Below are positions 1 to 52,522 of a DNA stretch of 52,522 nucleotides, piece after piece. A model generated the notes under the pieces. The model saw nothing but the letters and a program-made list of their open reading frames with translations, made no database searches and was not told the DNA's origin. Source of the stretch: Polyangiaceae bacterium (GTDB lineage: Bacteria; Myxococcota_A; Polyangia; Polyangiales; Polyangiaceae); contig JANXOF010000043.1 in NCBI GenBank assembly GCA_025353725.1, forward strand, positions 1 through 52,522, in the 5' to 3' direction. The translations under genes and the position numbers were made by a program. The stretch's first letter is position 1. Each line of letters starts with the position of its first letter.

Positions 1-126
1 CGATGGGCTCGATGGGCTCGATGGGCTCGATGGGCTCGATGGGCTCGATGGGCTCGATGGGCTCGATGGGCTCGATGGGCTCGATGGGCTCGATGGGCTC
101 GATGGGCTCGATGGGCTCGATGGGCT
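1..126 (-). repeat. Perfect 9-bp tandem repeat, 14 copies, reaching the window edge
   Basis: Fourteen identical copies of cgatgggct occupy 1-126 and end at 127 where the sequence becomes cgctcgctt. In the minus-strand coiled-coil frame they encode (Glu-Pro-Ile)n. The copies show no third-position drift, which suggests recent expansion. The true copy number is unknown because the array continues beyond the window. Confidence 0.97.
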
Positions 127-1531
127 CGCTCGCTTCCGGCGCGATCGACGCCGACTTTGGGGGAGCAATCGATGCAAGCGTGAGCGGAGGGATCGTTCCC
201 GTGGTCTCCATCGGAGGTGGAGCAGACAGTTCTGCAGCTCCGCCGGCCGCCGCAGCCGGCCAGGACCCGGCGTGCGAAACCATCGCCTCCATGAGGTTGA
301 GTCCTGAAAACGCGCTGCCGGCGTCGGGCGGAAGAATCGAGCCGGTCCGCGTGGCGGAGAGTTCAGGCGCAGGCCCCACACGCGCGAGCGCGAGTGCAAT
401 GTCCTCGCGCAGTTGTACGAGGGCCTGCTCGAGCGCGGTTCGCGCGGACGATTCTACCTTTGCGACATGCTTGGCGCGGCCTTCGCGTCGAAGGGCAGCA
501 TCCAGCTCGAGGCTCAGGTTTGCTTCGCTCGTTCGCATGGCGTCGCGTTCGGCCTCGGCACGAGCGAGCGTCGCGCGCGTCGATTCAGCGGCCCGCTCGA
601 CGAAGTCAATTCGGTCGCGGGCGGTGGCGCGGTCGCGCGTGTTGTCCTCTTTCGCCTTCGCCACGTCGGCGTGGGCCCTCGAAAGCAGTTCACTGACTGT
701 TTCGGTCTCGTGACGAGAGCTTCGCAATTGCTCGCCAAGCGCCTTGGCTTCTTCTAGCGCGCTGGATGCATCGGTGCGTGCCGTCGCCGCGTCTGCGTGA
801 GCGATCGCGAGTTGTCCCGCGATGCGATCGAGCTCCGTCGCGCTGAGCGCTGCGGCTTCTTGCAGGGCCGCGGCCTCACCGCGCACGCGCGTCGCCTGCT
901 CGCCGACCAGAATCGCGTCTTGCTCAGCGACCTCCATCGCCTTCTTTGCGCCTTCGAGGTCGATGCGCGTTTTCTTGAGTTCCTCGGCCGTTTCTTCAGC
1001 GAGGTGGGCGAGCCCTTGGAGACGCGCGACCTCCAGGCCGAGCCGGGTCACTTCGGCGAGCGCGCCGCGCCCCGCGTCGCCGGCGGCGGCGAGTTCGTCG
1101 CGTTCTGCCCGCGCTACCTTCAGGTCGAGAAGCGAAGACTCGTGCATGTTGCGGAGAGACGCGGCTTCGGCTTCGGCAATGGCGAGCCGTGACTCGAGAT
1201 GCAAGGCCCGGTCGTTCGCACGCTCCGAACGGTCCATGGCGTCGGCGCGGTCGCGCCTCTGATCGTCCAGTGACTTCTCGACGGCCGTCGCCTGCTGATG
1301 GAGCTTCGCCAGCTCGCGGCGAAGGGAAACCAGTCCCGAGGCTGCGCTTTCGCCACTCCCGCCTCCGACCTTGACGACGTCAACGCGTGCGGACGTCGCG
1401 TCGTCGTCTGGCTCTGTACGGTCGTCGCGACGGGTTGGCGATGGCACTGAACTCGTGTTTTGCGAACCTTGGTAGGGCGCCTTCGCCGTTTCGACGGTCT
1501 CCCGAATCTGCGTTTTCTTAGGACCTTGCAT
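1..1531 (-). CDS. Coiled-coil protein, C-terminus cut by window edge
   Basis: Open minus-strand frame of 510 residues running off the left edge. The start is an ATG at 1531 with GGAGG five to nine bases upstream, and the first residues are MQGPKKTQIRETVE. After a low-complexity, charged N-terminal 70 residues there is a long stretch rich in Ala, Glu, Arg, Leu and Lys with heptad-like spacing (about residues 75-390, for example RRELAKLHQQATAVEKSLDD), which predicts an extended coiled coil. A Pro/Ala/Ser-rich linker follows, and then a perfect E-P-I tripeptide repeat that reaches the window end. There is no signal peptide or membrane segment, so it is probably a cytoplasmic structural or scaffold protein. 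No family is recognised. The gene is divergent from the kinase at 1838, so the two may share a control region. Coding status rests on the ribosome-binding site, the long open frame and coherent composition. Confidence 0.8.
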   Translation of the reverse strand, partial: MQGPKKTQIRETVETAKAPYQGSQNTSSVPSPTRRDDRTEPDDDATSARVDVVKVGGGSGESAASGLVSLRRELAKLHQQATAVEKSLDDQRRDRADAMDRSERANDRALHLESRLAIAEAEAASLRNMHESSLLDLKVARAERDELAAAGDAGRGALAEVTRLGLEVARLQGLAHLAEETAEELKKTRIDLEGAKKAMEVAEQDAILVGEQATRVRGEAAALQEAAALSATELDRIAGQLAIAHADAATARTDASSALEEAKALGEQLRSSRHETETVSELLSRAHADVAKAKEDNTRDRATARDRIDFVERAAESTRATLARAEAERDAMRTSEANLSLELDAALRREGRAKHVAKVESSARTALEQALVQLREDIALALARVGPAPELSATRTGSILPPDAGSAFSGLNLMEAMVSHAGSWPAAAAGGAAELSAPPPMETTGTIPPLTLASIAPPKSASIAPEASEPIEPIEPIEPIEPIEPIEPIEPIEPIEPIEPIEPIEPIEPI

Positions 1532-1837
1532 CGAACCTCCAACCGCCGCGCGGCCCGCCGTGTCAATGAGAGCACAGGGACGTGCAAACCGTCTGTTGTA
1601 GACTCATCCGGAGGCGGGAAATGCCGCTCCTGACGCCCTACGGCGGTCCGTCACCGTTTGGCTGTCTCTAGGAGCGTGTGGGAGAAGTGCTCCGTTAAAG
1701 TCCAAAATCTACGTCCTCAGCTGGGGGCGAAGAGGCGAGTCCTCAATGCGTAAAGGTTCACTTATGAACGCTACGTTTCATAAGTGAAACTCATCGAAAG
1801 CGAGGATCGAACCCCTCGTTGACCAGGCGAGGCGCAG
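1532..1837. other. Divergent intergenic region with operator-like inverted repeats
   Basis: This 306-base region separates the divergent coiled-coil gene and first kinase gene. It contains no supportable small gene. Its one clear structure is the inverted repeat at 1757-1788, listed separately. A sequence resembling a tRNA T-arm on the minus strand around 1795-1815 lacks the rest of a cloverleaf. Confidence 0.8.
1757..1788. promoter_or_regulatory. Perfect 12-bp inverted repeat built from two TTCAN4TGAA sites
   Basis: The left arm TTCACTTATGAA (1757-1768) and right arm TTCATAAGTGAA (1777-1788) are exact reverse complements separated by eight bases. Each arm is itself a small dyad, TTCA-N4-TGAA, and the two dyad centres lie 20 bp apart, about two helical turns. 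The motif is AT-rich against a GC-rich background and sits 50 bp upstream of the GTG start of the kinase. This layout fits a pair of operator sites for a dimeric helix-turn-helix regulator. A transcribed hairpin is the alternative. The binding protein is unknown. Confidence 0.55.
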
Positions 1838-4483
1838 GTGAAACTCTCCATCCTAAGTTCATCGATGGCGACGCTGCCCCCGGAAGACCTCTTACCCATT
1901 TTGGTGGCTGACCTTGCCGACGATGACGCCATCGAGATCCTCGATGCCGCCGCGTCGGACGGCTGCCAGATCTTCGTCCCGCTCGAGACGGCCCCGGTTA
2001 ACGCCTCGATGCACATGCTCGAAGTTCACTTGCCGAGCATGGCAGAGCCTCTCTTCTACCTCGCGCTCCCTCTCGGACCTCCAACGGAGGATGGCTTCCC
2101 GATGCGCATCCAACCGATGCCGGATGCGAAGCCCTCAGGCGCGGTAGCGTCGATTCCTCCTGGCTCACGAGGCGTCGTGCGCAGCCGACGCGCGACGACG
2201 AGCATGACGCTCAGCGCCAGCCATACGGCGGACCTGTCGCAGATGGCTTTTCTTCCAAGCGCTCCAGAGGACACCGTCATCGGGCGGGCGTTGGCGGGCG
2301 GAAAGCTCGTCATGGAGGCGCTCATCGGTCGCGGCGGGGTAGGTGCGGTTTACAAGGCACGGCATCGGGAGCTTCGCTTGTCCGTCGCGGTAAAAGTGCT
2401 CCACGAATCGTTTCAGCACGACATTGATTTTTGTCGTCGCTTCTACGCTGAAGCACTGGCTGCGAGTCGCCTCGACCATCCGAACATTACGCGCGTCATC
2501 GACTTCGGCCAGGAGCCGGATGGCCTGCTCTATTTGGCTATGGAATTTCTAGCAGGGGTTGAGTTACGCGCCGTGCTCACGAAAGAAGGACCGCTGCGAG
2601 CCTCGCGCATCGCGGAGGTGATGATGCAGACGTGCGCCGGGCTATCGCAGGCGCACGCCCGCGGGATCGTTCATCGAGACATTAAACCCGAGAACCTCGT
2701 CATCGTTCCCGGGCATGACGATGACGGTGAGCCGATCGAGGTCGTCAAAGTCTGTGACTTTGGCATTGCACAGCATCGCGCTCTTGTCAGTGCGGAGGAG
2801 GCCGGGATCGTCGCAGGCACACCAGAGTACATGTCACCCGAGCAGTGTCGCGGCGACGCCCTGGACGCTCGCAGCGACATTTACGCGTGCGGGGTCGTTC
2901 TCTACGAACTTGCGACCGGACAAGTTCCTTTCACGTCGGAGCGTCCGCAATCCCTTCTGAACAAACATCAATTCACGGAACCGACAGCGCCCTCGGCGGT
3001 GTTCCCCGGCGTCGACCCGCGCCTCGAGCGGATCATCCTTCGAGCCCTGTCGAAGGAGCCGGAAGATCGACCGCAGACCATGCGCGAGCTCCGCACGGAG
3101 TTGCGCGAGCTCCTTCCTCAGGGAGGGTCCGCGAAGGACTCGTCGGCGCATCGCGCGATGCCTAGGACCGCGCGGTCGGCGTATGACGAACCGGTCGAGA
3201 CGCCTGCCCCGTCCGCCGCGTCTTCGTCAGCCTCACGCGCGACGCCGAGCTCGCCTCGATCGGCTCCAAGGGAGCCTTCGGCGAGTCCTGCATGGCTCGA
3301 GCGTGGCCCAGTCTACGCCACGAGTGCCTATAGTACCTCGTTGCCGTCGGTCGACGACGCTCGGATCGCCATCGTTGCGCCGAAGGACGAAGCTGCCGAC
3401 GTGCTCGAACACGCGACCGAGGCTTGGCTTCGACACCTCGACCAAACGCGCGAGCCTGGCGCATTTACGCGGTCGGCACAAAGCGTCGAGTCGCTGCTTC
3501 GCGCGCTTGTGGCCGCCGGGGAAATGCAAACGCTGCGGATGGTGTCGACCGCGATGCGTGCCGTCTCGACGGAGAGCACGCAAGTCGTTGGGTCGCGCGC
3601 CCACACCAGCGCGACTCTCCTCCGCGTACTCGACGATCCTGCCGTTCTTCTCGGCGTGGCCGAGCACCTACTGAAGGGAAGCGAAAGTGCGCGCGACCAC
3701 GCGAGACATCTTCTCATCGATGCGGGCGTTGCCGGGGCGTATGGCCTTTACGGTGCGCGTGTAAAATTTGCGAGCGAGGCGACGACCCGCGGCGCGTTCA
3801 CGGTTGCCCTGAAAGAGTTTGGAGCGAAAGCGTGGCCCGTCGTGAGAGCGGCCCTCGAGAAGATCATCAGCCAAGACCAGTCTCAAAACCCCCGTACGAT
3901 GGAGCTCGCCGAAGACCTTTTGCTGTGCGTTCCCGTCGTGGGCGACGAGTCTGCGGGTCACCTTGTTGTGAGGTACTTACGCGTGGACGTCGCGGGGGTT
4001 TGCCGGGCGGCCACCGCGTCGATCGTGACGCTCTGGGGAGATCGAGCCAAGCCACTTCTCGTCGGCATGCTTCAAAGCAAAGACGACGTCGTACGAATCG
4101 CAGGCATAGCGGGTCTTCGGCAGCTCGACGGTATCGACGAGCATGTTGTGTCTCGGCTTCAAGCGATCTTACTGCGCCGCCTGCCCGCGGGAGAGGAGGT
4201 TCGCGCGGCGGCGGCCGTCGTCCTCGGGCACGTCCAACCGACGGCGCGCCAGCCTGCGATATCGCTCCTCGTGCAGTTGGTGACACCCCAACGCGATGGG
4301 CTTGTTGCCGTCCGGGTGTCACCGGAACATTCTCCTCCATTCTCGAGGGAGGACGCCGTGACCGTAGCGAGCGCGCGGGCGCTTTTGGTGCTCGGCGGCT
4401 TGACGTACCGAGGGCTCGTTGCCGAGCGCGCCAAGCGAAGTCATGAGGCTCTGCGCGCGCAGCTCACCAAGTTGCTTGCCTAA
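1838..4483 (+). CDS. Ser/Thr protein kinase with PilZ-like N-terminus and HEAT-like C-terminus
   Basis: Hanks-type kinase of 881 residues. The catalytic domain spans about residues 155-420: glycine loop GRGGVG at 164-169, ATP lysine K186 in VAVKVLH, catalytic HRDIKPEN with D281, DFG at 307-309 and the activation-segment GTPEYMSPEQ. The first 95 residues (GCQIFVPLE..., LEVHLPS, LFYLALPLG) resemble the myxobacterial PilZ-like fold, but this is a weak call. After a Ser/Pro/Ala-rich linker (about 430-510), residues 530-880 form helical repeats (VLLGVAEHLLKGSE, PLLVGMLQSKDDVVRIAGIAGLRQL) typical of HEAT-type scaffolds. The GTG start at 1838 follows GAGG; an internal ATG at 1865 has a poorer ribosome site. 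No membrane segment is visible, so it is likely soluble. Its 3' end overlaps the convergent kinase-receiver gene by 20 bases. Confidence 0.93.
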   Translation: MKLSILSSSMATLPPEDLLPILVADLADDDAIEILDAAASDGCQIFVPLETAPVNASMHMLEVHLPSMAEPLFYLALPLGPPTEDGFPMRIQPMPDAKPSGAVASIPPGSRGVVRSRRATTSMTLSASHTADLSQMAFLPSAPEDTVIGRALAGGKLVMEALIGRGGVGAVYKARHRELRLSVAVKVLHESFQHDIDFCRRFYAEALAASRLDHPNITRVIDFGQEPDGLLYLAMEFLAGVELRAVLTKEGPLRASRIAEVMMQTCAGLSQAHARGIVHRDIKPENLVIVPGHDDDGEPIEVVKVCDFGIAQHRALVSAEEAGIVAGTPEYMSPEQCRGDALDARSDIYACGVVLYELATGQVPFTSERPQSLLNKHQFTEPTAPSAVFPGVDPRLERIILRALSKEPEDRPQTMRELRTELRELLPQGGSAKDSSAHRAMPRTARSAYDEPVETPAPSAASSSASRATPSSPRSAPREPSASPAWLERGPVYATSAYSTSLPSVDDARIAIVAPKDEAADVLEHATEAWLRHLDQTREPGAFTRSAQSVESLLRALVAAGEMQTLRMVSTAMRAVSTESTQVVGSRAHTSATLLRVLDDPAVLLGVAEHLLKGSESARDHARHLLIDAGVAGAYGLYGARVKFASEATTRGAFTVALKEFGAKAWPVVRAALEKIISQDQSQNPRTMELAEDLLLCVPVVGDESAGHLVVRYLRVDVAGVCRAATASIVTLWGDRAKPLLVGMLQSKDDVVRIAGIAGLRQLDGIDEHVVSRLQAILLRRLPAGEEVRAAAAVVLGHVQPTARQPAISLLVQLVTPQRDGLVAVRVSPEHSPPFSREDAVTVASARALLVLGGLTYRGLVAERAKRSHEALRAQLTKLLA

Positions 4484-6032
4484 ACGTACGCGCGGCTCTC
4501 GGCATCGCGTCCGCTCGCGCGTTCTGGGGGCGTATCGTCCTCCGAATCACCCCTTCGACGTCGTCGGCATTCACGGGCTTGAGAAGAAAAGCATCCGCCC
4601 CGAGGGCTGCGAGTTGCTCCCAGTCACGTGGTCCACCGGCCGCGGTCAGGACGATAATGGGCGTGTGCGTTGAGCTTTCGGCTTCGCGAATCAAGCGCGT
4701 AAGCCGTGCGCCGTCGACGTGCGGCATTCGGAGATCCGCGAGCACAACGGAGTACGGATGTTTTTGGAAAGCCTCAAAAGCTGATTCACCGTCGCGAAAT
4801 TCGTCAATCGCCGCGGTTGGAAACCGCTCCCTCAAAGAGGATACAATGACCGTGCGCCAATCATCATCATCGTCGGCTATTAGAATTCTCTCGGGCTCTC
4901 GCTTACCCTTGTAAGCGGACATGACTGCCGCACGAAAGGCGGCGACGTCGGCGAAACGCTTCCGGGGATCCTTCGCGAGTGCCTTTAGGATCACGTCGTC
5001 GAAGCCCTGAGGAAGGGAGGCGCGACGGCTGCTCGGAGGCACGGGCTCATTTAGGATATGCTGCGACAGCACGTTCATGTCCGTCAATCCGACAAAGGGC
5101 GGAAGGCCGGTAAAGAGCTCGAAAGCGATGCAGCCGAGGGCGTAAAGGTCGCGGCTGCGAGCAAACTCTGGTGCTTCATCTTCGCCAAGTGCGGCCTCCG
5201 GCGCCATATAGGATGCGCTTCCTACGATTGCGTTACCGCGTGTTGTCGCGTCAAGAATCCTTGCGACACCGAGGTCGCCGACGGCGACGCGAAAGGACCG
5301 ATCGATAAGAAGATTCGACGGCTTTAAGTCGCGGTGCACGGTACTCGTGGCATGAATCGCTTCGACGCCGAGGCAGGCTTGCTCGAGGATGTGTGCGGCC
5401 TCGTCAAGATCCGGAAACGTACCGCTCGGTCTCGCCCGAAGCCATTGGTCTACGGTTTTTCCGTCGATGTACTCCATCACGAAATAAGGAGCCTCCTCGT
5501 GCTCGCCGAATGCAAAAACGGAGAGCACGTTCCTGTGACCCACACGGGCCATCGCGCGTGCTTCATCGTGGAAAAATCGACGCATCTCGGGAAGCGCGAA
5601 GAGCTCGGGTTTGATGAACTTAATGGCCACATGGCGATCGAGTCGCTCATCGGTGGCAAGCGCGACGCACCCCATGCCGCCAAAACCGAGGGCTCGTTCA
5701 ATGCGATACGCGTGGTCGACAAGCGCGCCGACTCGTAGCCCGATGGCGCTCAGTGGGTCGAAAACTGCGCTTTGGGTTGCCGAATCGCTCGGGCCCGACG
5801 CGCCGCAGAAACCGCGTCGCTCGGCCCGCGTGGTGATCCATTCCTCGACGGTGGCGAGGGGGTCTCCGGCGCTTTGAATCGCAAGGTCCGTTGCGATCGG
5901 AGAAGCGCGGGATGCGGCGGGCGAGCTTACCGGTCCCGACGCCGCGGCGGGCATGCTTGGTCGCGTCTCTCCGACGAAGCAAGTGGCACTCGCGGCTGTG
6001 TGGCGGGCTTCAAACCGACTGCGTCGTTCCAT
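4464..6032 (-). CDS. Ser/Thr protein kinase fused to a response-regulator receiver domain
   Basis: A 522-residue protein joining two signalling modules. Numbered from the ATG at 6032, the kinase domain covers about 105-370: GFGGMG (116-121), lysine in VAIKFIK, HRDLKPSN, and GSASYMAPEA. The metal-binding DFG motif is DLG here (VAVGDLGVAR). The receiver domain (about 386-510) begins ILIADDDDDW, has its phosphoacceptor in VVLADLRMPHVDG, the conserved threonine in VLTAAG and lysine in LLKPVNADD, so it appears phosphorylatable. The frame extends upstream to a TTG at 6125, but the ATG at 6032 has GGAG at the right distance and is preferred. The protein likely couples Ser/Thr phosphorylation to an unidentified histidine kinase. 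It is convergent with, and overlaps by 20 bases, the kinase at 1838. Confidence 0.92.
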   Translation of the reverse strand: MERRSRFEARHTAASATCFVGETRPSMPAAASGPVSSPAASRASPIATDLAIQSAGDPLATVEEWITTRAERRGFCGASGPSDSATQSAVFDPLSAIGLRVGALVDHAYRIERALGFGGMGCVALATDERLDRHVAIKFIKPELFALPEMRRFFHDEARAMARVGHRNVLSVFAFGEHEEAPYFVMEYIDGKTVDQWLRARPSGTFPDLDEAAHILEQACLGVEAIHATSTVHRDLKPSNLLIDRSFRVAVGDLGVARILDATTRGNAIVGSASYMAPEAALGEDEAPEFARSRDLYALGCIAFELFTGLPPFVGLTDMNVLSQHILNEPVPPSSRRASLPQGFDDVILKALAKDPRKRFADVAAFRAAVMSAYKGKREPERILIADDDDDWRTVIVSSLRERFPTAAIDEFRDGESAFEAFQKHPYSVVLADLRMPHVDGARLTRLIREAESSTHTPIIVLTAAGGPRDWEQLAALGADAFLLKPVNADDVEGVIRRTIRPQNARADAMPRAARTFRQATW

Positions 6033-6272
6033 GACCGCTCCGACTGCGTCTAGAGTTAGCAAGGACAGCGTGCGACGTCCCCGCACCGATTCGCGCGTCA
6101 AGCGATGGAGCACCCTGCGTGCCAACGAAGGGGCCGTCGGTTCTGTCGTTCTGTCGAGTGAATCACCGTGATCGCTAGGCCGTGCCTTTGGCGGCGCAAC
6201 CTTGCGTGCCGTGACTGCTCATGAATGTCACGCAAGAGGTCTCTCGCCGCGGCGGACTCCACGCCGTCGTGG

Positions 6273-7184
6273 CTAGAGCGCCTTACCCATCGCGGCGAAG
6301 CCTTTGTCGACATACATCGTTGTTCCGGTGATTCCGGCCCCGAGCGGACTCGCGAGGAAGGCGGCAACGGCCCCTACTTCGCGCGCTTCGAGGGCCTCGG
6401 GAAGCGGAGAGTTTAGTTTACAGTAGGTTATCATTTCGCCAATGAACCCAATCGCGCTCGCCGCGCGAGACGCAAGGGGACCCGCACTGATGCAGTTGAC
6501 GCGATGGCCCCACTTTCGTCCTGCCTCGAAGGCGAGCACGCGCGTGTCGCTCTCGAGGGCGGCTTTCGCTGAGCTCATTCCGCCGCCGTATCCTGGGATG
6601 ACGCGCTCGCTTGCGATGTACGACAAAGAGACGAACGACCCTCCCTTACGCATGATTGGGCCGAAGCGCTGGACCATTGAGACGTTTGAGTACGCACTCA
6701 CGCCGACCGCGCCGAGGTAGCCCTTTCGGCTCGTCTCTAGAAGCGCATGTTTGACCTCCGAGCCGTTGGCCAGAGAGTGGACAACGATGTCCACGCACGC
6801 GTCACCAAAGTCTGCTTTGAGCCGCTCCACAGAGCCTTGAATGCTCACGTCGCCGTGCTCTTTGTAGCGTTTGTTCTCGCGTATCTCATCGGGCATATCC
6901 GACTCGGTGTCGAACTCTGCATCGAACGGGTAAATCCGCTCGAAGCTCATCTTCGAGCCGCCGGTCTCGCTGGACGCGCCGGGCGCGTTGCCCATCGTGA
7001 GGGATTCGTCGAGCTTGCCGCGGCGGAGAAGTGTCTGGAAAATGCCTAGTGCAGGCGGCCATGTACCGACGCAGACAGACGCGCCAGCCTCGGCGAGCGA
7101 TTTCGCGATGGCGAACCCGAAGCCGCCGTCGTCCGCCACGCCTGCCACGAAGGCTCGTTTGCCTGTCAGGTCGATGCTCAGCAT
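6273..7184 (-). CDS. fabI: Enoyl-[acyl-carrier-protein] reductase, plastid/chlamydial type
   Basis: 303-residue NADH-dependent enoyl-ACP reductase, which performs the last reductive step of each fatty-acid elongation cycle. It shows the SDR Rossmann start ([21 protein letters not shown]) and the segments [42 protein letters not shown] followed by [20 protein letters not shown], and [16 protein letters not shown]. These match the long FabI class of plant plastids and chlamydiae, which carry an extra loop and are about 40 residues longer than the E. coli enzyme. The active-site tyrosine and the lysine of SSAKAAL are present. ATG at 7184 is preceded by AGGG. It lies 59 bases downstream of the helical protein gene on the same strand, so the two may be co-transcribed. 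Confidence 0.95.
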
Positions 7185-7243
7185 GGCCCTACTCTTCGCG
7201 CGGTTCAGCGTTTGAGTCGACGAAAAAGTGAGGGCGCTCGGAG

Positions 7244-7888
7244 CTAGGCAGCCTTCTTTTCAGCGGCAAGCTCGGTTAAGAGTTCGTCGAGAGAGTCGCT
7301 CAGCGCGGCGGCGACTCGCCGCGGTACGGCCTTCGTTTCGCCCAGCAGATCTCTAAGTTTAGTGGCCGCTGACTTGATGTCTTTCCTCTCTTTGGTCATT
7401 TTGTCGCCGTCGCTGACAGGAAAAAGCGAGTCCTTGTAGAGGCGAGCGACCGTGGCCATCGGTACGCCCTCGTCCAGGACCTTCTTGCGGACCTCCCCCA
7501 TGGTCTCTTCCGAGACCGTCGGCTCGACCTCGTTGCGCTCTTCCGCGCGCCGCAAAAAGTCGATCGCTTGGTAGCTCGGGAGATGTCCTGCAAGCGGGTC
7601 GCGACGCAGCACCTCAGGGGCGCTCTTGTGCAAGAACATATAAGAGCCCGTCAGCTTCTCGACTGTGTCCATTCGGAGCTTCAACTCAGCCTTCGCATAG
7701 GACTCAAGCGAATCATAACCCCAACGCTCCCACGTTTTTCCTCGCTTGATTTCGCTCAATGCTTCGCCGAGCTGAAGCCAGCTCGATTTGAAGCGGCGCG
7801 TGCGACGCAGCAGTTCGACGCGCTCGGGGTCGTCTGCGAACTGCTCTTCGAGGGCTTCGAGGGCGCGGTCGACGTTGGTCTGGTCCAT
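7244..7888 (-). CDS. Helical protein of unknown function
   Basis: 214-residue protein starting [20 protein letters not shown] at the ATG at 7888. The frame is open upstream to 8119, but that part is Pro/Ser-rich and unlike coding sequence of neighbouring genes, so the internal ATG is chosen. It is charged and predicted almost entirely helical, with a central block ([40 protein letters not shown]) that looks like a compact helical DNA-binding or protein-interaction domain, and a C-terminal helix ending AAEKKAA. No family is recognised with confidence. The ribosome site is weak. It sits upstream of fabI and downstream of the cardiolipin synthase gene, all on the minus strand, separated from the latter by about 180 bases containing three DnaA-box-like 9-mers. 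Confidence 0.75.
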
Positions 7889-7947
7889 CTGGAGTTTTGG
7901 ATACGAGGGGTACCGCAAACACGCAAGCGCCCACCTTGGGGGAGGGG

Positions 7948-8033
7948 TGTGGAGAAGGGGGGAACACGTGGGGAGTGGATGTGGAAAACAGGCCTGCGGG
8001 CTCGGGACATACGTGCTTTTGTCCTGTGGAGAG
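7948..8033. promoter_or_regulatory. Cluster of three DnaA-box-like 9-mers
   Basis: TGTGGAGAA (7948-7956), TGTGGAAAA (7980-7988) and TGTGGAGAG (8025-8033) lie in the same orientation upstream of the helical protein gene. They resemble TGTGGATAA, the complement of the DnaA box, each with one or two mismatches. No AT-rich unwinding element or dnaA/dnaN gene is nearby, so an origin is not claimed; a DnaA-regulated promoter is possible. Confidence 0.3.
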
Positions 8034-8070
8034 AAAATCGAACGCGGTCCTAGGCGAGAGGCTCCCGAGC

Positions 8071-9603
8071 CTACAGCAGTGGTGAAAGCAACCGTGCTGC
8101 GGCCTCCGAGGCCCTCCACACAAGCGACACCGCCTGCCGCGTGGTGGGCCGAATCTCCGCGGCGAGCGCGAGGTCTTTCATGAAGTGAGTGACAAGCCTG
8201 CCTGCGTCTGCGGGTCCGTAAAAAACAGCACTTACTTCGAAGTTTAGTCGGAAGCTTCGGTTGTCCATATTCGCCGTCCCGACGGCGGCGAAGAAGTCGT
8301 CCACGGCAAGCGTCTTCGAGTGAATCATCGAAGGTTGGTATTCGTAAATGCGCACTCCCGCGGCGAGGAGTGCGTCGTAGTAAGAGCGTGCTGCCGCCGT
8401 GACGATTAGCGAGTCGCTTCGTCTTGGCACGAGGAGGCGAACGTCGACACCGCGCATCGCCGTCGTGATGAGCGCAGCGAGAATGGCGTCATCGGGGACA
8501 AAGTACGGAGTGGTAATGTACACACGTTCGCGCGCCATCGTGATGGCCGCGAAGTACAGCTTTTGAATGGCCTCTACGTCGCGATCGGGACCCGACGCTA
8601 CGATTTGAACGAGGTGGTTTCCGGTCCGTGTCTGCGTTGGAAAGTACGCTTCGTCGCGCGCTACGTAGCCGGTCGCGTAGTACCAATCGTCAAGAAACGT
8701 GAGCTGTAGCCATCGCACGGCATCTCCCGTGATCCTGGCGTGCGTGTCGCGCCATGGCCCCATGCTGTCGAGCGGCTTTCTTCTTCGCCGCGAGTGCCCG
8801 CGCCCCGCGAAAGGTTCGGCTTCGATTCGCGGGAGGTAGTCGTCGGATATATTGACGCCGCCCGTGAAGCCTACCGTGCCGTCGCATACGACGACCTTTC
8901 GGTGGTTTCGAAAGTCGACGCGGTGAAAGAGCCGCGCGAACGATACTGGGTTGAACCGCGCGAAGAGAATTCCTGCCTCTCGCATCGGAGCGACGAACGC
9001 GTTGGTCATATCACTGGATCCGACGGCGTCGACAAGCACGCGGACGACGACGCCATCCTTGGCGCGAGCGATGAGCGCGTCGCGGAAGCGGTGGCCGCTA
9101 CGGCGTGGGTCAAAGATATAGGTGTTGAGGTGCACATGATGCGTTGCGTTGGCTATCGCGGCCTCGATGGCGTCGTAGGTGAGTGACGTATCGTGGAACA
9201 CGTCTACCGATTCGGCTTGCGTAGCGGGGGGTTCTCCTGCGCACCTGACGAGGCGTACGAGCTGCGCAACGCGTGGGTCGTCTTGTACTGTCGGCGGATC
9301 ACTCGGCCTCATTCCAACGCGACTTTTCGTCGCGACGGCCGCCCGCGCCCGCTTATGCCGCAGCCGCTTGCGCATCATACGCCGCGGTCCAAGAAGAAAA
9401 AAGAGAATCAAGCCAACGTAGGGCAGGGCGATGAGGCTCAGAATCCAAGCCAGCGTTGCAATGGGCGTTCGCTTCTCGAACAGAATCCACGTGGCTAATA
9501 CGGCTACGTAAATGAGTTGCGCGACGGCGAGGATGGTGAACCACACGGGCGCTAGTTTTTTAGCAAGTGGCCTGAGACGGATGCCGGTATCCTCCTTGCG
9601 CAA
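8071..9603 (-). CDS. cls: Cardiolipin synthase (phospholipase D superfamily)
   Basis: Membrane enzyme that condenses two phosphatidylglycerol molecules, or uses another phosphatidyl donor, to make cardiolipin. Two N-terminal transmembrane helices (PVWFTILAVAQLIYVAVL and IATLAWILSLIALPYVGLIL) precede two PLD catalytic HxKxxxxD motifs: NHRKVVVCDG, followed by GFTGGVN, and IHSKTLAVDD, followed by GTANMDNRS. This order and length (about 490-510 residues) are typical of bacterial Cls. The start is uncertain: the frame is open to 9663, a TTG at 9603 and a GTG at 9546 are candidates, and any start upstream of the first helix overlaps the 3' end of the preceding kinase gene (stop at 9552-9554). The overlap suggests co-transcription with that kinase. 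Confidence 0.92.
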   Translation of the reverse strand: MRKEDTGIRLRPLAKKLAPVWFTILAVAQLIYVAVLATWILFEKRTPIATLAWILSLIALPYVGLILFFLLGPRRMMRKRLRHKRARAAVATKSRVGMRPSDPPTVQDDPRVAQLVRLVRCAGEPPATQAESVDVFHDTSLTYDAIEAAIANATHHVHLNTYIFDPRRSGHRFRDALIARAKDGVVVRVLVDAVGSSDMTNAFVAPMREAGILFARFNPVSFARLFHRVDFRNHRKVVVCDGTVGFTGGVNISDDYLPRIEAEPFAGRGHSRRRRKPLDSMGPWRDTHARITGDAVRWLQLTFLDDWYYATGYVARDEAYFPTQTRTGNHLVQIVASGPDRDVEAIQKLYFAAITMARERVYITTPYFVPDDAILAALITTAMRGVDVRLLVPRRSDSLIVTAAARSYYDALLAAGVRIYEYQPSMIHSKTLAVDDFFAAVGTANMDNRSFRLNFEVSAVFYGPADAGRLVTHFMKDLALAAEIRPTTRQAVSLVWRASEAAARLLSPLL

Positions 9604-11132
9604 GCCCTCCCGCCGGCGGCGAGGACGACGAGCACGGCAAGTACAGCGAGTGCCAAGCCCCAAGGCCGGTTTCGACTATGGCTGACATGAGCTGTTCGGC
9701 TCACCTGAGCGACCTGCGCCTGAGGGACACCTGTTGGGTGCGTCGGTGCGGTCCGCCATGCCGGCGGCGCGGTCCCTCGGGTGGGAACCGACGACTCTAC
9801 GGGAGGGAATTTGAATGCTCCTGCGGCCTCGTCACCCACCCGGAGAATGCGCGTCGGGTCATTGGAGGCAGCGTCCTCTTTCCACTTCGCTATGAAGGTC
9901 AAGGGGAGCGTGTGTCCACCGCTTGAAGGCTCTTCGGCTACGGGAAGGGCATGCGTTACCCGCGTGGTTGGCTCGAGCGTCACCGGGACGTCGTCTTCCG
10001 CTTCAAGGGCTAAGGCGACTGCCCGCGCAGCCTTGCGTTGTGCGCACGCCTCACTGAGCGCTTCGCCTAGCTCTTCGACCGAGGCGTAACGCGCCGCAGC
10101 GTCCTTGCTTAGACACCGCAACACGACGCTATCAAGGTAAGGCGACACGTCGCTACGGCCTTTACGGATCGAGGTCGGCGGGTGGTGAAGGATGCTCTCG
10201 AAAAGCTCCAGTAGGCTAGCCGCGGAAAACGGAGGCGACCCTGTAAGCAATTCGTACATGGTTGCTCCAAGGCCATAGATATCCGTACGAACGCTCACGC
10301 GCCCGACTTTGCTTATCTGCTCAGGAGCCATGTAGTGGGGCGAGCCGACGAACGATCGCGTCTGCGTGTCGACCGCTGGTGCAAATCCTTGGTGCACATC
10401 GCTCGAGGGAAGCGCCTTAGAAAGCCCGAAGTCCACGACCTTGACGATTCCCTCCCGTGTGAGGAACAAGTTGTGCGGCTTGAGATCGCGGTGAATGATC
10501 CCGCGGCCGTGCGCTTCACCGATGGCGTCGCTGGCTTGGGTGATATAGTCAACGACCCGATTTGCGGTCATGGGTCCCTCGGCGATGAGGACTTTATGAA
10601 GGTCACGGCCCTCGAGATACTCCATGACCATATAAGGGACGCCGGATACCAGGCGGTCGATATCGAGAATGCGTGCGGCGTGTTGGCTTGTTAGGGCCGC
10701 AGCCGCGCGTGCCTCGTGTGCGAATCGGCGTCCTCCGTCGGCCTTCGTCAAAAGCTCCGCGTGCATCACTTTGATCGCGACCGAGCGTCCAAGTTCGACG
10801 TGGGTACCGCGCAGTACGGTGCCCATGCCGCCAGTGCCCAAAAGTTCATCCACCCGGTACTTGCCGCCGATGACGTCGCCCACCCAAAACTTGTTTTCGG
10901 CAGCCCGGGGTCGCTCGGCGAGGAGCGTTTCGCTGCCGTGGGATGCCTCGGGATAGGACTCCGACCTTCCCGTCTCCGCGACGAGCGAGCGACACGAGTC
11001 GCAGGTGTCGAGGTGTGCACGAAATTGTGCTACCTCACACGCGTCGAGAACGCCCTGGAAGTACAGCGCCACGACGTCATCCGACGGGCAGTCCGCGTTG
11101 CATCGGTCGCATTCGTCGCCACGTGACGCCAT
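9552..11132 (-). CDS. Membrane-anchored Ser/Thr kinase with N-terminal zinc-finger-like domain
   Basis: 526 residues from the ATG at 11132 (MASRGDECDRCNADCPSDDV). The first 50 residues carry cysteines and histidine in an anti-sigma zinc-finger-like pattern (CDRCNADC, then FRAHLDTCDSCRSLV). The kinase domain (about 85-350) has GTGGMG, lysine in VAIKVMH, HRDLKPHN, DFGLSK and GSPHYMAPEQ. A Pro/Thr-rich linker follows, and a single transmembrane helix near the C-terminus (WGLALAVLAVLVVLAAGG) would place the kinase in the cytoplasm with a very short external tail. The gene is divergent from the sigma-factor gene at 11338; an anti-sigma-like zinc finger next to a sigma factor suggests a linked regulatory pair, although direct control is an inference. 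The frame is open upstream to 11288, but that part is low complexity. Confidence 0.92.
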   Translation of the reverse strand: MASRGDECDRCNADCPSDDVVALYFQGVLDACEVAQFRAHLDTCDSCRSLVAETGRSESYPEASHGSETLLAERPRAAENKFWVGDVIGGKYRVDELLGTGGMGTVLRGTHVELGRSVAIKVMHAELLTKADGGRRFAHEARAAAALTSQHAARILDIDRLVSGVPYMVMEYLEGRDLHKVLIAEGPMTANRVVDYITQASDAIGEAHGRGIIHRDLKPHNLFLTREGIVKVVDFGLSKALPSSDVHQGFAPAVDTQTRSFVGSPHYMAPEQISKVGRVSVRTDIYGLGATMYELLTGSPPFSAASLLELFESILHHPPTSIRKGRSDVSPYLDSVVLRCLSKDAAARYASVEELGEALSEACAQRKAARAVALALEAEDDVPVTLEPTTRVTHALPVAEEPSSGGHTLPLTFIAKWKEDAASNDPTRILRVGDEAAGAFKFPPVESSVPTRGTAPPAWRTAPTHPTGVPQAQVAQVSRTAHVSHSRNRPWGLALAVLAVLVVLAAGGRACARRIPASVSGHLLKN

Positions 11133-11337
11133 CGGCGAGAACGTAACACCTTCGCGAACGAGAGCGCCGGCAGACGGCGGCGGTTTGGACCTTTGCGTCG
11201 GCGGCGTGGATCCCCTCGAAGGCTGCGTCCGTGCGGTCAGCGTCAAGGGCCGCGTTGACCGAGGCCTCCGTAGCGGCGTAGCTCGCACGAACTGTGTCTC
11301 GACACGTGATCAGGGTGAACCGCTAAGCTTGTCTCCG

Positions 11338-12141
11338 ATGGCGATCGAAGACAGTGAGTTGCAGACACTGGCGCGTACGAGCGCGGCGGCCTGGCCTGGA
11401 GTCGGGCTTCCACTTGACGTGTTTGTCGTTCACCTCCGAGATCGAATCGGCGAGACCGACACCGCCGTGATGGTCCAAGGAATTCACCTAGCGGACCTCT
11501 ACCTCGCGTGCGCCTGTCTGCACTTCGACCCTCTCGCGTGGCGTGAGCTCTATCGCCTCCATCTCTCGCGGGTTCCGCAGTTTGTAGGTCGAATGGACGC
11601 CTCGAGGGCGTTCATCGACGAGGTCCGGCAACGACTCAGTGCGAAGCTTATCGGCGATTCGGATTCGCCCGCAAAGCTTGCGCTCTACACGGGTAGGGGA
11701 CCGCTCGGCGCGTGGCTGCGGGTCGCCGCGATCCGTGAAGCGCAGAATCTAAAGCGCCGAACCAAACGCATGGTGGACGCGAACGATGTCGCGCTCAAAG
11801 CCACGGCCCACGACCCCGAGATGCATCTGTTGAAGCATCGCTTGGCGGTTCCTTTCGCAGAGTGCTTTCAAGAAGTCCTCGCCACGCTCAGCGCCGACGA
11901 GCGCAACGTCCTACGGCTTCACTACCTCGACGGACTCACCATCGAGGAAGTCGGTAAAGCCTATCGCGTAAGTCGTGCGACCGCGGCACGGTGGCTCGCG
12001 AGTGCGCGTCAAACCATCCTCGAACGGACGCGTGCAGCTCTCGGCTACAAGCTCGGTGAAAGCGCTCCGCGAGGTGAAAGCCTCCTCGCTTTTGTCGGCA
12101 GTCAGCTCGACATGAGCTTGCACGGTCACTTCAAGCCCTAG
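11338..12141 (+). CDS. Sigma-70 family RNA polymerase sigma factor, myxobacterial type
   Basis: 267 residues beginning MAIEDSELQTLARTSAAAWP at the ATG at 11338; the frame extends upstream to 11005 without coding character. Region 2-like sequence lies around ARTGRGPLGAWLRVAAIREAQNLKRR (read here as LYTGRGPLGAWLRVAA), and region 4 with its helix-turn-helix is LSADERNVLRLHYLDGLTIE followed by EVGKAYRVSRATAARWLASA. The overall pattern, with a long N-terminal extension before region 2, matches the sigma-70 group expanded in Myxococcales (I recall it as the gmx1 family). The gene is divergent from the zinc-finger Ser/Thr kinase at 11132, with about 205 bases between the starts, a common arrangement for this family. 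Target genes cannot be read from the sequence. Confidence 0.88.
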   Translation: MAIEDSELQTLARTSAAAWPGVGLPLDVFVVHLRDRIGETDTAVMVQGIHLADLYLACACLHFDPLAWRELYRLHLSRVPQFVGRMDASRAFIDEVRQRLSAKLIGDSDSPAKLALYTGRGPLGAWLRVAAIREAQNLKRRTKRMVDANDVALKATAHDPEMHLLKHRLAVPFAECFQEVLATLSADERNVLRLHYLDGLTIEEVGKAYRVSRATAARWLASARQTILERTRAALGYKLGESAPRGESLLAFVGSQLDMSLHGHFKP

Positions 12142-12211
12142 CGTTGTGTTTTGGAGCGCGCGCCGACGCGCTTCACGCAAAGGGGCAGAAACCGAGTAGT
12201 GAACGTGTGCG

Positions 12212-13648
12212 ATGCGCACGCTCGTTTGGTTTCGAGGCAAGGATCTACGGCTTACGGATCACCTTCCGCTGCTTGATGCGCTGCGCGGCGGCGAAGCGGT
12301 TCCGTTGTTCGTGGTCGACCCGTATTTCTTCGCGCCGTCGCGAGCGCGGGAGCTGCCTAATCGAATGCAGTTTCTGGTCGAATCGCTTGAAGAGCTTGCC
12401 GCCGATATCAAAGCGCGTGGCTCGCAACTGCTCTTCGCGCATGGCAAGAGCCTCGACGTCGTGCCCCAGGTCGCGAAGGCTTTGGCTGTCTCACGAGTGG
12501 TGGCGCATCGGTGGAGCGAGCCTTTCGGCATCGAGCGTGATCGGCGCGTGGCGGCGGCGCTTGCGGCCGCGGGTTCGCGACTTGAGCTCTTCGAGGGCGA
12601 AACGATGGCGTCGCCGGGGCAGATTCTCACCGGGCAGGGCACTTCGTTCGCCGTCTTCACGCCCTTCGCTCGTGCGTTCGCGAAGAGCGTCACGATGGCG
12701 ACTCCACGCCCGGCTCCGCGCACGCTGCCGCCGCTGCCAGACCTGCCTGCTTCGGCTTCCGCCTGGCTCGGCCCTGCGCCGACACTCGCGTCGATCGGCG
12801 TCCAAAAAAATGAGTTCCTGACGCCCGGCGGTGAGCGTGCAGCGCGCGGGCGTCTGGCCGTGTTTGCCCGCGCCGCCGCGGCTCAGTACGACGAGGGCCG
12901 AAACCTCATGGCGATTGCCGGGACGAGCCGCATGTCGCAAGATCTAAAGTTTGGCACGCTCTCGCCGTTCGCGGCGTGGGATGCGCTTCGTGAGCCGCTC
13001 GCCCATCACCCCAAAGCCTGGCGCGCGTTCTCCAACGAACTCGTATGGCGAGAATTCGCGTACGACGTGATGCGCTCAAAGCCCGCCGTGCTCACCCACC
13101 CCTTTCGTCCAGCATGGGAGAAATTCCCGTGGCGGGAAGACCAGGCAGCCTGGGGCGCCTGGGTCGAGGGCAAAACCGGCTACCCCGTGGTCGACGCGGC
13201 CGCGCGCCAACTCCTTGCCGAAGGGTTCGTGCACAATCGTGCGCGGATGATCGCGGCGAGCTTCCTATGCAAGCATCTGCTTCTCGATTTTCGGCTCGGC
13301 GAGGCTCACTACATGAAGCACCTCACGGACGGCGACTGGGCCAGCAACAACCTCGGCTGGCAGTGGTCGGCAGGGTGCGGCGTTGACGCGCAGCCTTGGT
13401 TTCGCGTGTTCAATCCGGTGACCCAGGGCGAGAAGTTCGATGCGGCGGGCGCGTACGTTCGACGCTGGGTTCCTGAGCTCGCGAAGGTGCATGCGAAGTA
13501 CATTCACAGCCCCTGGACATCACCTCCGCTCGAACTCCGATCCGCGGGCGTGGAGTTGGGCAAGACGTACCCGCGCCCCATCGTCGAGCACGTCGTCGGC
13601 CGCGGTCGTTTCCTCGCAGCCGCCGAGGGGCACCTTCGCAAACCTTGA
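12212..13648 (+). CDS. phrB: Deoxyribodipyrimidine photolyase
   Basis: 478-residue FAD enzyme that repairs UV-induced cyclobutane pyrimidine dimers with blue light. The N-terminal alpha/beta antenna domain starts MRTLVWFRGKDLRLTDHLPL. The C-terminal helical FAD domain has the conserved run TGYPVVDAAARQLLAEGFVH, NRARMIAASFLCKHLLLDFR, and LTDGDWASNNLGWQWSAGCG with DAQPWFRVFNP, which includes tryptophans of the electron-transfer chain and the FAD-contacting Asn/Asp. Length and motifs fit class I CPD photolyases; cryptochrome function cannot be excluded. It lies 70 bases downstream of the sigma-factor gene on the same strand. A light-responsive link between them is possible but not shown. Confidence 0.95.
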   Translation: MRTLVWFRGKDLRLTDHLPLLDALRGGEAVPLFVVDPYFFAPSRARELPNRMQFLVESLEELAADIKARGSQLLFAHGKSLDVVPQVAKALAVSRVVAHRWSEPFGIERDRRVAAALAAAGSRLELFEGETMASPGQILTGQGTSFAVFTPFARAFAKSVTMATPRPAPRTLPPLPDLPASASAWLGPAPTLASIGVQKNEFLTPGGERAARGRLAVFARAAAAQYDEGRNLMAIAGTSRMSQDLKFGTLSPFAAWDALREPLAHHPKAWRAFSNELVWREFAYDVMRSKPAVLTHPFRPAWEKFPWREDQAAWGAWVEGKTGYPVVDAAARQLLAEGFVHNRARMIAASFLCKHLLLDFRLGEAHYMKHLTDGDWASNNLGWQWSAGCGVDAQPWFRVFNPVTQGEKFDAAGAYVRRWVPELAKVHAKYIHSPWTSPPLELRSAGVELGKTYPRPIVEHVVGRGRFLAAAEGHLRKP

Positions 13649-13775
13649 GTCATGGATGGGAGACCGCATCCGAGTCCACTGGCCTTCGCGCGGTCTCTCG
13701 CCGCAGTCGCGGAGATCCCGCCCGCGGTCGAAATCACACCGTGGCAACGTCTGCGGACCGCGGTACTCTCACCCC

Positions 13776-14096
13776 ATGCTGCCCGAAACGCGCGCGACGA
13801 GTTATGCGCACGATGCTGCTCTTGGTGTTGTCGTCGTTTACTCGAAGCCGGGGGCGAGGCCAGCGTTGCATGGCGACCTGCCTGCGCGACTACTCCTCGA
13901 TGGGCGAGGCCATCTCGTTGGCGTCGACGTGAGTCCGGAGACCTCGGAGCGGCTTGTCGTGATGCTCGGCGCTCACGAGAAGGTCGCGAGCACGACCGAC
14001 GCGATCGTGCACATCGAAGGAGGGGGCCGAACGGTCACGCTTCACGGCTCCGCCGCGCGGCTCATCGCGCCGGGTGCGAACCCGTACGTGTTCTGA
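13776..14096 (+). CDS. Small hypothetical protein
   Basis: 106 residues from an ATG at 13776 (MLPETRATSYAHDAALGVVV). It is predicted beta-rich, with segments LLLDGRGHLVGVDVSPE and GRTVTLHGSAARLIAPG. The pattern of a hydrophobic strand followed by DGRGHLVGVDV faintly recalls DUF2283-type small proteins, but the similarity is too weak to assign. There is no clear ribosome-binding site, so the start is uncertain and the frame is open further upstream. It lies between the photolyase and hydrolase genes on the same strand. Confidence 0.5.
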   Translation: MLPETRATSYAHDAALGVVVVYSKPGARPALHGDLPARLLLDGRGHLVGVDVSPETSERLVVMLGAHEKVASTTDAIVHIEGGGRTVTLHGSAARLIAPGANPYVF

Positions 14097-14154
14097 TTTT
14101 CGACGTAGGCGTCCACGCGCGCTAGCGGACGCCTCTCACTTCGCCGCTCGTGGC

Positions 14155-15267
14155 ATGATGGTGAGCATGGTGTCTACGCGATGGCGCAGGGTGGTTGGGG
14201 CGACGGTAGGAGCCGTTGACCGCGCTCTCGCAGTGGCGATGCATGCTCACGGCACCCGCGATAGGGCTCGCCACCGAGTCACGAACGACAACGCTCGGAT
14301 AGCCGAGCTCGACGCGATTCATCGCGACTACGGAGACCGTGCCCTTCTCGAAGAGGCAACGAGCTACTTCCCGTCGCCGGGCGCGATAGATCCGTCGCTA
14401 CGTGGGGTGCGCCGCGAGGCGCGCGCGGGTCGCATGGCCGTCGATGTCTGGGACGCGGCGTGGCCAAGTCCGTTCGTTCCGTACCTCGATGCGGTCGCGC
14501 CCAAGTACCTTTCGCGCATCGAAAATCGTACCGCACGCGCTCGGCTTTTTTTCGGCAAGACAGGTTTTGGGGGGCGCCCCGTCATCCTTGCCTTGCACGG
14601 ATACCTTGGCGGTCAATGGCTTCTCGAAGAGACCCAGTGGCCGCTCGCTTGGCTTGCGCGCCGCGGACTCGACGTCGCGATCCCGCTCCTCCCGTTTCAT
14701 GCACTACGCCGCGGACCGGCGGGTGGCGCGCCGCTCTTCCCAAGCGCAGATCCGCGGATCACCAACGAAGGGTTTCGGCAAGCGGTCGCGGATCTCGTGT
14801 CGCTCGCGCGGTGGCTTCGCGCACGGGGCGCGCCCTACGTGGGCGTGATGGGCATGAGCCTGGGAGGCTACACGGCCGCTCTCCTCGCGACCGTTTCGCG
14901 AGACATCGACTTCGTGATGTCGATGATTCCGCTCGCTTCCATCGCTGACTTTGCAAGGGAGCACGGGCGCCTCGGCGTCGGAGACCAGGCCGACGCGGAG
15001 TACGCCGCGCTCGACCGCGCAAACTGGGTAGTGAGCCCTTTGGCTCGACCTCTTCTCCTGCCGTCATCCCGCGCGCTCGTCGTCGCCGCGGAGCACGACC
15101 GCATCACGCCGGTCTCTCATGCCCTACGCCTTGCGACGCATTTCGGATGTGAGCTGCTCACGGTTCCTGGCGGTCACTTTCTCCAGATCGGTCGCGGCAA
15201 AGCGTTTCGCGGCCTCGCGTCGATGCTCGAGCGGGAGGGAATCGTGTCGCCGAGGCCGGTTCGATAA
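14155..15267 (+). CDS. Alpha/beta hydrolase
   Basis: About 370 residues from ATG 14155 (nearby ATGs at 14158 and 14167 are alternatives). The core shows the oxyanion region ILALHGYLGGQW, the nucleophile elbow GMSLGG (Ser of GxSxG), an acid in VVAAEHDRITP and the histidine in VPGGHFLQIG, which together make a complete Ser-Asp-His triad. The N-terminal 130 residues are charged and lack a clear signal peptide. The enzyme is a predicted esterase, lipase or related hydrolase; its substrate cannot be inferred. It resembles the large family of DUF2048-like or abhydrolase proteins, without a confident match. Confidence 0.88.
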   Translation: MMVSMVSTRWRRVVGATVGAVDRALAVAMHAHGTRDRARHRVTNDNARIAELDAIHRDYGDRALLEEATSYFPSPGAIDPSLRGVRREARAGRMAVDVWDAAWPSPFVPYLDAVAPKYLSRIENRTARARLFFGKTGFGGRPVILALHGYLGGQWLLEETQWPLAWLARRGLDVAIPLLPFHALRRGPAGGAPLFPSADPRITNEGFRQAVADLVSLARWLRARGAPYVGVMGMSLGGYTAALLATVSRDIDFVMSMIPLASIADFAREHGRLGVGDQADAEYAALDRANWVVSPLARPLLLPSSRALVVAAEHDRITPVSHALRLATHFGCELLTVPGGHFLQIGRGKAFRGLASMLEREGIVSPRPVR

Positions 15268-15369
15268 CGTCTGGGATGAGCGGGAATCGCAACGAACCCT
15301 TCCGATAACGCCACGGCACAGGTCGCACGAGTCTCGAAACGCGTGCCGACCGTCTTCGCGCGGCGACGC

Positions 15370-15564
15370 CTAGAAACGAATGCCGTTCTCGGTCCTGTGC
15401 TTCCACCATTGCCAAGCAAAGTAGACCCCCGGTACCGCGGCGACCGCGCCCATCACAGGCGACGCGAGCAAGACGCCAGCGGCGACCGCGCCGCTTGTCG
15501 CCACTGCGGCGACGATGCCCTTCTTCTTCGAATCATCGAGGACCTCGGTGCGCGTCTTACTCAT
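15370..15564 (-). CDS. Small membrane protein
   Basis: 64 residues starting MSKTRTEVLDDSKKKG at ATG 15564, with AGGA six bases upstream. One or two hydrophobic helices (GIVAAVATSGAVAAGVLLAS and AVAAVPGVYFAWQWW) follow a charged N-terminus, so it is probably an inner-membrane microprotein. Convergent with the alpha/beta hydrolase gene. No function is recognised. Confidence 0.6.
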   Translation of the reverse strand: MSKTRTEVLDDSKKKGIVAAVATSGAVAAGVLLASPVMGAVAAVPGVYFAWQWWKHRTENGIRF

Positions 15565-15712
15565 GGTTCCTAACCTTAAGCGCACGACCCTTCTCGTGCA
15601 ACGCGCGCGGAAAATTGGGTGCTCGGCGCGGACGCGTCGGGAGTTGCTTTACACGCACGGCAAGGCGAAGTACTCAGTTGCCACTGCGCGGGCTTGGTCC
15701 GGCGCACTCTTT

Positions 15713-15786
<74 letters not shown>

Positions 15787-16021
15787 AAAGAATCAAGCCG
15801 GGTGAGACGGGTGAGAGTATCGGGAGATGAGAGAGTCATGGGAGTGACGACGGCGACCGGGTGACGGGTTCCAGTTCGTCACTGAGGCAGCGGTGGCGTA
15901 AACGTTGGCGTCGCAGGCGCTCCGTCGGCGATTAAAGCCCAGTTGCCCGAACCTCGCTGTGCTCTAACGGTTTGGTAGGCGATTTCAGAAGAGGGCTGAT
16001 GGTAGGGTCTCGGCCCCCATC

Positions 16022-16504
16022 ATGAGATACACCCGTACTTCGCCCGCCTCCATTCCGTTCGCTGCAGCAGGGCTTTTGGGTTGCGCCGGGTGGCTCGCTC
16101 TCGTGGCCTGTAACACGCCAGCGAAAGAGCCGAATGACAGTGCCGCCGCCGCTCTGTCTTCGCCGTCCTCGCCTGCGGCAGCGCCAGCATCGACGGCCAG
16201 TGTCGCTTCCGCGCTTCCGCTCGCGTCGTCATCAACCGGAGGTGGGGCGTTGCCGCGCGGAGTTGGCGTCGACGCGAGCGCCCCGACCACCGCACCCGCG
16301 AGCGGTAACGCGTGTAAGAAGGATTCGGACTGCCGAACATTTTCAAGCTACTGCGCTGAGTCGCCGTGCGCCTGTCGCGTGCTCCTCGCGTCGTCGCAAG
16401 ATCCGAAGTGCCTCGGAGCGACCAAGGTGAATTGCTTTGCCGATCCGTGCATGAAAAAGGCGGCCAGTTGCCAGTCGGGGGCGTGCGTCCTCACGGCCCA
16501 GTAA
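16022..16504 (+). CDS. Lipoprotein with Cys-rich C-terminal domain
   Basis: 160 residues from ATG 16022. The N-terminus is a lipoprotein signal (AGLLGCAGWLALVACN, lipobox LVAC), followed by a Ser/Ala/Pro-rich linker and a compact C-terminal domain with ten or so cysteines (CKKDSDCRTFSSYC, SPCACRV, CFADPC, CQSGAC). Such short disulfide-rich modules are common in myxobacterial surface lipoproteins of unknown role. It is followed 26 bases later by the YkgJ-type gene on the same strand, so the two may be co-transcribed. Confidence 0.8.
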   Translation: MRYTRTSPASIPFAAAGLLGCAGWLALVACNTPAKEPNDSAAAALSSPSSPAAAPASTASVASALPLASSSTGGGALPRGVGVDASAPTTAPASGNACKKDSDCRTFSSYCAESPCACRVLLASSQDPKCLGATKVNCFADPCMKKAASCQSGACVLTAQ

Positions 16505-16530
16505 GCGTCGGCGGGAATCCTAGGATCCTC

Positions 16531-17169
16531 GTGAGTCGACGTAGGCTGCTTGCCATCTACGAAACCATCGAGCGGCGCACGCGGGCGACGACGGACTCTC
16601 ACCCCTGGTGGCCATGCCGCCGTGGGTGCGATACCTGCTGTCGCCGGCTTGCAGAAATTCCTCGGATGGTTCGGGCGGAGTGGGAGTTGCTGCGCGAAGG
16701 CCTTGAAAGGCTACCTCACGAGACCTTTACCGCCATTCGAGAGCGCGTTCTCGAACTTGCGCGGGCCGTGGACGAACATTCCCTCTCGGGTCATGTCGTT
16801 TGCCCGATGCTCGATCGTGAAGCGGGCGCATGTCTCGTCTACGAAAGGAGGCCTGGAGCCTGCCGCACGTATGGGTTTTACGTCGAACGTGGCGTTGGGC
16901 TTCACTGCGCCATGATTACTGAAGCGGTCGATGCGAGACCTGCGGGGGACGTCACCCAAGCGCTTGATGCCGCCCCCGACGCCGCCGAACCGCCGGTCGT
17001 ATGGGGAAATGCAGAGAGCGTCGACACCGCACTCATGCAGGTCGAGACCGAAGCTGGTTACGTACTCGCGCGGTCGCCGATCGCCCTCTCGGAGCCACGA
17101 CCGTTGACCGAGTGGTTCTTGACACTTTGCGAGCTCCCCCCTGGAGGCTCGGTTCGCGCGCCGGCGTGA
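16531..17169 (+). CDS. YkgJ-family cysteine-cluster protein
   Basis: 212 residues from a GTG at 16531 with AGGA six bases upstream; the frame opens upstream inside the lipoprotein gene, so that part is rejected. The family hallmark is a set of cysteines that bind zinc or an iron-sulfur cluster: WPCRRGCDTCCRRLAEIP near the N-terminus, and VVCPMLDREAGACLVYERRP plus ACRTYGFYV in the centre. The biochemical role of the family is not established. Its 3' end overlaps the convergent ferritin-like gene by 112 bases, an unusually long tail-to-tail overlap; both frames look coding over most of their length. Confidence 0.85.
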   Translation: MSRRRLLAIYETIERRTRATTDSHPWWPCRRGCDTCCRRLAEIPRMVRAEWELLREGLERLPHETFTAIRERVLELARAVDEHSLSGHVVCPMLDREAGACLVYERRPGACRTYGFYVERGVGLHCAMITEAVDARPAGDVTQALDAAPDAAEPPVVWGNAESVDTALMQVETEAGYVLARSPIALSEPRPLTEWFLTLCELPPGGSVRAPA

Positions 17170-17999
17170 CCTTGATCGAGACCCCGCCGAAGGCCGAGCC
17201 CTAGCTCGTCGATGTACGTTTTTTCGAGGGTCGACTTGCTTCGCGCGAACTGGCTCCGCACAAAAAGGGCGACACCGTAACCCATCGCATACACACGCTT
17301 GGCGGTGCCCGGACGCGCCGCAGGAACGATCCCGAGCTCCTTACCCTGACGGTCGACCCGCGCGCGCACGTGTTCAAGAAACCCTGGGAGGTGAGCCAGC
17401 ACGGGGTGGCTACCTGCGCGTTTCTCGAAAGCGCTCACGAGCTTTGGGAGGACCGCCATCTGAAGTTCGATAAGACCGTAGTAGGGAGTCCGCAGCCATG
17501 GCTTCTCATGGAGAAGGCGCTTTGTCTCTTTTTCTCCCCATGCGACGTGCTCGATTTCCTCGCGGCACACGACACGGAGCTTTTTCTTGATGAGTGGCAC
17601 CCGCGGGTCCTCATCGGGGAGCGTCTGGAGCAGGATGTCTTTGAAGATATCGAGGACCATCCCCTCGCCGATCGCGTGCTCCATGAGCACCTTCAGCGGA
17701 TAGTAGTTGTTGTGCGAAGCCAGGAGCTTAATCACCCAGTGTGCAGGGAGTGGCACCATGTCGAGCGCCCGGAAGATGTCCGCGAAAAGCTGGAGGTGTG
17801 CGAGCTCTTGCTTCGCCTGACGCACATAGAAACGCGCCGCCTCGAGGGAGTCTGCAGAGTACAGGGATTTGCCGCAAAATACGCCCGTGGCCTCGCCGTA
17901 AAGAGCTTGCGAGAGAATGAACCGCAGAATCTCGCGATCCGCAGGCTTGTTGAGGTCGAATCGCGCATTCCCGAAGTCGTAGCTGCCGTCTTCCACCAT
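17058..17999 (-). CDS. Ferritin-like diiron protein
   Basis: 313 residues from ATG 17999. Four-helix diiron signature in order: Glu in ALYGEATGVF, ExxH in KQELAHLQLF, Glu in HAIGEGMVLDIF and ExxH in CREEIEHVAWGE. This E/ExxH/E/ExxH set can hold two irons, as in ferritin-like oxygenases and rubrerythrin-type proteins. Whether it stores iron or activates oxygen cannot be told. The last 50 residues or so (from about DQGHAGARTEPPG) lie antisense to the YkgJ gene and look non-native, so the real protein may be functionally complete before them. It is probably the third gene of a minus-strand group with the small membrane protein and the DCC-family protein. Confidence 0.85.
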   Translation of the reverse strand: MVEDGSYDFGNARFDLNKPADREILRFILSQALYGEATGVFCGKSLYSADSLEAARFYVRQAKQELAHLQLFADIFRALDMVPLPAHWVIKLLASHNNYYPLKVLMEHAIGEGMVLDIFKDILLQTLPDEDPRVPLIKKKLRVVCREEIEHVAWGEKETKRLLHEKPWLRTPYYGLIELQMAVLPKLVSAFEKRAGSHPVLAHLPGFLEHVRARVDRQGKELGIVPAARPGTAKRVYAMGYGVALFVRSQFARSKSTLEKTYIDELGLGLRRGLDQGHAGARTEPPGGSSQSVKNHSVNGRGSERAIGDRAST

Positions 18000-18083
18000 C
18001 CGTACAAAGTAGCGCAGCCTTCGCGGCCGGCACAGCTGGACTACGGGCCAACGCTGCTGGATCGCCCACGTCCCAGCAACGGA

Positions 18084-18239
18084 CTAGCTATCGTCCATGC
18101 TTACGATGCCCGCTTCGCCCTTGGACGCATTTTGCGCCGCAGCGGCGACGCCGAGGCAGCCGACACATCCGAGAAGAATAGCGGTTGCGAGCAGACCAAC
18201 CCAAAAGGGGGCGTCGAAGTGCACGAGCTTGGTGTTCAT
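18084..18239 (-). CDS. Small single-pass membrane protein
   Basis: 51 residues starting MNTKLVHFDAPFWVGLL at ATG 18239, with GGAG seven bases upstream. One hydrophobic helix (FWVGLLATAILLGCVGCLGVAAAA) and a short polar tail ending SMDDS. It sits between the DCC-family and ferritin-like genes on the same strand, so co-expression is likely. No family is recognised. Confidence 0.6.
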   Translation of the reverse strand: MNTKLVHFDAPFWVGLLATAILLGCVGCLGVAAAAQNASKGEAGIVSMDDS

Positions 18240-18313
18240 TCGATTCTCCACGCTTGCCATCGTCGCCAGCCGGACGCTCCTTCCATCGGAGCAATCGCTA
18301 GGCCAAGAGTGGA

Positions 18314-18754
18314 TCACTTCAAAAAGCGCGAACGGAGCGCGTCGTCCGGGACGCGGCATGCGGCTGTTTGCCCGAACCAGCGGTAGCGATTTCGTGCGAA
18401 CCAGCGGTAAATTCCATCACGGATGTAGCGAGGAACGACGATAAAAACGGCGGCCCCGCGCCAGGGCCATCGAAGGTAACGCGCCAGTCGAATCGCACCG
18501 GTTGAATGGGTGTAGATGCGCCCGCCTTCAACGAAGACCAGCGTGTCAGGGTCGCCGCTACCGGTTGCGCCCGCGCAAAGTTGTTTAGCTTGATGCGGAG
18601 TGCAGAGGCAACCGAGGAGGTTTCGGGCGTCCTCCGATTGAAGCGCTGCAAAGAGAAGCGAGGAGTCACGCTCGTGATCGAGAACGAAATGCACGGCCGC
18701 GTCGCAAAAGTTGCACGTTCCGTCGAACAGCAGCACGGGGTCGGAGGTGATCAC
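18314..18754 (-). CDS. DCC-family thiol-disulfide oxidoreductase-like protein (DUF393)
   Basis: 146 residues with the diagnostic N-terminal motif LLFDGTCNFCDAAVHFVLDH, including the redox-type CxxC at about residues 14-17, then FAALQSED and a basic C-terminal region with RYIRDGIYRWFARNRYRWFG. The family is predicted to be thioredoxin-fold, but physiological substrates are unknown. GATCACCTCC lies directly 5' of the ATG on the minus strand's opposite arrangement, so the start is supported by motif position rather than a strong ribosome site. Divergent from the rhomboid gene at 18886. Confidence 0.88.
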   Translation of the reverse strand: MITSDPVLLFDGTCNFCDAAVHFVLDHERDSSLLFAALQSEDARNLLGCLCTPHQAKQLCAGATGSGDPDTLVFVEGGRIYTHSTGAIRLARYLRWPWRGAAVFIVVPRYIRDGIYRWFARNRYRWFGQTAACRVPDDALRSRFLK

Positions 18755-18885
18755 GCCAAGCCCCCGAGGTACGTGACGTGCGTGACTGGTTTTTCTCGAC
18801 TAGCTTGGATCGAAAAGGCCATTGGGATTCTCAGGTGGAGTGCTTGCGACTCGCGGTGGCGCCGTGGCTCAGTTACTAGCATTCC

Positions 18886-19806
18886 ATGGACCGACCCTCT
18901 CCGCTGCCCGAGTCGCCTGAGTCGCCCGAGTCGCCTGAGTCGCCCAAGTCGCCCAAGTCGCCTGAGTCGCCCGAGTCGCCCGAAGAAGGTCCGTCGCACC
19001 ATCCTCGCAAGACGGCTCCGCAGATGGCCACTCCGGTTCGTGGCATCACCGTCGACCAACTTCTCACGCATATCACGCCTCGCGCTTGGGTCACTCCGAC
19101 ACTCGCGTTGCTCGTTGTCGTGGGCTTCGGCGTCGAGCTCGCGCTCGGCGTTTCCGTCACGAGCCCGACCGCTGAGCAGCTTTTTCGCGCCGGAGGCGAG
19201 TTCGGTCCCGCCTTCGCCGACGGAGATTGGTGGCGCGCGTTTACTTCGATGTTTCTTCACGCCGGACTCCTCCATCTGGCGTTCAACCTATGGGCTTTTT
19301 GGAGCGTTGGCCGCCTCACCGAGCGTATCTTTGGTAATAAGTCTTTTCTAGCTCTTTACCTTTTGAGTGGTGTTGGTGGTTCGCTCGTCTCGCTGTCGTG
19401 GAATCCGCTTGTCGTGGGCGTCGGCGCATCGGGAGCCATTTTTGGCGTTTATGGCGCGCTCTTGGCGTTTATGGTCCTGCACCGCGGGGTATTTCCGAAA
19501 GAGTATCTCGTTCGCCAAAGAAACAGCATTCTTGGGTTCGTCGGGTACAACGTGGTCTTCGGTCTTTCGCAGAAGAATACGGATATGGCCGCTCATGCCG
19601 GCGGGCTTCTCGTCGGCGCGCTCGCGGGCGCGGCTCTTTCACGCGACGTTCTCCATCCCGCGGCGCATGCCGGTCGCCGAAGCGTAGCGGTAGCCCTTCT
19701 CGCGACGCTTCTCGCGCTCGCGGCGTTCGCGGTGCGCGCGCATCTCTTCAATGTTCCTGAGATCAAAGCCCATCGTAGTGCCAACGCGGCGCTCAGTCCT
19801 TTGTAG
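18886..19806 (+). CDS. Rhomboid-family intramembrane serine protease
   Basis: 306 residues. A cytoplasmic N-terminal tail of Ser-Pro-Glu/Lys repeats (about residues 6-35) precedes a six-helix rhomboid domain. The catalytic serine is in GVGASGAIFGVYG, the catalytic histidine in MAAHAGGLLVGAL, and the oxyanion asparagine in LLHLAFNLWAFWSVG. The enzyme cleaves transmembrane segments of membrane proteins; the substrate is unknown. The start at 18886 has a poor ribosome site, and an ATG at 19024 would remove the repeat tail. The next open frame begins eight bases after the stop, suggesting the original operon continued into the now broken two-component genes. Confidence 0.93.
   Translation: MDRPSPLPESPESPESPESPKSPKSPESPESPEEGPSHHPRKTAPQMATPVRGITVDQLLTHITPRAWVTPTLALLVVVGFGVELALGVSVTSPTAEQLFRAGGEFGPAFADGDWWRAFTSMFLHAGLLHLAFNLWAFWSVGRLTERIFGNKSFLALYLLSGVGGSLVSLSWNPLVVGVGASGAIFGVYGALLAFMVLHRGVFPKEYLVRQRNSILGFVGYNVVFGLSQKNTDMAAHAGGLLVGALAGAALSRDVLHPAAHAGRRSVAVALLATLLALAAFAVRAHLFNVPEIKAHRSANAALSPL
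18910..18981 (+). repeat. 9-bp tandem repeat encoding Ser-Pro-Glu/Lys
   Basis: Eight copies of a 9-bp unit, gagtcgccc or gagtcgcct, with two units starting aagtcgcc. They encode E/K-S-P tripeptides in the tail of the rhomboid protein. The third-position c/t alternation shows they are older or less recently expanded than the array at 1-126. Confidence 0.9.
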
Positions 19807-19814
19807 GCGAAGCC

Positions 19815-20213
19815 ATGAAGACGGACGGGTTCGAGCCACGAAAGAAGACCGATGTGCGCGGCGTGCTTCGCGCCACGGTGCGTGGGCTGCTCGTGCCCCG
19901 CTGCGCCCTGCCGATTGTGGTCGTCGTTGTACCGCTCACGATCATCCAGGATGCATATAGCGCTGATCCGATCGCCGTTCCGCTCGCGCTCCTGATGTCC
20001 GCGACTTTTCTATTTGTAGGGCCGTTTCTTTGGCGAATTCTTTTGCCGATGGATCGCGCGTTCGACGCGAGCTCAGTGCTTCGCGTATTGCTTTACGCCG
20101 CGGTTTCGGCGTCGCTTGTGCTTGGCATAGGGGTCGGACTTCCCGGGATCGTCGGCGCGGGTCGAACGTTTCTTACGTCGAAGCCGAGCCTCGCGCTTAC
20201 GTCATTTTCCTGA
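19815..20213 (+). pseudogene. Remnant of a multi-pass membrane sensor, probably a LytS-like histidine kinase N-terminus
   Basis: Open frame of 132 residues starting MKTDGFEPRKKTDVRGVL, with three or four hydrophobic segments (ALPIVVVVVPLTII, LALLMSATFLFVGPFLWRILL, VLLYAAVSASLVLGIGVGLP). It looks like the sensor part of a membrane histidine kinase of the kind usually encoded just before a LytTR regulator. There is no dimerisation or ATPase domain: the frame ends at a stop within the sequence that, in another frame, encodes the middle of a receiver domain. The best explanation is an internal deletion that removed the rest of the kinase and the first part of the regulator. An independent small membrane protein is the alternative. 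Confidence 0.6.
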
Positions 20214-20704
20214 CCGCGCACCCCGAGCACGCGGTGCAAGCGTTCGATGTCGGAGCGGTCGATTACCTTTTGAAACCTGTCGATGACGTGCGGCTTGCGA
20301 GGGCTCTTGCTCGCGCGCGTCTGGCGCTCGATCACGGTGCGGTGGCTGCGCTCGATGCCTCGAGCCCCGCGAAGGCGACGAAGCTTGCCATCGCGACGCA
20401 TGACGGTGCGGCGCTCGTAAACCCGTGTGACGTTACCCATGCGACGTTCGACGGGTCGCTTGTGACCGTCCACACCGCGGCGCGGTCCATACTCACGGAG
20501 GACACCCTGCAGGAGCTCGAGGGGAAGCTCCCCCGAGGCCCTTTCGAGCGCGTGCATCGCCGAGCGATTGTGAATCTCGATCACGTGGATCGGCTCGAGT
20601 CCGTTGGGTCAGGCGGCTATGTGGCGTGTTTGTCGACAGGCAAGCGCGTCGACGTTTCGCGCCAGAGTGCGAGGCGCCTCCGACGTCGCCTTGGTCTCCG
20701 CTAG
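20170..20704 (+). pseudogene. 5'-truncated LytTR response regulator
   Basis: In the frame starting upstream at 20030, sequence resembling a response regulator begins abruptly near AYVIFLTAHPEHAVQAFDVG, which corresponds to beta-4/alpha-4 of a receiver, and continues with AVDYLLKPVDD, including the conserved lysine. The phosphoacceptor aspartate region is absent. The C-terminal LytTR DNA-binding domain is intact (ILTEDTLQELEGKLPRGPFE, RVHRRAIVNLDHVDRLESVG, SRQSARRLRRRLGLR). No good start codon or ribosome site precedes the remaining domain. The fragment may still express a LytTR domain, but as a two-component regulator it is broken. Confidence 0.75.
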
Positions 20705-20864
20705 AGATCCGCTAACCCTCAGAAATGACTACGATGAATCACCCCGCAGGGGTCTCGAGTAAGCTCATACTTCAATAAGCTCAAGTGCGTGCGAGATGCG
20801 AATCGGACGAAAAGATTGCCTCACGTGAACCTTCCAGGCGCGTAGTCTGAATCAGAGGCCGCCC

Positions 20865-22301
20865 GTGTCGCAGCCGTCGAGCGTTGCCGTGAACGACAAC
20901 AAAGACCACCCCACCACACGCCCCGGAAGCGCGCCGCGTACAACACCCCCAGAGGGCGGCGATGACTCGTGGGAGACGGATGCCGAGCGCACGCTAGCGG
21001 CGCCTTCGGCGGAAACCGGCGAATCTCGGGACCGAGCCTCAAAGCCGATGGTCGTGGCGCCCTCCGAGGGGGACACCGAGTCTTGGGATGACGACAGCGA
21101 ACGAACGTTGGCTACCGACGGCCCGACGTTCGAGATCCCGAGCGACGTGCCCTCGCCAATCTCCGAGCCCCCGACGCCGCAATTGCTTCCCGCGGCAGCC
21201 CTCCCGCGGCCTCCGCTGCAAGCGACGATGATAGGCTTCGCGCCACCGGCGCTACCGATGACGCCTGCGGCCTCAAGCACACTTCGCACGCCGCTTGCGA
21301 AAAGCGCCCCTAGTGCCGCATTTACGGCTTCTACCACGCCCGCAAAGCGAGGGTCACCGCCCGTTCCCCCCCGACTTCTTCCGCTTCCGTCTGGCCGCGC
21401 AGGGGCAGTCCTCGCTAGGCCGTCGCTCCATCCAAGCCCGTCTGCCGCCGCAGGTTTGCCACCTAGCGCTCCGTCTTTACCCGCCAAACCCTCGAAAGAC
21501 GTGCGTGTGTGGACGGCGACGGTGTCCGACGAAGACGATGACAGCCCTACGATTGCGGCGCTCTCGCCTCTTTCACGTTCATCGTCGAGCGCGTGGGACT
21601 CGACAGCCGATTCTGACGGTGAAGCCCGCACATGCGCCATCCCCCGTAGTGAGGTCTTTCAAGGGAACGATGCACGCGTCGTCGTCGGCGACGACGGTGC
21701 GTCAGGCGACGACGCAACCCTTGCGGTCCTCGCAGGTCGCCCGGTCGGTTTGGACCCCGTCGTGTCGGCGGAACTCGTCGCACAACTCAGGGAGCGTGAA
21801 GCTGGAGTGCCGGGCGAACGACGTCTCGCCGCAGAAGTGTACGGCGAGGCCGCGAGCGACGTGTCGTCAGAGTACCCTTCGGGGGCGCAACTCCCTGGGT
21901 TTCCGCCTCAGCCGCTTGGCATGGGCATGGATCGCATCGTGCCTTCGTGGGGTGAAGCGAAGCCGCAGGCCTTCCCGCAGTATGCGCAGGCACTTCCGCC
22001 GCACCCGCAAGGATTCCCGCACCAGGCGCCGCCTCCGATGGGTGAGGTGTCCGGCGAAGGCCCGCAACGCTTTCAGGCTTACATGACGTCGCCGATGCAG
22101 CAGGCGCAGCATGCGCAGCAGGCGCAGCCGTACTGGATGCCCCAGCCCGTACCGTTCCCTCAGCAACCTCTACCACCCCAACCCGGGCGATCGGGACTCG
22201 CGGCATTCCCGCCTCAGGTCCTTTGGCTCGTGGCCGTCGGCGCCGTTTGTCTCGCCATCTTCGTGATTGGCATCGTGCTGTTCCTGACGACAAAGTTTTA
22301 G
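20865..22301 (+). CDS. Proline-rich tail-anchored membrane protein
   Basis: 478 residues from a GTG at 20865 with AGAGG upstream. Most of the protein is disordered: acidic and Ser/Pro-rich in the first 330 residues, with two related motifs (DDSWETDAERTLA and TESWDDDSERTLA), then a Pro/Gln/Ala-rich region (PQYAQALPPHPQGFPHQ, QQAQHAQQAQ). A single transmembrane helix at the extreme C-terminus (VLWLVAVGAVCLAIFVIGIV) would anchor it with nearly all residues in the cytoplasm. The layout is like those of myxobacterial proteins associated with Ser/Thr kinases or FHA-type scaffolds, but no domain can be named. Confidence 0.8.
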   Translation: MSQPSSVAVNDNKDHPTTRPGSAPRTTPPEGGDDSWETDAERTLAAPSAETGESRDRASKPMVVAPSEGDTESWDDDSERTLATDGPTFEIPSDVPSPISEPPTPQLLPAAALPRPPLQATMIGFAPPALPMTPAASSTLRTPLAKSAPSAAFTASTTPAKRGSPPVPPRLLPLPSGRAGAVLARPSLHPSPSAAAGLPPSAPSLPAKPSKDVRVWTATVSDEDDDSPTIAALSPLSRSSSSAWDSTADSDGEARTCAIPRSEVFQGNDARVVVGDDGASGDDATLAVLAGRPVGLDPVVSAELVAQLREREAGVPGERRLAAEVYGEAASDVSSEYPSGAQLPGFPPQPLGMGMDRIVPSWGEAKPQAFPQYAQALPPHPQGFPHQAPPPMGEVSGEGPQRFQAYMTSPMQQAQHAQQAQPYWMPQPVPFPQQPLPPQPGRSGLAAFPPQVLWLVAVGAVCLAIFVIGIVLFLTTKF

Positions 22302-22374
22302 GGCGCAAAGCGGTCGCAACCTTCATCGGGGCTCTTCGTCCTCAGGCTTCGCAAACCTGTGTAGGCTTTGCGCC
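22302..22374 (+). promoter_or_regulatory. Perfect 10-bp inverted repeat flanking the leader of the macroglobulin gene
   Basis: GGCGCAAAGC (22302-22311, immediately after the previous stop) is the exact reverse complement of GCTTTGCGCC (22365-22374, two bases before the ATG at 22377). In RNA the arms could pair across a 53-base loop and cover the start region of the downstream gene, or form an operon-internal processing or attenuation structure. Function is inferred from position only. Confidence 0.45.
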
Positions 22375-22376
22375 GC

Positions 22377-25300
22377 ATGAAGCGAAACGCGCTTTCCCTG
22401 TTCGTTCTGTCGATGCTCGTCGCTTTCCTCGCGACCGCCTGCCCTGGTCAAAAACCATCCGATTTCCCAAACCTAGCCAAGCCGTCGGACGGTTTGGCTG
22501 GGCCTCTTGCCTGGAAGGTTTCGAAGTCCGGGCTCGGCTTCCGTCTAAGCAACGCCGACTCGGATGGCGATAAGGAGATCGAGCACAAAATTGCGCCTTC
22601 GACGCCGCTCGCCAAGCGCGATGTCGCCGCCCTCGTAGCCCGTCTACCGGTTCTCAACGCCGACCCCGAGGACGCGAAAGATTTCGCGATGCGCGACAAG
22701 TCTCTGCCCGCACCGCGTCCGGGTAAAACCGTGAGCGAAGCTTTTCCTCCGCCGGGAGGGCCACCGCCCGCGGTAGTCGCGGTCTCGGGCCCGCTGACCG
22801 TCGAGCGCCACGCGCCTGAAGGGGCTGTCGAAATCGCGCCTCACCTCTCGATGACGTTCTCCCAGCCGATGGTGCCCATCACCACGATGGAGGACCTTGG
22901 AACGGAGAAGCTTCCCGTTCGGCTGACGAACCAGCCTCCGGGGAAGTGGCGCTGGCTCGGAACGAAAACGCTCTTGTTTCAGCCCGAAAAACGCTTTGCG
23001 ATGGCCACGGAATACGAGGTCGAAATCCCTGCGGGTACGAAGTCGATGAGCGGCAATACCCTCCAAAAAGCCGAGCAGTGGAAGTTTACGACGCCGCCGG
23101 TCAAGCTAATCCAAGGATGGCCGTCGTCGAATCAAGAGCCACGTGAGCCTCTGCTTTTCGCTGAGTTCGATCAGGAAATCGACCCGAAGGTGATGTTGGC
23201 GAGCGTCGAGCTCTCGAGCGGGCGTGGCGCTTTGCCTCTTCGATTGGCAGATTCTGACGAAATAGAGACGAACGATGCCGCGCGGCGCATGTCTCAGGCG
23301 GCGGAAAAAGGTCGATGGCTCGCGTTTAAGCCGGTCGACAAGTTGCCAATCGCGACGCAGTTTACTGTGCGGATTAAAGCCGGCGCGCCGAGTGCGGAAG
23401 GTCCACGCCGTACGCTCAAAGACCAGGTCTATTCGTTTTCCACCTACGGCGCGTTTCGTGTCCTTCAGTCGGACTGTGGTTTCGACGATCGGTGTCGGCC
23501 GCTGCAGGCGTTTAGTGCTTCCTTCTCCAACGCGATCGACGCGAAGACGTTCGACAAAAATCTGGTTCGCGTGCGTCCCGAGATCCAAGGTTTGAAGGTT
23601 GAGGTGAACGGGCAGTCCATGACTCTCTCGGGCCGGACAAGAGGCCGAACCAAGTACGCGGTCACGGTCGCCGGGTCGCTGGGCGATGTCCACGGCCAGA
23701 CCCTTGGCGGAGATGCTCATCTCACCTTTGATGTTGGCAGCGCCGAGCCCGCGATGTTTGCCGCAGAAAACGACATGGTCATCCTCGACCCTGCATCTCC
23801 CAAGTCGTATACGGTTTACTCGATCAACGAGCCCGGACTTCACGCCCGCGTTTTCGCCGTTCTTCCAGAAGACTGGCAACACTATGTGCAGTACCTGCGT
23901 GAGTGGGAACGCCCGCGAAAGCTCAAACCGCCCGGTCGTCTCGTCTTTGACAAGGTCCTCACGCCGAGGAAGGCCGCCGACGAGCTCGTCGCGACGAACG
24001 TTGACCTTTCTTCCGCGCTCAACACTGGAGGCTACGGCCAGATGCTGGTCATTGTGGAGCCCACGCGGGAGCCGCCGAAGGACTACCGCCGAGCCGAACT
24101 CGATGTCTGGGTTCAATCGACGGACCTCGGAGTCAACGCTTTTGTCGAAGCGGACGGCGTTACGGGGTGGGTGACACGACTGAACGATGGTGCGCCGGAA
24201 GAGGGCGCGCAGCTCTCGCTTGTCGACGCGGGAGTCGCATTGACCGATAAGCGAGGCGTCGCGCGCGTTTCCTTGGCTTCGAGACCGGGAGGTCTCCTTA
24301 CTGCGCGTAAGGGGAAGGACCTTGTGCTGGTCACCTCGCTCAGGGATCGCGGCTATGTGAATTCAAGGCGGTCGGACGCCCTACGCTGGCTGGTCTTTGA
24401 TGATCGCGGAATGTATAAGCCTGGCGAAGAGGTTCACGTAAAAGGCTGGATCCGGCGCGCGGGTATGTCGCGTGGCGGAGACCTCGACGCCGTACCTGGT
24501 GTGGCCGGCAAAGTCGCGAGCTTTACAGTTCGCGATCCGCGCAATGCAGAAATAGGAAAAGGGAACGCCAACTTTGATGAATTAGGCGGCTTTGACTTCG
24601 CGTTCAAACTTCCTGGAAACGCAAACCTTGGCCATGCCTATATCCAACTCACCGCAGAGGGCTTTGAGAACAACGGACAGGCCACGTCGCACGGGTTTGA
24701 AATTCAGGAGTTCCGACGTCCTGAGTTCGAGGTTACGGCAAAGAGCAGTGAAGGCCCACACCACGTAGGTGAGCACGCGGTCGCGACGCTCACCGCGGCC
24801 TACTACGCGGGTGGAGGCATCGCAGAAGCACCGGTGGCGTGGAACGTCACCCGCCGCCCAGCGTCGTTCACCCCGCCGAATCGTAGCGAGTTTCACTTCG
24901 GCGCCGCGCCTCAGTTCGCATGGTCTTGGCGTGATTCGTCCCACGAAGATTCCAAAGTCGAGACGTGGACTTCACACACGAATGCGCAAGGCGTACACCG
25001 GTTGCGCGTCGACTTCGACGCGCTCGAGCCTTCGTATCCGATGAGCATCGAATTTGCGGGGCAGGTAACGGACGTAAACCGTCAGCAGTGGGCCGGTCGT
25101 ACGACCATGCTGATTCATCCTTCGGACCACTACGTCGGATTGCGGCTTGCGAAGAATTTTATTCGGATGGGCGAGAACATCGAACTCGACCTCATGGTGA
25201 GCGATCTCGACGGACAAGCCGTCGGCGGGCGTGCGGTATCCGTCAAGGCCGCTCGCACCGATTGGGAACAGCGCGGCGGGGAATACGTTGAGAGAGAGCT

Positions 25301-28300
25301 GGATTCCTCGGCGTGCGACGTCACGAGTGTGGCGGGAGGCGCCTCGGGTACAGTCCGCTGCTCGTTCAAAACGACCGAGGCTGGGAGCTACCGCATCACG
25401 GCTGTGGTGAAAGACGACAAGGGTCGATCGAGCCAGACGTCGACGCAAATTTACGTCATGGGCGATACGCAACCGAAGGACAAGAAGCTGGAAGGCGAAC
25501 GCGCGACGCTGGTCCTCGATAAAAAAGAATACAAGCCGGGTGATACGGCTGAGCTCCTCGTGCTCTCACCATTTGTTCCGGCCGAAGGGCTTCTCACCGT
25601 CCGTCGCCAGGGGATTGTGCACCTCGAGCGCTTTTCGATGCGGACGTCGTCGCAAAGCCTCAAAATAAAGCTCGACGACGCTCTCGTGCCCAACGCCGAG
25701 ATTCGTGTCGACCTCGTCGGGAGCGCCGTGCGCGAGGACGCCGCGGGGACGCCCGCTGAGAAACTTCCGAAGCGGCCCGCGTTCGCGTCGAGTGCCGCAG
25801 GCGTCACGATCGTGCCCACGACGAGGACGCTCAGCGTGACGGCGACACCGAAAAAGCCTGCGCTCGAGCCCGGGAGTGCGACGCAAATCGATATCGATGT
25901 CAAAGGACCGGACGGGCGACCGGTCGGTGGCGCGCAGGTCGCCGTGGTCGTCGCGGATGAGTCCGTACTTGCGCTCTCTGGATATAAGACCCCAGATCCC
26001 ATCTCCGTGTTTTACGCCCCGCGCGGTACCGACGTGTACGAGGTCATGGTTCGCGATCGCATTTTGCTTGCTGATCCTGACCTCGCGCGCCTTCGCCAAG
26101 CCGGGGCAGGCAGTAGTCCGCAGACGAGAATGGGCGCGGTCATGATGTCGGCGGGCCCGAGTGGGGGAGGGAAGAGAGCGGCCGACGGGGCTCCTCCTCC
26201 TCCTCCTCCTCCGGCCCCAATGGCGTCGCTCGCGCAGCCCACTGTCCAGCGCTCGAAGTCTGCAGAAGACAGAGAGGAATCTGCCTCGCCGCGCGAACCA
26301 AACATGGCACCCGTCGTGGGGGACACGAAAACTCCGATCGCCGTGCGTGAAAATTGGAGTGCACTCGCTGTCTTCGCTCCGCACGTGACGACCGATGCAC
26401 TGGGGCACGCCGTGGTGCCCGTGAAGCTGCCTGATAACCTCACGCGCTACCGCGTCATGGCCATCGTGGCGGCGAGCGATCGCTTTTTCGGGAGCTCGGA
26501 ATCTACGCTTACGGCTCGCCTCCCGGTGATGGCGCGTCCGTCGGCGCCACGCTTCTTAAACTTCGGCGACACCTTCGAGTTGCCGGTCATCGTTCAAAAC
26601 CAGACAGATACTTCGGTAGAAGTGGGTGTTGTTGCGCGCGCGACGAACGCGCGGATTCTAGAGCCGTCGGCCAAACGCGTAAAAATAGCCCCTAACGATC
26701 GGGCGGAGGTTCGATTTAGCGCGGCGACCGTCAAACCAGGGACAGCACGCTTCCAAATCGGGATTGCGTCGGGGGGATTCTCGGACGCGAGTCAAGTCGA
26801 ACTTCCGGTCTACACGCCGTCGACGACCGAAGCGTTCGCGACCTACGGCGAGATCGACCAAGGCGCCACCGCGCAGCCCGTCAAGATGCCGCCCGGTGTG
26901 TTTCCTCAATTCGGCGGTCTCGAAGTGACCACAAGCTCAACGCAAGTGCAGGCCCTCACCGACGCGCTTCTCTACCTTGTTCATTACCCGTTTGAGTGCA
27001 ACGAACAGATAGCGTCGCGCGTCATCGCGGTCGCCGCCCTCCGTGACGTTCTCCAGGCGTTCAAGGCCGAAGGCTTGCCCTCGCCCGACGCTATCGAAGC
27101 GTCGATGAAGGCCGACTTTGCGAAGCTGAAACGTCACCAGCACTATGACGGCGGGTGGGGCTTTTGGCAGGAGACGCCGTGGCCGTATCTCTCGATTCAT
27201 GTCGCTCACGCCCTCGTTCGCGCGAGGGACAAGGGATACAAACCCGATGAAGCGATGATGACCCGAGCGCAAAGCTACCTGCGCGCCATCGAGTCTCACA
27301 TTCCCGCTTGGTACGGCCCCGACGCGCGTCGCGCGCTTATCGCTTACGCGCTCTTTGTGCGAGGTAAGTTGAACGACGCGGACCCGACGCGCGCGAAGGG
27401 TCTCCTCCGCGAGGCAGGTGGCGTTGCCAACTTGCCTATCGAGGCCATTGGGTGGATATGGCCGACCCTCTCCGCTGACCAAGGCTCGCATGCGGAGAAC
27501 GAGGCTATCCGAGTGCACATCGCGAATCGCGTGACCGAGACGGCGGGGAACGCCCACTTCGTGAGTAGTTACAAGGACTCGAACTGGGTACTCCTTCACT
27601 CGGATCGCCGCGCAGACGGGATCTTGCTCGAGTCGATGATCGGTGATCAGAAAGACAACTCGGTTATCCCGAAGCTCGTCAAGGGTCTTCTCGCACATCG
27701 CACTCAAGGCCGATGGCAAAATACGAATGAAAGCGCCTTTGTTTTGCTCGCGCTCGACCGCTACTTTACTACGTACGAGAAAGTCACTCCGGACTTTGTC
27801 GCGCGGATTTGGCTCGGCGACCGCTTCGCGGCACAGCACGCGTTCAAGGGGCGCACGACGGAATTTAGTGACGTGAAGATCCCGATGCAATGGCTCGCGA
27901 CGGAGCTCAAGGGTCAATCGCAAAATCTTGTCATTGGCAAAGAGGGCCCAGGTCGCCTCTATTATCGTATCGGAATGCAGTACGCACCGACTGACCTCAA
28001 GCTGCCTCCCGCCGATCACGGATTTGTTGTCTCACGGACCTACGAAGGAGCCGAACGCCCCGACGACGTAAAGCGCGATTCGGACGGGACATGGCGCGTG
28101 AAAGCTGGCTCGAAGGTCCGCGTCCGTGTGTCGATGGTCGCGTCGTCGCGGCGTTACCACGTGGCGCTCGTCGACCCGCTCCCGGCAGGGCTCGAGGCGC
28201 TCAATCCGGCGCTCGCGGTGACGGGTGAGATTCCGAAAGATCCAAAGGCCGAGGCGGAACAGTCGAAGTCAGGGCGGTATTGGTATTGGTCGCGAACTTG

Positions 28301-28496
28301 GTATGAACACCAAAACATGCGCGACGAACGGGTCGAGGCGTTTGCGTCGCTGCTGTACGACGGTGTTTGGGACTACTCGTACGTCGCGAAGGCGACCACG
28401 CCGGGCATCTTCATCGTGCCGCCTGCAAGGGCTGAAGAGATGTACTCCCCGGAAACGTTCGGCCGCGGAGCAGGCGACCGAATGCGCATCGAGTAG
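22377..28496 (+). CDS. Bacterial alpha-2-macroglobulin family lipoprotein
   Basis: 2039 residues, a large periplasmic protease-trap or envelope-defence protein. The lipoprotein signal SMLVAFLATAC anchors it to a membrane. Macroglobulin-like beta domains fill roughly residues 100-1250. A Gly/Pro-rich segment with a proline run (about 1262-1285) is followed by the alpha-2-macroglobulin domain (ENWSALAVFAPHVTTDALGH) and a thioester domain with PFECNEQ: Cys-Asn-Glu-Gln at 1541-1544, so the reactive thioester is predicted intact. The C-terminal domain contains YDGVWDYSYVAKATTPGIFI. This is the longer YfhM/BRO-like class. A TTG at 22368 is an alternative start. No pbpC-like penicillin-binding protein gene, a common partner, is adjacent. 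Confidence 0.96.
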   Translation: MKRNALSLFVLSMLVAFLATACPGQKPSDFPNLAKPSDGLAGPLAWKVSKSGLGFRLSNADSDGDKEIEHKIAPSTPLAKRDVAALVARLPVLNADPEDAKDFAMRDKSLPAPRPGKTVSEAFPPPGGPPPAVVAVSGPLTVERHAPEGAVEIAPHLSMTFSQPMVPITTMEDLGTEKLPVRLTNQPPGKWRWLGTKTLLFQPEKRFAMATEYEVEIPAGTKSMSGNTLQKAEQWKFTTPPVKLIQGWPSSNQEPREPLLFAEFDQEIDPKVMLASVELSSGRGALPLRLADSDEIETNDAARRMSQAAEKGRWLAFKPVDKLPIATQFTVRIKAGAPSAEGPRRTLKDQVYSFSTYGAFRVLQSDCGFDDRCRPLQAFSASFSNAIDAKTFDKNLVRVRPEIQGLKVEVNGQSMTLSGRTRGRTKYAVTVAGSLGDVHGQTLGGDAHLTFDVGSAEPAMFAAENDMVILDPASPKSYTVYSINEPGLHARVFAVLPEDWQHYVQYLREWERPRKLKPPGRLVFDKVLTPRKAADELVATNVDLSSALNTGGYGQMLVIVEPTREPPKDYRRAELDVWVQSTDLGVNAFVEADGVTGWVTRLNDGAPEEGAQLSLVDAGVALTDKRGVARVSLASRPGGLLTARKGKDLVLVTSLRDRGYVNSRRSDALRWLVFDDRGMYKPGEEVHVKGWIRRAGMSRGGDLDAVPGVAGKVASFTVRDPRNAEIGKGNANFDELGGFDFAFKLPGNANLGHAYIQLTAEGFENNGQATSHGFEIQEFRRPEFEVTAKSSEGPHHVGEHAVATLTAAYYAGGGIAEAPVAWNVTRRPASFTPPNRSEFHFGAAPQFAWSWRDSSHEDSKVETWTSHTNAQGVHRLRVDFDALEPSYPMSIEFAGQVTDVNRQQWAGRTTMLIHPSDHYVGLRLAKNFIRMGENIELDLMVSDLDGQAVGGRAVSVKAARTDWEQRGGEYVERELDSSACDVTSVAGGASGTVRCSFKTTEAGSYRITAVVKDDKGRSSQTSTQIYVMGDTQPKDKKLEGERATLVLDKKEYKPGDTAELLVLSPFVPAEGLLTVRRQGIVHLERFSMRTSSQSLKIKLDDALVPNAEIRVDLVGSAVREDAAGTPAEKLPKRPAFASSAAGVTIVPTTRTLSVTATPKKPALEPGSATQIDIDVKGPDGRPVGGAQVAVVVADESVLALSGYKTPDPISVFYAPRGTDVYEVMVRDRILLADPDLARLRQAGAGSSPQTRMGAVMMSAGPSGGGKRAADGAPPPPPPPAPMASLAQPTVQRSKSAEDREESASPREPNMAPVVGDTKTPIAVRENWSALAVFAPHVTTDALGHAVVPVKLPDNLTRYRVMAIVAASDRFFGSSESTLTARLPVMARPSAPRFLNFGDTFELPVIVQNQTDTSVEVGVVARATNARILEPSAKRVKIAPNDRAEVRFSAATVKPGTARFQIGIASGGFSDASQVELPVYTPSTTEAFATYGEIDQGATAQPVKMPPGVFPQFGGLEVTTSSTQVQALTDALLYLVHYPFECNEQIASRVIAVAALRDVLQAFKAEGLPSPDAIEASMKADFAKLKRHQHYDGGWGFWQETPWPYLSIHVAHALVRARDKGYKPDEAMMTRAQSYLRAIESHIPAWYGPDARRALIAYALFVRGKLNDADPTRAKGLLREAGGVANLPIEAIGWIWPTLSADQGSHAENEAIRVHIANRVTETAGNAHFVSSYKDSNWVLLHSDRRADGILLESMIGDQKDNSVIPKLVKGLLAHRTQGRWQNTNESAFVLLALDRYFTTYEKVTPDFVARIWLGDRFAAQHAFKGRTTEFSDVKIPMQWLATELKGQSQNLVIGKEGPGRLYYRIGMQYAPTDLKLPPADHGFVVSRTYEGAERPDDVKRDSDGTWRVKAGSKVRVRVSMVASSRRYHVALVDPLPAGLEALNPALAVTGEIPKDPKAEAEQSKSGRYWYWSRTWYEHQNMRDERVEAFASLLYDGVWDYSYVAKATTPGIFIVPPARAEEMYSPETFGRGAGDRMRIE

Positions 28497-28538
28497 GCCG
28501 GTCGCTGGGGTTGTCGCGTTCTCACCCACACGTACCTT

Positions 28539-29147
28539 TCAATCGCTTACTTTTGCAAAGCTGCTCGATTGTCTCGAGACTTTCGAAGTGAGCAAAAGCC
28601 CGTTGAACTCGAGTTTCAAGCCTTTCAAACTGAAACATGGCGATCGGCTGACGCCGCAGTTGGGCATCTCATCGGGGGCCAACGCCAAGCCGCAGGTCGA
28701 CGGATCGCCCAGGGTTTTGCTCTCGAGCGTTCGAATCGACAAGGAAGAAACGACTGCGGGAACAGCCATTCCGATCGGGGGTGCACTTGCGGAACACTTG
28801 AGAATGACGGTTACGGCAGTTGGTTCAAACCGAAGCCGCATGGGCTGGCCGCCGACCGTGCCCTCCCACAAGCCGTTGAGTGAGTTGGGCGTTGCAACGA
28901 TGGACGGGACTCGCGCGAAGAGGGCTTGGTAATCTGCAGCGGCTGGTTCCGGCAGCGCGTCCGTCGGGGTCGCACTCTTTCGCGGAGCATCCGCGCCCGC
29001 GTCTTCGTCTTTGGTCGCGCCTCCGTCGGCGCTCCCTGCCACCACTGCGCCGCCGCTCGTCGCGGCACATCCCCCGTCTGCGAGCGCAAGTCCGAGTCCC
29101 AGTCCCATTCCGGCAAAGCGTACGAACGCAACGTAGTCCTTCAACAT
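28539..29147 (-). CDS. Hypothetical lipoprotein
   Basis: About 202 residues from ATG 29147 with AGGAAAG upstream (the minus-strand frame is open further, to 29432, without coding character). The N-terminal signal MLKDYVAFVRFAGMGLGLGL leads to a lipobox-like LADGGC. After an Ala/Asp-rich linker, the mature part (NGLWEGTVGGQPMRLRFEP, then VILKCSASAPPIGMAVPAVV) has the look of a small beta-barrel or lipocalin-like domain (GLWEGT start). Convergent with the macroglobulin gene, 42 bases away, and divergent from the OmpA-like gene. Confidence 0.72.
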   Translation of the reverse strand: MLKDYVAFVRFAGMGLGLGLALADGGCAATSGGAVVAGSADGGATKDEDAGADAPRKSATPTDALPEPAAADYQALFARVPSIVATPNSLNGLWEGTVGGQPMRLRFEPTAVTVILKCSASAPPIGMAVPAVVSSLSIRTLESKTLGDPSTCGLALAPDEMPNCGVSRSPCFSLKGLKLEFNGLLLTSKVSRQSSSFAKVSD

Positions 29148-29303
29148 GTCTGGCTTTCCTTGCACCTCCAACGGTCTCGCGCAAGCTCCTGAAACCGCTC
29201 GGATAAGCAAGCGAGACGCGAAGTGTGCGTGGACGGTCCCCAAGGACTCGGATATTCCAGAGTTCGAAGGGCTTTTCCTCCCCCCCCATCCCCGGGTCCT
29301 AAA

Positions 29304-30101
29304 ATGCTTTCCCGAATGCTTCACTTTTCCCGGTCTTCTACGGCCTTTCGTGTCGTGCCGACCTCGCTCGGCCTCATAGGGCTCGTGACGCTCGCAGCAC
29401 TGAGTCTGTCGGCCTGCGGCGGCGTGACTCAATTTTCCGGGGCGCAGCCCTTTACGGTTGCGGGTACGCCGCCGCCACCACCGCCTCCTCCTGTCGCGAA
29501 GGAAGAGCCGAAGCCGCCGCCGCGCGTCGAGCTACGAGACAACAAGATTGATTTCAAAGAGAAGATTCAATTCGAGGCGAACAAGGCCATCATCAAGCCG
29601 CAGTCCGATTCGCTGCTTCACGATATCGCGGAGGTGATTACGAAGAACCCGCAAGTGAAGAAGCTCTCGATCGAGGGCCATGCCTCGTCCGAGGGAGATG
29701 CCAAGCGGAATAAGACGCTGTCGGACGAGCGAGCGAAAGCCGTCGTGGCTCATCTCATAAAAAAAGAGAACGTCGATGCGGCTCGGATGGTCGCCAAGGG
29801 TTGGGGTATCGAAAAGCCCATTGCTCCAAACGACACCGAGGAGAATCGCGAAAAGAACCGCCGCGTCGAGTTCCTCGTAGTCGAGCAAGACGTGACGCAG
29901 AAGAAGGTTGAAATCGATGCGACCACGGGCAAAGAGAAGATCGTCGAAACGAAAACAGAGTCGATGAAGGCCGTTGAAACACCGGCACCCGCTCCGCCGT
30001 TGCCGGACGCCAAGCCCGCAGCACCGGCGAAGCCTGCGCCCTCTGCACCCGCTGCGCCCGTTGCGAAGCCCGCCTCTACCCCCAAGCCGGTCACGAAGTG
30101 A
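29304..30101 (+). CDS. OmpA-family lipoprotein
   Basis: 265 residues from ATG 29304 (ATG 29316 also possible). The lipoprotein signal ends at LSLSACGG. A proline run (TPPPPPPPPVAKEEPKPPP) spans the distance to peptidoglycan, and residues about 75-190 form the OmpA C-terminal domain that binds diaminopimelate: INFEANKAII-type KIQFEANKAIIKPQSDSLLH, LSIEGHASSEGDAKRNKTLS and the closing NRRVEFLVVE. A Lys/Ala/Pro-rich tail follows. It likely links the outer membrane to peptidoglycan. It is followed 16 bases later by the AgmX-like lipoprotein, almost certainly in one operon. Confidence 0.93.
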   Translation: MLSRMLHFSRSSTAFRVVPTSLGLIGLVTLAALSLSACGGVTQFSGAQPFTVAGTPPPPPPPPVAKEEPKPPPRVELRDNKIDFKEKIQFEANKAIIKPQSDSLLHDIAEVITKNPQVKKLSIEGHASSEGDAKRNKTLSDERAKAVVAHLIKKENVDAARMVAKGWGIEKPIAPNDTEENREKNRRVEFLVVEQDVTQKKVEIDATTGKEKIVETKTESMKAVETPAPAPPLPDAKPAAPAKPAPSAPAAPVAKPASTPKPVTK

Positions 30102-30117
30102 CGTGGAGAATTATTCT

Positions 30118-30504
30118 ATGAAAACCACTTTTTCGGTCGGTCTCGTCGCTGGCGCTGTTTCCTTCATCGCGGGGTGCTCCTTTGCGGCGCGCAGCCCCGA
30201 AATGTACCGCGATGACACCAAAGCCGTTCTCGAGCCGAAGGCGAACGACATCCGCGCTTGCTACGATGACGCGTTGAAGGCGACGCCTGGCGCTCAAGGC
30301 AAGGTCACGATTACCTTCGACGTCGAAACCGAGGCCGGAAAGATCATCAACATCGCGGTAGACAAGGCAAATACGACGGCGCCTGAGGCAGTATCCGCCT
30401 GCGTGACCAAGAATATTCAGGGCCTCGGGCTAACGCCTGCGGACGGTAGCACCGGGCGGGGTACCTTCGTTTGGGACTTCACGGCGCCTGCGCCGAAAAC
30501 CTAG
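30118..30504 (+). CDS. AgmX/PglI C-terminal-domain lipoprotein
   Basis: 128 residues from ATG 30118 with GGAG ten bases upstream. The lipobox is FIAGCS. The mature part (residues about 38-125) matches the small TonB-C-like domain of myxobacterial AgmX/PglI proteins: NDIRACYDDALKATPGAQGK, VTITFDVETEAGKIINIAVD and VSACVTKNIQGLGLTPADG, with paired cysteines at the conserved RACYD and SACV positions. In gliding myxobacteria such proteins belong to envelope-spanning machines; here only the lipoprotein form is present, paired with an OmpA-like partner. Confidence 0.85.
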   Translation: MKTTFSVGLVAGAVSFIAGCSFAARSPEMYRDDTKAVLEPKANDIRACYDDALKATPGAQGKVTITFDVETEAGKIINIAVDKANTTAPEAVSACVTKNIQGLGLTPADGSTGRGTFVWDFTAPAPKT

Positions 30505-30527
30505 CTTTCGCCGAACGCGCGTTGTGT

Positions 30528-30556
30528 AGGCCAGCTCTCCATCAACGAGCTGGCCT
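30528..30556. terminator. Bidirectional hairpin terminator candidate
   Basis: A perfect 10-bp stem, AGGCCAGCTC (30528-30537) and GAGCTGGCCT (30547-30556), with loop tccatcaac. It lies between two converging genes (stops at 30504 and 30600) and so could terminate both. There is no T-tract on either side. Confidence 0.6.
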
Positions 30557-30599
30557 CCGGCGATGGGTGCTCGGAAAGGCGCGTTCGCAGTGGCTTGGG

Positions 30600-31109
30600 T
30601 CAATCGAGTCGAAGCGCGCGAGGCTGCGGCAAACTCTCCGCGCCGCGCGCGTCAACGACGCTTATTTGAAGCAGTCGCGTGCGGTTGCGCCGACCCTTGG
30701 GCGCGTCATGGGTTTCCTCGCGGCCCGCAGCGTTGTCGCGATCGCTTTGCGCGCTGGGGATAAGTTCGTTCTCATTCTCATTCCCGATGTCCGCCGCGCG
30801 GATGAGAAGCGTTACTCGCGCGCTTTCACGTGTAGGGTTCGGTGTGGGTACATCCACGATGGCATCAATGTTCGGCGGCAGCCGGTAGCGCACGCGCGTC
30901 ACGGCCTCGAAGTCGTTGTCGTGAAAAAGCAGCGTCACAGGAATGGCGTACGTCGCAGCGCGAAGGGGCACCGTGAACGGGGCCTCCACCGAGTCGAGGA
31001 TGGGTGCCTCGTTCGCTACCGGTTCGCCGCAGCCCACACCCATCACGGCGAACGCAAAAGCGAGTGGCGCCGACGTCCACGCGAAACGTCCCGCGCGAGG
31101 ACGAACCAT
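30600..31109 (-). CDS. Hypothetical lipoprotein
   Basis: 169 residues from ATG 31109. The signal peptide FAWTSAPLAFAFAVMGVGC ends with lipobox GVGC. The mature part has extended beta-like sequence (APFTVPLRAATYAIPVTLLF) and a cadherin- or Ig-like pattern DNDFEAVTRVRYRLPPNID, ending with SVVDARGAES. The frame is open upstream to 31466, but that part is antisense to the following gene and unlike protein. It lies downstream of the phosphorylase-like gene on the same strand. Confidence 0.7.
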   Translation of the reverse strand: MVRPRAGRFAWTSAPLAFAFAVMGVGCGEPVANEAPILDSVEAPFTVPLRAATYAIPVTLLFHDNDFEAVTRVRYRLPPNIDAIVDVPTPNPTRESARVTLLIRAADIGNENENELIPSAQSDRDNAAGREETHDAPKGRRNRTRLLQISVVDARGAESLPQPRALRLD

Positions 31110-31260
31110 CCGAGGCGGCAGGTCGAATCTCAAGGTCTTCGTGGGATAGCACCATGGGGGTCTGGCGCCATCCTCAATTGGTGCACATCTGGACGGCCTT
31201 CGAGAAGCACGGCGTCTCGCGGCGACGGCGCGACCATGCTTTCGCGGTGGACACTCGACG

Positions 31261-33006
31261 TCAGGCGAGGCGCGCGATTTCGAGCTCGATGACCCTGCGG
31301 ACAATCGCGATGGCGCACGCGTACGTCGCATCCACCCCGAAAAAGCTAAGGCTCTTCGAGAGGAGCGATTGGCGCCTCGAGTACGGCGTGTCGGACGCGT
31401 AGTGCACGATGCCCAGGTCGAACGGCGTGTGGGCCGAGAGATGCACGACCTCGTCGGTCGGCACACGTCGCGGGTTCACGAGTTCGTAAGTCGCGCCTAG
31501 GAACGGCCCCGCCTCCATTTCGAGTACCGTGTAGCCACTCGAATAAAAGGCGTCCATGTACTCCTTGTTTTGTAAAAAAGCGCTTCGTACGGTGACGGCT
31601 TTTTGGTTGTCGAAGACGCTTCCGTGACGCAAGTAGGGCGCCACGTCGCGCGCCGTGAATGCGTTTTTGAAAAGGAACGTATTCTTTGAGTGCTCGTCGT
31701 AGACGGTGCCACTCAGCATCACGTCACCGACGCGCCCGTTGAGAGTCGCGGCTTTTCCCATAATGTAGATTCCACGCACTTCGCCGACGCCTTGACCGAG
31801 CCGTGACAGCAAGTGGTAGGCAGCCATTCCAAGCGGGTAGTCGATATTGACCAGGACAGCGTCACTGCGCTTCAGACGCTCGATCCCTGGCATCTTCAGG
31901 CGAGGGTCGAGGAGCTCGGGGTCGAGTTCCCTCAAGTGGGCGATTTGAGCGTCAACGTCGATATGTCCTGGCTCGGAGAGATGCACGAGACCTTGGCTAG
32001 CCTCGAAGGCTCGCACTTCGTCCATCTTCGATGTGCCCGCGCTCGCGTGGATGTACCCGCGAAGTAAGTAGTAGAGGAGGGGAGCGAGCTGCGTCGTGTC
32101 GTTGAGCGCCGCAACCCGCGCGACCTCGTCGCCGAGGCCTTCCGGATCGCGCAGCCGCGCCCAAGCGACGATCTCGTCAGCGTGCGATCGCGCGTAGCCG
32201 CCGACTAGATTCGCGAGCGCGTGCGTATTCGACGACACGAAGTAGACGGGGGGCCGTCGTGGCGGAGTTGCCTTCACGTAGGCAGGCTCGATACCACTCC
32301 ACCACCTCTGTGCCGCGCGCTGGTATTGAGAGTACGAAGGCGCGAGCATCCGTATACGGAGATCGAGCGGTCGGTCGTAAAGCGCCTGCCCGTCGCGTTC
32401 GAGTCGCGCGGCCCCGAACGCATCGAGCAGCTTTTGAGCGTCATCGTTCGAAACGCCGAGCGCGGAGGCGAGCGAGCCGGGATTACGTACGATCGTAATC
32501 ATAGCCTCCGGCGAGGCCACGACACTCCGCAGGCGATTGTGAATCTTATTCCACTCGATCTGGTAGGCCGTGACGATCGGAACCAGATCGTCGATATCGC
32601 TCGCGCTCGCGATAAACACGGCGAGCTTTCCGCGTCCGTCTGCGCCGGAGTCGCTGTCGCTGTCGGTCTCGGTCTCAATTCGGAGCGGCCGCCTCCGTCC
32701 TCGCGTTTTCGCGATTTTCCACTGCCGTACGTCGTAGCCCGCCGCCTCGAAGAGCTCGTGCGACTGCCCTAGAATAATCGAGTCGACATCGGGCATACTC
32801 GCCGGGAGCCGCGCTGCGGCATACGCGAAGGCCGACAAATCGGGAGCTTCCGCGAGCGCGCCGGCGTGAAGGCTTGACCCACTGTACGCGTGGCCCTCCT
32901 CGAAGGCGCGCACACGCACTTCGCCGGAAGACCGGAGCAGAGAATAGTAGGTTGAGATGTAGAGGCTTATCTCCTCGGACTGGGGTTCGGGTGGGCTCCG
33001 CAGCAT
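31261..33006 (-). CDS. Large protein with a C-terminal nucleoside-phosphorylase-like segment
   Basis: 581 residues from ATG 33006. No signal peptide. Residues about 385-530 read like the PNP/UDP phosphorylase fold: IYIMGKAATLNGRVGDVMLS followed by GTVYDEHSKNTFLF, SVFDNQKAVTVRSAFLQNKE and GYTVLEMEAGPFLGATYE, the last resembling the VxMExA ribose-binding stretch of that superfamily. The N-terminal 380 residues are helical, with an acidic insert (ETDSDSDSGADG) near residue 115. I recall similar proteins annotated as DUF6909, but this was not checked. Substrate is unknown. It starts 25 bases after the lipoprotein gene at 33032 on the same strand. Confidence 0.82.
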   Translation of the reverse strand: MLRSPPEPQSEEISLYISTYYSLLRSSGEVRVRAFEEGHAYSGSSLHAGALAEAPDLSAFAYAAARLPASMPDVDSIILGQSHELFEAAGYDVRQWKIAKTRGRRRPLRIETETDSDSDSGADGRGKLAVFIASASDIDDLVPIVTAYQIEWNKIHNRLRSVVASPEAMITIVRNPGSLASALGVSNDDAQKLLDAFGAARLERDGQALYDRPLDLRIRMLAPSYSQYQRAAQRWWSGIEPAYVKATPPRRPPVYFVSSNTHALANLVGGYARSHADEIVAWARLRDPEGLGDEVARVAALNDTTQLAPLLYYLLRGYIHASAGTSKMDEVRAFEASQGLVHLSEPGHIDVDAQIAHLRELDPELLDPRLKMPGIERLKRSDAVLVNIDYPLGMAAYHLLSRLGQGVGEVRGIYIMGKAATLNGRVGDVMLSGTVYDEHSKNTFLFKNAFTARDVAPYLRHGSVFDNQKAVTVRSAFLQNKEYMDAFYSSGYTVLEMEAGPFLGATYELVNPRRVPTDEVVHLSAHTPFDLGIVHYASDTPYSRRQSLLSKSLSFFGVDATYACAIAIVRRVIELEIARLA

Positions 33007-33031
33007 CGTGCGACGCAGCTTAGTCTATTTT

Positions 33032-33613
33032 TTAGGTGGTCGGAACGCACGTGAGGGTTGCCGTCGCTGCGGGTTCGGCGTCGCCCACCTTGGCTTTGTG
33101 CGTCACGACAGCGTTTGCTCGCTTGGCGTCGAAGGTCACGGTGATACGTGCATCGCTCGAGCTGTAAATGCGCGACGAGCTGCCGGCTTTTGCGGTCATC
33201 GTGATGACTCCCCAGTCCTCAATTCCTGCTTCGAGGCCGCTCCGAATTCCAAAGACTTGCATCGACCCCGTTTTGCCGTCGACCGCAATGTCGTTGTAGC
33301 GAACATTCCACGCGTCCGACCACGTCTGGTCGTCGTCCGCGGTGCCCTTGCACGTGAACGCGAGAGACGCGGCGGGCTTAGGCGCCACCTCTGGCGTTGT
33401 GGAGGCCTCTGGCTTGGTCGGCTTCGCCGGCGTCGCGCCCGTTCCCGTGCTTGCGGGGTCCTTCTTCGCGGCCTCTGGAGCGACGACTTCGGGCGTCCTT
33501 CGGCGCGTGGTCTGCGCGCTCTCGCTATCTCCATTCGGGTCTTCCGAGCTCGCGCAGTGGCACATGAGGACAGAGAGAGACGAACCAAATACGAGGGCAA
33601 GCTTGAGATTCAT
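33032..33613 (-). CDS. Hypothetical lipoprotein
   Basis: 193 residues from ATG 33613 with GGGAG upstream. The lipobox region is SSLSVLMCHCAS. A Pro/Lys/Ala/Thr-rich linker (about 30-85) leads to a beta-rich domain (LAFTCKGTADDDQTWSDAWN, VRYNDIAVDGKTGSMQVFG, RITVTFDAKRANAVVTHKAK) with one cysteine pair, probably an Ig-like or lipocalin-like fold. First gene of a minus-strand group with the phosphorylase-like gene. Confidence 0.75.
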   Translation of the reverse strand: MNLKLALVFGSSLSVLMCHCASSEDPNGDSESAQTTRRRTPEVVAPEAAKKDPASTGTGATPAKPTKPEASTTPEVAPKPAASLAFTCKGTADDDQTWSDAWNVRYNDIAVDGKTGSMQVFGIRSGLEAGIEDWGVITMTAKAGSSSRIYSSSDARITVTFDAKRANAVVTHKAKVGDAEPAATATLTCVPTT

Positions 33614-33920
33614 GGTATTTCTCCCGTTGATCCGATGAAGGCCGCGTCGCTTTTGCGACGGGTTAGGCCGTGTGGTTGGGCGACCGCGTCGGTGCGCCCT
33701 GCCACACTGTGATGCACCCGGCGTACCTAGGCGGACGTGGAGCGCGTGTCTCGCCTAGAAGCCCACCGAAGCCCTGTTGGCGCCTGCTTCGTCGCGCAGC
33801 CTCCGCTCGCGTCGTCGTCCGCCGAAGCGCGGGCGATCCAGGCCGTGGGGTCGGAAGATCCTCAGTGCGAGAGGTGTGAAAACATCGTTCATGCGCCTAC
33901 ATAAGCGCTCTTTGCGCAAA
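33614..33920. other. Intergenic region without a supported gene
   Basis: About 307 bases between two minus-strand genes. Visible structures are a 7-bp inverted repeat CTAGGCG/CGCCTAG (33727-33733, 33752-33758) and the perfect palindrome TTTGCGCAAA (33911-33920) directly after the stop of the next gene. Either could help terminate that gene. Nothing else was seen. Confidence 0.6.
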
Positions 33921-34871
33921 TCAAGAGTCCTGAAGGGCCTCTGCCACCAGGGCCTTCGTTTCCTCGAGCCGGCGGAGTTCCTCCGCTGAACGGAGCTTCG
34001 CTTGCCGTGGGACAGCCATAGCCGCGGACAGCTCGTCTTCGTTGCGCCTGCGGTCGTTTCGCGAAAAGAGGCGTGCAAACAGGCTCTTTTTTTCTTCGAG
34101 CGAGAAGATGCCGTCGGTGAGCGTCGCCGGATGACGCGTTAGGTTGCTTACGAGCGTGGGCTGCGCCGAGACCCAATCGAGCGCGCTATCGAACGCCTCT
34201 CGCTGCGTGACCTCGAGGTGGCGACGGACGGCGCTAGGCTTTCCGTCCGTGACTCGCACAAAAAGCGCGCACGCGAGAGCTAGCTCTGAAACGCCTAAAA
34301 ACGTGGCCTGCTGGCGTCGAACGCCCCCGCACCCCTTCTTGTAGAGGCAGGCGCCATTCAGGAGGAGGATGCCCAGTCCACAAGCCACCGCGGTCAGCTC
34401 GGAGAGCGCGCCCTCGACGCGCGGATCGATGGGTTCGCCGGCCTCAAAAAGAACGAGGCGTCCGATCGACCGGGCGAGCGCTGCGGCAAGCAGCTTTGGT
34501 TCACCAACATCGGACGAGGCGAGGATCACCGCGTAGCCGCTCTCCGTTTCGACGACGCCTCCAAGGACGACAGGCTTCGTCGCCTTGTCCGCGGGGGAAC
34601 ACGCCCCCGAGCCGCATCCTCCACCTCCGGCGCCCTCATCGTCCGGAGAGGCAAACGCCAGCGCGACGTCGAGTTCCGCGCGGAGCGGCGCGTAGGTCAT
34701 CATCCGACGCATCAGGCGTTCGACGGCTGCAGGCTCCAGTTTGAACTCGTCAGGAAAGTAGTCGCCGTTCGGCTCGACAAGGTCTGCTCCCTCGAGGACG
34801 GCGCCGTACTCGGCTCGGATGTGCGCGAGGTGGGCCACGATAGATCGAAGGGCGTCGTCACTCAGCTCCAT
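33921..34871 (-). CDS. Uncharacterised protein with Cys-rich segments
   Basis: 316 residues from ATG 34871. The start is helical, followed by GADLVEPNGDYFPDEFKLEP, a glycine/cysteine insert GGGGCGSGAC (about 90-100), a central hydrophobic block VGEPKLLAAALARSIGRLVL and ELTAVACGLGILLLNGACLY, KKGCGGVRRQ, and a region with SELALACALFVRVTDGKPSA. The general pattern (acidic FPD motif, central helix pair, SELALA..) recalls a set of peptidase-like predicted proteins, but the metal-binding HExxH expected in such a family is absent. The last 60 residues are basic and charged. It is divergent from the EEP gene with only 35 bases between start codons. Confidence 0.7.
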   Translation of the reverse strand: MELSDDALRSIVAHLAHIRAEYGAVLEGADLVEPNGDYFPDEFKLEPAAVERLMRRMMTYAPLRAELDVALAFASPDDEGAGGGGCGSGACSPADKATKPVVLGGVVETESGYAVILASSDVGEPKLLAAALARSIGRLVLFEAGEPIDPRVEGALSELTAVACGLGILLLNGACLYKKGCGGVRRQQATFLGVSELALACALFVRVTDGKPSAVRRHLEVTQREAFDSALDWVSAQPTLVSNLTRHPATLTDGIFSLEEKKSLFARLFSRNDRRRNEDELSAAMAVPRQAKLRSAEELRRLEETKALVAEALQDS

Positions 34872-34906
34872 AACCTTTTAGTGTAGCGCGCTGTAGACTG
34901 CCGCGC

Positions 34907-35827
34907 ATGTCCCTCCGCCTGGCGACGTTCAACCTCAAGGATTTTTTCCTTCCGCGAAGCGACGCGGAGCGCGGCGTAGCGGCCGCGAAGTTCGCGTCGA
35001 TAGCGTCGAACCTGCAACGAGCCAACGCCGACGTTGTGGCACTCCAGGAGGCCGGCGAAGAGGTACAAATCGAACGCCTCGTGCGCGCGGTTGAACCCTT
35101 GGGCTACGGCGCGCCGCTGTTCGGCACCGTTGATAAACGTGGTATTCGGTGCGTCGTTCTCTCCCGACTCCCCGTCGTGTGGTCGCAAGTCCACACGCGA
35201 TCGTCGCTTCCGTTTCCGCACTTCATCGAGGGCGATGGCGAGCCGTTCGTCGATCGCATTCCGCTACGCCGAGGCATCGTTCACGTGCGTGTCGAATCCC
35301 CTGAGTTTGGTGAAGTCGACGTGATGACCGCGCACTTCAAGTCAAACTTGCCTGTAAGAAAGCGCACAGTCGATGGCCGCGAGCTCCCCGACACCACGGC
35401 GCACGCCCGAGCCGAGTCCGCGCTACGAAGTGTGATTCAACGTGCCGCTGAGGCGGTCTTCGTGCGAGGACTTGTCGACGACGTTCTTCGCGTGTCAAAA
35501 GATCATGCCATTTGCGTGCTCGGCGACCTCAACGATCACGCGGAATCACTCGCCGTGCGCATCGTTCGTGGGGTGGGCGAACCGGAAAGCGATACGCTTC
35601 GATCGTGCGCCGAGCTCCTCGCCGCCGAGCGCCGCTACTCATGTTTTCATGGGAACGAAAAAACGCTCATCGACCATATTCTCGTTTCTGAGCGTCTTTT
35701 CGGCCGCGCGAAGACATTTGAGATTTACAACGAGACACTCCGTTATCACGGGTCTCACGGTCAGCCGACGGCACCTACCGCAGACAGCGACCACGCGCTG
35801 TGCGTCGCTGAGTTTTCGACCGCTTAG
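34907..35827 (+). CDS. Endonuclease/exonuclease/phosphatase-family protein
   Basis: 306 residues with all the motifs of the EEP metal-dependent phosphoesterase fold in order: ATFNLKDFF (metal/phosphate), VALQEAGEE (catalytic Glu), VMTAHFKSNL, VLGDLNDHAE (Asp and Asn), IDHILVS, and the closing DSDHALCVAEF. The family cleaves phosphodiesters in DNA, lipids or nucleotides; without a signal peptide this one is likely cytoplasmic, and the substrate is unknown. It faces the uncharacterised minus-strand gene at 34871 across a 35-base gap. Confidence 0.92.
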   Translation: MSLRLATFNLKDFFLPRSDAERGVAAAKFASIASNLQRANADVVALQEAGEEVQIERLVRAVEPLGYGAPLFGTVDKRGIRCVVLSRLPVVWSQVHTRSSLPFPHFIEGDGEPFVDRIPLRRGIVHVRVESPEFGEVDVMTAHFKSNLPVRKRTVDGRELPDTTAHARAESALRSVIQRAAEAVFVRGLVDDVLRVSKDHAICVLGDLNDHAESLAVRIVRGVGEPESDTLRSCAELLAAERRYSCFHGNEKTLIDHILVSERLFGRAKTFEIYNETLRYHGSHGQPTAPTADSDHALCVAEFSTA

Positions 35828-35831
35828 CGTT

Positions 35832-36815
35832 TTAGGCGCTCAACTCGGTGGGTAGCGTCATGAGCTCGTGCAAAATGGAGTCGGCTTTCAGCCCGTCATC
35901 GAGCCCGTCCGCGAGTGCCCGAAAGATAGGGGCGCTCACGCCGTTTTGCGCAGCCCATTGCGCCACGCGCGGAATCAGCTCGAGCGCCTCGACCCGTAGT
36001 GGCGCGGCTTTCAAAGCGTCTTCACGGGCCTTGCCGAGCCCGAGCGCCGTTCCAACCAGGACCTCTGGGCGGTCGGATTGCGTGATTGACGCGAGGAGAT
36101 CGCCGTAGCCTGCAAGGCCCAGCAACGTACTCTCTTCACCGCCCGCGGCGGCTGCGATCCGCGACGCCTCGTCAATCGATCGTGAAATGAGAGCGGCGAT
36201 GAGGCCAGGGCTCATTTGCACGGCCTGGGCGTACCCAACGGCTATCGTCAGGCAGCCGACGAGGGCGCTGGCCCACTCGAGCCCACGAAGGTCGCGGGTC
36301 GGATAGATTCGAAGCACGGGAGAGCCGAACGTCGCGGTTACGCACTCCGAAACTTCGGGGTAGCGCGTACCAACCACGAGCACGGACGGCCGACCTGCCT
36401 CGAGATCCTGCGCGAGTGCAGGACCCCCGAGCGCCCCGGTGCGACGCGCAGGAGTCTCTCCCCGGATGACGTCAGCCACGGTCTGCAAGTCGTCGCCCTC
36501 GAGGCCGCGAACTCCGTGAACCACGTAGTGGCTACCGTCGATATGGTGGCCGAGGTCGCGCGCGACGACGCGGCAAGCGCCGGACGGGACGGCGAGGACG
36601 ATGAGGCGCGCGTGGTTCGCTGACTCTCGCGGATCGCGTACGGCGCGCACACCTTTCGGAAGCGAATCGCCCAGATTTCTACGGGTTTGAAGCACGACAT
36701 CGGAGCCTGCACGAGCCGCCGCCGTCGCCAGCGCCACGCCCCACGCTCCGCCACCGATGACCGCAACTCTGGGGGACGAAGTCGAGGCGGGTCGCAGCGT
36801 CATGGCCACATTCAT
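35832..36815 (-). CDS. GpsA-like NAD(P)-dependent glycerol-3-phosphate dehydrogenase homologue with altered catalytic residues
   Basis: 327 residues. The N-terminal Rossmann fold is clear (VAVIGGGAWGVALATAAARA), as are VLAVPSGACRVVAR, ALGGPALAQDL and the C-terminal LLGLAGYGDLLASIT of the GpsA family. In authentic GpsA the lysine of the KGLE loop and the lysine of the following ALKN/AVKN stretch are catalytic. Here they are Arg103 (HGVRGLEGD) and Val186, with Gly187 in place of Asn (SALVGCLTIAVG), and the SRN after GDL is SDR. The fold is probably kept but glycerol-3-phosphate dehydrogenation may be lost or changed. A separate canonical gpsA elsewhere in the genome would be expected. Convergent with the EEP gene, five bases apart; divergent from the YgiQ gene. 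Confidence 0.88.
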   Translation of the reverse strand: MNVAMTLRPASTSSPRVAVIGGGAWGVALATAAARAGSDVVLQTRRNLGDSLPKGVRAVRDPRESANHARLIVLAVPSGACRVVARDLGHHIDGSHYVVHGVRGLEGDDLQTVADVIRGETPARRTGALGGPALAQDLEAGRPSVLVVGTRYPEVSECVTATFGSPVLRIYPTRDLRGLEWASALVGCLTIAVGYAQAVQMSPGLIAALISRSIDEASRIAAAAGGEESTLLGLAGYGDLLASITQSDRPEVLVGTALGLGKAREDALKAAPLRVEALELIPRVAQWAAQNGVSAPIFRALADGLDDGLKADSILHELMTLPTELSA

Positions 36816-36981
36816 ACTACGACAAAGCGCGGCCTGTCAGTGCGCGCAGCTTCCTGGCTCGAGGGGTGAGCGCCCTCGAAAACGCGAACGCGGGGCGTGC
36901 GCCGAGCGCTCCCACGGAATGCGCGAACAAGGCATCGTTGGACTGGCCCGGGTGCGGGTTTTGCGCCAAGGTCCCACTCCC

Positions 36982-39015
36982 GTGAACCAGTCTTTTGTCC
37001 AGCTCGGTCGCCCGTCCTCCCGCTCTAGCTCAAGCAAGGAGCCGAGCGGTCGCGCGTCGTCCGATCCCCGCGCGCGGTTTCTGCCGACCACGCGCGAGGA
37101 GATGGCGCTGCGCGGGTGGGACGAGCTCGACATTCTCATCGTGAGCGGCGACGCCTATGTCGACCACCCCGCGTTCGGCCCGATTCTTATCGCGCGGTTT
37201 CTCGAGGGGCGTGGGTTCAAGGTGGGCGTCATCGCGCAGCCGACGTGGGAGTCCCCGGCGGACATCGCGCGCATGGGCCGACCGCGACTCTTCGTCGGCG
37301 TTTCTGCCGGCAACCTTGACTCGATGCTGAATAAGCTGACGGCTCAAAAGAAGACGCGTTCGGAGGACCAATACTCGCCTGGTGGTCACCCGAACATGCG
37401 CCCGAACCGTGCCACGCTCGTCTACTCGAATCTTTGCCGCCAGGCGTTTCCAGGCCTTCCCGTCGTGCTCGGTGGCATCGAGTCTTCGCTCCGGCGCATT
37501 GCGCACTACGATTACTGGTCAGATTCGGTGCGTCGCTCGATGCTTCTGGACGCAAAAGCCGATTTGCTCGTGTTCGGCATGGGGGAGCGCCCTGCATGGG
37601 AGATCGCGCGTCGACTCGACGCCGGCGAGACTGTGGACCAGCTGACCGACATTCGCGGCACGGCGCACGTGAAGAAAAACCGCCGTGCGTGGGAGCCGTT
37701 GCTCAACGATCAGAGTAAGTACGTTACCGATCGTAAGCTCGTTGTGTTGCCTTCTTACGAGGAAGTTTGCAAAGACAAGTCGGCCTTTGCGCGCATGTCG
37801 AAGGCCTTTCAATACGAAACGAATCCGCACAACGGTCGCCCGATTCTTCAGCCCCATGGCGAAGAGGCTGTTTACTTCAATCCGCCTGCCGAGCCGCTCT
37901 CTGAGAGCGATATGGACGGTTTGTACGACCTTCCGTTCGTTCGTGCGCCGCATCCGAGTTACCGGGAGCCGATTCCCGCGTTCAATACCGTCAAAGACTC
38001 GATCGTGACGATGCGCGGCTGTTTCGGAGGCTGTACGTTTTGCAGCATTACCGAGCATGAGGGGCGCATCATTCAGAGTCGAAGTGAAGAGAGCGTTCTT
38101 CGCGAAGTTCGCCAGCTGTCGCGCATGGAGGGCTTTTCGGGTGTCCTGACTGACCTCGGCGGGCCGACCGCGAACATGTACAAGATGACCTGCAAGGACG
38201 AGAAAATCGAATCTTCGTGTCGTCGTCTCTCGTGCGTTCATCCGAGTATTTGCGAAAACCTCGTGACCGATCACGCGCCGCTGATCCAGCTGATGAAGAA
38301 GGTTCGAACGGAGAAGGGAATCAAACGTGTTTTTATCGCGTCCGGCGTTCGCTACGACCTCGCCGAACGCAGCCCTGAATTCATCGAAGAGCTCGCCCGG
38401 CACCACACCGGCGGCCAGCTCTCGGTAGCGCCGGAGCACAACGAAGCCGGCGTGCTCGACAAGATGAAGAAGCCTGGCATTCAAAGCTACGAGCGGTTCG
38501 CGCAGGCGTTCTGCCAGGCGAGCGAAAAGGCGGGCAAAGAACAGTACTTGGTGCCCTACTTTATTTCGGGGCATCCGGGCTCGACCCTGAAGGACGCCGT
38601 GAGCCTCGCGCTTTATCTAAAGGAAAACAAGATGCGCCCGCGTCAGGTGCAAGATTTTATTCCGACTCCGATGGCCGTGGCGACCACGATGTTTTACACG
38701 GGCATCGACCCTCTGACCGGGGAATATGTGTATACCGCACGTGATATGCGCGAAAAGCGGATGATGAAAGCCCTCATTTTCTACTGGGACCCTCCGCACT
38801 GGCCGCTCGCTCGCGAAGCGTTGAAGAAGTGTGGGCGTCCGGATCTCATCGGGCGCGGGCCGCAAGCGCTTGTGCCTCCGGAGGGAGCCGCCGATCGCGT
38901 CGCCGCGGAGGCCGCTGGAGGTCGGCCTAACGCTTGTCGTCCTCTAGACCAGCCTGCGGCGGCAAGCGGCGCGGCCAGCACGTATGGTCGGGCGCCACGA
39001 GGCCGTCGCCGCTAA
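36982..39015 (+). CDS. YgiQ-family radical SAM protein
   Basis: 677 residues from a GTG at 36982; the frame is open further upstream, but the family's start (FLPTTREEMALRGWDELDIL, IVSGDAYVDHPAFGPILIAR) is 32 residues after this GTG, as expected. It has an N-terminal cobalamin-binding-like domain, then the radical SAM core with the cluster motif CFGGCTFCSITEHEGRIIQS: Cys347, Cys351 and Cys354 bind the [4Fe-4S] cluster. ANMYKMTC and SGHPGSTLKDAVSLALYLKE are typical downstream family blocks. Members are present in many bacteria, but the reaction is not established. A hydrophilic Ala/Gly/Arg-rich tail ends the protein. Confidence 0.93.
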   Translation: MNQSFVQLGRPSSRSSSSKEPSGRASSDPRARFLPTTREEMALRGWDELDILIVSGDAYVDHPAFGPILIARFLEGRGFKVGVIAQPTWESPADIARMGRPRLFVGVSAGNLDSMLNKLTAQKKTRSEDQYSPGGHPNMRPNRATLVYSNLCRQAFPGLPVVLGGIESSLRRIAHYDYWSDSVRRSMLLDAKADLLVFGMGERPAWEIARRLDAGETVDQLTDIRGTAHVKKNRRAWEPLLNDQSKYVTDRKLVVLPSYEEVCKDKSAFARMSKAFQYETNPHNGRPILQPHGEEAVYFNPPAEPLSESDMDGLYDLPFVRAPHPSYREPIPAFNTVKDSIVTMRGCFGGCTFCSITEHEGRIIQSRSEESVLREVRQLSRMEGFSGVLTDLGGPTANMYKMTCKDEKIESSCRRLSCVHPSICENLVTDHAPLIQLMKKVRTEKGIKRVFIASGVRYDLAERSPEFIEELARHHTGGQLSVAPEHNEAGVLDKMKKPGIQSYERFAQAFCQASEKAGKEQYLVPYFISGHPGSTLKDAVSLALYLKENKMRPRQVQDFIPTPMAVATTMFYTGIDPLTGEYVYTARDMREKRMMKALIFYWDPPHWPLAREALKKCGRPDLIGRGPQALVPPEGAADRVAAEAAGGRPNACRPLDQPAAASGAASTYGRAPRGRRR

Positions 39016-39143
39016 TCGGCTGCGTTCGCCGCCCCTGCGACGTCGCCTGCGATGTGCGACGTCGCGGACATCGACCATGCGATCGGCGCGACTCGGCGCG
39101 GCGCGACTCGACTTCATCGCCAACACCTTTAGGATGTCGCACG

Positions 39144-39869
39144 ATGGCGTGTTTACGGTGGGCGTCAGTTTTCGTGCGCGTGGTCGCCGCACTTGGCACG
39201 GCGTCGGCGTGCAATGTGCTGAGCGGCGCCTCGTCACTCGAGCTTGCTGAGCCGGGCGGCATTCCTGACGATGGCCTACGCCCGGCCGCGGGCGTCGCTC
39301 GCGACGCGGGCTCTTCAACGGGCACGCGCGAGTCAGACAGCGGCGTGTTCAATCCTCCTGCCGAATCCCAAGGTGACGACAGTGGAACGGTCTCGCACGG
39401 GGCCGGCGCGGTCGACGGGTCGAGCGGACCGACCTGCACGCCTCCTGAATGCGTGGTTATCGACTGCGAGGCGGAGTTCTGTCCGAGTCCCATTACGTGT
39501 CCCGCGAGTGCGAAGCGCTGCGAGGTCGTATGCAAAGACTGCGCGGGCGGCGTCGTCTGCGAATCGGAGGAGTGCGCTGTGTCCTGCCGCGGCACGGGAT
39601 CGTGCGCGAGTCCTTTGACCTGCACGGGGTCGAAATGTTCGGTCGCTTGTTCAGGAGTTCGGTCGTGTGCGGGTGGCGTCGCGTGTACCTCGTCTTCGTG
39701 CGCGCTGACGTGCAGCGGGGTCGCGTCCTGCGCGGCTCTCGTAACGTGTGAAAGCTCATCCTGCGTGGTCGACTGCCGAATTCCTGATGGGGGCAGCGCC
39801 TGCGGCGACGGCGCTTGCTGCAAAGCGACAAGCTGCAAAATGTACAATTCCGGTTTCTGTCCTCTTTAG
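39144..39869 (+). CDS. Cysteine-repeat lipoprotein
   Basis: 241 residues from ATG 39144 with AGGA nine bases upstream. The signal VFVRVVAALGTASAC ends with a lipobox (ASAC). After a Gly/Ser/Asp-rich linker (about 25-100), the mature part has about 28 cysteines in a recurring pattern of roughly 22 residues: CRGTGSCASPLTCTGSKC, CSGVRSCAGGVACTSSSC and CSGVASCAALVTCESSSC are clear successive copies. It is likely a disulfide-stabilised surface protein; function is unknown. The gene starts 129 bases after YgiQ on the same strand and converges with the minus-strand secreted-protein gene. Confidence 0.82.
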   Translation: MACLRWASVFVRVVAALGTASACNVLSGASSLELAEPGGIPDDGLRPAAGVARDAGSSTGTRESDSGVFNPPAESQGDDSGTVSHGAGAVDGSSGPTCTPPECVVIDCEAEFCPSPITCPASAKRCEVVCKDCAGGVVCESEECAVSCRGTGSCASPLTCTGSKCSVACSGVRSCAGGVACTSSSCALTCSGVASCAALVTCESSSCVVDCRIPDGGSACGDGACCKATSCKMYNSGFCPL

Positions 39870-39894
39870 TAGAAGACTCGCTCACGTTCCGCGC

Positions 39895-41088
39895 CTAATC
39901 CGTGTCCTCGCTCGTCGCGGTAGGCGGCGCTGATGGCTCGTCGAACACACGTTGAACCTTCTCCCGGCCCGACCAGCCGAAACTGACCGAGAGCTGAGGC
40001 TCCTGGTCCTGCGCGCTGCGACTTACACCGAGATGTATTTGCATCTCGCGCGAACGCACGTCGCGTTCAACCGGGGGAACAGGGCTTAGCGGTGAGAGCT
40101 GAGACGCGGGCCTTTTCGCAAGGCGTCGTTTGATCGATTTGGCGACCGAAGAGGCCATCGACGTGGCGTTCGCGGCATCTCCACGCTTTGCGTCGTGTGC
40201 GCTTTCGTCGGTGGTGGGCGCTTCATTGCTAGGGATTCGACGACTCGGAAGTTCGACGGGCGCGACGATGACTGCCGTGTCGCCATCGTTCGACGAAACG
40301 GCCAGCGGCATGCGGACGTAGGCGCACCCGCCATCGTGCGCGCTGATGCCGTCTTGCCGCATAGCTTGCATAGGACCCAAACGCGCGGTCGCCTGCGTTG
40401 CGGGGCGAACGACGACGAATTGCACGTAGCGAGTGACTTCCGCACGCTCATCGCGACCTGCGTAGACCACAACGCCGCCGATCGCGCTTGCGACCTTTAC
40501 GAGCGAAAGAGTCGCGCGCCCGATCAGTCGCACGCCGTGCGTAGAAGGATCTATCCAAGCGTCAATGGACTCGAGCTTCACGTGACCGTTCGCGCGCACC
40601 AATTTCTCACTATGAACGGCGCCGACGCCCGCGGACTCGTTGCTTTTCGACGCTGGCCAGAGGTTTACCTGTTCCGCTAGGGCTGGGGTCCACTCGTGCG
40701 CTTCAGCGTCGCCGTCATCCCCTTGTCCCATCAACGCAGAATCCGATAAGCACGCGGATGCTTCGTCTTCTTTCGCGTTGAATCCGTCGTTGTCGCGTAT
40801 CTGAGCCGCACGCGTCTCGCTCGTGACAACGCTGACGTGGCGCTGCGCCCATGGCGTTTCCGGCGGAAACTTAGGCGCGGCTACAAATAACCCTGGCACT
40901 TTTTCGTGACCGCCGACGAAAGAGGGTTTTTTCGATGTTGGCATTGTTCCGATTCGGCCGCCAGGCAAGTCGCTGTAGGCGAGGGCGTCGCCGGCTCGTG
41001 CCGAATGCGAGAATGCACAAAGTGCGGAGAGCGCGCAGAAGGTCGTCGCAACTACCCGCGTGCGCCGGAGAGACGCGAGCGGTCTCAA
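39895..41088 (-). CDS. Secreted hypothetical protein, coupled to the cytochrome gene
   Basis: 397 residues from a TTG at 41088 whose first bases overlap the TGA of the preceding gene (TTGA), a classic translational-coupling arrangement. The N-terminus is a signal peptide (RVVATTFCALSALCAFSHSA, cleavage near SARA-GD). The mature protein has a C-terminal beta-rich domain (about 150-260: GVRLIGRATLSLVKVASAIG, VTRYVQFVVVRPATQA) and a Ser/Pro-rich, charged C-terminal part ending VSFGWSGREKVQRVFDEPSA. No family is recognised. Coupling indicates a job with the propeller cytochrome upstream, perhaps as a periplasmic partner. Confidence 0.8.
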   Translation of the reverse strand: MRPLASLRRTRVVATTFCALSALCAFSHSARAGDALAYSDLPGGRIGTMPTSKKPSFVGGHEKVPGLFVAAPKFPPETPWAQRHVSVVTSETRAAQIRDNDGFNAKEDEASACLSDSALMGQGDDGDAEAHEWTPALAEQVNLWPASKSNESAGVGAVHSEKLVRANGHVKLESIDAWIDPSTHGVRLIGRATLSLVKVASAIGGVVVYAGRDERAEVTRYVQFVVVRPATQATARLGPMQAMRQDGISAHDGGCAYVRMPLAVSSNDGDTAVIVAPVELPSRRIPSNEAPTTDESAHDAKRGDAANATSMASSVAKSIKRRLAKRPASQLSPLSPVPPVERDVRSREMQIHLGVSRSAQDQEPQLSVSFGWSGREKVQRVFDEPSAPPTATSEDTD

Positions 41089-43115
41089 AGCGTCCTCAGA
41101 AAGGCTTCAAGGGCGTTGATGTCGCCCGCGTCAAGGTGGGCGGTCTTGCCCATTTTACCGTCGCTCTTTCTTAGGAGTTCACCGAGCGTGGAATAGCGTC
41201 CGTCGTGAAACCAAGGGCCCGTGCCACCGACGAGGTGGAGCGTTGGCGTATTGAACTGCCCGTCGCGGTCGGAGGAGTGTTTGCTTCCGACGTCGTGATT
41301 TTTCCCGTCTGTATAGGATTCACCGCTGTGACAACCCGAGCAGCCAGCCTCGTTCGAGGTAAAGATTTGCTTCCCGCGATCGACCGACGGTTGATCCCTC
41401 GAAAGGACGGCGGGAGTTGGCATTTGCGAGATGTAGGTGACGAGAGAGTCGAGCTCGATGCTACGGAGGCCGCGTCCACTGAGGCGGTCAAACGTGTTGC
41501 CGAGGTGGCTGTGGAGCGTCGACTCATTGCCATTCCATGAATACGGAGCGGAGCGCGTGACGCGCCCGGCAAGCATCATGGACCGACGCGGCCCTTCGGG
41601 GGTCGCCCATGTGATCGCGTCGTCTCGGCCGTCGGGGTGACAGCTTGCACACGCGCGCCCATCGGAGGCTATGCGCGCGTCACCTGCCGCGTGAAAAAGA
41701 ATGCGCCCGAGCGCGTACTCCGCCGCGAGCTTTTCGCGCAGGGGAGGCATCACCGTCTTTTGAACGAGCGAAGGTGACACTTTGTCGTCGACGAGCTCTG
41801 TGCCGCCCAGCGGAAAGGTCGAAAGCGTGCGATCGAACTGAGACCACACCACGCCGCGATGTTTCTCCGAGTCCACCGCAATGCCGCTTGGGCCCGCGCC
41901 TACCGTCCACCGACGGCGTTCGGACGTAAGCGGATTCGCCGACGTCGCGTCGTAGGCAACAACGGCGTCGAACCCGTAACACGTCACGAGTAGCGACTTC
42001 GTTTTCGCGTCGATGGTTGCCGCGCGGGGCAAGAGACACTCGGGTCGCGGGTCGCGCGCGTCGTTCCCACGTCGCCCCGTGAGGTTTAGGCGAGAGACGC
42101 TGAGACTCGCGGTCATGGCCGCCTTCGCCCCCTCGTCGATGACCGCGACCGCAGCCGATTCGGTGGGTTCGTTTTCGTCACCGTAACCGTCGGGTCGACC
42201 TTCGAGGTCACCGGGGTCGACGAGTACCTGCGGCGCGAAAATGCGTCCGCTTACCGAGGATGACTTCGCGAGTGCAAAGCCCTGACAGCTCGGGTGTCGC
42301 TCACCAGCTTTTCGTTGTTCCGCGTCGAGATCGTCGAGCCGTGTCGTGTCGCCGGCGCTGTCCTTCGCGAGTTCGCGCCTGCGCGTCTCGAACATCTTCC
42401 GCTCGCGTGGATCTTGGCCACGGAGCGACACTTGCGATGCCTCGTGCTTCGCCCCGACGAGGTCGACCACGCTTAGCACTGACCCGACGGCGTGCGACAC
42501 GAAGGCTGTTTTTCCGTCCTCCGAGACCACGGCGGAACGTGGCTCGCGAGGAAGCCGAGTCTCGAAACGCACCAACAGCGAACGGCCGTCGTACTCCGTG
42601 AGTCGCTGACCCCATCCGGAGGTCACGACAAAAGACGCGTCCTTAGGGCTCGCGGCGATAGCGATGGGCTCTGCAGGTGTGGGCACGCTGCATCGTTTCG
42701 TGAGCGGTGCGTTCGCGTCCGTCGCGCGGAGGACGAGGAGCTCATTTTTATCTCGGAGTGTGACGAGTACGCGGCCGTCGAGCGCGACGTAAACCTGGCT
42801 TGGGGTTGCCGCGAGGGGAGTTTCGGCGAGTTGCGCTCTCGAGTCGAGATCGACTGTGAGCAGCGTTTTGCCGTCCTCGTCGGCGACGTACGCGACGCGC
42901 CGACCCCCGACACGTGCGAGAGCTAGCGTGGCGCCGGCGCCGGTGTGTCCCAACGGTTCCGCGTTCGATGCTCCTTCGCATGAGAGGTCGGACGCCGCGT
43001 GGATAGCTGCGGTCTCCGCGCGGGGTCGGGGGAACGCGCCTGGGCCATGGGCGCAGGCACCTGCGGCTGCCCCCGCGATGATCATCGAAATACCGCAAAT
43101 TCGCGATCGAATCAT
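41085..43115 (-). CDS. Beta-propeller lipoprotein with di-heme cytochrome c domain
   Basis: 676 residues from ATG 43115 with GGAG eight bases upstream. The lipoprotein signal is GISMIIAGAAAGAC. Residues about 60-430 look like a beta-propeller, with repeated strands of the YVADEDGKTLLTVDLDSRA type and SEDGKTAFVSHAVGSVLSVV. The C-terminal third has two heme c CxxCH motifs, CASCH and CSGCH, and the ending LVGGTGPWFHDGRYSTLGEL typical of MauG/cytochrome c peroxidase-like proteins. A role in periplasmic electron transfer or oxidation is likely; the substrate is unknown. The frame continues upstream to 43211, but the lipoprotein start is preferred. It is translationally coupled to the downstream secreted-protein gene. 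Confidence 0.9.
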   Translation of the reverse strand: MIRSRICGISMIIAGAAAGACAHGPGAFPRPRAETAAIHAASDLSCEGASNAEPLGHTGAGATLALARVGGRRVAYVADEDGKTLLTVDLDSRAQLAETPLAATPSQVYVALDGRVLVTLRDKNELLVLRATDANAPLTKRCSVPTPAEPIAIAASPKDASFVVTSGWGQRLTEYDGRSLLVRFETRLPREPRSAVVSEDGKTAFVSHAVGSVLSVVDLVGAKHEASQVSLRGQDPRERKMFETRRRELAKDSAGDTTRLDDLDAEQRKAGERHPSCQGFALAKSSSVSGRIFAPQVLVDPGDLEGRPDGYGDENEPTESAAVAVIDEGAKAAMTASLSVSRLNLTGRRGNDARDPRPECLLPRAATIDAKTKSLLVTCYGFDAVVAYDATSANPLTSERRRWTVGAGPSGIAVDSEKHRGVVWSQFDRTLSTFPLGGTELVDDKVSPSLVQKTVMPPLREKLAAEYALGRILFHAAGDARIASDGRACASCHPDGRDDAITWATPEGPRRSMMLAGRVTRSAPYSWNGNESTLHSHLGNTFDRLSGRGLRSIELDSLVTYISQMPTPAVLSRDQPSVDRGKQIFTSNEAGCSGCHSGESYTDGKNHDVGSKHSSDRDGQFNTPTLHLVGGTGPWFHDGRYSTLGELLRKSDGKMGKTAHLDAGDINALEAFLRTL

Positions 43116-43267
43116 GTCGAAGTCTCCGGGGTACTGCGCTCGCGCAGGCGCACCAGCGTCGCCGTTTAAGGATACGCGTGGGGCTGCGGCGCGCTTCCGT
43201 AGAGCGCACAAATCGTAGAAAGTTCCTGGTTGCTTTTGCCTACACCAAGTCCGTGTAAGATACCGAC

Positions 43268-44041
43268 ATGAGGACTCTTACGGTGTCGCAGCTCACGGCG
43301 TTACTCGATGACCAAGTCGCCCGTGAGCCGGGCGGCGCGGTAGCGTTCGATGGCGACGGTACGCTTTGGTCCGGGGACATTGGCGAAGATCTCTTCAACG
43401 CGTTGCTCGACGGAGGCGCCGTCTCGACGGAAGCGAGCCACGCGCTTGCGGTCGAAGCGGAGTCACACGGCGTTGCGTCGACGGGGAACGGAGTTACCGT
43501 CGCACGTCGGATCCATGCCGCCTACGTCGCGGGCGTGTTCCCCGAAGAGCGCGTATGTGAGTTGATGACCTGGGTGTTCGCGGGGTGGTCCGTGGAGGAG
43601 GCCGACGCGTTTGCAGAGCGAGTCCTGACCAACGTTGGCCTCGAGCGGCGGCTCCACGCCGAAGCCATGGCGATCGTGACGTGGGCGCGCGAACGCGGAG
43701 TGGAAACTTTTTTGGTGAGTGCCTCACCGCGGGTCGTCGTTGAACAGGCTGCACGGCGCGTGGGGTTTGACCTCACGAACGTAGCCGCGGCGACCGAACG
43801 TCGCGACGCGGATGGAAAGATTCAGTCCTCGGTCGTGCGGCCGATCCCGTACGGTCAGGGAAAAGTAACTCATTTGCGCGCAAAGCTCGGCGGCAGACCT
43901 CTCTACGCCGCGTTCGGCGACAACGCGTTCGACATTCCGATGCTTCGCGAGGCGCGGTTGCCCATGGCCATTCGCCCGAAGCCGCGGCTGGTCGAGCGCG
44001 CGGCCGAGGTAACCGACTTGAGCGTCCTTGCGAGGCTTTGA
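43268..44041 (+). CDS. HAD-superfamily IB phosphatase
   Basis: 257 residues with the HAD phosphatase motifs in order: AFDGDGTLWSGDIGEDLFNA (motif I nucleophile DxDGT), FLVSASP (motif II Ser), lysine in PYGQGKVTHLRAKLGG (motif III) and AAFGDNAFDIPMLREARLPM (motif IV). It resembles SerB-like and other small-molecule phosphatases of subfamily IB; the substrate is not known. The last 68 bases (43973-44040, encoding RPKPRLVERAAEVTDLSVLA and the final RL) occur again, decayed, at 47513-47590. There is no strong ribosome site; TAAGAT at 43256-43261 could be a -10 box for a near-leaderless transcript, but no good -35 was seen. Confidence 0.93.
   Translation: MRTLTVSQLTALLDDQVAREPGGAVAFDGDGTLWSGDIGEDLFNALLDGGAVSTEASHALAVEAESHGVASTGNGVTVARRIHAAYVAGVFPEERVCELMTWVFAGWSVEEADAFAERVLTNVGLERRLHAEAMAIVTWARERGVETFLVSASPRVVVEQAARRVGFDLTNVAAATERRDADGKIQSSVVRPIPYGQGKVTHLRAKLGGRPLYAAFGDNAFDIPMLREARLPMAIRPKPRLVERAAEVTDLSVLARL
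43973..44040 (+). repeat. Direct repeat A: 3' end of the HAD gene
   Basis: This intact copy is the C-terminal coding end of the HAD phosphatase, from cgcccgaa to gaggctttg. The degraded second copy, with two indels and some substitutions, is at 47513-47590. Confidence 0.85.
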
Positions 44042-44141
44042 CACCGGCGTTTCGCGAGGCTTCTGACCGATTTTCGACCAAGCCTCAGAAAAGTCAGTGC
44101 AAGGGATGCACGTCGCCTCTTTTGACGCTACGGGATGGGCG

Positions 44142-45260
44142 ATGAGAAGACCTTGCAGAGCAAATTTCACGAAGGGTGCATTTGCGGTTAGCGCGGCCCT
44201 GGCAGCCCTGATTACGCTGGCAGCTCCACCCGCGTATGCCGAATTCGTTGCGCTGCGGACCGACCGCACTTCGGATTGTTCTCATCGACTCCCGCGCGCG
44301 GAGGCGCTCGGCGTCCGTGCCCAATGTTCTTGGCTCATGGACGACAGTGCTCCGCTTCCCGCGTGGGCGGGCCGATTGGACTTTTCCTTTGGAGAACTCA
44401 CCGAGTCGCAGTTTCGTGGGCTGCGCCGCGCCTATGGAGGATGGACAGCGGCGTCCGCCGCCGAGCCGACGTACGAAAGCCAGCGATCGTATGGGCTCGT
44501 CGACTTCCTCCCGCCCGTGGTTCAGGCTGTCAACGGTCATCGCTATCAACCCGAAATAGGGACGATGCCGGACTTTCTGACGGCCGCGGCGCGCCTCGGT
44601 TTGCCCGTCACGCCCGAACAGGAAATCTCTCTGTATTGGAATTGTTGGGGAGTGACTTACGAGGCGTTGAGAGGCAACGAGCGCAGCCTTACAGTCGTGC
44701 AGGCGTCTTCGGAGCTCATGCTGGAGACCCTCCGGAACGCATCCACGTTGATGCGGTCAGTCTCTGAGCCGACGGAATTTCCGCTCTCGTCTTTTGCGGG
44801 GGGCGTGAGGCCTGGAGACGTCGTCCTCATCCTGCATAAGAGCGGTAACTACGATTACCTCGACCACACCGTCGTGGTGCTCGACGACGGCATCTACTTC
44901 GAGAAAGCTGGAAGTGGAGCCGACGTCCCGATTCGCATCACCGATGAGCAAACACTGGCAAGCATTTGGACGCCGGGCGTTTTTCGGTACGAGCTCCGAA
45001 GGCTCCGTTCAGAAACGCAACTCGCGCCGCCACTCGAAGTGTTCTCGGCACGTTCACACGGAGTCTTGGCTCGATTTCCACGATTTGCCGAACTCCCCTG
45101 GAGCTCGCTCGACCGGCTGACGGTTGACTGGTCGCCCCTCGGAACGTTGAGGCCCGAAGGATTCGCGTTTTTCCGCTCGGCTTCGTTCACCTTCGACCAA
45201 GCGAACGCGGGTGCGCGAGCTCGTCTGCCTGCGGCTGCCTACGTTCCGCAGACGTTCTGA
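44142..45260 (+). CDS. Secreted papain-fold-like protein
   Basis: 372 residues from ATG 44142 with a GGGATGGGCG sequence just upstream; earlier in-frame starts (44097, 44106) are less likely. A typical signal peptide (FAVSAALAALITLAAPPAYA) precedes the mature protein. A segment with ISLYWNCWGVTYEALRGN, then GVRPGDVVLILHKSGNYDYL and DHTVVVLDDGIYFEKAGSG, has the Cys ... RPGD ... His arrangement of NlpC/P60 and CHAP-type cysteine hydrolases, which cut peptidoglycan or other amides; the conserved His would be in LDHTVVV. The match is by pattern only. The gene follows the HAD gene and lies in the segment bounded by the repeated HAD tail. Confidence 0.7.
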   Translation: MRRPCRANFTKGAFAVSAALAALITLAAPPAYAEFVALRTDRTSDCSHRLPRAEALGVRAQCSWLMDDSAPLPAWAGRLDFSFGELTESQFRGLRRAYGGWTAASAAEPTYESQRSYGLVDFLPPVVQAVNGHRYQPEIGTMPDFLTAAARLGLPVTPEQEISLYWNCWGVTYEALRGNERSLTVVQASSELMLETLRNASTLMRSVSEPTEFPLSSFAGGVRPGDVVLILHKSGNYDYLDHTVVVLDDGIYFEKAGSGADVPIRITDEQTLASIWTPGVFRYELRRLRSETQLAPPLEVFSARSHGVLARFPRFAELPWSSLDRLTVDWSPLGTLRPEGFAFFRSASFTFDQANAGARARLPAAAYVPQTF

Positions 45261-45524
45261 GCGCCGCCGGTAGTCCTCGGGCGAGTAGCCCGAAGTAGCA
45301 GCCGATGGCTGGCAACCGGGCATTTGCCGGGGCGGAGAGGGCGAGCTACGTGTGGCGGGCCGAATGTGTGCTGTCGTTCGACGCACCCCCGGGCGTGGGC
45401 GAAGGCTAAAACTAGCGTTTTGGTGTTCTGTGAGGGAGCGCAAGAACCATTTGATGAAGCGATGGAAGTTGGGGGGACAGCCATCTTGATCTGCTGACCG
45501 CCGGGCTGAGGCTTTAGTTTGTTC

Positions 45525-46154
45525 CTAGCAGGCTCGCTCCGCGATCTTGACGGCGTTGCCGGCTCGCATAAAGAGCTCCTTGATCGCATTCTCGACGTCC
45601 GTTCGCGACCCTTGGTACGCGTCCCATTTGTTGTAAGCGCAGGGAGCAATTTCAATTGCCCCATCAAGAAACGGATATCTATAACTCACTTTTGAAGAAT
45701 TCTTCGATGGGCGCGTGGCGTCGATCTTCTTCCAAATACCTTCGACTTTTGCATCGACTTTGTCGAGCATTCGTCTTTTTAGCTGGATGCGAAACGTTGT
45801 GAGCTGTTTGATGAGTTTTTCGTGTTTCTTTGGATAACGTTTCTTAATGTCGTTTTTTGCGTCATCAGTCACGCTCTCTGAGAGCACAGTAAGCGGTGTG
45901 TGATGGTTTAGAAAATAATCTCCAAGCACGGATGCAAACGGTTTGTCGCTTTTTTGATTGCGTGTAAGAATCGCGAGTCCGAGAGCTTTGACCGACTTTT
46001 CATAGGCCTGCTGCATGAAGTAGCGACGATGACACTCATTTAGTTGCTTCGCCGCCGAGGCTTTCTCGTCCGACTTGGCTTGTTCGAGCCAGACATTCGG
46101 TTGCAGGAGCTTCACCCGGTTTTCTTCGCTCGCACCGGTGCGCTTGTCGTACAA
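45525..46154 (-). CDS. AT-richer hypothetical protein, downstream part of a two-frame gene
   Basis: 209 codons starting at a TTG (46154), with no ATG at the front. The text is lysine-rich (KNDIKKRYPKKHEKLIKQLT, MLDKVDAKVEGIWKKIDATR) and less GC-rich than its neighbours, consistent with transfer. In the same frame a stop (TAG) lies just upstream of the start, while the preceding ORF overlaps by 43 bases in the adjacent frame. A shift from AGC-TCG to AGC-CTC at the overlap would join them smoothly into ...SELQRTS-LDVLYDKRTG.... Either this is a frameshift mutation in one original gene of about 340 residues, or a programmed -1 shift. No family is recognised. Confidence 0.6.
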   Translation of the reverse strand: MYDKRTGASEENRVKLLQPNVWLEQAKSDEKASAAKQLNECHRRYFMQQAYEKSVKALGLAILTRNQKSDKPFASVLGDYFLNHHTPLTVLSESVTDDAKNDIKKRYPKKHEKLIKQLTTFRIQLKRRMLDKVDAKVEGIWKKIDATRPSKNSSKVSYRYPFLDGAIEIAPCAYNKWDAYQGSRTDVENAIKELFMRAGNAVKIAERAC

Positions 46155-46540
46155 GACATCGAGCTAGTCCGCTGGAGCTCACTCTCGGCGTATTTAATGA
46201 GTTTTTTACCGATTGCTGGATGTGGCAATATTGGCTCGGCGGCCGCCACCGCTCGCGCGAAGGAGGTATTTCGCCTCACCGCGTTTCGAAAGTCTCTGTC
46301 CCGTCCTAACAGTAAATTGAGGGTATAGCGGAAGTCTTTTGATGGACTGAATTCCATGGGGCGTTCGGCATGGGCATCCGGTGGCATATCCGGCATGACT
46401 TCCAGTATCCAGACGCCGGGCGTTTTGGTCTTGAGCCAGAGTACAGCGTCGAGACGCTCGTCGAGCTTTCTGTGAGCCTCCGCCAGCGCCTGGACGGCGG
46501 TCCGAATTTCGTTCTCGCGCTCTTCGGTGGTCTTCGCCAT
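46112..46540 (-). CDS. AT-richer hypothetical protein, upstream part of a two-frame gene
   Basis: 142 codons from ATG 46540 (MAKTTEERENEIRTAVQALA). It contains a helical N-terminus and an unusual motif WLKTKTPGVWILEVMPDMPP, followed by RYTLNLLLGRDRDFRNAVRR and IKYAESELQRTS. Its last 14 residues lie in the overlap with the next ORF and look like an out-of-frame tail (SMSCTTSAPVRAKKTG). Best read as the front of one gene with the ORF at 45525-46154. No function is recognised. Confidence 0.6.
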   Translation of the reverse strand: MAKTTEERENEIRTAVQALAEAHRKLDERLDAVLWLKTKTPGVWILEVMPDMPPDAHAERPMEFSPSKDFRYTLNLLLGRDRDFRNAVRRNTSFARAVAAAEPILPHPAIGKKLIKYAESELQRTSSMSCTTSAPVRAKKTG

Positions 46541-47738
46541 TGTCCGAATAGTTTAGCGTCCTCTACCCTGCCAGCTTGCCGTCTTTTGCCGCCATTCAAC
46601 GGATGATTTTGCGGTGTTATGCCGCCACGGTATTTGCTTGTAGATGACCACACCAGAAGTACGTGCTGGCGGAGGTTTTGCAGGGTCATGCCGCTACTTG
46701 AGAGGTTACCTTTGCAGGATCATGCTGGCAGGAAGCCGTTCGAGCGACCGCGCTGCGGAAAGACTCGTTCCGAGGACGGCGCTGGTGCAGTTAGAGGGTA
46801 TCCCTTTAGCCGGGCGGTCATCCTGAGGGAGAGTCGATCAAGCTAGCCCGCTATGGCTCGCAAGGGAATGGCACCGAGGCGGCGCGGGGGCTTTCCACCG
46901 AGTGCGCGCCCTTCGCCTGCGAGGGTCGGGTGTGCAAGACCGCTGGCGCCTAGAGGCTCGACCGCGCTGCCTTTGGCGCCTGCAGCCGGACGGTATTCGC
47001 CTCCCGCTCTCCGAGGCGCCGCCGAGCGGACCGGGGGACCTTTTGCACCGAGGTGGGCCGAGAAGCGCCACGGGCCGGGTGGAGTTGGCTTCTATCAAGC
47101 GTCCTCCCGGCGCCCAGCGGTCCGATTGCGTGCGCGACGCCAGCGTTTTCAATGTGTGTCGGGAGCATCGTTCGCCGAAACACGCGCCTGATTTGGGCGT
47201 CTTCGTGTTGTGCGTGCTCTCGATCACGTGTCCGTCGGAACTCCGTCGCGCGCGTGGTTTCGTCATCTTTCGCCGATGTTTCGAAGGAATCTGCGGCGCG
47301 TACGACCTGCAAGCCGAGGTTCGCCCCATCGCGCGCCCGAGTCGAAAATTCTGGACTGGTGTCACGCCGTCGCGCACGCCGCATACGGCGACCAAACTCA
47401 TCTTTGCTGAGGGCGACAGCGCGGCGACTTTTTCGTGAAACGGATCGAGGAGCTGCTCGTACGCGGTGACATCGCGCGCCTGCGAGGCGAGCTCTTTGAA
47501 TGTCAAGCCGTCCGCCCGAAGCCACGGTTTGCTCGAACGCGCGGCCGAAGTGGCCGAAGTGACCGACTTGAGCGTCCTTGCGAGGCTTTGGCGCGTTCGT
47601 ATCGAGCGGCTTCTTCCAGCGTTCCGAGCGTTCACTCGCTGCGGAGAGGCGTGCGGTTCGTTTCTCGCTAGAATCCCTTGAAGCGAGCCTGCTACCGACA
47701 CTACAACCCCGCTTCTTCTCAATGCTTGGGAGCCACCG
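46541..47738. other. 1.2-kb stretch without a convincing gene
   Basis: Long open frames exist on both strands, but they are GC-driven shadows or extend into the acyl-CoA dehydrogenase gene. One minus-strand patch around 47390-47520 (GLTFKELASQARDVTAYEQL, FHEKVAALSPSAKMSLVAVC) reads more like protein than its surroundings and may be a gene fragment, but no full gene can be built. The region contains the decayed HAD tail at 47513-47590. It looks like a junction of relics. Confidence 0.6.
47513..47590 (+). pseudogene. Direct repeat B: decayed copy of the HAD-gene 3' end
   Basis: From cgcccgaagcc to gaggctttg this matches 43973-44040 with a few substitutions, one single-base insertion that breaks the frame, and a 9-base tandem duplication (gccgaagtg twice). 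Translated past the shift it gives LLERAAEVAEVTDLSVLARL, against LVERAAEVTDLSVLARL in the intact gene. GCGAGGCG precedes both copies at similar distance. It is a relic, not an active gene. Confidence 0.8.
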
Positions 47739-48902
47739 ATGAACTTCGATCTGACCGAAGAGCAGCGCCTCGTTCGTGACACCGCGCGGGACTTTGCCGC
47801 GCGCGAGATAGCCCCGAAGGCCTCGGAGATCGACAAGAGCGGTCGTTGGCCCGCGGAAATTATCAAAAAAATGGGGGAACTCGGGTTCCTCGGCATGGCC
47901 ATCCCCGAAGCGTACGGCGGCGCCGGCCTCGACAGCCTGTCGTACGCGCTCGTCATGGAGGAAATCAGCGCGGCATGCGCCTCCTGCGGCGTCATTATGA
48001 GCGTCAACAATTCGCTTTTCTGCGACCCGATCTACAAGTTCGGAACCGAGGCTCAGAAGGACGAGGTCCTTCGGGCTTGCGCCTCGGGCGCGAAGCTCGG
48101 ATGTTTCGGGCTGACCGAGCCGATGAGCGGTTCCGACGCGCAAACCATGAGCACCAACGCCACGAAGACTGCGGACGGCTGGGTCATTGACGGCGCGAAG
48201 AATTGGATCACGAACGGGCCGCACGCCGATTACATTCTGGTCTTTGCCGTCACTTCGAGGCCTGCGCCGGACGCGGCCAATCCGAATCCGAAGATCAAAC
48301 ACACGGCCTTTCTCGTCCCCAAAGGAACGCCGGGCTACACCCAGGCGTCTCCGGACCATAAGCTTGGCATTCACGGCGCGCACTCGTGCACGGTCTTCTT
48401 TGAACACTGCAAGGTGCCCGAAAGCGCCGTTGTGGGGAAAGTCGGCGAAGGCTTTAGAGTCGCGATGGCGACACTCGACGGCGGGCGTATCGGCATTGCC
48501 TCGCAGGCTCTTGGTATCGCAAAAGCCTCACTTGACGTTTCGCTCGCGTACGCGAAAGAGCGGAAGAGTTTCGGTGTCCCGATTGCGCAGCACCAGGCCA
48601 TTCAGTTTATGCTGAGCGACATGGCGACGGAGCTCGATGCCGCGCGTTTGCTGACGTGGCGCGCCGCTTTGATGAAGGACTCGAACGAGCGGCATACGAT
48701 GCAAAGCGCTGAGGCGAAGCTCTACGCGAGTGAGATGGCGACGCGTGTGGCGCACAAAGCGATACAGATTCATGGCGGCTACGGCTACTCGTCAGAATTT
48801 CCGGTGGAGCGTCACTACCGTGACGCACGAATCACCGAAATCTACGAGGGAACGAGCGAGATTCAGCGCATCGTGATCGCCGCAAGCCTGCTCAAGGCCT
48901 GA
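47739..48902 (+). CDS. Acyl-CoA dehydrogenase
   Basis: 387-residue FAD enzyme that introduces the alpha,beta double bond of acyl-CoA in beta-oxidation or amino-acid breakdown. ATG 47739 follows GGGAG. Typical blocks: LVRDTARDFAAREIAPKASE, LGCFGLTEPMSGSDAQTM, SQALGIAKASLDVSLAYAKE, and the C-terminal RDARITEIYEGTSEIQRIVI, where the Glu of IYEGTSE is the catalytic base of the short/medium-chain group. Chain-length preference cannot be read. It is the first gene of a three-gene plus-strand set with the AgmX-like lipoprotein and a second dehydrogenase. Confidence 0.95.
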   Translation: MNFDLTEEQRLVRDTARDFAAREIAPKASEIDKSGRWPAEIIKKMGELGFLGMAIPEAYGGAGLDSLSYALVMEEISAACASCGVIMSVNNSLFCDPIYKFGTEAQKDEVLRACASGAKLGCFGLTEPMSGSDAQTMSTNATKTADGWVIDGAKNWITNGPHADYILVFAVTSRPAPDAANPNPKIKHTAFLVPKGTPGYTQASPDHKLGIHGAHSCTVFFEHCKVPESAVVGKVGEGFRVAMATLDGGRIGIASQALGIAKASLDVSLAYAKERKSFGVPIAQHQAIQFMLSDMATELDAARLLTWRAALMKDSNERHTMQSAEAKLYASEMATRVAHKAIQIHGGYGYSSEFPVERHYRDARITEIYEGTSEIQRIVIAASLLKA

Positions 48903-48921
48903 GCCTGAAGGGCGTTCGTTC

Positions 48922-49830
48922 ATGCTCAAAATGAGGTTCACGATGCGGCTCTTCGGTTCGGCACTGATCCTACTCCTACCGCTTTTTGGCTGCGGGTCGA
49001 CCCCGCCTCGGACGTACGCCAAAGAGGCAATTCCCGAAGCTTCCCAGCTTGAGCGACCGAAGGCGTTGCCCCAGGTTTCGCAAGAGCTCGGGTCGATCGA
49101 CCAGCGGAAAGTGGAGCAAACGTTTGCCACCCTTCAGACGGGGTGGCTGGAGGCGTGTCACAGGCACGCGCGCGAGCGAATCGAGTTTCTCGCAGGTGAC
49201 GTAAAAGTGTTTCTTCGGATCGACGGTCAGGGAAAGACGAGATCGGTCTACCTCGAAGACTCCACGCTCGGCGATCGCGAAGTGGAAAAGTGTATCCTCG
49301 GGGTGCTCACCAGGACGAGTTGGCCGAAACCCGAAGGCGGCGAGGCCGAAGTTCGAAGCGGATTCGGTTGGGGGCCTGGCGGCGAACGTGAACCCGCAAG
49401 TTGGTCCGCCGAAAACGTGATGTCCGCGTTGGCGGCGGCGAAACCCGTTCAAAAGAGCGTGGAGTCTTGCCGGAAAGGCGTGCGAGGCGATTTTCACGTA
49501 ACCGCTTACGTGGCGATCGGCGAACCGAACGAGAGCGCTGAAGAACCGCACCAAGCCGCCGGAAGCGACCTCCGGGCGATTCCCAAAGGCGGCAAGCTCC
49601 CCTCGAAGGGCGCTCCGAAGCCAAAGTCGAGGCCGGTTTTACCTGGGAAGTCGTCGACGCCTGCGAAGCTCCCGGTGCCGCAGGAGCCTGTCGGACGCTT
49701 CACCGCCATCGGAATGGCGCCTCCGAGTAAAGACGGCGCCGAGGCCATCGATTGCCTTATCGACGCACTCAAGCCGCTCGAACTTCCAAGTCCCGGGGCG
49801 TCCCCGGCCAAAGTCATGTTCTCGCTTTAG
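48922..49830 (+). CDS. AgmX-like lipoprotein between two dehydrogenases
   Basis: 302 residues; the start may be ATG 48922 or 48931. Lipoprotein signal RLFGSALILLLPLFGCG. Residues about 55-150 resemble the AgmX/PglI C-terminal domain (LQTGWLEACHRHARERIEFL, GDVKVFLRIDGQGKTRSVYL, EVEKCILGVLTRTSWPKPEG), with cysteines at the expected two places. A second, weaker copy of the same motif ends the protein (KDGAEAIDCLIDALKPLELP). A Pro/Lys-rich linker separates them. It is oddly placed inside a fatty-acid oxidation gene set, 19 bases after the first dehydrogenase and four bases before the second. Confidence 0.78.
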   Translation: MLKMRFTMRLFGSALILLLPLFGCGSTPPRTYAKEAIPEASQLERPKALPQVSQELGSIDQRKVEQTFATLQTGWLEACHRHARERIEFLAGDVKVFLRIDGQGKTRSVYLEDSTLGDREVEKCILGVLTRTSWPKPEGGEAEVRSGFGWGPGGEREPASWSAENVMSALAAAKPVQKSVESCRKGVRGDFHVTAYVAIGEPNESAEEPHQAAGSDLRAIPKGGKLPSKGAPKPKSRPVLPGKSSTPAKLPVPQEPVGRFTAIGMAPPSKDGAEAIDCLIDALKPLELPSPGASPAKVMFSL

Positions 49831-49834
49831 ACCT

Positions 49835-50983
49835 ATGGACCTTACCCTCGATCACACTCAAGCTCTCATCCAGAAAATGGCACGCGAGTACGCCACGCGC
49901 GTGATCGCGCCGGAAGCCTCCGCTATTGATCGAGAGTCTCGATTCCCGACGAGTATTCTGAAAGGCCTCGCGGAACTCGGGTTGATGGCCGTGGGCGTTT
50001 CGCCCGAGCTTGGCGGCTCCGGGGCGGGCACAGTAGCCTACGCGCTCGCGATGCAAGAGGTCGCGCGCGCGTGTGCGTCGACGGCCGTAACGATGGCCGT
50101 CACGAACATGGTCGGCGAGGTGATCGCAGCCTTCGGAACCGACGCGCAAAAGGCGCGCTACAACCCGAAGCTCGCGAGTGGCGAGTACGCTGCGGGCGCG
50201 TTCGCGCTCTCAGAGCCGGGGGCGGGCAGCGACCCTGGCGTGATGGCCACAACGGCGAGGCGAGACGGCGACGCGTGGGTGATCGACGGACAAAAGCAGT
50301 GGATCACGAGCGGCGCACATGCCGGCGTCATGGTGGTCTGGGCCCGTACGGGTGACCGCGAGACGTTTCCGGGCACGCGCGGAGTTTCGTGTTTCCTCGT
50401 CGAAAGCGGGACGCCTGGCCTTCTCATCGGAAAGGCCGAAGACAAGATGGGCATTCGTGGTTCTAACACCGTGAGTCTCACGTTCGACGCATGCCGCGTG
50501 CCGGAGTCTGCACTTCTCGGGGAGCTCCACGGAGGCTTCAAGATAGCGATGATGGCGCTTGATGGCGGCCGTATCGGCATCTCGTCTCAGGCCATTGGAA
50601 TTGCACGCGCAGCGCTCGCCGAAAGCGTGCAGTATGCCCACGATCGCAAGCAATTCGACAAACCGATTGCCTCGTTCCAGGCCACGCAGTGGAAGCTTGC
50701 GGACATGGTGACGGAGCTAGATGCGGCGCACCTTCTTACGATGCGCGCGGCTTGGCTCAAAGATAACGGACGTCCGTTCTCGCGCGAGGCGTCGATGGCC
50801 AAAGTCTTCGCGACAGAGATGGCCAATCGCATCTGCAACAAAGCTGTCCAAATCCACGGGGGCTATGGCTATATCCGCGAGTTCGCCGCGGAGCGCCACC
50901 TCCGCGACGTTCGCGTCACGATGATCTACGAAGGCACGAGCGAGATTCAGCGCATCGTCATCGCCCGCAGCGCGCTTGGGTAA
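49835..50983 (+). CDS. Acyl-CoA dehydrogenase
   Basis: 382-residue acyl-CoA dehydrogenase, a paralogue of the one at 47739. ATG 49835 is four bases after the preceding stop, consistent with coupled translation. Family blocks: YATRVIAPEASAIDRESRFP, AAGAFALSEPGAGSDPGVMA, SQAIGIARAALAESVQYAHD and IYEGTSEIQRIVIARSALG with the catalytic Glu conserved. Two consecutive dehydrogenases of this kind usually differ in substrate chain length or branched-chain specificity. Confidence 0.95.
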   Translation: MDLTLDHTQALIQKMAREYATRVIAPEASAIDRESRFPTSILKGLAELGLMAVGVSPELGGSGAGTVAYALAMQEVARACASTAVTMAVTNMVGEVIAAFGTDAQKARYNPKLASGEYAAGAFALSEPGAGSDPGVMATTARRDGDAWVIDGQKQWITSGAHAGVMVVWARTGDRETFPGTRGVSCFLVESGTPGLLIGKAEDKMGIRGSNTVSLTFDACRVPESALLGELHGGFKIAMMALDGGRIGISSQAIGIARAALAESVQYAHDRKQFDKPIASFQATQWKLADMVTELDAAHLLTMRAAWLKDNGRPFSREASMAKVFATEMANRICNKAVQIHGGYGYIREFAAERHLRDVRVTMIYEGTSEIQRIVIARSALG

Positions 50984-51102
50984 CTTCGCTCGGAATCCCA
51001 GACCAACGTAGGTTCGCGCTATCGAGCCTTCGCAGTCCGGAAAGTTAAAAAGTGTGGCCTGGTTCCTTGACGAACCAGGATCCCCGGTCACCCTGTCCGC
51101 CG

Positions 51103-52206
51103 ATGACCGACAACCGGGGTTTCGTAGGGATTTGTCTGGGAGCTTTGGGTCTCTTTGCGGCGTGCACGGGCGGTGAGCTCGCTTCGACGCCTGCGCCGGA
51201 TGCGTCCCGAAGCGGAGAAGCCGCGACGTGCCATAGCTCTCAAGCGTTGAGCGAGGCGCTTCTTGACGGCTTGAGCGTTGGCACCAAGCAGCTCGCACTC
51301 ACGTTCGATGACGGTCCCGGCAGTCGGACGCTCGAACTCTCCGCCTACCTCAAGGCTGAGGGAATTCGCGCTGCATTCTTCGTCAATGGGCATTGCTTCG
51401 CGACCGGTAATCCTTGCGGGAATCCTGGTCGAACCGCGGAAACCGTGTTCAAGCAACTCGTCGCAGACGGTCACCTGATAGCAAATCACACGGAGGACCA
51501 CCTCGACCTCACGAGCACCGATTCTTTCCCGAATAGCGCTCAGGGGGCTGCCGCTCTCGTGTCCCAGCTCGCGGACACGGACGCTATCATCGCGCCTTAC
51601 GTCGCCGAAGGCCGTTTTTTGTTTCGGCCGCCCTTCGGCGCGTGGGGCCCTCGCGCCTACGGTGTGTTGCAAGCCTCCGAAATGCGCAAGTACGTGGGTC
51701 CGGTACGGTGGGATATCGGTAGCCAGATGAGTGGCGACGATGACAACGGTTTTGCAGCCGATTGGGATTGCTGGCAGGACGTAAGCGGCTTTGGCGTCAT
51801 GACAACGGCGCAGTGCGCGGCGCGCTACATCAATGAAATTCGCGCAGTCGGGCGAGGTATCGTCTTGATGCATGACTCCGATCAAGGAGACGTAGCCAAT
51901 GCGCTCGCTTTCGAGGGCAGGGGCAACACCATCACGATGGTGCAGCAACTCGTCCCTCAGCTAAAAGCGGAAGGCTACACGTTCGTTCGTCTGGACGAAG
52001 TGCCAAGCATCGCAGCAGCCCTTCCACGCGTCTCCCAACCCGAACCTAGGCCTGCCGTAGCCGGACCGGCGACGGATGCGGGCGCTTCGTTCAGCGCGGG
52101 CCCGTCGAAGTCGTTACCTCCGAACCAAGCCGCCGCGAAAGACCCGTGCGCTTCGGCTTCGCGCCTTTCGTCACAAGTGCATTCTGCACACAAGAGGGCG
52201 CACTAA
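51103..52206 (+). CDS. Polysaccharide deacetylase lipoprotein (carbohydrate esterase 4 family)
   Basis: 367 residues from ATG 51103. The lipobox is LFAACTGG, so it is likely anchored to an envelope membrane. NodB-homology domain with motif 1 LALTFDDGPGSR (catalytic base and metal Asp), motif 2 IANHTEDHLDL (metal-binding HxxxH), motif 3 RPPFGAWGPR, and a late IVLMHDSDQGD, which gives the LxH-type motif 5. Substrates of such enzymes are N-acetyl groups on peptidoglycan, chitin or surface glycans; which one applies here is not visible. A Ser/Pro-rich tail ends the protein. Confidence 0.93.
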   Translation: MTDNRGFVGICLGALGLFAACTGGELASTPAPDASRSGEAATCHSSQALSEALLDGLSVGTKQLALTFDDGPGSRTLELSAYLKAEGIRAAFFVNGHCFATGNPCGNPGRTAETVFKQLVADGHLIANHTEDHLDLTSTDSFPNSAQGAAALVSQLADTDAIIAPYVAEGRFLFRPPFGAWGPRAYGVLQASEMRKYVGPVRWDIGSQMSGDDDNGFAADWDCWQDVSGFGVMTTAQCAARYINEIRAVGRGIVLMHDSDQGDVANALAFEGRGNTITMVQQLVPQLKAEGYTFVRLDEVPSIAAALPRVSQPEPRPAVAGPATDAGASFSAGPSKSLPPNQAAAKDPCASASRLSSQVHSAHKRAH

Positions 52207-52522
52207 CGGACAGGGCAGTCCCCAAAGAATACAGAAGTGTCGACCTCGAGCATTCCCCCGCTCATCCAGACTCACTTCAGCCGCTTTCCGAAATGAAATC
52301 CGCTGACCGCCATTCCTTCGCGAAAATAGAATTTATGAGCCCGCTGGCGCTGGACGCCAGAGTCGAGGAATGTTGGGCAAGACCTGACCGATCCCCTCGA
52401 AAATCGCATTTTTCTCTGAATTTTCGGGGGACCATCCATGTCTGACGGAGATGGCACTTCCTACCCGAGTTGAAGAAGGCACGATTCAGACGTCGCGACG
52501 GCGGCCGGCGGCGGCGCGAGTC
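52207..52522. other. Terminal intergenic region, possible start of a new gene
   Basis: About 316 bases after the deacetylase stop. No complete gene. A hairpin at 52393-52430 is followed by ATG 52438, which opens only an 11-codon frame, and by ATG 52451 (MALPTRVEEGTIQ...), open to the window edge. The latter could be the N-terminus of a gene truncated by the window, with weak support. Confidence 0.5.
52393..52430 (+). promoter_or_regulatory. Hairpin whose 3' arm includes a ribosome-site-like GGGGGA
   Basis: CCCCTCGAAAAT (52393-52404) pairs, with one bulged T, with ATTTTCGGGGG (52420-52430). The G-run at 52426-52430 is the only ribosome-site-like sequence before ATG 52438, so pairing would hide it. 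It may be a terminator of the deacetylase gene or a translation-control hairpin for the next gene. Confidence 0.4.

Follow-up and report, generated by a model that had tools for sequence, protein, structure and literature searches.

A decayed second gene end downstream of an intact HAD-family phosphatase gene points to possible gene-end displacement in a Polyangiaceae genome

The window, a 52,522-nucleotide stretch of a Polyangiaceae bacterium genome (contig JANXOF010000043.1), carries an intact gene for a HAD-family phosphatase of 257 amino acids (Table 1). Both flanks of this gene belong to a chromosomal neighbourhood that is also seen in relatives. The complete HAD gene, new DNA and an orphan HAD tail follow each other in one orientation, the orphan tail beginning 3.5 kb behind the end of the complete one. 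Immediately behind this tail, at position 47671, homology to one of the closest relatives (G004) restarts: up to the first base of the acyl-CoA dehydrogenase gene the sequence is 75% identical to the equivalent place in that genome (71 alignment columns, E 1e-4).

Table 1. Features of the HAD locus and of the interval downstream of it.
Feature	Position	Strand	Evidence
HAD-family phosphatase gene, intact, 257 aa	43268..44041	+	Pfam HAD, E 3e-17
Repeat copy 1: last 24 HAD codons, stop codon and 36 nt 3'	43967..44077	+	alignment, extension tests
29-bp perfect core, copy 1	44012..44040	+	
Gene for a protein with hydrophobic N-terminus, papain/NlpC-like by motif	44142..45260	+	
Gene B, HEPN-like protein	45525..46115	-	PF05168 in 7 of 9 aligned members, E up to 1
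Gene A, 142 aa, partner of B, family unknown	46112..46540	-	
IS21-family element, truncated left end	46607..46801	+	78% to G000:C13:235443-235637
Dispersed repeat of about 275 bp, first 61 bp	46828..46888	+	
Decayed kelch fragment	46895..47346	+	80% to G000:C1:134375-134825
Repeat copy 2: displaced HAD tail and downstream flank	47507..47627	+	blastn, alignment, codon and extension tests
29-bp perfect core, copy 2	47562..47590	+	
Native sequence 5' of the acyl-CoA dehydrogenase gene	47671..47738	+	75% to G004
Acyl-CoA dehydrogenase gene, conserved neighbour 3' of HAD	47739..48902	+	

The recurrence of the HAD tail had been noted in a preliminary description of the locus, and the alignment confirms its place as well as the 1-bp insertion and the 9-bp duplication in copy 2, which has also lost its stop codon. 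The location given there was right; the repeat, however, is longer than the 68 bases proposed and comprises 111 nt, 36 of which lie 3' of the stop codon. Its perfect core occurs twice in the window and is accompanied by similarity over 45 nt on the 5' and 37 nt on the 3' side. Within the latter segment, of which 36 of 37 positions are past the stop codon, 23 bases are identical in an ungapped alignment, a number also reached by one unrelated placement among about 52,500 in the window; 300 random stretches all fell short of the extension score on this side. On the other side, the extension test gave no significant similarity upstream of 47507 (P 0.44), and a continuation of the repeat that appears plausible by eye was discarded as being at null level. 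When the 3.7-kb interval was searched by blastn with the HAD gene, copy 2 was found with E 8e-16, the runner-up match having E 0.35, and in the 6.6-Mb assembly copy 2 is the only other match to the gene (E 1.4e-12). The tail copy is confined to this genome's locus among 20 HAD loci examined; at the 19 others no second tail was found in the downstream sequence of up to 9 kb (2.2 kb in G010 and 7.3 kb in G009). A similarity by chance, or a widespread C-terminal motif as the preliminary description had considered, is refuted by this E-value and the single match in the genome, together with the lack of a tail copy at the other loci, and its probability is practically nil.

Within the 24 codons compared, the two tails differ at eight bases. 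Seven codons are changed, five of them synonymously, and the two replacements are Ile to Val and Val to Leu. Neutral decay would be expected to produce about five replacement codons as opposed to the two observed; random substitution yields so few replacements with P 0.009–0.024 and so good a BLOSUM score between the tails with P 0.0002–0.0018, a selection signal that is modest, given only eight differences in 72 coding positions. The decayed kelch fragment of the same interval, used as a yardstick, differs from its counterpart 17, 12 and 11 times at codon positions 1, 2 and 3, with no excess at the third position. Since the differences between the tails are mainly synonymous or conservative, the second tail seems, as judged from the codon comparison, to have long ended a working HAD gene, closing it through most of the divergence and breaking only late. 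The similarity beyond the stop codon is weaker but present, as expected of two orthologous gene ends. Moreover, the nine last codons are common to both tails and absent from all nine relatives used for the tail comparison, which places the divergence within or very near this lineage. The last 27 of the 72 coding positions show no difference (P 0.018 for an even spread) and could represent a recombination core; a difference-free gene end fits an att core as well.

The first gene of the interval encodes a protein that we take to be papain/NlpC-like from its NCWG and LDH motifs, whose Cys and His are shared with its two relatives. These relatives, with 39–42% identity, are found in two Xenococcaceae MAGs. 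The gene was called 'secreted papain-fold-like' in the preliminary description; the protein has a hydrophobic N-terminus, and its likeness to papain is one of motif only. Searches of Pfam, PHROGs and NCBIfam yielded no match, and a structure predicted from the three sequences reached a mean pLDDT of 40. The gene is absent from the 11 other genus members searched, has one weak match in 107 other genomes of the family (G083, E 3e-4) and no relative on plasmids.

The region behind it, formerly read as a single gene in two frames, consists of two conserved genes, A and B. A frameshifted single gene was rejected, since related loci carry the same two genes and their relative frames vary. Gene B (G+C 0.49) starts with GTG in a 4-nt overlap with the stop codon of gene A, and its open frame extends back to a TTG at 46154. 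Gene B was encountered at 12 related loci; leaving out the weak locus of G110, A adjoins B at 10 of the 11 inspected, the exception being G124, where A has no match. Overlaps at these loci were measured between stop-to-stop frames and are upper limits. Alignments of both proteins exclude G107 and G124, and the B alignment (A1) also excludes the interrupted gene B of G063. PF05168 matches seven of the nine aligned B members with E up to 1 (best 3e-5), and the first member scores 15.5 bits, under the 22-bit cut-off; the B protein of the window itself gave no Pfam match at E 0.1. The B profile matches 1wol in the PDB with E 0.0028. Among ten A proteins none matched MNT, and three single-member matches to DUFs were obtained (best DUF7360, E 0.0025). 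PADLOC led nowhere for B. HEPN/MNT toxin-antitoxin pairs, as outlined in PMC7641770 and PMC3710099, combine a HEPN protein with a nucleotidyltransferase partner. The HEPN-like B beside the small protein A resembles this arrangement; in contrast to it, A shows no nucleotidyltransferase match, and alignment A1 has an invariant SYRYPF with no conserved His after the Arg, so that a conserved Rx4-6H is absent. The A-B pair is a lead in its own right, separate from the tail displacement. That the content came from a virus or plasmid was considered and dropped, as gene B had no relative among viral contigs and plasmids and the papain-like gene none among plasmids.

The remaining 1.2 kb are gene-poor as described before, but contain three truncated fragments, each related to sequence at other places of this genome. 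At the counterpart of the IS21-family end an IstB gene comes next (PF01695, E 2.5e-39). The dispersed repeat has 20 matching stretches in the genome, including the one in the interval and the query itself. The kelch fragment comprises the end of one kelch-repeat gene, the intergenic region and the start of the next gene. Rfam searches led nowhere.

Gene order in relatives was judged at 19 HAD loci with wide flanks; 47 other genomes have a HAD match. The genus set consists of 12 genomes, one per species, and the tree over 15 genomes has genes missing, with dehydrogenase 1 in 14, dehydrogenase 2 in 13, HAD in 13 and the lipoprotein-like gene in 15. At 12 of the 19 loci the same acyl-CoA dehydrogenase gene lies downstream of HAD. 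G001 and G008, which possess the dehydrogenase and lack a close HAD gene, are not counted here. Together with the lack of a second tail at all 19, this order upholds the geometry proposed in the preliminary description, namely an intact gene, accessory DNA and a displaced tail beside the old neighbour. The comparison with relatives suggested there as a check for insertion gave a divided answer. The HAD gene lies directly before the dehydrogenase gene in G010, G020 and G016, where the two matches are 38 to 70 bp apart. In G004, G007 and G009, the closest relatives, however, a diiron-like gene and a gene Y lie in between, both of which are missing from the interval studied here. The content was thus replaced, not just added at an empty site; the immediate ancestor did not have such a site, and an extra loss must have preceded. 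Possible remnants of gene Y in the interval (E 0.001 or weaker, scattered over both strands) were taken as noise. No donor combining HAD with the inserted genes was detected in the 11 other genus genomes, four of which have DNA matches of less than 50 bp to the interval and the rest none.

Integrative elements can insert at the 3' end of a gene and leave it restored. Accordingly, the interval could be the relic of an element that an integrase drove into the HAD gene, the two tails being attL and attR. The direct repeat at a gene end, the intact HAD gene and the position of the perfect core at its very end agree with such an event, as do the HAD-dehydrogenase adjacency in three relatives and the absence of the contents, apart from the short DNA matches, from the other genus members. 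However, as already noted by eye, no integrase is visible: no recombinase match was obtained in the interval with Pfam (nine frames), PHROGs (five) or NCBIfam (five), and the five PF00589 (tyrosine-recombinase) matches of the genome all lie on other contigs. The similarity reaches beyond an att-like core, the content is in part like repeats and kelch genes that the genome has elsewhere, the HEPN-like gene has no relative among viral contigs or plasmids and the papain-like gene none among plasmids, and the site is occupied in the nearest relatives. In addition, a crossover in the core would leave the 5' part of copy 2 unconstrained in attR, which disagrees with the synonymous bias. The relic element put forward in the preliminary description is on these grounds rather unlikely. 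Its alternative is a tandem duplication of the gene end, after which the second copy decayed and accessory DNA later came in between. This would explain the repeat without foreign DNA and the lineage-specific codons common to both tails, in a region that gathers IS and repeat fragments. It is disfavoured by the synonymous bias, since neutral decay predicts more replacements than are seen, and the insertion must have fallen exactly between the copies; it is likewise judged unlikely.

Over integrase insertion and duplication with decay we favour a displacement, either by recombination with a single end anchored in the gene or by way of an intermediate with two copies. With about even probability, copy 2 is the stump of an older HAD version that was displaced when new DNA recombined in. 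The older version would have stood directly before the acyl-CoA dehydrogenase gene, with 47507–47627 as its remnant. DNA of a putative close relative, in which other genes followed a HAD end of its own, may then have recombined in, with homology anchoring one end in HAD and an illegitimate joint within the old tail at the other (homology-facilitated illegitimate recombination). Alternatively, a circular molecule could have entered by a single crossover, the redundant second gene being shortened later by deletion. Either way, the upstream HAD gene would have remained complete and the old tail would have stayed behind, with the IS end, the dispersed repeat and the kelch-gene tail between the copies as presumably later or older debris.

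Such an event is of a known kind. According to the account in PMC2935791, laterally acquired gene ends at rhs loci displace existing ones by homologous recombination, and dissociated tips remain. As in this C-terminal displacement, an old gene end appears pushed aside with its tail left over; unlike at rhs loci, the gene is an ordinary phosphatase, the stump is single and neither toxin nor immunity function is involved. For effector displacement in the Vibrio T6SS, homology-facilitated illegitimate recombination is the mechanism proposed in PMC5361080. The likeness lies in one homologous anchor, an illegitimate other end and the old 3' part downstream of new genes; the retained immunity gene arrays described there contrast with a mere dead gene end here. 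The similarity to 3'-end integrative elements comprises the gene-end direct repeat and the intact gene, while the missing integrase, the similarity beyond the core and the partly native-like debris set the locus apart.

The locus is an ordinary genome scar, yet it cleanly illustrates a process known above all from toxin genes of bacteria. Going further, the HAD-dehydrogenase junction might be an exchange spot of the genus that is refilled by HAD-anchored recombination, so that displacement would act on ordinary genes, and the incoming undescribed HEPN-like pair may retain the insert by addiction; this proposal is a long shot. If the displacement reading is right, tail displacement would have left a readable stump at an ordinary metabolic locus, one that offers no toxin diversity for selection to act on, and a repeat of the 3' end of a gene would by itself be no proof of an island made by an integrase. 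Whether two tails differ synonymously or neutrally would then be a simple test that may be used elsewhere.

The repeat of the HAD phosphatase gene end claimed in the preliminary description is borne out by blastn comparison of the HAD gene with its own downstream interval (78.6% over 84 positions, E 8e-16; second-best match E 0.35). No further match to the gene was found in the G000 assembly, the window's own genome (6.6 Mb, 98 contigs). A gapped alignment of the two tails covers 43967–44064 and 47507–47614. Behind the perfect core of 29 bp (44012–44040 and 47562–47590), ungapped similarity continues to 44077 and 47627 with 23 of 37 bases identical, a number reached by one other placement only (about 52,500 in the window) and with an extension score reached by none of 300 random stretches. 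Since similarity upstream of 47507 is at chance level (P 0.44), the downstream tail (copy 2) has a sharp left edge and a fading right edge.

Features of the HAD locus and the adjoining interval
Feature	Position	Strand	Remark
HAD phosphatase gene, complete	43268–44041		
Pair A (family not recognised) and B (HEPN-like)	45525–46540	-	
IS21-family end	46607–46801		relatives in same genome
Dispersed repeat, first 61 bp	46828–46888		relatives in same genome
Kelch-gene fragment	46895–47346		relatives in same genome
Copy of HAD end	47507–47627		111 bp before acyl-CoA dehydrogenase start at 47739

HAD was matched in 48 of 58 genomes searched, G000 counted, and gene order was judged at 19 other loci fetched with wide flanks. 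At 12 of these the same acyl-CoA dehydrogenase gene follows on the same strand. The order in relatives, proposed for comparison in the preliminary description, is mixed: HAD stands directly before the dehydrogenase in G010, G020 and G016 (38 to 70 bp between matches), but the nearest relatives hold other genes between the two. Measured in the same way, the gap is wider in G030, at about 1.2 kb, and ranges from 0.6 to 3.1 kb across eight genus members. Gene Y, once or twice in tandem, lies in it in G002–G007, G009 and G011 (L033–L036, L038–L041); its product of about 175 aa has a hydrophobic C-terminus, one copy scanned gave no Pfam match, and the gene had no match in G000, G001, G008 or G010. 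Also within the gap of G004, G007 and G009 lies, on the opposite strand, a diiron-like gene that is weakly AurF-like (E 3e-5, under the curated cut-off). In a tree of four proteins from 15 genomes G000 clusters with G004 and G007 (99), then with G009 (95). Since these relatives hold both genes and the G000 assembly (97.6% complete) has no match to either, the ancestor most likely carried them here and the gap content was replaced in G000.

HAD itself occupies its native place, as the gene upstream is common to G000, G003, G006, G007 and G009. The upstream side is variable too: a cytochrome c/beta-propeller gene and its neighbour (39895–43211, minus strand) lie upstream of HAD in G000 and G011 and not beside HAD at the other inspected loci, the G004 contig ending 281 bp upstream. 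In G001 the match to the dehydrogenase gene (L093:4087-5216) is split in two and lacks its central part, owing to either a broken gene or an assembly fault.

Among the 20 HAD loci examined a tail copy is present in G000 only; an 82-nt match in G009 (E 9e-6) stems from a different part of the gene. The last nine codons, common to both tails, occur in none of the nine relatives whose tails were compared (G010 not among them), and hence the two tails seem to have split later than the lineages compared. Codon alignment (24 codons) reveals 8 base differences, with 5 codons changed synonymously and 2 conservatively (I>V, V>L). In addition, 9 bp are duplicated in frame in copy 2, one base is inserted and the stop codon is gone. 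A plain tandem duplication would predict neutral change in copy 2 and is unlikely, as its changes are mostly synonymous, with two replacement codons against about 5 expected from random substitutions (two or fewer: P 0.009–0.024, varying with transition share). The BLOSUM score of the differences is attained by random substitution with P 0.0002–0.0018. As a yardstick, the kelch-gene fragment differs from its relative on G000 contig C1 at 17, 12 and 11 sites at codon positions 1, 2 and 3 (about 90 each) and has 21 gapped positions across its whole length, thus giving no sign of coding constraint. We read the small sample of tail differences as suggesting that copy 2 diverged while ending a working gene and broke late.

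An island made by an integrase is rather improbable. It would be expected to contain an integrase, to show similarity within a core only and to let the displaced arm ahead of that core change without constraint; in agreement with the preliminary description, no integrase was found in the interval frames tested, and the genome's five matches lie on other contigs.

Interval DNA gave only matches under 50 bp, in 4 of 11 other genus genomes. The papain-like protein has no family match in protein-family profile searches, and its predicted structure is too poor for use; its relatives, two cyanobacterial MAG proteins (39–42% identity), both keep its Cys and His, and the papain/NlpC assignment is a putative one by motif. 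The supposed single two-frame gene proved to be two genes, A and B, adjoining at 10 of 11 related loci inspected in the family, in varying relative frames; B genes are themselves interrupted at some loci (G063, G107). Its lower G+C was correctly noted (B 0.49, A 0.57, window 0.62). Of 9 aligned B members, 7 match PF05168 (HEPN) with E values no higher than 1, the lowest being 3e-5; the B of the window, searched by itself, gives no Pfam match at E 0.1. The B profile finds PDB 1wol (E 0.0028). A has no convincing family. B is matched in 11 of 108 family genomes, G000 counted, with no other in the genus; across the class, its profile matches 14 of 289 genomes, several weakly. The pair is a candidate toxin-antitoxin or defence module without recognisable nucleotidyltransferase.

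The 1.2 kb described as apparently gene-poor contains debris of an IS21-family end, a dispersed repeat and a kelch gene. The repeat (about 275 bp, L125:2996-3271; no Rfam match) has 20 matching stretches in G000 including the query, and a sharp left end. On C1, two adjoining similar genes have Cys-rich ends, the upstream one with Kelch motifs (L123:2045-7062); the window contains a degraded remnant of a pair of this kind. The 160 bp from the kelch fragment to the HAD stump (47347–47506) have no relative in the own-genome DNA search. Elsewhere, a perfect 9-bp tandem array (CGATGGGCT, 14 copies) occupies the contig end (1–128), and a second 9-bp array lies at 18906–18983.

Recombination with one end anchored in HAD may well have brought in the new DNA, by one-sided joining or by single-crossover integration and subsequent deletion. 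Such an event would leave the gene complete and followed by new DNA, with an abrupt break within the old tail; tail and flank would have changed as orthologues do, and native sequence would come next. All of this is seen, native sequence being recognisable from 47671. There are published precedents: recombination with circular intermediates was proposed for the displacement of rhs tips (PMC2935791), and homology-facilitated illegitimate recombination for that of T6SS effectors (PMC5361080). In E. coli conjugation such illegitimate recombination is a rare event, at 3x10^-10 per recipient, and circularisation with a single crossover occurs there as well (PMC3240628). The locus bears a real scar, most likely a displaced gene end left by a kind of event already known.
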